A stretch of 37,673 nt of DNA. Origin: a virus. Below the pieces are notes generated by a model, which saw only the letters and a program-made list of their open reading frames with translations, had not been told where the DNA came from and did not search any database. Positions 1-37,673 of the stretch are shown piece by piece (positions within the stretch are counted from its first letter, which is position 1; each line of letters starts with the position of its first letter). Where the stretch lies: positions 1 to 37,673 of IMG/VR virus record IMGVR_UViG_3300001450_000100, one strand, 5' to 3'. The position numbers were made by a program, and so were the translations under genes.

Positions 1-2
1 CC

Positions 3-1184
3 TACGTCACCGGCGGCTACGGCTCGTTCGACCAGTACGAGGGGCTTATTCGTCTCATTACCTGCTATCGCAAGGAGATCGATGAAGACGGCGTTCCGAT
101 CTGTACCACTACCATTTTCAGCGAGACGGTCGAGGGCTTCGCGAAGTACTCAACCGAGATGTACGGAGACGGCTATCCCTTCGTCGCGATCACTCGAGAA
201 CATTTGTCCCGCAGGCTGTTCGACAGTCGGGGCTATCCTGAATTACTTCGCTCTTATCAGTTGGCCGTAAAGACCGAGATGGATGCGCGGCGCGACAGGG
301 CCAGCATGTCAACCGTTCCGCCTATGGAAGTGCTTGCCGGCAGAAAGCCCGAGCAGATCGGACCCGGCTCAGTTATACCTGTCCGCCGGCGTGGCGAAGT
401 AGGATTTATGGAAATCCCTCGCTACTCGCCCGCATCGACCGAGGTGGAAATGCAGCTTCGCCAGTTGGCCGACAAAGTCACTGGGCGGGCGACAAGCGAG
501 CTGGATGCCGTCGAGGCTAACGTGATGAGACAAGCATTGGTCAACAACTGGCTTCATGGTTGGACTCAAGTGCTTCGCCAATTCTGGGCAATGGAAAGGC
601 AATATGGTAATCCCGAGCAGTGGTTCAGAGTTACCGGCTCGGAACAGGGCGTTCAGCTATTGATGGACGAGGCCGCCGACGACTACGACTTTCGACTCTC
701 ATGGAATGCAAACAACGCCGACGAAGCGGCAGTCGTCAAAAAGCTTGAGACTGTCGGGACGGTACTTTCGCAGTTCGACAGAAGCGGGCAGGCTCGCTAC
801 GACGTTTTCCTCCAGACTTTCCTTGAGGCAATCGATCCGGGGCTTGCCTCGAAATTGATAGCTCCGGCTCAAGAGGCCACGAACAAGGAGATCATGGAGA
901 CTTCCGAGGACATCGCAAAAATCTTCAGCGGTCAGGTAGTCAACGCCCCGGAGAACGCCAACGTTCAGCTAAGAATGCAGATGCTTCAGCAGTACCTCCA
1001 AGGGACGGAAGAAATCCCTGCATCGGACGTTCAAGAGCGAATGCAATCAGATGAACAGTTTGCGGCCAGACTTCAGAACTACAGTTCCCAACTTTCCTTT
1101 CAGGAGCAGCAACAACGCAATGCCTTGACGGGCCAGCTAGGAGCGCCGCCCGGCAACGTTCCGGCCTCCAGCATGGGCGGCTGA
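3..1184 (+). CDS. Portal protein, C-terminal part (5' truncated by window edge)
   Basis: This is the carboxyl part (393 residues) of a phage portal protein, the dodecameric ring at the capsid vertex through which DNA passes. The frame is open from base 3 with no start, so the gene begins outside the left edge. Visible features are a mixed alpha/beta clip and wing region (residues 1-150 of this piece), a long helical stretch rich in Leu, Gln and Glu (about 150-330), and a Gln-rich, Pro/Gly-rich tail. The amino-terminal part is almost certainly the open frame at 37308-37673, downstream of terL. Portal identity rests on remembered family resemblance, on the location after TerL and before scaffold and capsid, and on the matching N-terminal piece. 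No frameshift is visible. Confidence 0.8.
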   Translation, partial: YVTGGYGSFDQYEGLIRLITCYRKEIDEDGVPICTTTIFSETVEGFAKYSTEMYGDGYPFVAITREHLSRRLFDSRGYPELLRSYQLAVKTEMDARRDRASMSTVPPMEVLAGRKPEQIGPGSVIPVRRRGEVGFMEIPRYSPASTEVEMQLRQLADKVTGRATSELDAVEANVMRQALVNNWLHGWTQVLRQFWAMERQYGNPEQWFRVTGSEQGVQLLMDEAADDYDFRLSWNANNADEAAVVKKLETVGTVLSQFDRSGQARYDVFLQTFLEAIDPGLASKLIAPAQEATNKEIMETSEDIAKIFSGQVVNAPENANVQLRMQMLQQYLQGTEEIPASDVQERMQSDEQFAARLQNYSSQLSFQEQQQRNALTGQLGAPPGNVPASSMGG

Positions 1185-1309
1185 TGGGCCACGTCCAGAA
1201 GGAGCTATACTGGCTAGTAATTTTCATAATGTTTTTCATAGAGCGTGAAGCTTTTACGGACATGCTCTTTCTAATCCTCGGCCAAATAGCCAAAATATTT
1301 TTTACATGA
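1184..1309 (+). CDS. Small hydrophobic membrane protein, 41 aa
   Basis: A 41-residue frame starts at ATG 1184, sharing one base with the portal stop (TGATG), and ends in an ATGA overlap with the next gene. Residues 10-19 and 28-40 are strongly hydrophobic (LVIFIMFFI and LFLILGQIAKIFF), so one or two short membrane helices are likely. It is unknown; it resembles tiny membrane proteins that phages place between structural genes. A role in lysis or virion assembly cannot be told apart from sequence alone. The tight overlaps at both ends are the main support for it being translated. No clear Shine-Dalgarno motif precedes it, so translation by coupling to the portal is likely. Confidence 0.5.
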   Translation: MGHVQKELYWLVIFIMFFIEREAFTDMLFLILGQIAKIFFT

Positions 1310-1515
1310 CTCTGACAGAAGCTTTAAAAAACATGCGCGCGCGCGAGGACTTCGGAGTCATCGTCGGCTACATCCTCACCGAGCTGGAAACGGCGATGAT
1401 GGATTTCCAGAGTCCGGACCAGCTCGACAACCCTCAGAAATTGGCTCGCTTGGCCGGAGAGATCGCGGCCCTCGACCGGCTGATTCGAGTCTTCAGTCAT
1501 GTCGAGGAGGACTAA
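1306..1515 (+). CDS. Small helical protein downstream of portal, 69 aa
   Basis: A 69-residue protein, predicted almost entirely helical: a first helix around residues 3-30 and a second around 43-66 with regular Leu/Ile/Ala spacing suggesting a helical hairpin or coiled coil. The start ATG overlaps the preceding stop as ATGA. No enzyme motif is present. Its place between portal and scaffold is where many phages encode small head-assembly or virion-associated helpers, but the family is not recognised. It ends inside the next gene's start region (17-base overlap), so the three small genes here form one translationally coupled run. Confidence 0.6.
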   Translation: MTLTEALKNMRAREDFGVIVGYILTELETAMMDFQSPDQLDNPQKLARLAGEIAALDRLIRVFSHVEED

Positions 1516-1693
1516 TCTCACGCCGCACGAGCAGTTCGCGAACGAAGTGCGGGCATTGCTGCACCGCTATCTGGAAGAGTCGGACCTCGATGATTATACC
1601 TTAGCCGAAATTATGAAACACGCCCTCGGCCAATGGATGAATGAAGACGTGGTCGATTTTTCGAGCGACATCGACTTAGAGGATGACGGCTGA
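1499..1693 (+). CDS. Small acidic protein, 64 aa, unknown
   Basis: A 64-residue protein with a helical core (about residues 8-48, including EVRALLHRYLEESDLDDY) and a very acidic end (DFSSDIDLEDDG). Start ATG 1499 lies inside the end of the preceding gene; an AGTC run upstream gives no convincing ribosome-binding site. It overlaps the next gene by 11 bases. The family is not recognised. The acidic tail suggests a partner with a basic surface or a DNA mimic-like feature, but nothing further can be supported. Confidence 0.55.
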   Translation: MSRRTNLTPHEQFANEVRALLHRYLEESDLDDYTLAEIMKHALGQWMNEDVVDFSSDIDLEDDG

Positions 1694-2078
1694 CTACCGG
1701 GAATCGGCGAAGAGTCAGGGCAGTTACTACGAGAGCCTCTTTACGACTGAATGCCTAAAGCGAGGCATTTTTGTTTCCCAGCCTGAAGGCGACTATTTGC
1801 CCTACGATTCGATCACCGACACTCGACTCGGCCTAAAGCGAGTGCAAGTGAAGGGGACTTCTTACCGAGCTGGGTCAGGATATAAAGTGGTGATTTCTAG
1901 CTATTCTCCTAATGCTTTTGATTTTATGGCTCTGTACGTTGATGTTCCGGATTTCCGGACATGGTACGTTTTTCCGAAAAAGATTTCAGGTTCGGCAACG
2001 ACGATAAAACTGTTCCCGCACAACCCGACGAGCAAAGGCAAGTACGAGCCGTACAAGGCCGCCTTCCACCTGCTCTAA
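1683..2078 (+). CDS. PD-(D/E)XK endonuclease, PDDEXK_5-like, 131 aa
   Basis: The protein has the order expected of a small restriction-fold nuclease: Glu17 in an early helix (YYESLFTTECLKRG), Asp42 in PYDSITD, then Q55-V-K57 on the next strand (KRVQVKGTS). This pattern matches the PF11645-like family of Holliday-junction/intron-endonuclease-related nucleases. It would cut or resolve DNA, possibly during packaging or as a homing-type or exclusion nuclease. It sits oddly between portal and scaffold genes rather than in the replication module. The length (131) is typical for the family. A terminator-like hairpin lies inside its coding sequence at 1750-1772. The start ATG overlaps the previous gene's end. 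Confidence 0.75.
   Translation: MTADYRESAKSQGSYYESLFTTECLKRGIFVSQPEGDYLPYDSITDTRLGLKRVQVKGTSYRAGSGYKVVISSYSPNAFDFMALYVDVPDFRTWYVFPKKISGSATTIKLFPHNPTSKGKYEPYKAAFHLL
1750..1772 (+). terminator. Intragenic terminator-like hairpin
   Basis: Perfect 7-bp inverted repeat AATGCCT/AGGCATT around the loop AAAGCG, followed by five T. It has the form of an intrinsic terminator but lies inside the coding sequence of the small nuclease, upstream of the capsid genes. It may attenuate read-through from the portal transcript, or be chance. Confidence 0.35.
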
Positions 2079-2108
2079 GTTTCCTGAGAAAGTAGCCGGC
2101 CAAGGTGC

Positions 2109-2138
2109 TAATATAGGAGTTGGCGGGCTTCGGTCCGC
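2109..2138 (+). promoter_or_regulatory. Leader of scaffold/capsid genes: extended -10 and UUCG hairpin
   Basis: In the 92-base gap before the scaffold gene there is TGCTAATAT, which fits an extended -10 element (TGn plus TAATAT at 2109-2114), without a good -35. Nine bases later comes a hairpin GCGGGC-TTCG-GTCCGC (2123-2138) closed by the very stable cUUCGg tetraloop. There is no T-run after it, so it is more likely a 5' end stabiliser or regulatory structure of the capsid mRNA than a terminator. The promoter call is inference. Confidence 0.35.
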
Positions 2139-2170
2139 AGGTAAGACGGCGAACTTCTTAAAACGCAGAT

Positions 2171-3172
2171 ATGGATCAGGAAACAATTACCGAGGCTCCG
2201 GGTATAGATTCGGGAGCAGAAGATAACGCAGGCAATCCGACCACGGTCGAGGAATTGGCGAACTCATTCATTGAGCGAGTCGAAGAATCGCCCGAACCGG
2301 AGACGACCGATTCCGAGGCCGGTGAAACGGCAGAAGCGGAAGAGGGAGACGCCGAAGCAGAAGACGTTCTTTTACAGTCTAGTCAGTCCGAGGAAGCAGA
2401 GGAGGAGGAAACGGAAGCCGAAGAAGAGGCCGAAGAAGAATCCACCGAAGGACCGCCCAAAGGGGTAGGGAAGCTTTTAAAGCAGGTCGGTAAACTTACC
2501 GCCCGAGCCAAGAGCGCCGAGGAAAGGGTCGAGGCCATGCAGGCCAAGATCGCAGCACTCGAATCCCAACCGCAAAAGGCTGAACCGCAAGGTTCGCCGG
2601 TTCTGGAGGAAGTCGCAAACTTCGACGATCTGGAAAAGGTCCGACAAGAGGCGATAGCCGCCAAGAAATGGGCAGTTCAACATCTGGGAAAGGACTTCGT
2701 CGAAGACGGGGAAAAGGAATATAGCGGGGATGAAGTCCGCGAGATATTCGCAGCCGCCGACGAGTACCTGACCGAGAAGATTCCGCAGAGGGCAGGATTT
2801 CTCAAAGCCAAGGCCGAGAGCGATGCAAGATCGAGAGAGGTATTCGATTTCTGGGACAACCCGGAGGACGAAGCGAACCAGCTTTACCAGCAGGTTCTAG
2901 CCGACCCGAGATACGCCGCTTTAAACGCTTTGCCGAACCGAGATTTTGTAATGGGTTTAATCGTTGAGGGATTCCGATCCGTTAACGCGAAAGCCGAGTC
3001 GAAGGGAAAAAAGCCGGCCAAAAAGAAGCCGGCAAAAACTCCACCGGCAACGCTCGAAGAATCAGTGGCTCCGCCGCCAACGCCGAAGACAGACAGACAG
3101 GATAAGAAAATCAAAGCCGCTATCGCACAGGGGAATATCAGCCCCGAAAAGTTCGCCGAATTACTAACTTAA
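2171..3172 (+). CDS. Capsid scaffolding protein, 333 aa
   Basis: Strongly acidic, low-complexity N-terminal half (residues 15-95, almost all Glu, Asp, Ala, Ser), followed by a coiled-coil segment (about 98-135, KLLKQVGKLTARAKSAEERV) and a helical middle. It ends with a Lys/Pro-rich linker (about 275-300) and a short basic C-terminal helix (residues 305-333) of the kind that binds capsid subunits. This composition and position immediately before the major capsid gene are typical of phage scaffolding proteins, which direct procapsid assembly and are then removed. No protease motif is visible, so a separate or absent prohead protease is implied. The start ATG follows a structured leader. Confidence 0.8.
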   Translation: MDQETITEAPGIDSGAEDNAGNPTTVEELANSFIERVEESPEPETTDSEAGETAEAEEGDAEAEDVLLQSSQSEEAEEEETEAEEEAEEESTEGPPKGVGKLLKQVGKLTARAKSAEERVEAMQAKIAALESQPQKAEPQGSPVLEEVANFDDLEKVRQEAIAAKKWAVQHLGKDFVEDGEKEYSGDEVREIFAAADEYLTEKIPQRAGFLKAKAESDARSREVFDFWDNPEDEANQLYQQVLADPRYAALNALPNRDFVMGLIVEGFRSVNAKAESKGKKPAKKKPAKTPPATLEESVAPPPTPKTDRQDKKIKAAIAQGNISPEKFAELLT

Positions 3173-3206
3173 TATCTTTTAAAAAATTCTAGGAGGAAAA
3201 TAAAAA

Positions 3207-4427
3207 ATGGCAGTAGCAACAAGTTTCAACGTAACAAGCACACAAGGCGCGAGACAGGATTTAGCTAATATCTTGCGCTATGTTTCGCCCTCAACTACTC
3301 CAATGTATTCTACATTGAAGCAATCCGCAGCTCCCAAGGCCGTCCTTACGGAATGGCTTGGTGATGTTCTCGCCAGCCCTGACGCAAATGGCGTCATCGA
3401 CGGCGTCGACTTGATTTTCAACACGGGGTTCGAGGACCAGATCAATTCCCGAGTTCTCCTCGGGAATCGTGTCCAGACGGTTCGCCGAGCCTACGCTGTT
3501 TCGCGCCAAGCTCAGATGATCGACGTAGCCCCCGGAGAGAGCCTTATGGCCGCCTCCAAGGCAAAGTCGCTTACCGAGCTAAAAACTGATATCGAAACGG
3601 TTATCGGTTCTGGAGCTTCTCAAGTAGCTGGGTCCGGCTCAGTAGCCGCTAAGTCGCAAGGCTTGGGCATCTGGTCCGATCCTTCTGCCGCAGTTGCCGA
3701 CGTCCCTGCGAGCGTAAGGTCCGTTTCCGGTTCACGCTTTAACTACAGTACACCGGGAGCAATGACCGAAGCGAATTTCCGCTCGGTATTGCAAGCCGTT
3801 TACGAAGCATCCGGATCGAAGACAGACTATCGTTTGTTCGCCGGCCCGGCCATCGTTAACGCGATCTCGGACATGTCCAGAGCCAACGCTAATTCTGCGG
3901 CCTTCAATCAAGAAGTAGGCGGAGGTCGATTGACTCTCAGCATTACCGAATACCAGTCTGACTACGGAACGGTTAAGGTAATACCTGACCTCTTCTTAGG
4001 GCGCGAGGTAGGTTCTGCCATCACTTCGTCTTCGACCTTGAACCCTGCCGTCATTACGACTACTGCGGCTCACGGGCTTACGACCGGCGACACTGTCACT
4101 ATCAGCGGAGTTACTGGGAACGATGCAATCAACGGGACGTTTGCCATAACAGTAACGGCTGCGACGACATTTACCATAACTGGCCAAACCGGGGCTGCCG
4201 GAGCTGGAACAGGCGGACTCTGGACCAGAGGCTACAACACTGACGATGGCGTCCTCAACTCGAATCGAGCCTACTTGATTCCGGGCGACGACACGGTCAG
4301 CTTGAAGTTCCTCGAAGGCATCATCACTCAGAATTTGCCTGATTTGGCAGCCGGTCCGAGAGCATTCGTAGAAGCCATGATTTCGCTATGCGTCACGAAT
4401 CCACGTGCGCTTGGCTCAATTATCTAG
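3207..4427 (+). CDS. Major capsid protein, SU10-like HK97 fold, with inserted E1-FCCH-like domain
   Basis: 406 residues. The N-terminal part (QGARQDLANILRYVSPSTTP) and the C-terminal part (residues 343-406, containing SNRAYLIPGDDTVSLKFLEG) match the DUF5309/SU10 major capsid family (PF17236). Residues about 271-337 do not belong to that fold. They form a beta-rich module (TTAAHGLTTGDTVTISGV, then NGTFAITV, then FTITG) that also occurs twice in the tail hub at 7997-10048. The module probably projects from the capsid surface as an Ig-like decoration. The gene has the best ribosome-binding site in the window (AGGAGGA, about 10 bases before ATG) and is followed by a strong terminator, as expected for the most abundant protein. 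Confidence 0.9.
   Translation: MAVATSFNVTSTQGARQDLANILRYVSPSTTPMYSTLKQSAAPKAVLTEWLGDVLASPDANGVIDGVDLIFNTGFEDQINSRVLLGNRVQTVRRAYAVSRQAQMIDVAPGESLMAASKAKSLTELKTDIETVIGSGASQVAGSGSVAAKSQGLGIWSDPSAAVADVPASVRSVSGSRFNYSTPGAMTEANFRSVLQAVYEASGSKTDYRLFAGPAIVNAISDMSRANANSAAFNQEVGGGRLTLSITEYQSDYGTVKVIPDLFLGREVGSAITSSSTLNPAVITTTAAHGLTTGDTVTISGVTGNDAINGTFAITVTAATTFTITGQTGAAGAGTGGLWTRGYNTDDGVLNSNRAYLIPGDDTVSLKFLEGIITQNLPDLAAGPRAFVEAMISLCVTNPRALGSII
4017..4218 (+). repeat. E1-FCCH-like domain copy 1 (in capsid protein)
   Basis: About 67 codons encoding the beta-rich module TTxAHGxxTGDxVxxSGVxGN..NGxxxI, inserted within the capsid gene just before the conserved C-terminal block. It is homologous at protein level to the two copies in the tail hub gene; the DNA has diverged, so the duplication is not recent. 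Confidence 0.7.
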
Positions 4428-4454
4428 TTCATCATAGTTTAGGGATGGGTTTAC

Positions 4455-4493
4455 GGGGGCCGGCTTTGGGGAAGGCCGGCCCCCTTTTCTTTT
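4455..4493 (+). terminator. Strong intrinsic terminator after the capsid gene
   Basis: Perfect 10-bp stem GGGGGCCGGC (4455-4464) with GCCGGCCCCC (4475-4484), extendable by three weaker pairs to a GGGG loop, followed by TTTTCTTTT. It lies 28 bases after the major capsid stop codon and ends the scaffold-capsid transcript. Confidence 0.9.
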
Positions 4494-4518
4494 AACAAAC
4501 AAACAAAGGGGGAATAAA

Positions 4519-4632
4519 ATGCCGCACGGAAAAGGAACTTACGGTTCAAAGAGGGGCCGACCGCCCGCGAAAAAAACACCTCTAAAAAAAGCTCCGGTGA
4601 GAGTTATGAGGAAAAAATCGAAGTCTAAATGA
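4519..4632 (+). CDS. Small very basic protein, 37 aa
   Basis: 37 residues, with 14 Lys or Arg and no acidic residue: begins MPHGKGTYGSKRGRPPAKK and ends RKKSKSK. GRPPAKK resembles an AT-hook (GRP core), and similar tiny proteins starting MPxGKGTYGSK are common in marine and freshwater phages near head genes. It is probably DNA- or RNA-binding, perhaps packaged with the genome, but no function is established. AAAGGGGG lies six bases before the ATG, and the stop overlaps the next start as ATGA. It is the first gene after the capsid terminator. Confidence 0.7.
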   Translation: MPHGKGTYGSKRGRPPAKKTPLKKAPVRVMRKKSKSK

Positions 4633-4934
4633 GCGTTAACATCATAGTAAAAAAAGGTTCTAGCGGAAGGGTCAGCGATGGGGAAGTTGCCGAGTCACTG
4701 GCCAAGCGAGTTGATCGCGAGCAGGCTGCCGAAAAGGCGGGCTACAAAGACCGCATGAGACGCATTCGAGCCAACGCCGACAAGAACCTGAAGTCCGGTG
4801 GAGGGCTACGGCCAACCGCCGTCTACGACATGCCCACTTTAATTCGCCATGAGCAGCAGAATCCGGGGTGTACCTCGGACCCAACCTACATGCGTGAATT
4901 TCGCCGGGACAATCCCGAATGCAAGCTTGATTGA
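4629..4934 (+). CDS. Unknown small protein, 101 aa
   Basis: A 101-residue protein with a short N-terminal strand (VNIIVKKGSS), a long charged helix (about residues 18-55, rich in Arg, Glu, Ala) and a C-terminal part with LIRHEQQNPGC and a second helical stretch. The start overlaps the basic miniprotein's stop as ATGA and its end overlaps the neck gene start. The family is not recognised. It sits between capsid and head-completion genes and is probably a virion or assembly protein. Confidence 0.6.
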   Translation: MSVNIIVKKGSSGRVSDGEVAESLAKRVDREQAAEKAGYKDRMRRIRANADKNLKSGGGLRPTAVYDMPTLIRHEQQNPGCTSDPTYMREFRRDNPECKLD

Positions 4935-5569
4935 TGCGAGTCGTAAGCTACGGGGCTTTCAAGAACAGGTTCACTTCGGCCATCGGAGTTGACACGCTCC
5001 TGACTGCCGAAGAAACGGCCCTCAAGCGAAGCCTGACCGACAGAGTTCGGGGGGCATGGATACGGTCCAAATGGCCCGAGCTGATAAACGTCGTAACGAA
5101 GACCGTTGCGGCAGTATCCTCCGCCACTTTAAAGGCCGACAGGGCCGTCCAGATCGACAACGCCTCCGACCTCTTCGACGTATACGCCGTCTGGGACAAA
5201 GTCCCTTGGGAGGACAGGACGGCGAGGCAAATAAGTTATAGCCTGCTGGGCGGATATTTAGTCCTACCGGCGGACACTTCGGAAACGACCGTCTACGTAG
5301 TCGGATCGCAAGTGCCAAGTGACGACTATGGAGGAACTGAAACGAACCTCCCGCAATTCCTCGAACGTCATCTACTCGCCGCCTGCATCGCTGACTATTA
5401 CGTGGCGGACGGGCAAAACGACAAGGCCCAGCTCGAAAACGCAACTGCGGAAGAATATTTGATGCAGGAAATCGACAGGGTCGAACGGCTCCAGCAACAG
5501 AATCGAATCGTCATCAATTCCTATCCGGCCGTATGGCCAACAGTTTTAATCTCACAAACAACGGTTTAA
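4934..5569 (+). CDS. Head-tail adaptor / neck protein, 211 aa
   Basis: Mostly helical and beta protein with conserved-looking blocks: RVRGAWIRSKWPELINV near the N-terminus, LFDVYAVWDKVPW and LGGYLVLPADTSETTVYVVG in the middle, and FLERHLLAACIADYYVADGQ followed by a coiled-coil C-terminus (EYLMQEIDRVERLQQQN). This arrangement is seen in phage head-to-tail connector proteins that sit between portal and tail, fitting its position directly downstream of the capsid block. I chose ATG 4934, overlapping the preceding stop as TGATG; a TTG one codon upstream is an alternative. The role is inferred from context and weak family memory. Confidence 0.65.
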   Translation: MRVVSYGAFKNRFTSAIGVDTLLTAEETALKRSLTDRVRGAWIRSKWPELINVVTKTVAAVSSATLKADRAVQIDNASDLFDVYAVWDKVPWEDRTARQISYSLLGGYLVLPADTSETTVYVVGSQVPSDDYGGTETNLPQFLERHLLAACIADYYVADGQNDKAQLENATAEEYLMQEIDRVERLQQQNRIVINSYPAVWPTVLISQTTV

Positions 5570-5571
5570 TT

Positions 5572-5829
5572 ATGGGACAAGTAAACGTAGTAAATCTTAG
5601 CGGAGCCGGCGGCTCCAAGTACATAACGGCGGCAGGACCGCATACCGGCGATTTCTATGCCATTCAGTTCGTAGCGGATAGCGTAATAACTGCCATGACC
5701 GGCAACATGGAAGGCTCCGCCGATCTTGTTACGGACGCCGTTACGTTCTCTAAAGGGGATGTAATTTATGGCTCGTATTCTAGTCTGACGTTCTCGGCGG
5801 ATTCGCAAGCAATTCTATACAAACGGTAA
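5572..5829 (+). CDS. Small beta-rich virion protein, 85 aa
   Basis: 85 residues from ATG 5572, two bases after the neck gene's stop; an in-frame ATG at 5533 would add 13 residues inside the neck gene. The sequence is predicted all-beta with Gly-rich turns (NLSGAGGSKYITAAGPHTG, then FSKGDVIYGSYSSLTFSADS). Such small beta-sandwich proteins in this position are commonly decoration or head-completion proteins. It is not recognised as a named family. The stop shares bases with the next ATG (TAATG). Confidence 0.6.
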   Translation: MGQVNVVNLSGAGGSKYITAAGPHTGDFYAIQFVADSVITAMTGNMEGSADLVTDAVTFSKGDVIYGSYSSLTFSADSQAILYKR

Positions 5830-6062
5830 TGCCTATCTCTGGGATATCGCAGGGACTCGGCATCGGCGGGGGAGCCACGGCCACGATCAGCGGCTCGCCG
5901 GGAGGCGGCGGGGCAAGCGGCTTCAACATAGACATCCACGCAACGGAGGCAGTTATTCTCGCTCGGACGGGGGATGCTACCGGCGTGATCGGCCTCGCCA
6001 CTGACACCTTCAACATCCTCGTAAAATCCGCCACGGGTTGGCAAATCTACGAAAACTCTTAA
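5829..6062 (+). CDS. Small Gly/Ser-rich virion protein, 77 aa
   Basis: 77 residues with a Gly-rich N-terminal third (SQGLGIGGGATATISGSPGG) and a beta-rich C-terminal part (NIDIHATEAVILARTGDATG then NILVKSATGWQIYENS). The C-terminal half resembles the end of phage tail or head fibre proteins that describe a surface display property. It starts in TAATG overlap with the preceding gene and ends six bases before the lectin-like gene. Likely a small structural protein or fibre adaptor; unknown family. Confidence 0.55.
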   Translation: MPISGISQGLGIGGGATATISGSPGGGGASGFNIDIHATEAVILARTGDATGVIGLATDTFNILVKSATGWQIYENS

Positions 6063-6068
6063 AATATT

Positions 6069-7049
6069 ATGCCAAGCACACTATTAACATGCGCGAATAC
6101 CGGAGCAAGACCCGCATCACCGGCGTTGGGCGACACTCTGTATCAAGAAGATACGAACCAAATTATCGTCTGTTCCAACGCCACGGGGCCGGTCTGGAAA
6201 ACTTACGAGGCTAACGGCGAACTGGCGTATCCTTCGGGAATTTACACCGCCGGTACGCCCTACGTCATCACTACCCAGCCGGATATGCACTACGATGGAA
6301 GCCGAATTAACGGCGCTGATGCTTCAGGCAACCCGGCTATCGGCGGGGCTATTAGTAGCTGGGAGGACAGATCTGGAAATGGCCGGGATGCCGATCAGGC
6401 GGTAGGTGCAGACCAAGGCTCTTTCGTGAGGATGGGAGGAAACAACGGCATCCGTATGCCTGCGTCCACCTCGCTGGGATTTTACGACACCAACCACGCA
6501 TTCGCATCGGGGTCGGATGGTATGACCATTATTGCCGCCATAACGCCCGCAAACTCCCACTACTTCGCTGGCGTTGTCGCCGCGACAAAGACGGGCAATA
6601 CTGCACCTGCTATTTTCGCCGATGCAGGGATCAACCTCAGCACTTCCGCTCAAGCCAAGATCGCGGACTTGATTCACGGCTATCGCGACTCCAGCTACGC
6701 CACGCTATCTAGGCAAGGGCCGCGAATTATCACAGTATTAGACGGCGATGGCGACCAGAAACTTTTTGAAGGGACGCAGGTGGGCTTCGCGGGAACCGTT
6801 GCGCGGACTCAAGCAGACATTGATGATGCCCTCGCGGGCGATTGGTTTTTAGGAGAGGGATACCAACATTTCGGAGCAACCGCTGCCAACGGTGGTGGTG
6901 GCATATATTACGAGGTTCTAATCTTTCGCGGACTCTTAGGGTACACGGTGGACGGTAGCGGCGACCTTAACGGAGGAGAGATGAACACCGTGGTAAACTA
7001 CTTGGCTAATAAATACGGAATACCAGCAAACCACCCTTACGAACCATAA
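6069..7049 (+). CDS. LamG/concanavalin-like receptor-binding protein, 326 aa
   Basis: The N-terminal part (ARPASPALGDTLYQEDTNQI, ending GPVWKTY) is the short beta adaptor often seen at the start of phage tail or head fibres. Residues about 75-310 form a LamG/concanavalin-like lectin: ISSWEDRSGNGRDADQ, then NGIRMPASTSLGFYDT, MTIIAAITP and a closing YYEVLIFRG strand. These domains bind carbohydrates, so the protein is probably a receptor-binding or surface-adhesion virion component. It belongs to the block of small structural genes that follows the neck gene. The sugar specificity cannot be predicted. Confidence 0.7.
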   Translation: MPSTLLTCANTGARPASPALGDTLYQEDTNQIIVCSNATGPVWKTYEANGELAYPSGIYTAGTPYVITTQPDMHYDGSRINGADASGNPAIGGAISSWEDRSGNGRDADQAVGADQGSFVRMGGNNGIRMPASTSLGFYDTNHAFASGSDGMTIIAAITPANSHYFAGVVAATKTGNTAPAIFADAGINLSTSAQAKIADLIHGYRDSSYATLSRQGPRIITVLDGDGDQKLFEGTQVGFAGTVARTQADIDDALAGDWFLGEGYQHFGATAANGGGGIYYEVLIFRGLLGYTVDGSGDLNGGEMNTVVNYLANKYGIPANHPYEP

Positions 7050-7050
7050 A

Positions 7051-7311
7051 ATGAAAGCAAAAATATTCAGCACTTCCACCAAAGCCGCCAAGTCCATCTC
7101 GGACGTGGAGACGTCGCTAGGCATCCCCCAACCCGGTACTGACAAGTATGCCGTCGTGAAGGAAATCGTTAATCTGGAAAGCTCATACGTCGGCAAGTTC
7201 ACATTCCCTATTTTGACTGACGGGACATGGAAGTGCGATCAACTGTTCAACCCATCCGATCTGGTGGATTGGGACGATGACTGGTTCACATCCGGCAAAC
7301 CTCCCAAATGA
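7051..7311 (+). CDS. Unknown protein, 86 aa
   Basis: 86 residues: a helical N-terminal half (TSTKAAKSISDVETSLGIPQ, DKYAVVKEIVNLE) and a Trp/Asp-rich C-terminal half (FPILTDGTWKCDQLF then DLVDWDDDWF). The family is not recognised. It starts one base after the lectin-like gene and ends in an ATGA overlap with the lipoprotein gene, so it may belong either to the tail block or the lysis cassette. No catalytic residues of a known endolysin family are visible, although the position before lysis genes makes that worth excluding. Confidence 0.55.
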   Translation: MKAKIFSTSTKAAKSISDVETSLGIPQPGTDKYAVVKEIVNLESSYVGKFTFPILTDGTWKCDQLFNPSDLVDWDDDWFTSGKPPK

Positions 7312-7724
7312 GGATTAGCCTCCTAGCTATGCTCACCATGCTCACAGGATGTTCTCGAACTGGCTTTTACGCCCCACTCGGCGCGACTGTCGGCGGGGCC
7401 GTGGGAGCGGTTGGCGGTCCAGTAGCCTCGGGAGGCGGCGCGCTGATCGGCTGGTCTGTAGGCAAAGGGGCTGCTCTCGTAGAAACGAACAAAAATTTAG
7501 TCAGTACCGTGGATGCTCTAAGCCGTGGCGACGTTTCAGCGATTGTCTCGGCCCAAATGAAGGGCCAGCAGAGTACCATCGAAAAGGCAACGGACACGAT
7601 CTGGACGTCCCTGAAAGTGGCCGCATTCGTAGTCCTCGGATTTTTGACAATACCTCTTTTCATTACCCGGTCGAACTCGAAGAAAATAAAGAAAATTTGC
7701 GACAAACATGATAAAGTTACTTGA
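7308..7724 (+). CDS. Lipobox protein with glycine zipper and C-terminal TM (u-spanin-like candidate), 138 aa
   Basis: Residues 1-15 (MRISLLAMLTMLTGC) are a signal peptide with lipobox LTGC, so Cys15 should be lipidated. Residues 22-56 form a glycine zipper (GGAVGAVGGPVASGGGALIG). Residues about 102-119 are a membrane helix followed by a basic tail (SKKIKKICDKH). An outer-membrane lipid anchor plus a C-terminal inner-membrane helix in about 135 residues is the architecture of unimolecular spanins such as T1 gp11, which fuse the two membranes at lysis. The glycine zipper is not typical of that family and could instead mean an envelope lipoprotein. Context supports a lysis role: two membrane genes follow. 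Confidence 0.6.
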   Translation: MRISLLAMLTMLTGCSRTGFYAPLGATVGGAVGAVGGPVASGGGALIGWSVGKGAALVETNKNLVSTVDALSRGDVSAIVSAQMKGQQSTIEKATDTIWTSLKVAAFVVLGFLTIPLFITRSNSKKIKKICDKHDKVT

Positions 7725-7854
7725 AATTTTTAATGGCCTCTCCAAGCGAGGCAAAATACTAACCGGCTTTGCTCTAGTGATAGTTGCCATAGCCATCATC
7801 GAACTATTTAGCGGATGCTCGAACGTCGAGGCAGTCAAAACGTGGAGCTGTTAG
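7708..7854 (+). CDS. Small lipobox/TM protein, 48 aa, nested in lysis cassette
   Basis: 48 residues from ATG 7708, overlapping the end of the preceding gene by 17 bases and the start of the next by 40. A basic N-terminus is followed by a hydrophobic helix (LTGFALVIVAIAIIEL, residues 18-33) ending in lipobox FSGC with Cys37. This suggests a short lipoprotein of about 12 mature residues, or a membrane peptide. The nested, out-of-frame arrangement is like Rz/Rz1 spanin pairs, and the protein may work with its neighbours in membrane disruption. No homology is recognised, and translation rests on the lipobox logic and overlap. Confidence 0.5.
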   Translation: MIKLLEIFNGLSKRGKILTGFALVIVAIAIIELFSGCSNVEAVKTWSC

Positions 7855-8000
7855 CGGACCGCTCGATATGGGGCGGCATCGGCGGCCTCATTACTGCCAC
7901 GGGCCTCGCCCAGTGGAGTCATCTGGCGAGCCTTGTGGCCGCCTGCTGCACGATAGTTTTCATGTGTATTCGAATTTTTCAAGTGCTAAAAAATAAGTGA
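7815..8000 (+). CDS. Holin-like small membrane protein, 61 aa
   Basis: 61 residues with a polar N-terminus, two hydrophobic stretches (about 19-33, WGGIGGLITATGLAQW, and 37-55, LASLVAACCTIVFMCIRIF) and a basic C-terminus (QVLKNK). Size and topology fit a two-helix (class II) holin, the protein that forms inner-membrane holes and times lysis. The start could also be GTG 7842; both lie inside the preceding small gene. Its TGA overlaps the GTG start of the tail hub gene. No endolysin is recognised nearby, so the holin call depends on topology and neighbours only. Confidence 0.55.
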   Translation: MLERRGSQNVELLADRSIWGGIGGLITATGLAQWSHLASLVAACCTIVFMCIRIFQVLKNK

Positions 8001-10048
8001 GTCGATACAGGTCATATGGAAAACTGGACGACCAGCCTGTCGTAGACGGGGATCGGGCCTTCCTGGGCTTCGGTTCGTTTCGCGATGCCGGCAGTATTCC
8101 CGAAAACTATTTGGCCGAGTCCCAAAACCTCCGCCTAGAGACAAATTCGGCTATAGTCCGGAAGGGGCTTAAAAGGCTAACTTCAGATGCCACGGTTCTC
8201 GGGGCTACAGTCCTCGCCTCGACCTTCTACCGCGATCCCGCGAGTAGTACGGAGTACGTGGTTCTGGCCTGCTCCGACCGAGCCTATTTTGTTAACCCGG
8301 CAGACGGCTCGAAGAAAACCATTTTATATGCAGGCGGCGAAACGGCTGCGGCGGGCTGTATGCTCATGCAGGCGTTCCACTACTTATTTCTCTGGCGAAC
8401 CGATTCGCCGGCATTGCCTTTTACTCTGCCAACGACCCTCGGCAAATATCCGTTGATCTTCGACGGCGACGACTTGGCCGGGCTAACAGTAACGGGAGCC
8501 ACGAATGTCTCGCCCATAGTAGTTACTACCGCCGCCCATAATTTCGCAACGGGCGACAAAGTAAACGTCAGCGGCGTGGCTGGAAACGAGGCCACGAACG
8601 GGGATTGGCAAATCATCGTCACTTCGCCCACGCAGTTCAGCCTTACCGGCTCCACCGGGGACGGAGCGTTCTCGGGCAGTGCCGGAATCGTCAGCGAGTC
8701 GAAGTTCGAGCGCCCAATGACTTCCCAAATTACCGCCGCAACGAACGCCACCCCGATAGTCGTAACGACTGCCGGCACTCACGGGTATACGACCGGCGAT
8801 TCGGTAAAAGTGGTCGAAGTTCTGGGCAACACGAACGCCAACGGCACTCGGGTAATTACCGTCCTATCCTCCACCACTTTCAGCTTGGACGGCTCTACTG
8901 GAAATTCCGCCTACACCGGCGGGGGATACGTTTCCAGCGAGAACTCGACAATACCGCCGAGCAGTTATGCCATTTATGCCTCGAATCGGCTTTGCGTTTT
9001 GACCGGGCGGGATACGGTCCGGTTTAGCATGTTAGGCGATCCGAATCTATTCCGCTACGAGGACCAAAATACTTTCAACGCCGGAGACTCCGACGTAATT
9101 ACCAGCCTGTCCCCCATCGAGGGCGATGCCCTGCTAGTGGGGAAGCGGCGGAGTCTACTGGTAATGACTAGCATCTCGGACTTGTACGGGCCGAATGAGA
9201 TGACCTCTGAAATCTCCAACCAGTTCGGCATAGTAGCCCGCGAAACCGTTCGTCAGGTAGGCGGCCTAATATTTTTCCTGAACGACTCCGGAGTTTACTC
9301 GGTAAACGCCGCCGTAAGAGGCTCCAGCCGGGTAGGCACTCCAGTCGCATATTTGCAGATTACGGACGACCCGATTTCGGCTGACATCGAGGATGAGATC
9401 GAGGCAATCAACTTTACTACGGCCCGGACTACGGCCTGCGCCGTAGTGGCGTCGAACCGTTACTATTTGGCCGTCCCTAGCTCTGCTTCGGGCAACGACA
9501 AAATCCTGATATACAATATCGTTCTGAATAGCTGGGAGAGCGTCGACACGCTCCCTGCCGGCGTCTACGTCGACAATTTAATCCGCATCATTTATAATAA
9601 TCAGCTCCGAGTCGCGGCAATCTGTTCGTCGGGTAAAATTCTTCTGCTGGAGGAAGAGACGGACGGGAACGATCAGTACGGGAACGGGACTGAGCCGTCA
9701 GAAGTTGCGGTGGACGCCAAAGCCGTTACTAGGCTTTACCGGGGAGGCGACGTGTCGAGCGTGAAGCGCTGGAAAATCGCTACAATCGGAAGTACGACCA
9801 AGACCGCCGCCAGCACTAAATTTCGGATATTAGCAAATACTCGCGAACCGGACTCGGCCTCGACCGAGCTGGGAGAGTTTACGACCACGGCAATCGAAGA
9901 GGACTTTCGCCGACTGGGCATCCGCCAGCGGGGCAACGGCATTCAGCTTACCGTCGATAACGGGGCAAGCGCCGCCGGTCGGTGGGAATTACGAGACATT
10001 TCAATAGAGGGCCACACCGGCTCCAGACAACGCAGGAGCTACGCATAA
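7997..10048 (+). CDS. Tail hub/nozzle beta-propeller-like protein with two E1-FCCH-like domains, 683 aa
   Basis: The start is GTG, overlapping the previous TGA. The N-terminal block (FGSFRDAGSIPENYLAESQN then IVRKGLKRL) and the later repeats resemble tail hub or P22 gp10-like stabilisation proteins: serial beta blades with recurrent tyrosine/aspartate strands (ASNRLCVLTG, GDALLVGKRRSLLVM, GGLIFFLNDSGVYSV, ASNRYYLAVPSS, KILIYNIVLNSWESV). Residues about 161-234 and 243-313 are two copies of the E1-FCCH-like module also inserted in the capsid protein, here as adjacent blades or side domains. It probably forms the tail tube end that contacts the cell surface. The exact family is uncertain. Confidence 0.7.
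   Translation: MSRYRSYGKLDDQPVVDGDRAFLGFGSFRDAGSIPENYLAESQNLRLETNSAIVRKGLKRLTSDATVLGATVLASTFYRDPASSTEYVVLACSDRAYFVNPADGSKKTILYAGGETAAAGCMLMQAFHYLFLWRTDSPALPFTLPTTLGKYPLIFDGDDLAGLTVTGATNVSPIVVTTAAHNFATGDKVNVSGVAGNEATNGDWQIIVTSPTQFSLTGSTGDGAFSGSAGIVSESKFERPMTSQITAATNATPIVVTTAGTHGYTTGDSVKVVEVLGNTNANGTRVITVLSSTTFSLDGSTGNSAYTGGGYVSSENSTIPPSSYAIYASNRLCVLTGRDTVRFSMLGDPNLFRYEDQNTFNAGDSDVITSLSPIEGDALLVGKRRSLLVMTSISDLYGPNEMTSEISNQFGIVARETVRQVGGLIFFLNDSGVYSVNAAVRGSSRVGTPVAYLQITDDPISADIEDEIEAINFTTARTTACAVVASNRYYLAVPSSASGNDKILIYNIVLNSWESVDTLPAGVYVDNLIRIIYNNQLRVAAICSSGKILLLEEETDGNDQYGNGTEPSEVAVDAKAVTRLYRGGDVSSVKRWKIATIGSTTKTAASTKFRILANTREPDSASTELGEFTTTAIEEDFRRLGIRQRGNGIQLTVDNGASAAGRWELRDISIEGHTGSRQRRSYA
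8481..8935 (+). repeat. E1-FCCH-like domain copies 2 and 3 (in tail hub)
   Basis: Two tandem beta-rich modules of about 70 residues (8481-8700 and 8725-8935), each with the pattern PIVVTTAxx...TGDxVxVxxVxGNxxxNG...TxFSLxGSTGxxAxxG. They share the pattern with the copy in the capsid protein at 4017-4218. Confidence 0.7.
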
Positions 10049-10049
10049 C

Positions 10050-11468
10050 ATGGCAGTTTTATTAAAGGGAACAACTTTTTCAAGCGGGCAGTCGGTCGAC
10101 CATACCGACATGAATAATATCATCGACACGGCGACTTTGAATCCGAATCAGACGGACGGGATAATTGGAAGTCAGGCCGAGAAGACTGCCATCGCCAGCA
10201 CGGACCGGATTCTGATCCAAGACATGGCCGAGACTAACTTGCTGAAGCGGGCCACAGTCGCCAATCTGATAGGAGGTTTGGGGATTATACAAACCTCGGA
10301 TAACACGGCAGTCGGCTCGGAAGCTTTGGACAGCTTGACTTCCGGAGTAAATAATACGGCGGTTGGCCGGCAAGCTTTGACTGCGGCGACAACTTCGTCG
10401 AATAACGTGGCAGTTGGCCATCAAGCGGCCTATGCAACGTCAACAGCAGCCAACGACAATGTTTTTATCGGCTATCAGTCCGCCTACTCAAACGGGAACG
10501 GAGACGATTCCGTAGTCATCGGATCAGGTGCGGGGAAAGGAAGTGCCTTACTCGACAAATGCGTTGCCATAGGCAAAGGGGCTATGCAGGAGACGGGCGT
10601 TATAATGTCTCAGAACGTAGCAATTGGCTTTGAGGCTTTAAAGAATGCAGAGCATGGCGCTGGAGTGGAAGGTAATAATAATGTTGCGGTCGGGACTTCG
10701 GCTCTAGCTACTAACACCACAGGGTCTGCATCGACCGCTGTCGGCTGGGGGGCATTAACTAGCCAAACCACTCCCGGCGTTAACACGGGGCTTGGCTATT
10801 TGGCCGGGACGGCTCTGACGACCGCGACAGATAACACTTTAGTCGGCTTTCAAGCCGGAAATTCCAACCTAACCGGCGACGACAACACTTTTATCGGAGA
10901 CAACGCCGGCTACTACGTAACCGCCGCCCAGAACACGGCATTAGGTTCGGGAGCCAATACGGCCAGTGGAGCGCCAGCAGCATATACGAATACGACTTGC
11001 CTCGGGTATGCAGTCAATCCTACCGCCGCGAATCAGGTTCGGCTCGGAAATGCGTCCGTTTCGAGTTTACATTGCCAAGTCGCTTTGACCGTCGATTCGG
11101 ACGAGCGAGTCAAAAAGAACATCAAAGCCAGCAGCCTCGGCCTTTCCTTTTTAAATGCTCTGCGGGCCGTTAGCTTCAAAAAGCTAAATCCCTTCCAGTG
11201 GCCGGAAAAGCTGAAGGAAGCTCGTTTCCTTCGGGATGGCTCGGACAAACCGTCCGACTCGAAGCCAAAAGACGATCCGAACGTTTACACGGGATTCATC
11301 GCTCAAGAGGTGAAAAAAGTTTTGGACGACCAAGGCATAACCGAATGGGATGGCTGGAGCGAAGGCGAAAACGGGATGCAAAGCCTGACGATGACTGCTT
11401 TTATCCCTGCACTGATCAAATCCGTCCAAGAACTCTCGGCCAAAGTCGAAAAACTGGAAGCCAAGTAG
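10050..11468 (+). CDS. Tail fibre with YadA-head-like repeats and S74 intramolecular chaperone, 472 aa
   Basis: Residues about 85-330 consist of roughly a dozen beta repeats with the signature NTAVGxxAL / NVAVGxxA / NTFIGDNAG, like the head domains of trimeric autotransporters. They should form a trimeric beta-roll shaft or head. The C-terminal 125 residues are an intramolecular chaperone (Peptidase_S74, as in endosialidase fibres): DSDERVKKNI with Ser350 and Lys355 as the self-cleavage dyad, then YTGFIAQEVKKVL and a coiled-coil end (LIKSVQELSAKVEKLEAK). The chaperone folds the trimer and is then cut off. It is most likely the host-recognition fibre, directly downstream of the tail hub. Confidence 0.88.
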   Translation: MAVLLKGTTFSSGQSVDHTDMNNIIDTATLNPNQTDGIIGSQAEKTAIASTDRILIQDMAETNLLKRATVANLIGGLGIIQTSDNTAVGSEALDSLTSGVNNTAVGRQALTAATTSSNNVAVGHQAAYATSTAANDNVFIGYQSAYSNGNGDDSVVIGSGAGKGSALLDKCVAIGKGAMQETGVIMSQNVAIGFEALKNAEHGAGVEGNNNVAVGTSALATNTTGSASTAVGWGALTSQTTPGVNTGLGYLAGTALTTATDNTLVGFQAGNSNLTGDDNTFIGDNAGYYVTAAQNTALGSGANTASGAPAAYTNTTCLGYAVNPTAANQVRLGNASVSSLHCQVALTVDSDERVKKNIKASSLGLSFLNALRAVSFKKLNPFQWPEKLKEARFLRDGSDKPSDSKPKDDPNVYTGFIAQEVKKVLDDQGITEWDGWSEGENGMQSLTMTAFIPALIKSVQELSAKVEKLEAK

Positions 11469-13055
11469 ATGTCAACCGCTCAAGATCATAGCCGAATCGC
11501 AGCCGAGCTGACCGACGTATTCGGTCCGGGCGCTGGAAGCTCCATTACCCGATTCAGCAACGGAGTCGGTACGACCAGCTACACCGGGGCCGCCGGGCCT
11601 CAAGGCTCCGGAGGTTCGCAGGGCAGCGCCGGCTCGCCGGGCCTTCAGGCCGTAAACGTGGCAGGGCAGCTATTTAATGCAAATAATCTGAAAAACAGTC
11701 TCAACGACATCAACCACGCACTGGCAAATGCGGAAACGCTTGAAGAAATAGACGCCGCTATTGCCAAAGCGGGAAAAGTCAGCAAAACGGATCAGCGAAT
11801 AGGTACTCTCGGCGACATAGCCACGGGAGCGCAAACACTCGGCGCTGCTGGAAAAGTTTTAGGAGGAGAGCTGGGAACTGGCGGGAGCGCCGCACTTACC
11901 GGCTTAAAGACGGCAGTCCCCGGCGTAGGCATGGCTTCCGGAGTAGGAAGTTTATTAGGGAAGTACGACCTGATAAACCCACTTTTAAACAAAGGGGCGG
12001 AACTAGTAAACGAATTGCCCGGCATGGAATACGTCAACCAAGGCTTGGAGAGCCTCGGAACGGGCATCCGCAAAATCCCCGGAACAGGGACGGCTAGTAT
12101 AATTGCTGAAAAAGCCTCCGGATTTCCGGATCAGATTATTAAAGCTCCGCTTACCATTTATGAAAGTTTAAAAAATTCAAAAGCGGATGAGGCTTCTGCC
12201 CGAGACAAAGCCCTAACTCAACTTTTTACGCAGGAAGGCTCGGACGGCAGGCTTTACATCTCCCCGCCAACGACCAACGAGGAAGTCATAGGCGTGGACC
12301 TTCCGGGGAACGTAAACACAGTCGGAGTCGGAAGCTATTCCGGTCGTTACAATTTCCCTGCGGACGAAGGGAAAACCCGGCAACAACTTTACGAGGAATT
12401 TCAAAATAGCGAGACTTACAAAGGGCTAATCAGCGAGAAGCGAGGGCTTCAGAGCCTCGCCACGCTGGCCAAAGAGGACGCCGCCGAGGCTAAAGAAATA
12501 GAAGTAGCTATCAGCGAACTGACCGACCCAGTCGTAAATATTAAATCGTTAGAAGACTACACCGACTTTGGAATCGGAACTCACTATCGAGATCAGTTCG
12601 GAATATGGAATGCTGAAACAGGCGAGAAGTACGAACCCTCGATTTTAGAACCTGCCCCCGGATACCCCATTGTAGAGCCAATTCCGTTTGAGGCTCCGGC
12701 CGCAGACCCGTACCAAGCCCCGAAAGCCCCTACGCCGGTCGAAATGACTCCGACCGTAAGGTCCGTCGAACCCGAGGACTTAGTGACTCCCAGAATAATG
12801 ACTCCCCGGCGAATCCGCCCACAGAGGGAAAGTGAAACTGCCTCCGGCGGAGCATTCTCCAGCCCGGCATGGCAAGCCCTCGACGGGACTGCCTCGACGA
12901 CCAGCTATTCCAAAGCTCAAGCCGCCGACCTTCTCGGCTTCAACGCCCCGCCCAGAACGGCTTCGCAGTACATGGACCTAGACGCCCAAACGAAGCCGAA
13001 TCACAATTTAAGAGAACTTCTCACGGGCAGAAATGCCTCCAGCTACAGAGGATAG
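11469..13055 (+). CDS. Internal/ejected virion protein 1 with short collagen-like segment, 528 aa
   Basis: The start ATG immediately follows the fibre's stop. Residues 40-60 are seven unbroken Gly-X-Y triplets (GAAGPQG...), a short collagen-like stretch. Then come helices (LKNSLNDINHALANAETLEE), Gly-rich hydrophobic segments (about 110-165) that could contact membranes, a charged region with KEDAAEAKEIEVAISEL, and a Pro-rich C-terminal third (PAADPYQAPKAPTPVEM). No enzyme motif is seen. It is the first of four consecutive large genes of low sequence conservation, which fits internal core or ejection proteins delivered with the DNA by podoviruses. Confidence 0.55.
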   Translation: MSTAQDHSRIAAELTDVFGPGAGSSITRFSNGVGTTSYTGAAGPQGSGGSQGSAGSPGLQAVNVAGQLFNANNLKNSLNDINHALANAETLEEIDAAIAKAGKVSKTDQRIGTLGDIATGAQTLGAAGKVLGGELGTGGSAALTGLKTAVPGVGMASGVGSLLGKYDLINPLLNKGAELVNELPGMEYVNQGLESLGTGIRKIPGTGTASIIAEKASGFPDQIIKAPLTIYESLKNSKADEASARDKALTQLFTQEGSDGRLYISPPTTNEEVIGVDLPGNVNTVGVGSYSGRYNFPADEGKTRQQLYEEFQNSETYKGLISEKRGLQSLATLAKEDAAEAKEIEVAISELTDPVVNIKSLEDYTDFGIGTHYRDQFGIWNAETGEKYEPSILEPAPGYPIVEPIPFEAPAADPYQAPKAPTPVEMTPTVRSVEPEDLVTPRIMTPRRIRPQRESETASGGAFSSPAWQALDGTASTTSYSKAQAADLLGFNAPPRTASQYMDLDAQTKPNHNLRELLTGRNASSYRG

Positions 13056-13059
13056 AATT

Positions 13060-14421
13060 ATGTCGTCACAACCAGAACCAACCACCGGCCTTCCCGGCCT
13101 TTCCGGCACTGACCCGAACGCAGGAGGTTCGGCGAAACATGCCGCCGGACTTAGTGCGCTCGAGCGAAAGAGGGCGGAACTTGCGGCCAAACTGAAGGCG
13201 GATGAGGAGGCCGCAGCGGAAAGCGCCGCAACTGTAGATGCAGCAGCCAGCGAAATTAGCACTAATAACACGACTGTTGAGGGGTATAATACTAAAATTT
13301 CTGACCTAAAAGTATCCCAATTTGAAACAGATGCTAATGGGGATTACGTAAAGACTCCGGAGCAAAGAAAAGTCATTGGCGAACATATCAAAAGTTTGCA
13401 GGAAGAACGGGACGCGCTTGACGCGAAAAACATAAAAATAGCGGAAGATTTAAAAGCTAAAGCTGCCGCAGATGATTCTGGCTTCGACTGGGACAACGCT
13501 TTAGACAAAACCGGAAAAATAGGAAATTTGGCAATCGGCGGCGCTTTACTTTACGAGTGGTGGAATAAGGAAGACCCTCCGACCCCGCCATCAGCCGGCG
13601 AGACGGCGAGAGAGCTTTCGACAGTAACGGCGGGCCGCGAGTTTAACATAAACCGGGAGATCGGCAACTACGGGGCGGGCTTCGCTACGGACGCTCTACA
13701 GGACGCCGACCTAGCCGCCGAATGGCAAGCCGCAGGCAGTCCGGACTTCAACACATGGGTACAGTCCGTAATGGCGGACCCTACCAGCCCGACCGCCCGA
13801 AAGCTCGCCAACATGCTCGACCCTCTGAACGTGGAGGCAAAGGAGCGAGGCAGGCGAATCGACGAGGCGGCGAATTTTTACAATGAGTATGATGCATCGC
13901 AGTTCCAGTCGCCCGAAATGCGGGCGGCTCAGAGCTATGCCTCGGGCCTTACCTCCGATCCGCTTTCCATGCAGAATCGGCAATATATGGAGCGGGAGCT
14001 TGCGGGAGATTACTCGCAAGGATGGTACGACGATCTTCGCTCTGACCTGTTTTCGAGTATGCATCCGGGGGCAGTCAACACTTCGCTAGGAATGACCAAG
14101 GCGGCTCTCGGGGCGGAGGATGCCATTCGACGCCGGCGGGACGCCGCCTCCGAACGCATCGCCCGAGACGATGCCTTGCGGATGTCCTACGCTCCGAGTT
14201 ACGCCAGCATCGCGGCATCCGGAAGCGCCGACCCTCTCAGCCTATCGAACGTCGGAAAGATGGGCATAGGCAACATCGAGCCGATGGACCCGACCGGGGC
14301 ATTCTTCGGCAGTTTCCCGGCAATGGAGTACGACACGGCTCTGGCGGCCTATCAGAAACAACCAACAAATATTCAGTACGCAACTGCTCTTCAGCAGGCT
14401 ATTCAAGACTCCGTAGCATAA
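13060..14421 (+). CDS. Internal/ejected virion protein 2, 453 aa
   Basis: I chose ATG 13060 (MSSQPEPTTG) because it follows the previous stop and has GAGG nine bases upstream; an in-frame ATG at 13033 lies inside the previous gene. Residues 27-145 are alanine/glutamate-rich coiled coil (ALERKRAELAAKLKADEEAA). A short hydrophobic patch (GNLAIGGALLYEWW, about 155-168) is followed by a Pro linker. The C-terminal 270 residues are helical, with many Tyr/Asp/Arg residues (NREIGNYGAGFATDALQDAD, EDAIRRRRDAASERIARD). No catalytic motif is recognised. Composition and position suggest a component of the ejection machinery. Part of the four-gene block 11469-22735. Confidence 0.55.
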   Translation: MSSQPEPTTGLPGLSGTDPNAGGSAKHAAGLSALERKRAELAAKLKADEEAAAESAATVDAAASEISTNNTTVEGYNTKISDLKVSQFETDANGDYVKTPEQRKVIGEHIKSLQEERDALDAKNIKIAEDLKAKAAADDSGFDWDNALDKTGKIGNLAIGGALLYEWWNKEDPPTPPSAGETARELSTVTAGREFNINREIGNYGAGFATDALQDADLAAEWQAAGSPDFNTWVQSVMADPTSPTARKLANMLDPLNVEAKERGRRIDEAANFYNEYDASQFQSPEMRAAQSYASGLTSDPLSMQNRQYMERELAGDYSQGWYDDLRSDLFSSMHPGAVNTSLGMTKAALGAEDAIRRRRDAASERIARDDALRMSYAPSYASIAASGSADPLSLSNVGKMGIGNIEPMDPTGAFFGSFPAMEYDTALAAYQKQPTNIQYATALQQAIQDSVA

Positions 14422-14426
14422 GCATA

Positions 14427-15806
14427 ATGCAAGCACCAATAAGATTCACGTCCGCAGTACCCGGAGCCATCGCCCAGCGACAGGGCGATCAGCAAGCTCT
14501 GCAACAGTTCTTCGACCGCAACAAGGTCGAGAAGGCTCGCATGGAGCAGATCAAAAGCCTGAAGCAGTTGGCCAAGGGCTACGGAGCCTCCGCCGCGCAG
14601 GTCGAGAGCAGTTCTTACGGCGAGCTTCAGGGCTTCGTCCAGCGGATGGAGCTGGAAAAGGCGGACAAGACGCGAGCGGAGCAGGCTAGGCTTCGCGAGC
14701 TACAGATGCAGCAGTCGAGGCAGGCTATGAGGTTTGCTGGTGAGAGAGCAGGATTCGCTCGCGAGGATAGAGACTTAAAAGAGACAGAAAGGCTGCGACA
14801 AACGGCTCGCGATCGTTTTCTGACTACCGGAAAAGACCCGGAGCTAACTCGACAAGATTTCATATCTTCGGCTCGTTTTCTTGGAGAAGCAAGCCAAGGG
14901 CCAGATGAAAATACAATGGGATTAGACCCATTCGATCCTGACGTTCGTCGAGGGAAAAAGAAGCTCCTACCGCCGTCATTTTACGACCCGAAAAGCTATG
15001 AACGAACTCCCGCTCCAATGGAGTTAGGTCCATCCGAAAGATTCCATCGAATCGCCAATGATCCGAACCTCGATCCGAGAAGCAAAATGGAAGCGATGAA
15101 TCAGGCCAAGGCCGAGGCTATGGCGCAGCAAAAGTTTGCGTTAGAGCAGCAAAAATCCGGCATGAGCTTGACTCCGGGGGAACAAAGCCTCGACCAAGCC
15201 TTTGCTAAAAGCCTAAATGAATTTAACGAGCCGGACGTGCGAAAGGGCATGGGGCAGCTTCGCGGGGCAATAACTTCCTTAGAGAACTCAGACACGATTT
15301 CAGGTCCATTTATCAGCTTAATACCGAATGTAATTGGGGATCGAGTGCTTCCGGGAACTGCTCAAACCCGAGAAGCCATTGAAGAAGTCGTCCAGCGCAA
15401 TCTTCGCCTCGTCCTTGGCGCTCAGTTTACGGAAAGGGAAGGGGAGCGTTTAATTAGCCGAGCGTACAATCCTCGGCTAGAGGAAGAGCAAAATATTGAA
15501 CGAGTCCAAAGATTATTCAAATCCATCGAAGATGCGATGAATGCGAAACTAAGACAAAAAGCCTATTTCCAGAGGTATGGGACTTTGAAAGGCTATACTG
15601 GTTTAGAAGCGGAAGCGGCGTTTTGGGGGAGTCTGGGCGATTCTCCCAGCCCAGCGTCAGGCCAACCTTCAGCGGGAGGCGCGACTCCGGAAGACATCGA
15701 TGCCCTGCGGCAACAGATTGAAAGCAAAACCGCTTTGGAAGTGGAGCGGGCTAATCAAGGCCGAAATTTTGAGTACGCCCAACCAGACGGCCTTTCCGGC
15801 CAGTAA
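14427..15806 (+). CDS. Internal/ejected virion protein 3, coiled-coil, 459 aa
   Basis: Long, highly charged helices dominate: residues 25-145 contain repeated Gln/Arg/Glu heptads (DKTRAEQARLRELQMQQSRQ). A middle region has Pro-rich spacing (SFYDPKSYERTPAPMELGPS). Residues about 245-400 are helical with LVLGAQFTEREGERLISRAY, a pattern found in phage internal proteins that resemble the muramidase-less core proteins of environmental podoviruses. The end is Gly/Ser/Pro-rich. No transglycosylase Glu motif could be placed with confidence. It lies five bases after the preceding stop and nine bases before the giant gene, so the three are likely translated from one message. Confidence 0.6.
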   Translation: MQAPIRFTSAVPGAIAQRQGDQQALQQFFDRNKVEKARMEQIKSLKQLAKGYGASAAQVESSSYGELQGFVQRMELEKADKTRAEQARLRELQMQQSRQAMRFAGERAGFAREDRDLKETERLRQTARDRFLTTGKDPELTRQDFISSARFLGEASQGPDENTMGLDPFDPDVRRGKKKLLPPSFYDPKSYERTPAPMELGPSERFHRIANDPNLDPRSKMEAMNQAKAEAMAQQKFALEQQKSGMSLTPGEQSLDQAFAKSLNEFNEPDVRKGMGQLRGAITSLENSDTISGPFISLIPNVIGDRVLPGTAQTREAIEEVVQRNLRLVLGAQFTEREGERLISRAYNPRLEEEQNIERVQRLFKSIEDAMNAKLRQKAYFQRYGTLKGYTGLEAEAAFWGSLGDSPSPASGQPSAGGATPEDIDALRQQIESKTALEVERANQGRNFEYAQPDGLSGQ

Positions 15807-15814
15807 TTAAGGCA

Positions 15815-18800
15815 ATGCCTACGCTGCAAGAGGAGTACGACGTTCTCGCCGGAGAGCTTCGGGGATTGAACGTCAGGCTGGATTTGCCGGAAGATGACGG
15901 CATCTCTCAAGCCCAGCCCATCGGCGCGGAGTACGATGCCCTCGCCGGAGAGCTTCGAGGATTGAACGCTAGGCTCGGCCTGCCGGAAAATGACGGCATC
16001 CCGCTGACTTCGTCCGCAAACTCGGAGTACGAGAATCTAGTTCAACAAAACAATGCTCTGGATCAAAGACTCTCCGCTCTCTTTCCGACCTTCGACGAAT
16101 GGAACGCCGAGCAGGATGAACTGGACAAGCGGTCAAACTGGGAAGCGACGAAAACCTTTGGCAGCAATTTCATTACAGGGGCAGGGGCAATGTTGGACGA
16201 GGGCGGCAAAGCCCTCGATGAAATCACTTCGGGAAAGGCCGGCTGGGACTCCCTCGGGGGAATCTGGGAAGTGGGCAAGCGGGATTTTGTTCGATTCGCC
16301 AAGACTATGGGCGGAGCCGCCGAGGATTGGCTTCCGACCACCGAGTCCGAAAGGTCTAGGGAATATCGCCGGGCAAAAGAGAATTTCGATTACTACCAGA
16401 CGGTCAGGCCGCTCATGGTCGATGCAGTCGGAGGCGATGCCAAGAATCTAGTTTCTTTCGGCGCGCAGTTCGTTGACCCGTTTATGGCATTGCCTGTCGC
16501 CGGAGTTGCGGCAAAGGTCGGGGCAGTCGGGCTGAAAAGCGCGAGGCTCGGGCGAGCTGCGGCGGCACTCGACAAAGTCGGGGAAGTTGTGTCGCTCCCC
16601 TCGGAAGCAGTCGCGGCGGCCACTCGCAAGGGGCTGAAAGGAACGGCTTACGTTGCCGGAAAGGCGGCGGGCCTAGTCGGGACGGCCGGAGGAGGAGTCG
16701 CCAAGCTGGCCGGGCTTCCTAGAGAATTGACTACTAAACTTGCAAAAAAAGTCCTCCCCGAAGCGGCATCGGAAGGGGCCGGGGGCGCGCTTTTTGCCAG
16801 TCAAATTCTTGGTGGAGCTTCCGGAATGTTGCCGGGAGCAGCGGAACTGGGAATAGGAGAAATTGCCGGCTTTATCGCCAACAGGACGGGCAAGGGATTG
16901 GAATCAGTCCTTACCACTTTAGCCGCTCCGGGCGCGCAGCAAAGATTCCTGCAAAGACTCGCCCAGACGGCGGAGTCGCCTCGTATGCGTAGGCTGGCTT
17001 TGATAGCCCATCGAAAAGGGCTGACTAAAGCCGGCGACGTTGCATTCAATTCGCTGGTCAACGGGGCTTCCATAGCCAGCATAAACGGGGCGTTGGCCTA
17101 CTTGTCGGGAGAATCAGCCGAAGGCATCGGGCAAGCCGCAGGGGCCGGCATGGTCATGGGCGGAGCGCTACCATTCGGCCAGCCGGGCCAAAAAGCCGGC
17201 AAAGCTCAAAGCAGTCGAGACGCCACTTCGATAAATTATCTCGAAGGCAAGCTGGCTTCCGAGCAGGTAAAAGAGTTTAGAAAGTTAACGCCTGAAGCTC
17301 GCCTTGTCGCCGCAACTGCCGAAGAAGCCGGCATTCCCATACCAAAGTTATTTTTCGTAGACTCTAAAATGTTTCTCGACCTCATGCGGCAGGACGACCC
17401 GAACGCTCGGGAAGCTCAGTCGGCCATGTACGACCCCCAGGACAAGACGATCTACGTCAACCAAGACATCAGCTCGAAATCCTCGTCTCGGGCCGTCATG
17501 CAGATGTTTACCGAGGAGCTGGGCCATCATTTCATTACCGAGGCCATTAAGACCGATCCTATGTTCGGGCATCAGATTCTGGCCGAATATAAAGCTAAGG
17601 AGGGGGAAAAGTCGCACACTTTCATATTTGAGCGCGATCCGGACGGAAATCCTTTGCGGACCATCGAAATCAACGAAAAGGGCAAGAAGCTGGCAGATGC
17701 CTATAGCTCCATCTCGGACGACGTCAACGTAGGGATAGGAAACAATGCGAACCTGCTCGCCCAAGAAATCGGGGCGGCTCAGTTCAGCATTATGATGGAT
17801 GAAAATCCAAACCTCTTTCCGCACTTGGCCCAGCCGATCCGCCATAAGCTCGTAAACGCCTCCCAGAAGATTCTTTCCCTGATGGGGATTACCGACAAGT
17901 TCGGCAACACTTTACCCCTGAACATCGCCTCGAAGCTCAAACGCTCGCCCGCCATCCGCAATCTTTACCGCAATTACCTGAAGCAGCGGGAAATGCACAT
18001 GGCCGGGAAGATCGACCTCGCGGAAAAGGGGCAGAGCATCCCGCTCAAGCGGGGGGAATCGCCCGAAGCCGGAGCCGAACGCCTGTTCGGAGCTACGGGA
18101 CTTTCCCTGAAGGACGCCAAGGCATTCGTCATAAACAACAGGCAAATCAAGCGCGAGTTAACTAAACTCAAGAACCAATACCAAGACGCGCCGGCAGATG
18201 GATGGAGCGTAGTTCGGGGCAGGCTGATCGGCAAAGAACTAACGCCCGACATGCGGGCAATCCTTACTCGGACCAATCCGGACCCGAGGGGCAGCGTAAA
18301 CATCATCATAAACGACGTTCAGGCCGCGATTGCCGATAATAGCGAAGTTAACTTTCTCTTTCGTTCAGGCAAGCCGAGTAAGTATAGCGACAACGAGCTT
18401 AAAGTTAGAGTAGTCGCTCCCGTAGGGCTGGAATTTTCCGGCATGGCGGGGAAGGGGGCGGCTGGGTTGTATATGCAGGGCATGGACATTGCCTACCTCA
18501 AGAACAACGTCGAGGTTTTGGTCCAAGAAGGATTCATCAAAGACCCGGATAAATTTATAGCCGAAGCCCGGCAAGTGGCAAAGAATGCAGTCTCCGACCC
18601 GGAAGGCCGCATCAACCCGGAAGGCAAATTCGAGAACGAACTAATTACCGTTGCCCTCGGAAACAAAGCGTCCGCCGATTTCATCAAAAATCCAAAGCTC
18701 GCCAGACTATTGGAAGAAGGCCGCCTGCAACACTCTTTCCGCCAATACCATATCGGCAGTCTCGCGGGGATAGCTTTGACCGGCAGACCCGGCATCGGAT

Positions 18801-21800
18801 TCGACTGGTACAACGTTAAAAGGAATTACTCGCCGCACGGCAGGAACTTCATGCCCCGCCGAAAACCCAACCAACCCGACGACACGATTCCGCTTCCATT
18901 CGACGAGCTTCCCGGAGACAAGCCCGGCGAAGGCTTCGGGCGAATGATAAACGTCGACCGGACCAAGGCGGAGATGGCTGAGGCCAAGAAACTCGGCGAG
19001 GCTCAGAGCGGCTTTTCTAGTTCGGGGACGGTCCGAGCTAAGAATGCGGATGGGCGGGACAAGCTGTTTATGCCGGCCGCCTACCACGGGACTCCGCACA
19101 CTTTCAAGGCCGAGGAGGGAGCGCCACTGGGCCGATTCAGGTCGGCTCAGATCGGAACGGGCGAGGGCAGGCAAGCATTCGGGCATGGGCTTTACTTTAC
19201 TAGTCGAGCGATGTTGGGAGAACACTATCGGCAGAACTTAACTAAAGACCGTTTTGGCGGCTCTCTCTACAAAGTCGAACTCGCCCCAAAGGAGAATGAA
19301 TATCTGCTTTGGGACACGCCTTTGTCCGATCAGCCAAAAGGGGTACAGGAGAAGCTATTGAAGCTTGGACACGAAATGCATGAGGTGGGGGCTTTCACCC
19401 AAGGAAAAGCTATTCCCTATCGAGATGGGTTTGATTTTCACATGAATGGAGGCCAACTGTATTCCGGGAAGAAATGGAAGGACGGCACGTTCCGCTTCAA
19501 GGGGCTTTCGTCCCTGCTGGGGGGAAAGCCCGAAGCCTCCGCCGCCCTAAAAGCGGTCGGCATTCCCGGCATCAAATACCTCGACGGACAGTCCCGAGGA
19601 AATCATCGAGCGATCCGCGAAGGGAAAGCCACGTTCAACTACGTCCTCTTCGACGAGGCAAATGTGGCCATTACCGACAAGCTGTTTATGCCCGCCGAAA
19701 GCAAGGGCCAGCGAAAGAAAATTCTACTGCGGACGAAGCAAGAAATGAGCGATGCGGTGGACAGTCTCGCAGCCGAGCGTGGGATCAGCCGGAACGATGC
19801 CCTGAACGAACTCCTGAACTCGGCCCTGCTCGACCCAAAGATGTCAGTGGGCAAGCGGTCTGAAGGTGATATCACCTTGGCCTTGACGCCGGAAGAAATC
19901 GCACTGCTCGAAAAAACTGAAATCGGCCCGGAAGAGAGCGCCGATTATAAGGCGGCCATCGCAAAAAGACGGGCGATTTCCGAACGTGAAATAGGCGTTA
20001 AAAATAGACTGTATATGCCCGCCGACCGCGCCCTCGGACTTCCGGACAACATTCGGGACGAGGTATTGCCCGGAATAAAGCAGGACAAATTTAGCCGGGG
20101 GCAGCTTGAAGCGGCCCTATTGAAGTCGGCAGGCTCGAAAGCCTACGCCGAGGAGATCGGCCTCATGGACTGGCTGAAGGACCGCAAGAGCGTGACTAAG
20201 GCAGAGGTGGACCAATTCGTTCGGGAGAACGCTCCGAGGCTGGAGGAGAAGAAGATTTCCGGCAAGGAGGCTGACGTAAGCCTAAGAGAGCAAGACCGAA
20301 CAAGGATCGAGAGCGGGGACGAAGTAATACAAATAGACGCCGAAGGCGATTATTTTACAATAACAGTCGATGAGGATGCGGGAAACGTGCACGTCCAAGG
20401 AGATGGCGGTAAGTTTTTAGAACTTGATGCTCCAATAAATCGACAAACGGAGCAAGACGGCTGGCGGGCAATAGAAAATCATTATAGGGAGAAGCAAGGA
20501 CCGCCCACCAAATTCTCCGAATACCAAGAACCGGGCGGGACGAATTACCGGGAGGTGCTGATCAAGTTGCCGGAGAAATCGGCAAATAATCCGGAAATGC
20601 AAGCTCTCAGGCAAGAGGCTCAATCAATCCTCGAAAAGAGGCAAGCATTTGAGGCCGAGGGGAGGATTGGCGAGAGCAATGCCCTTTCCAACAAGCATAA
20701 CTCAATAAATAGAAGAATCCAATATTTACAGTCGCAGGATAATTTCCGCGATCCCCACTTCAACGAGGACAACGTCCTGCTCCACCTTCGCCTGAACGAC
20801 CGCATCGACGCGAACGGCAAGAAAGTCCTTTTCATCGAGGAACTGCAATCCGATTGGCATCAGAAGGGGCGGAAGGAAGGGTATGACGTGCCGCTTAGTC
20901 CCAAGGAGGAAAAGGCGCTGAAGGATAGGTTGAAGGAAATCCAGAAAGAAAGAGAATTGACATGGAAAACGCCCAATCGACTCAGAGAATTAGAGGCAGA
21001 GCAAACTGCCATTAACGAAAAGTTACTTGTGCCGGGAATCCCAGACGCCCCGTTCAAGAAGAACTGGCCGGCCCTCGGCCTCAAGCGGGCAATCCGCGAA
21101 GCCCTCGAAAACGGCTATGACCGAATCGCATGGTTGGACGGCGAGGGTCAGGCGGCGAGGTATGATTTGAGTCAGCACGTAGATAGTATCGTCTATGTTA
21201 AAAACAAGAACGGGACTTACGACGTCGAAGTAATAGTGGATCGTTCGGTTGAAGTGGGTAAAGACAATCAATCCCCACGGCAACTGGAGGAATTGGTCGG
21301 CAAGGAAGTTGCCCAGAAGATAACTGAAGGGGAGGGGAGTAAACCCGACGACTATAACAAGAGGCAAAGTTATCGGGGCCGACTGGGGGGATGGAAAGAA
21401 CTCTCCGGCCTCGACCTCAAGGTAGGCGGCGAGGGCATGAAGGCATTCTATGACCGCGAACTCGTCTCCATCGCCAACAAGATCTCAAAGAAGATAGGCG
21501 GGGGGAAGGTCAGGCGGGAGAGGGTAACGGGGACAGGCAACGACCGGCCTCGCACTCCCCAGATTGGAGTTTTAGTCACGAAGCAGTTCGGCTCCCACGT
21601 CCTCGACCTCCCGAAGAATCCGCAGGCCGTCGAGAATCTCAGGCTCTACATGCCGGCCCAGAAAGCCCCGTCCGACTCGGGAGTCCCGACCATCCTGAAG
21701 GATGCGAAGGGCAGGGGAGCGCTAGCTCAGCCGAGGGCAATCGAGAGCGGATTTGGAACTGAAAACATAGACGCTCCAAGATTCGTGGATAAAGTGCTGG

Positions 21801-22735
21801 GCGACTTGAAGGTCGACGTCCAGCGTACTAATTTTGAAAAGCCTGAAGTCAATTTAGCTGACCACTACGGCAAGAATGCGTTAATCACTATGACGGATCG
21901 AACGCCGACCGATCATGTGATTTATGGGATTAACGACGTGCAGTTTAAAACGCCGTTGAGATTGGAGGGCGGTCGAGACTATATGTTTGATTCGGCGCAC
22001 TCGCCGGGAGCGGCATGGGCCAACGAACAAGGGGCAATGACCGCGATGCTTAATCGAAGGGGAAAATTAGGCGGAGAGGATATGCTCGTAATACCTATGG
22101 AAATGGCTCCCACGTCAGTAGATTTCCCGACAATGGCTCCAGCTTTACATATAAGGTACGCCCAAGTGGCCATGAAGTCGAAGGATAAGAGGTATGTAAA
22201 CAGTTTAGTAAAGAAGGGGGGGAAGGGCTTTTTAACTAAATCTCAAGATCAAGTCAAAGTCCCAAAGTTTGATATTGATATGGAAAACGTAGAGGCTTTT
22301 TTAAGTAAACTGTCTGGGCCACAAAGAAAAACGATTAACAATGTTTTTGATATGGTAAACCGACCCTCCTCGGCTCAGAAGGGAAAAGGCGTTAGACAGA
22401 TAGACGGGGCTTTGTCGAACTTTGAAATGCGGGCGGCAATTTCCGATCCCGCCATGTTCAATCAAAAAAGTTTGATGCAAACGACAAACGTCGGGCTGAT
22501 GACAGGAGGACAAGCACCTTCCATGCATTCCACTTATAACGCAGCTATGAAGGGAAAAGGGCTTGGCGTTTTAAAAGTCCCCGAAGGTTTTCAACCTAAA
22601 GCCCAAGATTTCCTGCCGGACTTATTTAAGAAGTCGAACAAAGACTATGTCCATCCTAATGACGCTTATACGACAAGGATGGGAGTAAGGACCACTAAGA
22701 TTGATGATGCTCTTCTGAAGCGTTTAGGGCTTTAA
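15815..22735 (+). CDS. Giant polyvalent ejected protein (zincin-like, ART-like, RHH-like and LPD domains), 2306 aa
   Basis: Domain order, rough residues: two 32-residue repeats at 7-62; helical Gly/Ala-rich, membrane-prone region 110-450; zincin-like domain about 510-720, with EELGHH (567-572) where HExxH is expected and a possible third ligand in LAQEIGAAQ; unassigned 730-1010; ART-like domain about 1088-1288 (YHGTPHTF and GHGLYFTSRAMLGEHY); possible ribbon-helix-helix segment about 1295-1335 (LAAERGISRNDALNELL); a conserved large-polyvalent-protein domain about 1560-1940 (LFIEELQSDWHQKG, DAPFKKNWPALGLKRAI); C-terminal domain 1975-2306 (ALITMTDRTP, GRDYMFDSAHSPG). The motif [KR]L[FY]MPA precedes modules. 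Polyvalent proteins are thought to be injected and to act on the host cell. Functions are inferred from the families. Confidence 0.8.
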   Translation: MPTLQEEYDVLAGELRGLNVRLDLPEDDGISQAQPIGAEYDALAGELRGLNARLGLPENDGIPLTSSANSEYENLVQQNNALDQRLSALFPTFDEWNAEQDELDKRSNWEATKTFGSNFITGAGAMLDEGGKALDEITSGKAGWDSLGGIWEVGKRDFVRFAKTMGGAAEDWLPTTESERSREYRRAKENFDYYQTVRPLMVDAVGGDAKNLVSFGAQFVDPFMALPVAGVAAKVGAVGLKSARLGRAAAALDKVGEVVSLPSEAVAAATRKGLKGTAYVAGKAAGLVGTAGGGVAKLAGLPRELTTKLAKKVLPEAASEGAGGALFASQILGGASGMLPGAAELGIGEIAGFIANRTGKGLESVLTTLAAPGAQQRFLQRLAQTAESPRMRRLALIAHRKGLTKAGDVAFNSLVNGASIASINGALAYLSGESAEGIGQAAGAGMVMGGALPFGQPGQKAGKAQSSRDATSINYLEGKLASEQVKEFRKLTPEARLVAATAEEAGIPIPKLFFVDSKMFLDLMRQDDPNAREAQSAMYDPQDKTIYVNQDISSKSSSRAVMQMFTEELGHHFITEAIKTDPMFGHQILAEYKAKEGEKSHTFIFERDPDGNPLRTIEINEKGKKLADAYSSISDDVNVGIGNNANLLAQEIGAAQFSIMMDENPNLFPHLAQPIRHKLVNASQKILSLMGITDKFGNTLPLNIASKLKRSPAIRNLYRNYLKQREMHMAGKIDLAEKGQSIPLKRGESPEAGAERLFGATGLSLKDAKAFVINNRQIKRELTKLKNQYQDAPADGWSVVRGRLIGKELTPDMRAILTRTNPDPRGSVNIIINDVQAAIADNSEVNFLFRSGKPSKYSDNELKVRVVAPVGLEFSGMAGKGAAGLYMQGMDIAYLKNNVEVLVQEGFIKDPDKFIAEARQVAKNAVSDPEGRINPEGKFENELITVALGNKASADFIKNPKLARLLEEGRLQHSFRQYHIGSLAGIALTGRPGIGFDWYNVKRNYSPHGRNFMPRRKPNQPDDTIPLPFDELPGDKPGEGFGRMINVDRTKAEMAEAKKLGEAQSGFSSSGTVRAKNADGRDKLFMPAAYHGTPHTFKAEEGAPLGRFRSAQIGTGEGRQAFGHGLYFTSRAMLGEHYRQNLTKDRFGGSLYKVELAPKENEYLLWDTPLSDQPKGVQEKLLKLGHEMHEVGAFTQGKAIPYRDGFDFHMNGGQLYSGKKWKDGTFRFKGLSSLLGGKPEASAALKAVGIPGIKYLDGQSRGNHRAIREGKATFNYVLFDEANVAITDKLFMPAESKGQRKKILLRTKQEMSDAVDSLAAERGISRNDALNELLNSALLDPKMSVGKRSEGDITLALTPEEIALLEKTEIGPEESADYKAAIAKRRAISEREIGVKNRLYMPADRALGLPDNIRDEVLPGIKQDKFSRGQLEAALLKSAGSKAYAEEIGLMDWLKDRKSVTKAEVDQFVRENAPRLEEKKISGKEADVSLREQDRTRIESGDEVIQIDAEGDYFTITVDEDAGNVHVQGDGGKFLELDAPINRQTEQDGWRAIENHYREKQGPPTKFSEYQEPGGTNYREVLIKLPEKSANNPEMQALRQEAQSILEKRQAFEAEGRIGESNALSNKHNSINRRIQYLQSQDNFRDPHFNEDNVLLHLRLNDRIDANGKKVLFIEELQSDWHQKGRKEGYDVPLSPKEEKALKDRLKEIQKERELTWKTPNRLRELEAEQTAINEKLLVPGIPDAPFKKNWPALGLKRAIREALENGYDRIAWLDGEGQAARYDLSQHVDSIVYVKNKNGTYDVEVIVDRSVEVGKDNQSPRQLEELVGKEVAQKITEGEGSKPDDYNKRQSYRGRLGGWKELSGLDLKVGGEGMKAFYDRELVSIANKISKKIGGGKVRRERVTGTGNDRPRTPQIGVLVTKQFGSHVLDLPKNPQAVENLRLYMPAQKAPSDSGVPTILKDAKGRGALAQPRAIESGFGTENIDAPRFVDKVLGDLKVDVQRTNFEKPEVNLADHYGKNALITMTDRTPTDHVIYGINDVQFKTPLRLEGGRDYMFDSAHSPGAAWANEQGAMTAMLNRRGKLGGEDMLVIPMEMAPTSVDFPTMAPALHIRYAQVAMKSKDKRYVNSLVKKGGKGFLTKSQDQVKVPKFDIDMENVEAFLSKLSGPQRKTINNVFDMVNRPSSAQKGKGVRQIDGALSNFEMRAAISDPAMFNQKSLMQTTNVGLMTGGQAPSMHSTYNAAMKGKGLGVLKVPEGFQPKAQDFLPDLFKKSNKDYVHPNDAYTTRMGVRTTKIDDALLKRLGL
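15833..16000 (+). repeat. Two 96-bp-period tandem repeats at start of giant gene
   Basis: Bases 15833-15904 and 15929-16000 encode near-identical segments EYDxLAGELRGLNxRLxLP followed by ExDGI, period 32 codons. A degenerate third unit (EYENLVQQNNALDQRL) follows. The helical repeat may dock the protein in the virion core. Confidence 0.8.
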
Positions 22736-22925
22736 CTACCGCATCGATTACGATCTGGTCCTCGTCGGCCATTAAACTAAGCAGATCGTTGTAGTCTTTA
22801 GTATTTGGCGTAATGTAACTTTGAGAAGCCAACGTCAGCCACTCGTCGATTTTGGCACTTACGGATTCAGAGTATTCAGGGGAAAACATAGCGAATAGTA
22901 AATCGAAACTCGCATACGAGTTCAA
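22695..22925 (-). CDS. Small minus-strand protein, 76 aa, between modules
   Basis: A minus-strand frame starting at TTG (or the internal ATG 12 codons later) and ending 41 bases inside the 3' end of the giant gene. The protein looks globular and helical (SAKIDEWLTLASQSYITPNT, KDYNDLLSLMADEDQIVIDA), with sensible codon choice, unlike the Arg/Pro-rich frames typical of antisense shadows here. AAGGG is adjacent to the TTG, a poor spacing. No family is recognised. If real, it is the only minus-strand gene outside the region 33720-35002 and would be transcribed against the giant gene from the spacer at 22926-23063. Confidence 0.4.
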   Translation of the reverse strand: MNSYASFDLLFAMFSPEYSESVSAKIDEWLTLASQSYITPNTKDYNDLLSLMADEDQIVIDAVVKALNASEEHHQS

Positions 22926-23099
22926 CCCTTAATCCACCATTGCCCAATCCCGCCGAGCGAATTTCCTCGGCTAAATAGGCCCACGATTAGGCTCTAAATT
23001 CGGTGCTAACTTATGCCTTGGCATTAGCTGGATTACTACAATTGGTTTGAGAAAAAATAAAGTTTGAGTTTTATCCTGCCATACCCATTCTCGCCAAAC
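22926..23099. other. Leader region between structural and replication modules
   Basis: 174 bases without a gene. It contains a 6-bp hairpin GCCGAG/CTCGGC around CGAATTTC (about 22953-22972), a short dyad ATGCC-TT-GGCAT (23013-23024) and a TACAAT hexamer just before an A-rich run. It probably holds the promoter of the replication operon; no -35 with proper spacing was found, so no promoter is called. Confidence 0.35.
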
Positions 23100-23288
23100 A
23101 TGACCAAAACTAGACGAAAGTCGAACTCCCTACTAATTACAAGAGCCGAGACAATGGCTCTTTTGCAATGTGGCGAGCGAACTCTTACTCGCTGGGCGAC
23201 GAAGTTAAACTTTGCCCGCCTCGGGCGAAATTACGTCCGGGCCGACGTCGAAAAAAAGATTGCCGCCCTCGTCGAGGAGGCGGCGTGA
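23100..23288 (+). CDS. Helix-turn-helix DNA-binding protein, 62 aa
   Basis: From ATG 23100 the protein is MTKTRRKSNS followed by a winged HTH-like core (LLITRAETMALLQCGERTLTRW, residues 11-32; then LGRNYVRADVEKKIAAL). The pattern Arg-x-Glu-x-Met-x-Leu-Leu with TLTRW resembles AlpA/excisionase-type MerR-like HTHs. As first gene of the replication operon it may be an early regulator. A TTG 12 codons upstream (23064) is possible but the basic ATG start is more natural. No integrase is present, so it is unlikely to be a true excisionase. The stop overlaps the RuvC-like gene start (GTGA). Confidence 0.65.
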   Translation: MTKTRRKSNSLLITRAETMALLQCGERTLTRWATKLNFARLGRNYVRADVEKKIAALVEEAA

Positions 23289-23740
23289 GGATTACCCTCG
23301 CCAGCGATCCCGGCAAGTCCGGAGGCTACGCCGTGGCATTCGGCAGCCTCGACAAGGTAGAGCTTTACCCTTGGTCGGAGGAGGATGAGTTCCTCGCCTA
23401 CCTAGACGAGCTGGTCAACTACGAGGACTCGAAGGGAATCGAGGCAGTCGTCGAGCTTGTCCCGCCGTTCGTCGGGAAGGCGATTCCCGGCAGTGCCGCC
23501 TTCAAGCTCGGCTATAACTACGGCTTTATCTGCGGAAGCATTCGAGCCAATCGGATTCCTCTTATACTTAGTCGTCCGCAGGATTGGCAAAAAGGACTGC
23601 CCGGCCTTCAAGGGCTTTCCGGCAATCCTCGGAAGAAGAAGCTCCGCGATCATGCCGTCCGACTCTTCCCGAGCCTGAAGGGCGTAACGCTGAAAACCTG
23701 CGACGCTTTATTGATACTGAATCATCATCTCTCTCATTAA
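23285..23740 (+). CDS. RuvC-like Holliday junction resolvase, 151 aa
   Basis: Starts at GTG in GTGA overlap. The RNase-H-fold signature is clear: Asp8 in DPGKSGGYAV (strand 1), Glu57 in EAVVELVPPF (strand 4 position), and Asp140 in LKTCDALLI near the end, preceded by LRDHAVRLFP. These are the acidic metal-binding residues of RuvC. It would cut four-way junctions during replication and recombination, so that branched concatemers can be packaged. Length 151 is close to RuvC (about 170). Neighbouring SSB-like and nuclease genes support a recombination role. Confidence 0.8.
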   Translation: MRITLASDPGKSGGYAVAFGSLDKVELYPWSEEDEFLAYLDELVNYEDSKGIEAVVELVPPFVGKAIPGSAAFKLGYNYGFICGSIRANRIPLILSRPQDWQKGLPGLQGLSGNPRKKKLRDHAVRLFPSLKGVTLKTCDALLILNHHLSH

Positions 23741-23764
23741 CTAACTAAAACTAAACATAAAAAA

Positions 23765-24382
23765 ATGGCTATATTATCACAAATAACTTCCTCAGACGGC
23801 CCGATTACCGGATGGCCGGTTGAAGGACTCGCCCCACAAGGGCAACACGTCGTCGTCTGCTTGGACGTCAAAGATACGCTGAATCACCAGCGTCCGACCT
23901 ACGAAAACCCGGAAGTCCTCGAAACAATCGATCTGACCCGATTTCTTTTCGGATTGCCTGACGGCACTATGATCCAGACGGGCGAGATGAAGATTTCGGC
24001 CCATGAGAAAAGCCGGCTAATCGGATTCCTGACTGGCTGGCTTGCCGGCCCTCCGATCATGGACGGCACTTGGGACTACTGCTCGCTAAAAGGCACTGGG
24101 GCGATGATTACTGTCGTCCACAAGGTCAGCCAGAAGGGCAGAACCTACGCCGACATCGCCAGCGTTAGCCCTGTCATGGACCAGCTCGCCGGGCAAGTGC
24201 CGCAATTGACGAGCTTCCAGATTCCCGTATCGGCGGAAGTGGCTCCTGCCTCCCAGCCTGTTCAGCAGGTTCAGCAGGCCGCTCCCGTTCAGCAGGTTCA
24301 GCCTGCCCCGCAGGTCCAGCCGCAAGTTCAGACCCAGCAGACGGCTCCCGGCTTCACGCAGGTCCAGCAGCCTCCGTTCTGA
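23765..24382 (+). CDS. Putative single-stranded DNA-binding / recombination protein, 205 aa
   Basis: Residues 1-150 are a beta-rich, OB-like domain (QHVVVCLDVKD, GEMKISAHEKSRLIGFLTGW, GAMITVVHKVSQKGRTYADI). Residues 155-205 are a disordered tail made of Val-Gln-Gln-Pro repeats and ending QQPPF. A flexible Gln/Pro tail ending in a Pro-Phe tip is typical of SSB proteins, which recruit partners through the tip, although the usual acidic residues before it are missing. Family memory supports an SSB-like or RecT-partner phage protein. It is preceded by an A-rich gap of 24 bases and ends in TGATG with the next gene. Confidence 0.6.
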   Translation: MAILSQITSSDGPITGWPVEGLAPQGQHVVVCLDVKDTLNHQRPTYENPEVLETIDLTRFLFGLPDGTMIQTGEMKISAHEKSRLIGFLTGWLAGPPIMDGTWDYCSLKGTGAMITVVHKVSQKGRTYADIASVSPVMDQLAGQVPQLTSFQIPVSAEVAPASQPVQQVQQAAPVQQVQPAPQVQPQVQTQQTAPGFTQVQQPPF

Positions 24383-24552
24383 TGCCGAGAAAGAATCCTA
24401 GACCTAAACCCACGCGAGGCGCGTTCGGCTCGAAAAGCCGGGAGAAGCGCAAGGCGGACGCCAAGGCCGAGGAGGAGGAGTTTCTTGCGGATCGCGAGAA
24501 AGCCCTCGCCCGGCTGAACGTCGCGAACCTGAAAGGAAAAACTCATGCGTAA
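24382..24552 (+). CDS. Small charged helical protein, 56 aa
   Basis: 56 residues, starting in TGATG overlap with the SSB-like gene. The N-terminus is basic (PRKNPRPKPTRGAFGSKSRE), the middle alternates Lys/Ala/Glu (KRKADAKAEEEEFLADREKA) and the C-terminus is helical. It resembles small nucleic-acid-binding phage proteins of unknown role. No ribosome-binding site is obvious, which suggests translational coupling to the SSB-like gene. Family not recognised. Confidence 0.55.
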   Translation: MPRKNPRPKPTRGAFGSKSREKRKADAKAEEEEFLADREKALARLNVANLKGKTHA

Positions 24553-24631
24553 ATTCATCCGAACAACCATTCATCGACTGCTCGTAATTCGGCGAGCAGT
24601 CAGGGAGGCACTCCGACCGTGGCAGTCCTAA
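24545..24631 (+). CDS. Tiny basic peptide, 28 aa (tentative)
   Basis: A 28-codon frame (MRKFIRTTIHRLLVIRRAVR...) begins inside the previous gene's last codons and ends just past the GTG of the nuclease gene. It is very basic, amphipathic and unrecognised. The overlapping start and stop match the coupling style of the operon, but with so few residues it may be chance. It also fills the only gap (24553-24618) between two genes. Confidence 0.3.
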   Translation: MRKFIRTTIHRLLVIRRAVREALRPWQS

Positions 24632-25428
24632 AGGAAAAGCCGAAAGTCGGCGGGAGTCATTTTTATGACCTCGCCGGCAAGGCTTGCCATTCGCAGGTCG
24701 GTAAGAACGGCCTCGAAAGGAATACGACTTTGCGCGATGCCAGAAAGCTGAACCTGTTTCCGAGCGTGACGGGAATTACCGGCATCTTCGCGAAGCCGGG
24801 GCTGGAGAGGTGGAAAAGAAATGAGCTTTGCCGCATAGCCTTCGAGCTGGAGCCGATTGACGGCGAGAGTCTTGAAGACTTTACGGATCGATGCCTTGTG
24901 GCGCACCAGAAGCCCGTCGAATCGGCAGCAGACTTCGGGAGCGAAATTCATAATGCGATAGAGCATTATTTCGAGGGCAAGCCAATCCCCGACCATCTGC
25001 TGGAGTACATTCAGCCGGCATTCGACTGGAAGCAGAAAAACCAGTTGGAGTTCATCGAGCGGGAAAAGATTCTGGTCAACCCGCAGCACGGGTTCGCCGG
25101 AATGGTGGACATCGTAGGGAAAGGGGGGGATGGCCAGCAGTTCATTATCGACTGGAAAACTCGGAAGACCAAGCCGAAGGTCAAAGTAACTTCGTATGAC
25201 TTTCAGGTCCACCAGATAGCCGCCTACGGCGGGACTTACTTCGGCGAGAAGGAAATTCTGGAGGGTAGGGTCTACGGGGCTAACTGCTACATCAGTTCGA
25301 CCGAGCCGGGACGCTTCGAGGTAATTAGCTATTCGCCGGAGGAGCTGGCCGAGGCGTGGAAAGCCTTCGTGGCCGCCTGCGAAATCTGGCGGAGCTTGAA
25401 GAAGTATGATCCGAGGCCGGGGCAGTGA
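24619..25428 (+). CDS. PD-(D/E)XK exonuclease, RecB/Cas4-like, 269 aa
   Basis: The core motifs of a RecB/Cas4-type nuclease are visible: early helix with His (FGSEIHNAIEHYF, about 108-120), Asp164 in GFAGMVDIVG, Asp178-x-Lys180 in FIIDWKTRK, and QxxxY in Q199-I-A-A-Y203. This is the usual phage single-protein DNA exonuclease that makes single-stranded ends for recombination or processes DNA ends. It sits next to the SSB-like gene, as in many phage recombination cassettes. I chose GTG 24619, with AGGGAGG about ten bases upstream. The stop overlaps the next start (GTGA). Confidence 0.8.
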   Translation: MAVLKEKPKVGGSHFYDLAGKACHSQVGKNGLERNTTLRDARKLNLFPSVTGITGIFAKPGLERWKRNELCRIAFELEPIDGESLEDFTDRCLVAHQKPVESAADFGSEIHNAIEHYFEGKPIPDHLLEYIQPAFDWKQKNQLEFIEREKILVNPQHGFAGMVDIVGKGGDGQQFIIDWKTRKTKPKVKVTSYDFQVHQIAAYGGTYFGEKEILEGRVYGANCYISSTEPGRFEVISYSPEELAEAWKAFVAACEIWRSLKKYDPRPGQ

Positions 25429-25634
25429 AGCGAATCCGATCAAAGAACTTCGAGGCCGCCGGCTTCGACGGGGAGAAGGTGGACTCCAAGGCTACGATCA
25501 CGATCTGGGTAACGCCGGAGTTCAAGCGAAAGGTCCGCATCTTGGCGGCGAACTCCGGAGATGGCTATTCGGTCAGCCAGTACCTTCGTCTGCTTCTTGC
25601 CGAGAAGCTGGAGGAGTTGGATGAAGAAGTTTAA
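25425..25634 (+). CDS. Ribbon-helix-helix-like DNA-binding protein, 69 aa
   Basis: GTG start in GTGA overlap with the nuclease stop. Residues about 23-64 read as a strand (ATITIWVTPEFKRKV) followed by two helices (RILAANSGDGYSVSQYLRLL, AEKLEEL), the order found in Arc/MetJ-type proteins, which bind operators as dimers. The basic N-terminus (KRIRSKNF) may contact DNA. It may be a regulator of the methyltransferase gene, whose start lies inside its end, or of the operon. Identification is by pattern only. Confidence 0.6.
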   Translation: MKRIRSKNFEAAGFDGEKVDSKATITIWVTPEFKRKVRILAANSGDGYSVSQYLRLLLAEKLEELDEEV

Positions 25635-27141
25635 CGTCATAGAAATTTGCGCCGGGGTAGGCGGCTTTGGACTGGGCTTCGAGCAGTACGGGCAGGTACT
25701 GGCCGCAGTCGAATGGGACAAGGCCGCCGCCGGCGTTTATCAATATAATAACCCGGAGGTCGAAATGTTCTCCGATCTGAACGAGGTCGAGGCTACGGAC
25801 CTGCCTTGGGATGCGGATAACTTAGTGATATGTGGCGGGACTCCCTGCCAAGCCTTTTCTGTCGCCGGCAAGCGCGGCTCTCTTTCGGACGACCGGGGCA
25901 ATCTCGCCTTAACATTTAATAACTTATGCGATGCAATCGACGATCTTCGACTTAATGCTGAAAAAGAACCGGCAATCATCATCTGGGAAAACGTCTGCGG
26001 CGTCCTCAACACCGACGACAACGCCTTCGGCTGCGTCTTGGCAGGAATGGCTGGAAGTGATTCCCCACTCGTTCCAGTCGGAGAGCAGCGCTGGACCAAC
26101 TCAGGTATGGTTGTTGGGCCGAGACGCAACGTCGCTTTCCGGGTCTTGGATTCCCAATACTTCGGAGTGGCCCAACGCAGGAGAAGAATCTTTGCCATTG
26201 CTCTCGGAGGTGCTAGAAAGTGGGCCGCACCTGAAGCCCTTGTTCCTTTCCAAAAAAGCATGCCAAGGAATCCTAAGAAGGGCGAAAGCTCGGTCGAAGG
26301 TTCTCCCGGAAATGCTGGATCGAGCTTTACGGGAACAAGCTTCGGAAAGTACGAGGAAGGAGTCGGAACGCTCCGAAGCCAAGGAGGAGATTTAGGCGGC
26401 GGAAGCGAGACGCTGGCCGTGACTCCCGAAGTGGCGTCCACATTAAGCCGCCGCGATCACAAAGGCCCAGGGGGCGTGTTCAACGGCGAACCGCAAGGCA
26501 TCGTTGCGATTGCCGGCGCGGACGTCTACAACGGCGAAATTACCGGCGAGACGGCGGCGACTGTTACCAGCGCCACGGGCATCGCGAATGCGAGCGGGCC
26601 GAAGGTAATGCACGAAACTGGCCAAGGCTACTGGCAGGAGCATGAGCATTCAGGCTGCTTGAGGGCAGAGGGCGAAAATCGACCTAGCAGACCCTCTCAT
26701 GTAGTCTGCTCATGGAACGGCGACGTAACGCCCAAAGCCTCCGAGGACGTGAGCGTTACTTTGCGTAGCCAGCAGGGCGGCGAGGGCGTTGGCGTGGCTC
26801 ATGGCTTTTATCCTACCGCCGGACAAGACTTCTCGGCTTTCGAGGAAGTATCTTCGACTGTTAAATGCGGTTCGGACGGCTCAAGCGGAAACGCGCCGGG
26901 AGTCCTGCAAAACCTAACTGTTCGCCGTCTTTCGAGTCGCGAATGCATGCGTTTACAGGGCTGGCCGGATACTCATTGCGACTTCAAGATGGAGCTGGAG
27001 CCGGACGGCAATCGCTGGAAGGCCACGGGCAAAGTGGTAAAGCAGGCCGAAGGCCCGAAGTACAAGCAGGCCGGCAACGGCGTGACGGCCAACGTGGCGG
27101 CCTACATAGCAGGGAAACTGATGGATGCTCTGTCGAAGTGA
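25621..27141 (+). CDS. DNA (cytosine-5) methyltransferase, 506 aa
   Basis: From ATG 25621 (MKKFNVIEICAGVGGFGLGF) the C5 methyltransferase motifs appear in order: SAM-binding I (residues 7-14), catalytic PCQ with Cys76 (CGGTPCQAFSVAG), ENV with Glu123 (WENVCG), QRRRR at 185-189, then a target-recognition region of about 200 residues (230-430) with recurring TLRSQGG/VSSTVKCG segments, then RRLSSRECMRLQGWPDTH and the closing KQAGNGVTANVAAYI. It methylates cytosine, probably to protect phage DNA from host restriction. The Gly/Ser-rich repeats in the recognition region are common in phage enzymes. Earlier in-frame ATG codons lie inside the RHH gene. Confidence 0.92.
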   Translation: MKKFNVIEICAGVGGFGLGFEQYGQVLAAVEWDKAAAGVYQYNNPEVEMFSDLNEVEATDLPWDADNLVICGGTPCQAFSVAGKRGSLSDDRGNLALTFNNLCDAIDDLRLNAEKEPAIIIWENVCGVLNTDDNAFGCVLAGMAGSDSPLVPVGEQRWTNSGMVVGPRRNVAFRVLDSQYFGVAQRRRRIFAIALGGARKWAAPEALVPFQKSMPRNPKKGESSVEGSPGNAGSSFTGTSFGKYEEGVGTLRSQGGDLGGGSETLAVTPEVASTLSRRDHKGPGGVFNGEPQGIVAIAGADVYNGEITGETAATVTSATGIANASGPKVMHETGQGYWQEHEHSGCLRAEGENRPSRPSHVVCSWNGDVTPKASEDVSVTLRSQQGGEGVGVAHGFYPTAGQDFSAFEEVSSTVKCGSDGSSGNAPGVLQNLTVRRLSSRECMRLQGWPDTHCDFKMELEPDGNRWKATGKVVKQAEGPKYKQAGNGVTANVAAYIAGKLMDALSK

Positions 27142-27353
27142 AAGGCAAAGTCTTCAGCCAGAAAACGAAGGCCAAGGGCGGAATGTCTCCGTCGAAGGCC
27201 AGCCATCCCTCGAACCTCGAATGGAGTCCCGGCCCGCGAATGTCGGCCAGCGATAAAGTGAAATTCAACTGGGCCTGCGAGCAATTCTTCGAGGCCAGAG
27301 GAATGCGTCCGCCTTGGTCCAAAAAGGAATTAAAACTAAAAAAATATGAATGA
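27138..27353 (+). CDS. Small unknown protein, 71 aa
   Basis: 71 residues from GTG 27138, whose GTG overlaps the methyltransferase stop (GTGA). Basic at both ends (VKGKVFSQKTKAKGG and KKELKLKKYE), with a central FNWACEQFFEARGM helix. The family is not recognised. The upstream frame extends through the methyltransferase gene but only the downstream part has normal protein composition. Its stop overlaps the next gene by eight bases. Confidence 0.5.
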   Translation: MKGKVFSQKTKAKGGMSPSKASHPSNLEWSPGPRMSASDKVKFNWACEQFFEARGMRPPWSKKELKLKKYE

Positions 27354-27552
27354 TGAAATGGAAACAACTTACAAATGCCACAGGGAAACTGTCATCGTGG
27401 GGAAGGACGGCAGGGAAGCTTCTCTCACTTTCGATCTGGCGGCGGACGCTTGGCGGCTGGAGGCGGAAACGTTCCCGACCCTCGAAGAAGGACTTCGATC
27501 CGCCCAAAGCCTCTTGGCCCCTCCGGAAATAGAGGGAGCATGTAATGAGTGA
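27346..27552 (+). CDS. Small unknown protein, 68 aa
   Basis: 68 residues, beta then helical: TTYKCHRETVIVGKDGREAS followed by LTFDLAADAWRLEAETF and a short tail. Plausible globular composition, with overlaps on both sides (eight bases into the previous gene, eight into the PP-loop gene). AAGGA lies about 18 bases upstream, too far for a good site. Family not recognised. Confidence 0.5.
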   Translation: MNDEMETTYKCHRETVIVGKDGREASLTFDLAADAWRLEAETFPTLEEGLRSAQSLLAPPEIEGACNE

Positions 27553-28435
27553 AATAAAACACGTCATTTCTATGGGGGCAGGAGTACAGTCCTCGTGCAT
27601 GGCATTGATGGCGAAGCATGGGGAGATAGAGCCTATGCCGGATTTTGCGATATTTTCAGACACTCAAGCCGAAAGCGGATACAAAACGAGGAACAACCCT
27701 AAAGGCGAGCGGGAGGGGTTGTATGCTTGGCTGGATTGGTTGGAGGGAGAGTTGCCGTTTCCCGTTTATACCGTAACAGGGGGGGATTTGACTGGGGATA
27801 GTTTGCGCCCAAGAACACGCAAGAAGGATTCAGAGAGAGGATTGAAGGGAGAGTTTTTAATGAAACGCTTGATTCCCTTATTCGGCTTGATGCCCAATGG
27901 GGAAAAAACTGCGGCAATCGGGAGGAAATGTACCGCAGATTATAAGTTAAAACCGCTACTGAAGGAATTGCGGAATCGCTGCGAAGTAACGCGTGGGGAA
28001 AAGGAAGTAGTTGCAGTGTCATGGCTGGGAATCAGTTGGGACGAGATGCAGAGGATGAAGGACAGTCATTTGCCGTGGGTGGAAAACCGATTTCCTTTGA
28101 TCGAACAAAAAATGAGCCGCCACCACTGTCTGGAATGGATGGAAGCCAAAGGCTACCCACAGCCCCCGAGGAGCGCCTGTTATTATTGCCCTTTTCACGG
28201 GGATGACGAATGGAGAAAGCTTCGGGACGAAGACCCGGAGCATTTCAAGGATGCAGTCGAATTTGACGAGGGAATTCGTGAAAATTTCAAGAAATATGAT
28301 CCCGTTATGAAGATGGAGGTATTCTTGCATAATTCGTGCGAACCATTGAGTGAGGTGGATTTCGACAATGATGAAGACAAGGGTCAGACAACATGGGATT
28401 TCAAGGCTGAATGTGAAGGGCTATGCGGAACTTGA
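27545..28435 (+). CDS. PP-loop ATPase, PAPS reductase / sulfotransferase-like, 296 aa
   Basis: The N-terminus VISMGAGVQSS (residues 7-17) is a PP-loop that binds ATP phosphates in the adenine nucleotide alpha hydrolase superfamily, followed by DFAIFSDTQAESGYKT, as in PAPS reductase relatives. Cysteines at 129, 212, 215 (CYYC), 265, 290 and 294 (CEGLC) could bind a metal or iron-sulfur cluster. Such enzymes activate or transfer sulfur; in phages the family is of unknown function and might modify DNA or tRNA bases. It lies between the DNA methyltransferase and polymerase. GAGGGAG precedes the ATG by about eight bases. I cannot say which substrate. Confidence 0.7.
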   Translation: MSEIKHVISMGAGVQSSCMALMAKHGEIEPMPDFAIFSDTQAESGYKTRNNPKGEREGLYAWLDWLEGELPFPVYTVTGGDLTGDSLRPRTRKKDSERGLKGEFLMKRLIPLFGLMPNGEKTAAIGRKCTADYKLKPLLKELRNRCEVTRGEKEVVAVSWLGISWDEMQRMKDSHLPWVENRFPLIEQKMSRHHCLEWMEAKGYPQPPRSACYYCPFHGDDEWRKLRDEDPEHFKDAVEFDEGIRENFKKYDPVMKMEVFLHNSCEPLSEVDFDNDEDKGQTTWDFKAECEGLCGT

Positions 28436-28491
28436 AGTGTGTAAGTTGGCCCACCGGCTATCAGTTAAATCTTAAACTAGGGAAATTCCGA

Positions 28492-28566
28492 ATGAGACTA
28501 TGGAAAATTTACGGCGAGCATAATCCCAACCGCCATGCATGTGGCGTAAGCTTCGACTGGCGATGA
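28492..28566 (+). CDS. Tiny leader peptide before DNA polymerase, 24 aa
   Basis: A 24-codon frame MRLWKIYGEHNPNRHACGVS... with AGGGA nine bases upstream, ending in an ATGA overlap with the natural polymerase start. The overlap style and Shine-Dalgarno site support translation; the peptide itself is not recognised. It may serve to couple polymerase translation to an upstream ribosome. Confidence 0.4.
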   Translation: MRLWKIYGEHNPNRHACGVSFDWR

Positions 28567-30323
28567 TAGCTCTCGACTCAGAAACTGTCTGGAATCCCCA
28601 GTATTCGATTACTCGGCTCGGGCTTGACCGCTACGTCATGCATCCCATGTTCCGGGTAACGCTGGTCAGCCTGCACTCCCCTGACTTTGAATGGGTAGGA
28701 ACGCCCGACCAGTTGCCGGTCGAGCGGCTGGCCGGCCAGACGGTATTGGCCCACAATGCGGACTTCGACGCTACGGTCTGCCGGATGGCCATCAGCAAAG
28801 GCCAGATGCCGGCGTTTCAGGAGGATTGCTGGATTTGCACGGCGGACATGTCCGCTTGGCATCAGTTTCCTCGAAGCCTGAAGGGAGCGTACAAGCATTT
28901 GTTCGGCGAAGACTTGTCGAAGGACGCTCGCGATGAGATGCAGGGGCTGACTCCGGAAGTAATAGCGGCCAATCCTGCCTTTCGGGAATATGCCCTGTCT
29001 GATGCCCGAGCTTGTTATCGGATTTACGAGGCACTCGAACCGAGCTTTCCGGAGTTCGAGTTCCTGCTTTCCGAGCTTACTCGCATAATAGCCGCTCGCG
29101 GGCTTCCGGTAGATTCCAAACTTTGCCAGTCTTATATAGATAAGCTCGACAAGGTCATGGACAAGTGCGAGGCGGCAATCCCTTGGCGATCCGGCCACAA
29201 GCCCGCCCCGATAACTTCGCCTCTGGCTTTGGGCGATGCATGCAAGCTCGCCGGCATCGAGCCGCCTACCTCGACTAACGAGGACGATCCTGCCTGCATG
29301 AAATGGAAGGCCGCCCATCCGGAGCAGTCCCTATGGCTGGATGCCATGAGCGGCTGGCGGAAGGCGAACAAGCTACAGGAATCACTTTACGGGCTAATCC
29401 TTCGGAAGCGTCTGGACAGCCGGGTAAGCACTCGCCTGAAGTTTTGCGGGGCGCAACATACCGGTCGATGGTCCGGCTCCGGCGGACTTAACTTTCAGGC
29501 AATCCCCCGGAGCGAAATTCAGGGCGTCAGCATGAAGAAATGCCTAGCCGCTCCCGCCGGCAAAGTTCTCGTCTCGGTTGACCTGTCTCAGATTGAGCCT
29601 CGAATTTTGCACTGGCTTGCCGGCGACATGGAATTTCTTTCTCTAGTTAGCGGAGGCATCGACCTTTACGAGGCCCACGGCAGGGCGTCAGGACTGTATA
29701 ACGAGGATGAGCCTATGAAGGACTTCGCCCCGGAGCTTAGACATCTTTGCAAGGCCCGAACGCTCGGTCTGGGCTATGGATGCGGGGCAGGCAAATTCGC
29801 CTCAGTGGCGGAAGCCCTGACCGGCGGAAAGCTCAAGCTCACGCCGGCCGTGGCCCGCCAGCAAGTGACTGCCTACCGCCAGCAGAATCCTCTGATCATT
29901 GCCTTATGGGACAAGGTCGAGGCGTTCGTTCGTCAACAGGCCAAGAACGAAGCCGAGTGCGCAGTCATCGAGACTCGCTCCGGCAAGCCGATCCGCTATT
30001 GGGACGTCGAGTTCTCCGAAAAGAAGGACGAAATGTCCGGGGCTACGGTCAAGGGCGGGCCTCGAAAGAAACTTTACGGCGGCCTGCTGGTCGAGAATCT
30101 TATCCAATGCACGGCTCGTTGCGTGTTCGGCGAGATGCTGATCAAGGCGGAGGCAGCCGGCCTGCCGGTATGCCTGCACGTCCATGACTCCATAACAGTC
30201 GAAGTGGCGGAGTCGGAAGGGCAGGCGGCCCTCGACCTTCTGGTCAAGATTATGAGCAAAGCCCCGAGCTGGGCGGAGGGACTGCCTCTGGCCGCCGAAG
30301 GCGAGATTAGGAAGCATTACTGA
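28563..30323 (+). CDS. Family A DNA polymerase with 3'-5' exonuclease, 586 aa
   Basis: I chose ATG 28563, since MIALDSETVW is a natural Exo I strand (Asp5, Glu7). Exo II is AHNADFD (about 63-69) and Exo III YALSDARAC (Asp147). The polymerase palm/fingers show motif A SVDLSQIEPRIL with Asp340, motif B KARTLGLGYGCG (Lys397 onward) and motif C LHVHDSITVE. In motif C the usual HDE is HDS (Asp542, Ser543), so the second carboxylate is replaced by serine; some activity or fidelity change is possible. It replicates phage DNA with the primase and helicase downstream. Length 586 is shorter than T7 gp5 (704). Confidence 0.92.
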   Translation: MIALDSETVWNPQYSITRLGLDRYVMHPMFRVTLVSLHSPDFEWVGTPDQLPVERLAGQTVLAHNADFDATVCRMAISKGQMPAFQEDCWICTADMSAWHQFPRSLKGAYKHLFGEDLSKDARDEMQGLTPEVIAANPAFREYALSDARACYRIYEALEPSFPEFEFLLSELTRIIAARGLPVDSKLCQSYIDKLDKVMDKCEAAIPWRSGHKPAPITSPLALGDACKLAGIEPPTSTNEDDPACMKWKAAHPEQSLWLDAMSGWRKANKLQESLYGLILRKRLDSRVSTRLKFCGAQHTGRWSGSGGLNFQAIPRSEIQGVSMKKCLAAPAGKVLVSVDLSQIEPRILHWLAGDMEFLSLVSGGIDLYEAHGRASGLYNEDEPMKDFAPELRHLCKARTLGLGYGCGAGKFASVAEALTGGKLKLTPAVARQQVTAYRQQNPLIIALWDKVEAFVRQQAKNEAECAVIETRSGKPIRYWDVEFSEKKDEMSGATVKGGPRKKLYGGLLVENLIQCTARCVFGEMLIKAEAAGLPVCLHVHDSITVEVAESEGQAALDLLVKIMSKAPSWAEGLPLAAEGEIRKHY

Positions 30324-30439
30324 TGAAACGCTTATTCGAGTACGCCTTGTGCTGGGGCTTGTTCCTCCTAGCCATAGCCATCTGGGTCTGGGCCTTAGCG
30401 GGCTTTACCATCGCAGTCTTTTTCCCATTGCCACGATGA
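30323..30439 (+). CDS. Single-TM membrane peptide, 38 aa
   Basis: Starts in TGATG overlap with the polymerase stop. Residues about 11-33 (WGLFLLAIAIWVWALAGFTI) form one strong membrane helix, after a basic MKRLFEYAL N-terminus and before FFPLPR. Stop and next start overlap as ATGA. Function unknown; a small membrane protein inside a replication operon is unusual and could anchor replication or affect the host membrane. Confidence 0.5.
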   Translation: MKRLFEYALCWGLFLLAIAIWVWALAGFTIAVFFPLPR

Positions 30440-30912
30440 ACATGAACGAAAAACTAATCGGCCTATGTGGCCCCAAGGGCGTCGGCAAAACGACCTTCGC
30501 CGCACTTCAGGAAGCAACGGTCCTGTCATTCGCCGGACCAATCAAAAGGATGCTCAAGCAAATCCTGCCGCCGGGCGACTGGCTCGGAAAAAAAAAGGAG
30601 GATCAGCTTCCCGACTTCCCCAAGGGTATAACGCCTCGCGTTATGCTTCAGTCGCTCGGCACGGCATGGGGCCGGAATCTAGATTCGGACATATGGGTTA
30701 TCCCAGCGATGCGCGAAGCCGAGTATTTTATGCGTATGGATGGCCGAGTAATCTTCGACGACGTTCGCTTCGCAAACGAGGCAGTGGCCATCCGGAACGC
30801 CGGCGGGAAGGTTTACCGGGTAAGCCGCCAAGACTTTAAAGTGCGGGCCGACTCGCATATCAGCGAACTCGGACTGCCCGAGGAACTGATCGACGGGGAG
30901 ATTGAATTATGA
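30436..30912 (+). CDS. Deoxynucleoside monophosphate kinase-like protein, 158 aa
   Basis: Starts at ATG 30436 in ATGA overlap. Walker A is GPKGVGKTT (residues 12-20), then LSFAGPIKRMLKQIL, the lid-like segment LGTAWGRNLDSDIWV, and IFDDVRFANEA with the acidic pair expected at the Walker B/substrate site. This is the dNMP kinase fold that phages such as T4 use to build dNTP precursors; T4's enzyme is larger. Supports phosphorylation of dNMPs to supply the polymerase. I see no sign of a different specificity. Confidence 0.75.
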   Translation: MNMNEKLIGLCGPKGVGKTTFAALQEATVLSFAGPIKRMLKQILPPGDWLGKKKEDQLPDFPKGITPRVMLQSLGTAWGRNLDSDIWVIPAMREAEYFMRMDGRVIFDDVRFANEAVAIRNAGGKVYRVSRQDFKVRADSHISELGLPEELIDGEIEL

Positions 30913-31061
30913 GCGAAGAAAACTGGAAAAAAACGGTGGACGTCCGGCTGGGCGAGGAGCCGTTCCCCGCCACCGAGTATGAGTGCGTGAAGTGCGGCTA
31001 CGTCTGGCCCGACACTGAAGAACCTCGATGCGTCTGCGAGGAAGAGGAGATAGAGGCATGA
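30909..31061 (+). CDS. Zinc-ribbon-like miniprotein 1, 50 aa
   Basis: A 50-residue protein with CVKC (residues 26-29) and CVC (41-43) in a row, which fits a small zinc ribbon. Acidic tail (EEEEIEA). Overlaps both neighbours by ATGA. Likely a nucleic-acid or protein-binding adaptor in the replication operon; not recognised further. Confidence 0.6.
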   Translation: MSEENWKKTVDVRLGEEPFPATEYECVKCGYVWPDTEEPRCVCEEEEIEA

Positions 31062-31231
31062 CCGACCTGGACTTTAGCAACGAAGCAGACCCGGACGACA
31101 TCAAACAGGACTGGCTCGACCGCCAAGCCCGCGAGGGCTGGACGACCTGCCGAGTCTGCGGAACTACCCTGCACGATGACGACGTAGCCGAAGGAACAGG
31201 ATGCCTTTGCCCGGACGATGAAACTGAATAG
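31058..31231 (+). CDS. Zinc-ribbon-like miniprotein 2, 57 aa
   Basis: 57 residues with an acidic N-terminus, WLDRQAREGW helix, CRVCGTTLHDDDVAEG and GCLCPDDETE: four cysteines in the pattern CxxC-x(n)-CxC, the same arrangement as the preceding miniprotein, suggesting tandem duplicates or a partner pair. Starts in ATGA overlap with the first. Its end is overlapped by the primase gene. Confidence 0.6.
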   Translation: MTDLDFSNEADPDDIKQDWLDRQAREGWTTCRVCGTTLHDDDVAEGTGCLCPDDETE

Positions 31232-32093
31232 CCAGTTTTCCATGTGGGCCGAGAAGTACGATTCGGGGGAACGCTTCCATGCCTTCCTGCTCGCATTTAC
31301 CGTGCAGATAGCCCGAGCGATGCCCGACTTCGACGAGGCTTATGCCTATTGCGAGAAAGCCCTCGCTCACTTTGCTCGGCGAGGACTTCAGCCGAACGAA
31401 CTGACGAATGCATTGGCCGGAGCTTACGAGCGGATCGGGCGGGACGACGTCGGGCGAGGCCCACGCCGGGAAACAGTTGAACCGACTGGCGATGTAGCAA
31501 AACACTACGGCAAGGCTGGCTCTGTTGAGATGCTCAAGGTCAAATCCTGTCAGGATTTCCTTTACGGGGACAAAACGGGCGAACTCCTGCTCGACCTGTT
31601 CGAGCCTGACGAATGGATTAGCATCGCCCGAAACGCCTTCGACTCAGCCGGTTCGGTAAAGACTGCCCTCGAATGGTCGGCCTGCCCCGACTTGTCCGAG
31701 TACCAGTTCATTTGCCCGAACGTTTTCAAGCCACAGGCCGACTCCAGACGAGCCGTACACGCCGCAGAAAGCGGCTGGCGTTATATGGTCCACGAGATGG
31801 ATGACGCCGGCGTAGACTTCGACCAGCAGGTAGGCCCGATCCTAGCTCTCGGGAAAGTCCTTCCCCTGAAGCTCGTAACGTTCTCAGCCGGCAAATCGCT
31901 TCATGCATGGTACTCGCTTGCCGGCCAGCCCCACAAAGCTCGCGAATTTCTGGACGCCTCCCAACGGCTAGGCGGCGATCCGGCCTTCGAGCGATTCACG
32001 CAACTTTCACGCCTGCCCGGCGGCTTTCGCCCTGGCAAAGGCCCGCAATCCATCCTTTATCATTCCCTAAATGAAGCTTCCTCCGAACCATGA
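31218..32093 (+). CDS. Archaeo-eukaryotic-type primase-like protein (AEP), 291 aa
   Basis: An N-terminal helical region (residues 1-150) precedes an AEP-like core. Motif I is WRYMVHEMDDAG (Glu193, Asp195 or Asp196, in place of the usual hhhDhD), motif II is TFSAGKSLHAWYSL (residues 221-234, the sGxKxxH core) and the closing RLPGGFRPGKGPQSILYH matches the motif III region of AEP primases. It probably primes DNA synthesis at forks or the origin, and the adjacent RepA-like helicase fits such a replisome. Overlaps both neighbours. Catalytic residue assignment is inference. Confidence 0.6.
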   Translation: MKLNSQFSMWAEKYDSGERFHAFLLAFTVQIARAMPDFDEAYAYCEKALAHFARRGLQPNELTNALAGAYERIGRDDVGRGPRRETVEPTGDVAKHYGKAGSVEMLKVKSCQDFLYGDKTGELLLDLFEPDEWISIARNAFDSAGSVKTALEWSACPDLSEYQFICPNVFKPQADSRRAVHAAESGWRYMVHEMDDAGVDFDQQVGPILALGKVLPLKLVTFSAGKSLHAWYSLAGQPHKAREFLDASQRLGGDPAFERFTQLSRLPGGFRPGKGPQSILYHSLNEASSEP

Positions 32094-33066
32094 ACTGCAT
32101 GACGTCCTAGCGTGGACCATCGCTAATCCACCCGTCCCCAGCCAGACAGGCCAGCCGCAGGCCGATCAGACCTATACCGAGCAAACGCCCTATATCGCGA
32201 AGCCCTCGGACTTGCCGCCTGCCACGAAGCCTTTGCCGGAGATATGGGACTGGGATCGCTTAATGGAGGAGGCCGAGAAGCCGCTCCCGCCGGAAATCCT
32301 TAAAGACCTACTCTGGAAGGGATGCCGAATGTCCGTTGAAGGCTCATCCAAGGCCGGCAAGACGTGGACCTTGATGAACCTCGGCCTAGCCGCCGTCCAA
32401 GGGACGAGCTGGATGGGCATCAACGTAGTGAAGCCCTGCCGAGTGTTATATATGGACTTCGAGCTAATTGGTCGGTTCGCGGCTCATCGGATGAAGATGA
32501 TTAAAAACGCCCTGAACTCGGGACGCCAGCCGAACTTCCAATACTGGCCACTTCGCGGCTCCTGCTACGAGTTCGCCCGCCTCAAAGAGCATCTGCTGGT
32601 CAGCGGCCGGCAGAAAGCCTATGATCTGGTCATCGTCGATCCCTACTATAAAGCGGCAGCCGGCCTAGACGAGAACTCCGTGGCCGACGTCACGCTCATC
32701 CTTCGAGAGATCGAAAAGTTTTCCGAGGAAACGGAAACGGCCATCGTCTATGCCCACCATTATTCCAAGGGCAACAAGTCGGACATCGACGCCATCGACC
32801 GGGGAGCCGGCTCCGGGGCATTCGCCCGCGATCCGGACGCCAAGGTAATGCTGACCCGCCACATGGAAAAGGACTGCCTGACCGTCGAGCCAATGACTCG
32901 CTACGCCACTTGCCCGGATTCCATCGTAGTGGAGACTACCTTCCCGACCTTCAAGCAGAGGAACGACCTCGACCCCGACGACCTGTACAACCCGGCCAAG
33001 CTCGAAGCCTACGAGCGGAAGCGGGACGCCGCGAAAGCCGGAGCCTCCGGCGATCAGCCTTTCTGA
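32071..33066 (+). CDS. RepA-like AAA/RecA replicative helicase, 331 aa
   Basis: Starts at ATG 32071, overlapping the primase end by 23 bases. Walker A is GSSKAGKT (residues 91-98); Walker B is LVIVDPYYK with Asp190; a later YAHHYSKGN has the histidine typical of RepA/AAA_25 helicases. The C-terminal region ends LDPDDLYNP and a basic helix. It is a hexameric DNA helicase of the RepA type, which unwinds DNA ahead of primase. It is the last gene of the operon and precedes the non-coding region. Confidence 0.82.
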   Translation: MKLPPNHELHDVLAWTIANPPVPSQTGQPQADQTYTEQTPYIAKPSDLPPATKPLPEIWDWDRLMEEAEKPLPPEILKDLLWKGCRMSVEGSSKAGKTWTLMNLGLAAVQGTSWMGINVVKPCRVLYMDFELIGRFAAHRMKMIKNALNSGRQPNFQYWPLRGSCYEFARLKEHLLVSGRQKAYDLVIVDPYYKAAAGLDENSVADVTLILREIEKFSEETETAIVYAHHYSKGNKSDIDAIDRGAGSGAFARDPDAKVMLTRHMEKDCLTVEPMTRYATCPDSIVVETTFPTFKQRNDLDPDDLYNPAKLEAYERKRDAAKAGASGDQPF

Positions 33067-33297
33067 TAGCCCGCGAGTCTTCGGCCTCCCGGCTGACCGG
33101 ACTCTCGGCTCTCCGGATTCCATCCCCGCCTATAACGCACTGCGTCATGCCTGCCCGGCCTGACGCTTTGACGCTTTGCCTGCACTGCCGGATATCCGGG
33201 CATGGCTCGCCCTACGGGCTTCGCACAGGCTATCTCCAGTCTCCCTTTTTTACCAGTCAATCACGGCATACCCAGTGCCTGCCGGTAGGACGTTGAG

Positions 33298-33332
33298 ACG
33301 TTGTGGACCCTCTAAGGAGGCCACAACGTTTT
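33298..33332 (+). terminator. Terminator-like hairpin with embedded Shine-Dalgarno sequence
   Basis: Stem ACGTTGTGG (33298-33306) with CCACAACGT (33321-33329), then CCTC/GAGG with a TAAG loop, followed by four T. It probably ends transcription of the replication operon. The loop region contains TAAGGAGG (33313-33320), a perfect ribosome-binding sequence, with no gene after it. Confidence 0.65.
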
Positions 33333-33662
33333 GTCGAGACGGCCTTTGCCTACAGAGCCGGCCTTGTAGGAGGCAGCCTGCTGGCCTAGTATGACCGGGA
33401 TTGCCGGTAGGGCTGTAAAGTTATTTTACTCCTACAGGTCAACCTGTCAACACCCTAATTCGCTTTCCCTGTATCCATCTACTCGGCAGACAGGCACTCG
33501 CTTCTGCCGGTTTGCCGGCTCGCCGGATGCCCGCAATACGAACTACCCTTAACAAAGAGATCCATAACGAAACAACTGAACTCTCAAGACATCGCTCCGC
33601 AGGCCGGCTGGAGTTCGGCGGCGAGCAGGACACGTACGGAAAAGCGTACAACTGTTCACCAG

Positions 33663-33708
33663 AAACTATATAGGCGCACACTTAAAAAGGCGCGCGCCTA
33701 TATAGTTT
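33663..33708. terminator. 15-bp inverted repeat, likely bidirectional terminator
   Basis: Arms AAACTATATAGGCGC (33663-33677) and GCGCCTATATAGTTT (33694-33708) are perfectly complementary around 16 bases, which include the palindrome GGCGCGCGCC (33689-33698). It lies 12 bases from the end of the minus-strand HTH gene, between the plus-strand helicase operon and that gene, so it can stop both transcripts. An origin or recombination site is an alternative. Confidence 0.6.
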
Positions 33709-33719
33709 GCCAGACCCGG

Positions 33720-34274
33720 TCAGGTATTGGGCGGAGCAGGTGGAGTAGGTGGGTCTGCCGGCACAAGCCCGTCCACCACTTCCGCCTCTATGACCTCGGC
33801 CCGCTTCATCTCATCCAGCTCGGCCTTCACTTCGTCCAGCGTGACGGTTCGCTTGACCTCGATGACCTGCGAAGGCTCGCCGTCAGCCAGCCTGGCCTTG
33901 TCGATCATGATGCCTGCCGCTATTGGCAGGACTCCATCCGGAATCTTGTTGGCTTCGAGCCGCTCGATGTATTTCTCTACCGAGGATTGGGCGGCGTATC
34001 CGATCAGCCCCTGAAGAACCTGTTTGCATTGTGCTATGATCTCTTTCTCTCTGCTTCGGACTACTGCGATGGTATTCGCTCCGACTTTATACCGGGCTTG
34101 GATTCGCGTTAGTGGAGTGCCTTCGACCAGTCCTTGGACGACCCCGGCGTAAGCATCCGGCCTTCGCTGCTTGAGAGTTGCCGCAGTATATACACTCGGG
34201 CAAGTCTCCTCGACTGTCGTCTGGGCAGGCAGATTCTCAGCTAAGTAGTTAACTCTTTGCTTCTTGGTAGGCAT
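33720..34274 (-). CDS. HTH protein, terminase small-subunit-like candidate, 184 aa
   Basis: Residues about 44-77 are a helix-turn-helix (GVVQGLVEGTPLTRIQARYK then VGANTIAVVRSRE). Residues 110-135 (PDGVLPIAAGIMIDKARLAD) resemble the mid-region of phage small-terminase-like HTH proteins. The rest is helical (VKAELDEMKRAEVIEAEVVD) with a Pro-rich C-terminus. TerS recognises the pac/cos site and positions TerL; no other small terminase candidate of this kind lies next to terL, though the HTH gene at 36755 is also possible. It is on the minus strand, behind a second minus-strand gene, unlike most of the genome. Confidence 0.5.
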   Translation of the reverse strand: MPTKKQRVNYLAENLPAQTTVEETCPSVYTAATLKQRRPDAYAGVVQGLVEGTPLTRIQARYKVGANTIAVVRSREKEIIAQCKQVLQGLIGYAAQSSVEKYIERLEANKIPDGVLPIAAGIMIDKARLADGEPSQVIEVKRTVTLDEVKAELDEMKRAEVIEAEVVDGLVPADPPTPPAPPNT

Positions 34275-34459
34275 AGCTTTTTTAATCGGTGCAACAGTTT
34301 ATAAAGAGTATATAAATACTTACACCAACAAGGGACAATTAGACATAATCACTCTTGTGCGAAGTTGATGCATCTACACTAGCTACGCAGTTCGTCATGA
34401 CTGGTAATGACTTACGCAAGCCGAGGGAATTTCCCACGCAGTCATGGCTGCACAACGGG

Positions 34460-35002
34460 TTAAAAATTGCACGGTTTAAACGGCTCTGGCAGGGGGGGAG
34501 GGGGGTCCGGATCGCCGGGCTGCCGGCCCGCCGACCGATTGGCTCCCTCGAAAAAATTTGGGCAATTGGAATCGACGACTCGCAAGTTGCCCCGGTCGAT
34601 GCAATGGCAGCCGACCGCTCTATCCCCAACCGGCGAAGCTCTAACCTCGTCTCCGCTTGCCCAGCCTCGAATGACAAACTGGCCGTCCATTATGTAGCCT
34701 ATCTTTTCGATTAAAACATAAACGTCGTAGTGGTTCGACTTGGATCGAACTAGAAGATTGCTAGTCGGCGAGTCTATTGTCTTCACGTCGACGGTCTTTT
34801 TACTATGGAGGTAGAAGTCGGCTCCTCCGGAACGGACGCCGAAGTCCGTACAAAGGTTAAATGCCTTTGCGAATGCCAACTCGCCGGCGGCCCCTAACAA
34901 TTCTTTTTCCAGCATTTCCTCGTAGGTTTTTCCGGAGGACTGATCGACCCGCCCGAGTTCCCGGCAACGCGCCCGGCGATCACGGGCTAGATGGTCCGCC
35001 AT
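34460..35002 (-). CDS. PD-(D/E)XK-like nuclease, 180 aa
   Basis: Glu41 in LLGAAGELAFAKAF, Asp62 in SGGADFYL and Asp72-x-Lys74 in KTVDVKTI form the E...D...D/ExK pattern of a restriction-fold nuclease. The C-terminus is Pro-rich and the protein has six cysteines. I chose ATG 35002 with GAGGGG about nine bases upstream; ATG 35008 is three bases from that site and less likely. A perfect TATAAT and a 16-bp palindrome lie just upstream. It could be a host-attack, homing or packaging-linked nuclease; the family is not assigned. Confidence 0.6.
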   Translation of the reverse strand: MADHLARDRRARCRELGRVDQSSGKTYEEMLEKELLGAAGELAFAKAFNLCTDFGVRSGGADFYLHSKKTVDVKTIDSPTSNLLVRSKSNHYDVYVLIEKIGYIMDGQFVIRGWASGDEVRASPVGDRAVGCHCIDRGNLRVVDSNCPNFFEGANRSAGRQPGDPDPPPPLPEPFKPCNF

Positions 35003-35022
35003 ATTCATATACCCCTCATCTA

Positions 35023-35038
35023 GGAATGCCAGCATTCC
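35023..35038. promoter_or_regulatory. 16-bp palindromic operator candidate in divergent spacer
   Basis: GGAATGC-CA-GCATTCC is a perfect dyad located three bases downstream of the minus-strand TATAAT, that is, over its expected transcription start. This is a classic operator position; the small HTH or RHH proteins encoded here are candidates to bind it. Confidence 0.5.
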
Positions 35039-35041
35039 GCC

Positions 35042-35082
35042 ATTATAGCGAATACTCTCCGATCCGCGACAATAAATGTCGC
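35042..35082 (-). promoter_or_regulatory. Minus-strand promoter and 6-bp hairpin
   Basis: On the minus strand TATAAT (35047-35042) is a perfect -10; TTGTCG, 19 bases before it, is a weak -35. It would drive the nuclease gene and perhaps the HTH gene behind it. GCGACA-ATAAA-TGTCGC (35066-35082) is a second dyad, lying between this promoter and the terL Shine-Dalgarno site. Confidence 0.45.
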
Positions 35083-35094
35083 AAAAAGGCGAAT

Positions 35095-36753
35095 ATGTCC
35101 TACAATGTAAACGTGGCCTTGAATTGGACATCTCATCCGGCTCTCCCGACCCTTTCCCCGGAGGACATGAAAGCCATGTCTGCGGAGAAGATTCTGGCGT
35201 ACTTCAATCGTCGCGAGGCGGCCATCGCGGCGGAGCGTGAAAGTCCTTACGACTTCGGATTCGAGCTTGGGCCGTGGAAGACCGCCGACGAGCAATTGGC
35301 CAGCCACTCGGAACTTCTGCTTATGGGCGGCAATCGCGCGGGCAAATCGGAGTTATGCGCCAAGCGCGTCGTCCAATGCCTGACTGAAAACCCTGGAACG
35401 GTAATCTGGTGCTTGACCGAGACTTCGGCTAACTCCATCCAGTTTCAGCAAGCCCTTGTTTTCAAGTACCTGAAGCCGGAGCATAAGCGTCTGGGTCGAA
35501 CTCCGACCGGATACTTGACTTACTCGATTAAGAACGGCTTTACTGCGGCCAAGTTCGTACTGCCCAACAAGAGCGTCTGCATTTTCCGCAACTGGAGTCA
35601 GGACATCAGCACCATCGAGGGCGGCGAAATCGGCTGCCCGGCCCCGCCGGTCAACGGCACTCACAACATAGGCTACTGGGCTGACGAGCTTGTGCCGCTC
35701 CCGTGGATCGAGACACTTCGCTACAGATGCATCACTCGCTCGCACAAGGAGGCTGATGGCGTAGTTCGCTCTGCGAAAGGGCTGATATCCTTCACGGCGG
35801 TGGACGGCTGGAATCCCACCGTCAAAAGCCTGCTTACCGGGGCTAGGACTATCAAGTCTTGCGAGGCCGACCTATTGCCGGGCGAGACAGTCCCGCTCAT
35901 CCAGCAGCCTCTACGGAAAGCCTCGTCGATAGTGTACTTCCACACGGCGGAGAATCCGTTCGGCGGCTGGGAGGCAATGAAGGCCACGCTCGACGGGGAG
36001 AAGCGGGAGGTAATCCTTTGCCGGGCCTACGGCGTACCGGTCAAAGCCTCGAGGGCCATTTTTCCTTTGCTCTCCGACCGGAACTACGTGGAGCCGGAAA
36101 AGATTCCGATCTTATCCGACCCGGAGAACAACCCTGCGACGTGGATCACGGTAATCGACCCGGCAGGGGCGAAGCCTTGGAGCATCGCTTTAATCGGCGT
36201 GGACGCTCACAACGTCGCATGGGTCGTCAAAGAATTTCCCGACTTCGGAACATTCGGGGCGTGGATCGACGTAGCGGGCGGGGACAAGCTCCGAGCCGGC
36301 GAGGCGGCTCATCCTAACGGCTACGGGATACTAGACTACGTGGAGGCCATCAAGGAGATGGAAGGCGACAGGAAATGTCATCGCATAATCGACCCTCGCC
36401 TCGGAGCCGCCTCCTACCAGAAGGCCGAGGGCAGTAGTAACATCATAGACGATCTAACGGATGAGGGCATAACGGTTTACCCTGCGGAGGCGTTGGACAT
36501 CGAGACGGGGCTTCAGGCGATAAACAATTTGCTGGCATGGGATTCGCAGAAGCCAATGAGCTTAGAGAACAAGCCCAGGTTGATGATTTCGGAGGAATGC
36601 CAGAATACGATTTCCTGTATGCAGGAATATCAGCCCGGAAATCTCAAGGATTTTTCCAAGGATTTCATCGACCTACTAAGATATTTCGCGGTAGGGGCGT
36701 TCGAGCATTTCGAGGACGAAGACATGGCAATCAGTCAACCAAGAGGATATTGA
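35095..36753 (+). CDS. terL: Terminase large subunit, 552 aa
   Basis: Starts at ATG 35095 (MSYNVNVALNW) with AAAAAGG six bases upstream. ATPase: Walker A GGNRAGKS (78-85), Walker B/catalytic NIGYWADELVPL with Asp197 and Glu198. Nuclease: RNase-H-like domain beginning ITVIDPAGAKPW with Asp355, then IIDPRLGAASY, and a late Asp (SKDFIDLLRYF). The protein pumps DNA into the procapsid and cuts the concatemer. A longer in-frame extension upstream overlaps the minus-strand nuclease and is not credible. Neighbours downstream are the small HTH genes and the portal. Confidence 0.9.
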   Translation: MSYNVNVALNWTSHPALPTLSPEDMKAMSAEKILAYFNRREAAIAAERESPYDFGFELGPWKTADEQLASHSELLLMGGNRAGKSELCAKRVVQCLTENPGTVIWCLTETSANSIQFQQALVFKYLKPEHKRLGRTPTGYLTYSIKNGFTAAKFVLPNKSVCIFRNWSQDISTIEGGEIGCPAPPVNGTHNIGYWADELVPLPWIETLRYRCITRSHKEADGVVRSAKGLISFTAVDGWNPTVKSLLTGARTIKSCEADLLPGETVPLIQQPLRKASSIVYFHTAENPFGGWEAMKATLDGEKREVILCRAYGVPVKASRAIFPLLSDRNYVEPEKIPILSDPENNPATWITVIDPAGAKPWSIALIGVDAHNVAWVVKEFPDFGTFGAWIDVAGGDKLRAGEAAHPNGYGILDYVEAIKEMEGDRKCHRIIDPRLGAASYQKAEGSSNIIDDLTDEGITVYPAEALDIETGLQAINNLLAWDSQKPMSLENKPRLMISEECQNTISCMQEYQPGNLKDFSKDFIDLLRYFAVGAFEHFEDEDMAISQPRGY

Positions 36754-36754
36754 T

Positions 36755-37102
36755 ATGGGAAAATTAACGGAAGAGGAGGAAATAAGGATCGTGGCCTTGC
36801 GGGAAGCGGGAATGAGTTGGACCAAGCTTGCCGCCGAGAGCGGCTATGCTCGCAGCACCTGCCAAGCGGTCGTAAAGCGGATGAGCGGCAGGCCGGCCCC
36901 GCCGGACCCTACGCCCAAGCCGGTAGAGGCCAGAGTGCTGAAGCCCTTCCCGAACCCTCGTTTGATCGGTATTTATTTCGGCGAGCGAAGCGATCCGGAC
37001 ATGGCCAAGTGCGTGGTCCGGCCTAATTTCAACTATCGGCCCAATTCGATCATACGGGTCATCGAGTGCGAATATGAGCCGGGACTCTACCGTCTTGCTT
37101 GA
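36755..37102 (+). CDS. Helix-turn-helix protein, 115 aa
   Basis: Residues 3-44 form a typical HTH (TEEEEIRIVALREAGMSWTK then LAAESGYARSTCQAVVKRM), resembling resolvase/transposase-like or TerS-like DNA-binding domains. A Pro-rich linker (GRPAPPDPTPKPVEARV) leads to a beta-rich C-terminal domain (LIGIYFGERSDP...). GAGG lies about nine bases before ATG and the start is two bases after terL's stop. It may be the real terminase small subunit, given terL next door, or a transcription factor. Confidence 0.6.
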   Translation: MGKLTEEEEIRIVALREAGMSWTKLAAESGYARSTCQAVVKRMSGRPAPPDPTPKPVEARVLKPFPNPRLIGIYFGERSDPDMAKCVVRPNFNYRPNSIIRVIECEYEPGLYRLA

Positions 37103-37304
37103 GACACTCGAAGAGCGGAATCGCAGGCTGGACGCCCTGCTCGCTTCGATGGCCGTCGAGGAGGGCTTGGCCGTCTTGCAGGGCCGCGAGCCTCGCCAGT
37201 ATTCGCTCGATCAGATTGCGGACTTCACCGGCGTATCCAACGACACTATCCAGCGAATCGAGGCGAAGGCTCTGAGAAAATTACATTTAAAAATGGTAAG
37301 GTAA
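37074..37304 (+). CDS. Stand-alone sigma-70 region 4-like protein, 76 aa
   Basis: Residues 43-72 (YSLDQIADFTGVSNDTIQRI followed by EAKALRKLHL) closely follow the -35-binding helix-turn-helix of sigma factor region 4, whose hallmark ends RQIEAKALRKLR. The rest is a helical N-terminal region with no region 2. It starts inside the previous gene's end and stops three bases before the portal start. It could bind the host RNA polymerase flap or -35 sites to redirect late transcription, or be a plain DNA-binding protein. The match is strong for the HTH, and function is inferred. Confidence 0.7.
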   Translation: MSRDSTVLLETLEERNRRLDALLASMAVEEGLAVLQGREPRQYSLDQIADFTGVSNDTIQRIEAKALRKLHLKMVR

Positions 37305-37307
37305 AAT

Positions 37308-37673
37308 ATGGAAACAAGCGAAAAGGACTTGCAGGAATTTGATCGGGACAGTCCCGACGTAGACTTTTTAAAATCCGATCTGGAGCGATGCCGGAACAAT
37401 CTTAGTTATTGGCAGAGCAAGGCCGAGGAGGCTCGCGAGAGCCGCCGGAACGAATGGCCGGGCAAGGGGAGGAACGGCCAGAAGGAAGGGCAGGGGGCAT
37501 TCCCTTGGCAGGGTGCTTCGGACCTAGAGCCGAATCTTATCAATCCTTTGATCGACGGGGACGTTGCCCTGCTTACCAGCAGTCTGAACAAAGGCAATCT
37601 TTTGGCCTCGCCGGTCGAGTCGGGCGACATTCCGACCGCCAAGACCGTTACGGACTTCATGCGTTGGCGGCTC
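37308..37673 (+). CDS. Portal protein, N-terminal part (3' truncated by window edge)
   Basis: 122 residues from ATG 37308, ending in a complete codon at the last base. The N-terminus has a coiled-coil segment (SDLERCRNNLSYWQSKAEEA), then a Gly-rich AFPWQGASDLEPNLINPLID and TVTDFMRWRL. PFPWxGASDxxxNLINPLID is the familiar start of a portal family. It directly follows TerL and small HTH genes. The matching C-terminal piece begins at base 3 of the window. An in-frame join would need a missing segment of 3n+1 bases. Confidence 0.8.
   Translation, partial: METSEKDLQEFDRDSPDVDFLKSDLERCRNNLSYWQSKAEEARESRRNEWPGKGRNGQKEGQGAFPWQGASDLEPNLINPLIDGDVALLTSSLNKGNLLASPVESGDIPTAKTVTDFMRWRL

What the first reader, a model, noticed from the sequence alone, without database searches (positions are those of the whole stretch)
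15815..22735. Repeated [KR]-L-[FY]-M-P-A tags separate modules in the 2306-residue protein
Variants occur at about residues 1083 (KLFMPA), 1289 (KLFMPA), 1398 (RLYMPA) and 1943 (RLYMPA), with RNFMPR at 1010. They come immediately before or between the ART-like, RHH-like, LPD and C-terminal domains. A repeated short motif exactly at domain edges could be a protease cleavage signal, a docking tag or a remnant of module exchange, which would allow one injected protein to break into several effectors.
Basis: partly seen in the sequence, partly recalled or inferred. Interest (0 to 1): 0.75.

Follow-up and report, generated by a model that had tools for sequence, protein, structure and literature searches.

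The report
Repeated joint tags in phage polyproteins
A giant phage protein, probably injected into bacteria, has the same six-residue tag at each joint between its parts; relatives keep the tag while swapping the parts around it, and other phage lineages use other tags, so the tags look like joints where the protein is cut or modules are exchanged.

Summary
The 2306-aa protein has KLFMPA, KLFMPA, RLYMPA and RLYMPA at 1083, 1289, 1398 and 1943 (0.0002 expected by chance) and RNFMPR at 1010. In about 40 distinct relatives from IMG/VR, [FY]MP tags mark the ends of modules that recur in different orders: 64 module-pair combinations across 135 tags. Module ends located without using the tag carry it in 23/23, 4/4, 5/5, 6/6, 4/4, 23/23 and 21/21 copies; module interiors carry none (0/25). 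Other genes in the same loci lack it (136 against 2). The rule extends further. Large polyvalent proteins of other lineages use other tags (TFSL, RFQPV, LFSL, AKFA), matched within each protein on both sides of the ART module (0 of 5000 permutations; repeated in 8 proteins from prokaryote genomes, 17 of 5000). All 38 proteins with one zincin-like peptidase clade carry [FY]MP; about 2 of 58 without it do. Most likely these are inter-module recognition sites, best read as processing sites for the embedded peptidase, that also serve as joints for module exchange. Cleavage is not shown. The window's own peptidase motif is altered (EELGH for HExxH), which counts against self-cleavage here.

The parts
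15815..22735 (+). 2306-aa polyvalent-type protein carrying the tags
   Evidence: ORF, translation; follows three ORFs probably encoding virion proteins
15815..18841 (+). N-terminal part (residues 1-1009) shared with relatives, containing the zincin-like domain
   Evidence: blastp 44-51% identity to L018, L028, L030, L031, L035 and others over about 1000 aa
17513..17527 (+). altered zinc motif EELGH (residues 567-571); HExxH in nearly all relatives
   Evidence: DNA gag gag ctg ggc cat; alignment; 65 H against 3 E
17765..17779 (+). third-ligand region EIGAA (residues 651-655); the acidic residue of the conserved EhhA[ED] is Ala here
   Evidence: alignments
18842..18859 (+). tag variant RNFMPR, residues 1010-1015
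19061..19078 (+). tag 1 KLFMPA, residues 1083-1088, before the ART-like module
19079..19669 (+). ART-like module (about residues 1089-1285), AYHGTPH...NYVLFDEANVAIT
   Evidence: PHROG 873; relatives; alignment A4
19679..19696 (+). tag 2 KLFMPA, residues 1289-1294, between ART-like and RHH-like modules
19697..20005 (+). RHH-like module (residues 1295-1397)
   Evidence: weak Pfam RHH_1, PHROG 4738, pLDDT 82-96 for its helices; also found in L014, L018, L026, L029
20006..20023 (+). tag 3 RLYMPA, residues 1398-1403
20024..21640 (+). lineage-specific domain module (residues 1404-1942)
   Evidence: PHROG 7348; relocated ahead of the ART-like module in L003
21641..21658 (+). tag 4 RLYMPA, residues 1943-1948
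21659..22732 (+). C-terminal module (residues 1949-2306)
   Evidence: 95% identical stretch in L002; function unknown

Best explanation
The protein belongs to a family of mosaic phage polyvalent proteins built from interchangeable modules, each bounded by a short lineage-specific tag; in this lineage the tag is [KR]-x-[FY]-M-P-[AS]. Shown: the tags are specific to these proteins, lie at module ends, stay while neighbouring modules change, and are conserved as amino acids while the Pro codon varies freely. Inferred: one phage-encoded factor recognises the tag. The likeliest is the zincin-like domain in the N-terminal third of the same protein (or of a co-packaged copy), which would cut at the tag before, during or after ejection and release the ART-like, DNA-binding and other effectors as separate units. 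Because every module ends in the same tag, the tag also works as a ready-made in-frame joint for recombination, which explains the shuffling and the codon copying inside tags. In the window itself the peptidase motif is altered, so cutting there would need a carboxylate-liganded site or another enzyme, or the ability has been lost recently.
For: Ends of modules defined without the tag carry [FY]MP in 23/23, 4/4, 5/5, 6/6, 4/4, 23/23 and 21/21 copies, the eighth type in 12/25 with the printed exceptions [FY][ITH]PA; interiors 0/22 and 0/3. 40% of BLAST segment ends lie within 20 aa of a strict tag against 6% for shifted tags. 135 joints give 32 upstream and 29 downstream clusters in 64 combinations. 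136 tags in 80,091 aa of tagged proteins against 2 in 72,528 aa of other ORFs of the same loci. At the ART C-end, Met and Pro are invariant while the Pro codon is CCG/CCA/CCT/CCC 9/6/6/1. 38/38 zincin-clade proteins carry [FY]MP, against about 2/58 ART proteins without that clade. Proteins with other tags have matched tags on both sides of the ART module (28 proteins, 0/5000 permutations; proteins under 1000 aa not significant), repeated in GTDB genomes (8 proteins, 17/5000). Several of these also have HExxH upstream of the ART module. Autoproteolytic release by embedded peptidases was already proposed for polyvalent proteins (PMC5512222).
Against: No cleavage has been observed. The window and its 91% sister have EELGH in place of HExxH, and Ala where relatives have an acidic residue after EhhA, yet all tags are intact. 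The TFS[IL] group has tags but Glu at one or both His positions (HExxE, EExxE, EExxH). Phage N4 virion RNA polymerase has an MPTase domain and is packaged unprocessed (PMC5512222). The tag-zincin association could reflect shared ancestry alone. The zincin fold match is weak (Foldseek E 0.013, best VIA Z 5.9).
Confidence: 0.45

Rival explanations
1. The tags are only recombination joints: short shared sequences where modules have been exchanged or duplicated, kept by descent and copying, with no function in the protein.
For: Modules occur in different orders with tags at the joints. Codons inside tags are homogenised within genes beyond codon usage: 0.605 against 0.350 for unrelated joints of one gene; Pro CCT in 6/7 tags of L018 and L036 where CCT is 11-16% of Pro codons. 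Some joints share longer stretches (L076 DQT[KR]DGGNV).
Against: Met and Pro are invariant at homologous joints while the Pro codon is saturated, and Phe/Tyr and Leu/Met/Gln vary as residues would, which points to selection on protein. Six codons are short for homologous recombination. Tags stay intact in relatives only 28-50% identical.
Confidence: 0.3
2. The tag is a docking or sorting motif that keeps each module bound to a virion component, chaperone or ejection channel, without cleavage.
For: Aromatic short linear motif in predicted unstructured linkers (low pLDDT at all three tags in the model); repeated many times in one chain; lineage-specific.
Against: A docking motif need not sit at every module border; no partner is known; P1 DarB is targeted to the capsid by a capsid localisation signal rather than by tags at every joint (PMC9024508).
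Confidence: 0.12
3. The tag is part of the domains themselves, for example the last strand or cap of the ART-like domain, repeated because several modules are related.
For: In many lineages the ART C-end has an aromatic residue followed by M, Q, S or A close after the last strand.
Against: The same tag precedes the ART-like module and flanks unrelated RHH-like and lineage-specific modules, and matches within a protein better than between proteins.
Confidence: 0.08
4. The invariant ATG in the tag is an internal start codon, so each module is also made separately.
For: ATG is invariant and [KR] codons are purine-rich upstream; some tags have strong Shine-Dalgarno-like sequences.
Against: Overall strength is not above that of other internal ATGs (p 0.11), the commonest tag has none, and half of the ART N-end joints lack ATG.
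Confidence: 0.03

Closest known systems
Phage and plasmid polyvalent proteins (Iyer et al. 2017, PMC5512222)
   Same: Huge multidomain protein with ART-like and lineage-specific domains and a zincin-like domain, next to virion genes; authors proposed autoproteolytic release of domains
   Different: That paper's text has no hit for 'linker', 'interdomain' or 'shuffl' and describes no repeated joint tag in the passages found; here a lineage-specific tag marks module ends
Polyproteins of eukaryotic RNA viruses
   Same: Similar short sites repeated at domain borders, differing between virus lineages, with a peptidase in the same chain
   Different: No homology; cleavage not shown here; peptidase class is zincin-like, and altered in the window
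Phage P1 DdrB and DarA
   Same: Large proteins reported to be proteolytically processed before packaging (PMC5512222)
   Different: No series of tags has been described; the mapped P1 processing site is in the capsid protein between E120 and S121 (PMC9024508)
Phage N4 virion RNA polymerase
   Same: Giant virion protein with an MPTase domain
   Different: Packaged unprocessed, which warns against assuming cleavage (PMC5512222)

Membership tests
Polyvalent proteins | Very large chain combining several unrelated domains, several of them effector-like | tested here: met
   2306 aa; ART-like, RHH-like, lineage-specific and C-terminal modules found separately in other combinations
Polyvalent proteins | Recognisable ART-PolyVal domain (PF18760) | tested here: inconclusive
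   No Pfam match in the window protein; its ART module relative in L018 is below cutoff (16.9 of 31.2 bits); the second ART of L028 and L036 passes; PHROG 873 matches the window
Polyvalent proteins | Packaged in the virion and injected | not testable with these tools
   Only gene position after ORFs probably encoding virion proteins
Zincin-like metallopeptidase (MPTase) | HExxH motif | tested here: not met
   EELGH in the window and L001; HExxH in nearly all relatives
Zincin-like metallopeptidase (MPTase) | Third ligand Glu in a following helix | tested here: met
   Invariant E651 in EhhA
Zincin-like metallopeptidase (MPTase) | Zincin fold | tested here: inconclusive
   Model pLDDT 72.5; weak matches, many to HExxH metalloenzymes
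Self-processing polyprotein | Similar short sites at the borders of units | tested here: met
   and the joint matrix
Self-processing polyprotein | Cleavage at those sites | not testable with these tools
   Needs mass spectrometry

The most novel reading that the evidence does not exclude
Phage injected proteins are true polyproteins with lineage-specific cleavage codes: each lineage carries its own tag at every module joint, read by the zincin-like domain in the same chain and changing along with it, and the tags double as in-frame sockets through which phages exchange effector modules.
Probability: 0.33. Interest if true: 0.88.

Novelty: new variant of a known kind. Interest (0 to 1): 0.7.

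Why it matters
Whether giant phage proteins act whole or as released parts is open (P1 proteins are processed, N4 RNA polymerase is not). A tag that predicts every joint, differs between lineages and can be read from sequence makes the question directly testable, gives exact predicted cut sites and module borders for annotating many unknown domains, and shows how phages exchange effectors in frame.

Tried and rejected
Internal translation starts at the tag ATG: Shine-Dalgarno strength not different from other ATGs. General phage maturation protease site: other ORFs of the same loci lack the tag, and Pfam/PHROG scans of most of the larger window ORFs found no prohead protease. Chance or low complexity: excluded. 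Strong DNA-level conservation around the tag: wobble positions are as conserved inside the ART module, so not special to the tag, except that the Pro wobble base is unusually variable. Structure of the ART-RHH stretch: poor model (pLDDT 49), usable only to say the tags lie in low-confidence linkers around a confident RHH core. Zincin fold search: no match strong enough to name a family. The seven hits among phage records (best single segment 19% of the query) carry no [FY]MPA tags, so no cultured tagged phage was found. A genome scan with A4 failed for lack of conserved stretches. The held papers gave no description of such tags.

Full report
Observation. Window 15815-22735 (+) encodes one 2306-aa protein. 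It holds KLFMPA at 1083 and 1289, RLYMPA at 1398 and 1943, and RNFMPR at 1010, with no other [FY]MP in the chain; [KR]L[FY]MPA is expected 0.0002 times. A motif scan that knew nothing of the finding ranks L[FY]MPA as this protein's strongest dispersed repeat. The window is an IMG/VR phage record of 37.7 kb whose genes include capsid, tail fibre, DNA polymerase, primase and terminase.

What lies between the tags. The part before residue 1010 is shared over about 1000 aa with relatives (44-51% identity). Residues 1089-1285 form an ART-like module, about 1306-1336 an RHH-like core, 1404-1942 a lineage-specific module, and 1949-2306 a C-terminal module. A sister protein, L001, is 91% identical up to residue 1094 and then continues, right after KLFMPA, into a different module. 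In L003 the lineage-specific module comes before the ART-like module, the reverse of the window, with tags at each joint.

Family-wide test. An ART alignment found 80 loci and a DNA pattern for KLFMPA found 86 stretches. Among the first set 25 proteins carry 67 strict tags against 0.57 expected, and 40% of BLAST segment ends lie within 20 aa of a strict tag against 6% when tags are shifted. In the larger set 135 tags join 32 upstream and 29 downstream sequence clusters in 64 combinations; the main upstream cluster, dominated by ART C-ends, is followed by 14 different downstream clusters. The clusters are single-linkage and somewhat coarse. Module ends located by anchors outside the tag carry [FY]MP in 23/23 (ART1 C-end), 4/4, 5/5, 6/6, 4/4, 23/23 and 21/21 copies; at the ART1 N-end 12/25 have it and the 12 exceptions printed have [FY][ITH]PA. 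Interiors have none (0/22, 0/3); the zincin neighbourhood has 4/42. These proteins were preselected for having at least one [FY]MP[ASRQ], which inflates the single-tag cases. Other ORFs of the same loci have 2 tags in 72,528 aa (0.87 expected) against 136 in 80,091 aa of tagged proteins.

Protein or DNA. At homologous ART C-ends Met and Pro are invariant while the Pro codon takes all four forms (9/6/6/1) although neighbouring wobble positions are conserved. That indicates selection on the residues. Inside one gene, however, unrelated joints share synonymous codons more than codon usage predicts (0.605 against 0.350; between genes 0.421 against 0.315), most clearly in L018 and L036, where six of seven tags use the rare CCT. 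Tags therefore seem to be both constrained as protein and copied as DNA.

Other lineages use other tags. In 28 large polyvalent proteins without [FY]MP after the ART module, the stretch before and the stretch after it resemble each other more within a protein than between proteins (mean 15.9 against 12.5, 0 of 5000 permutations); proteins under 1000 aa, mostly single-ART, show no such effect (1176 of 5000). Examples are RFQPV twice and RFQPD once in L195, ATFSL/TTFSL four times in L193, LFSLK and LFSLR in L242, AKFAA and AKFAV in L095. The effect recurs in 8 proteins from prokaryote genomes (17 of 5000), with LASKR twice in L292 and TLFQA/TLFQT in L264.

A candidate reader. Tagged proteins with an intact N-terminus have an HExxH zincin-like motif before the joint tags, with a conserved third ligand. 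44 of these domains form one BLAST cluster. All 38 distinct proteins with this clade carry [FY]MP against about 2 of 58 ART proteins without it. The association is not corrected for shared ancestry, and some loci were fetched with the tag itself. Several proteins with other tags also have HExxH upstream of the ART module. The window and its sister L001 have EELGH instead (DNA gag gag ctg ggc cat) and lack the acidic residue after EhhA. In the TFS[IL] group the corresponding positions read HEKTH, HEVIE, HEHVE, HEVVE, EEKTE, EEKIE, EEHAE, EEFLE and EESAH: always His or Glu in the nine rows that align there (that alignment is loose at about 25% identity). Replacement of His only by Glu in separate lineages looks more like changed metal ligands than decay, but this is inference. 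Fold comparison is too weak to decide.

Reading. It is shown that the tags are family-wide module joints that survive shuffling and that lineages differ in their tag. It is inferred that something reads them. Proteolysis by the embedded peptidase fits best with position, lineage specificity and co-occurrence, and fits the proposal of Iyer and colleagues (PMC5512222) that embedded peptidases release domains; but that paper also notes that N4 virion RNA polymerase is packaged unprocessed. A pure recombination joint is the main rival. The papers held gave no description of such tags, which is not proof of absence, since most subscription papers are missing.

Noticed in passing
window 17513-17527; L001; L044, L049, L042, L073, L192, L052, L058, L065: In separate polyvalent lineages the HExxH His residues are replaced only by Glu (EELGH, HExxE, EExxE, EExxH), suggesting a changed metal site rather than random loss.
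   Followed up: partly
tag Pro codon, for example window 19073-19075 and homologous joints: The wobble base of the tag Pro codon is nearly random (CCG/CCA/CCT/CCC 9/6/6/1) while neighbouring wobble positions are conserved, and is uniform within some heavily tagged genes (L018, L036).
   Followed up: partly
window 15833-16060 (residues 7-82): The N-terminus has two near-identical 32-aa-spaced repeats (EYD[VA]LAGELRGLN at 7 and 39) and a diverged third.
   Followed up: no
L264, L272, L010: Some lineages have LFQ-type joint tags (TLFQA/TLFQT, DSLFQ/DRFYQ, DILFQ, EILFQ, DLLFQ); the likeness to 3C-type cleavage sites is from memory only.
   Followed up: no
L076 about residues 1155-1166 and 1475-1486: The two joints around the ART module share a longer stretch, DQT[KR]DGGNV[LM][LM]S, as if a segment had been duplicated when the module was inserted.
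   Followed up: no
window 7997-10048: Virion structural protein with an E1_FCCH domain match (PF16190, E 3.9e-16).
   Followed up: no
window 1683-2078: Small PD-(D/E)XK endonuclease (PF11645, E 1.3e-11) between structural genes.
   Followed up: no
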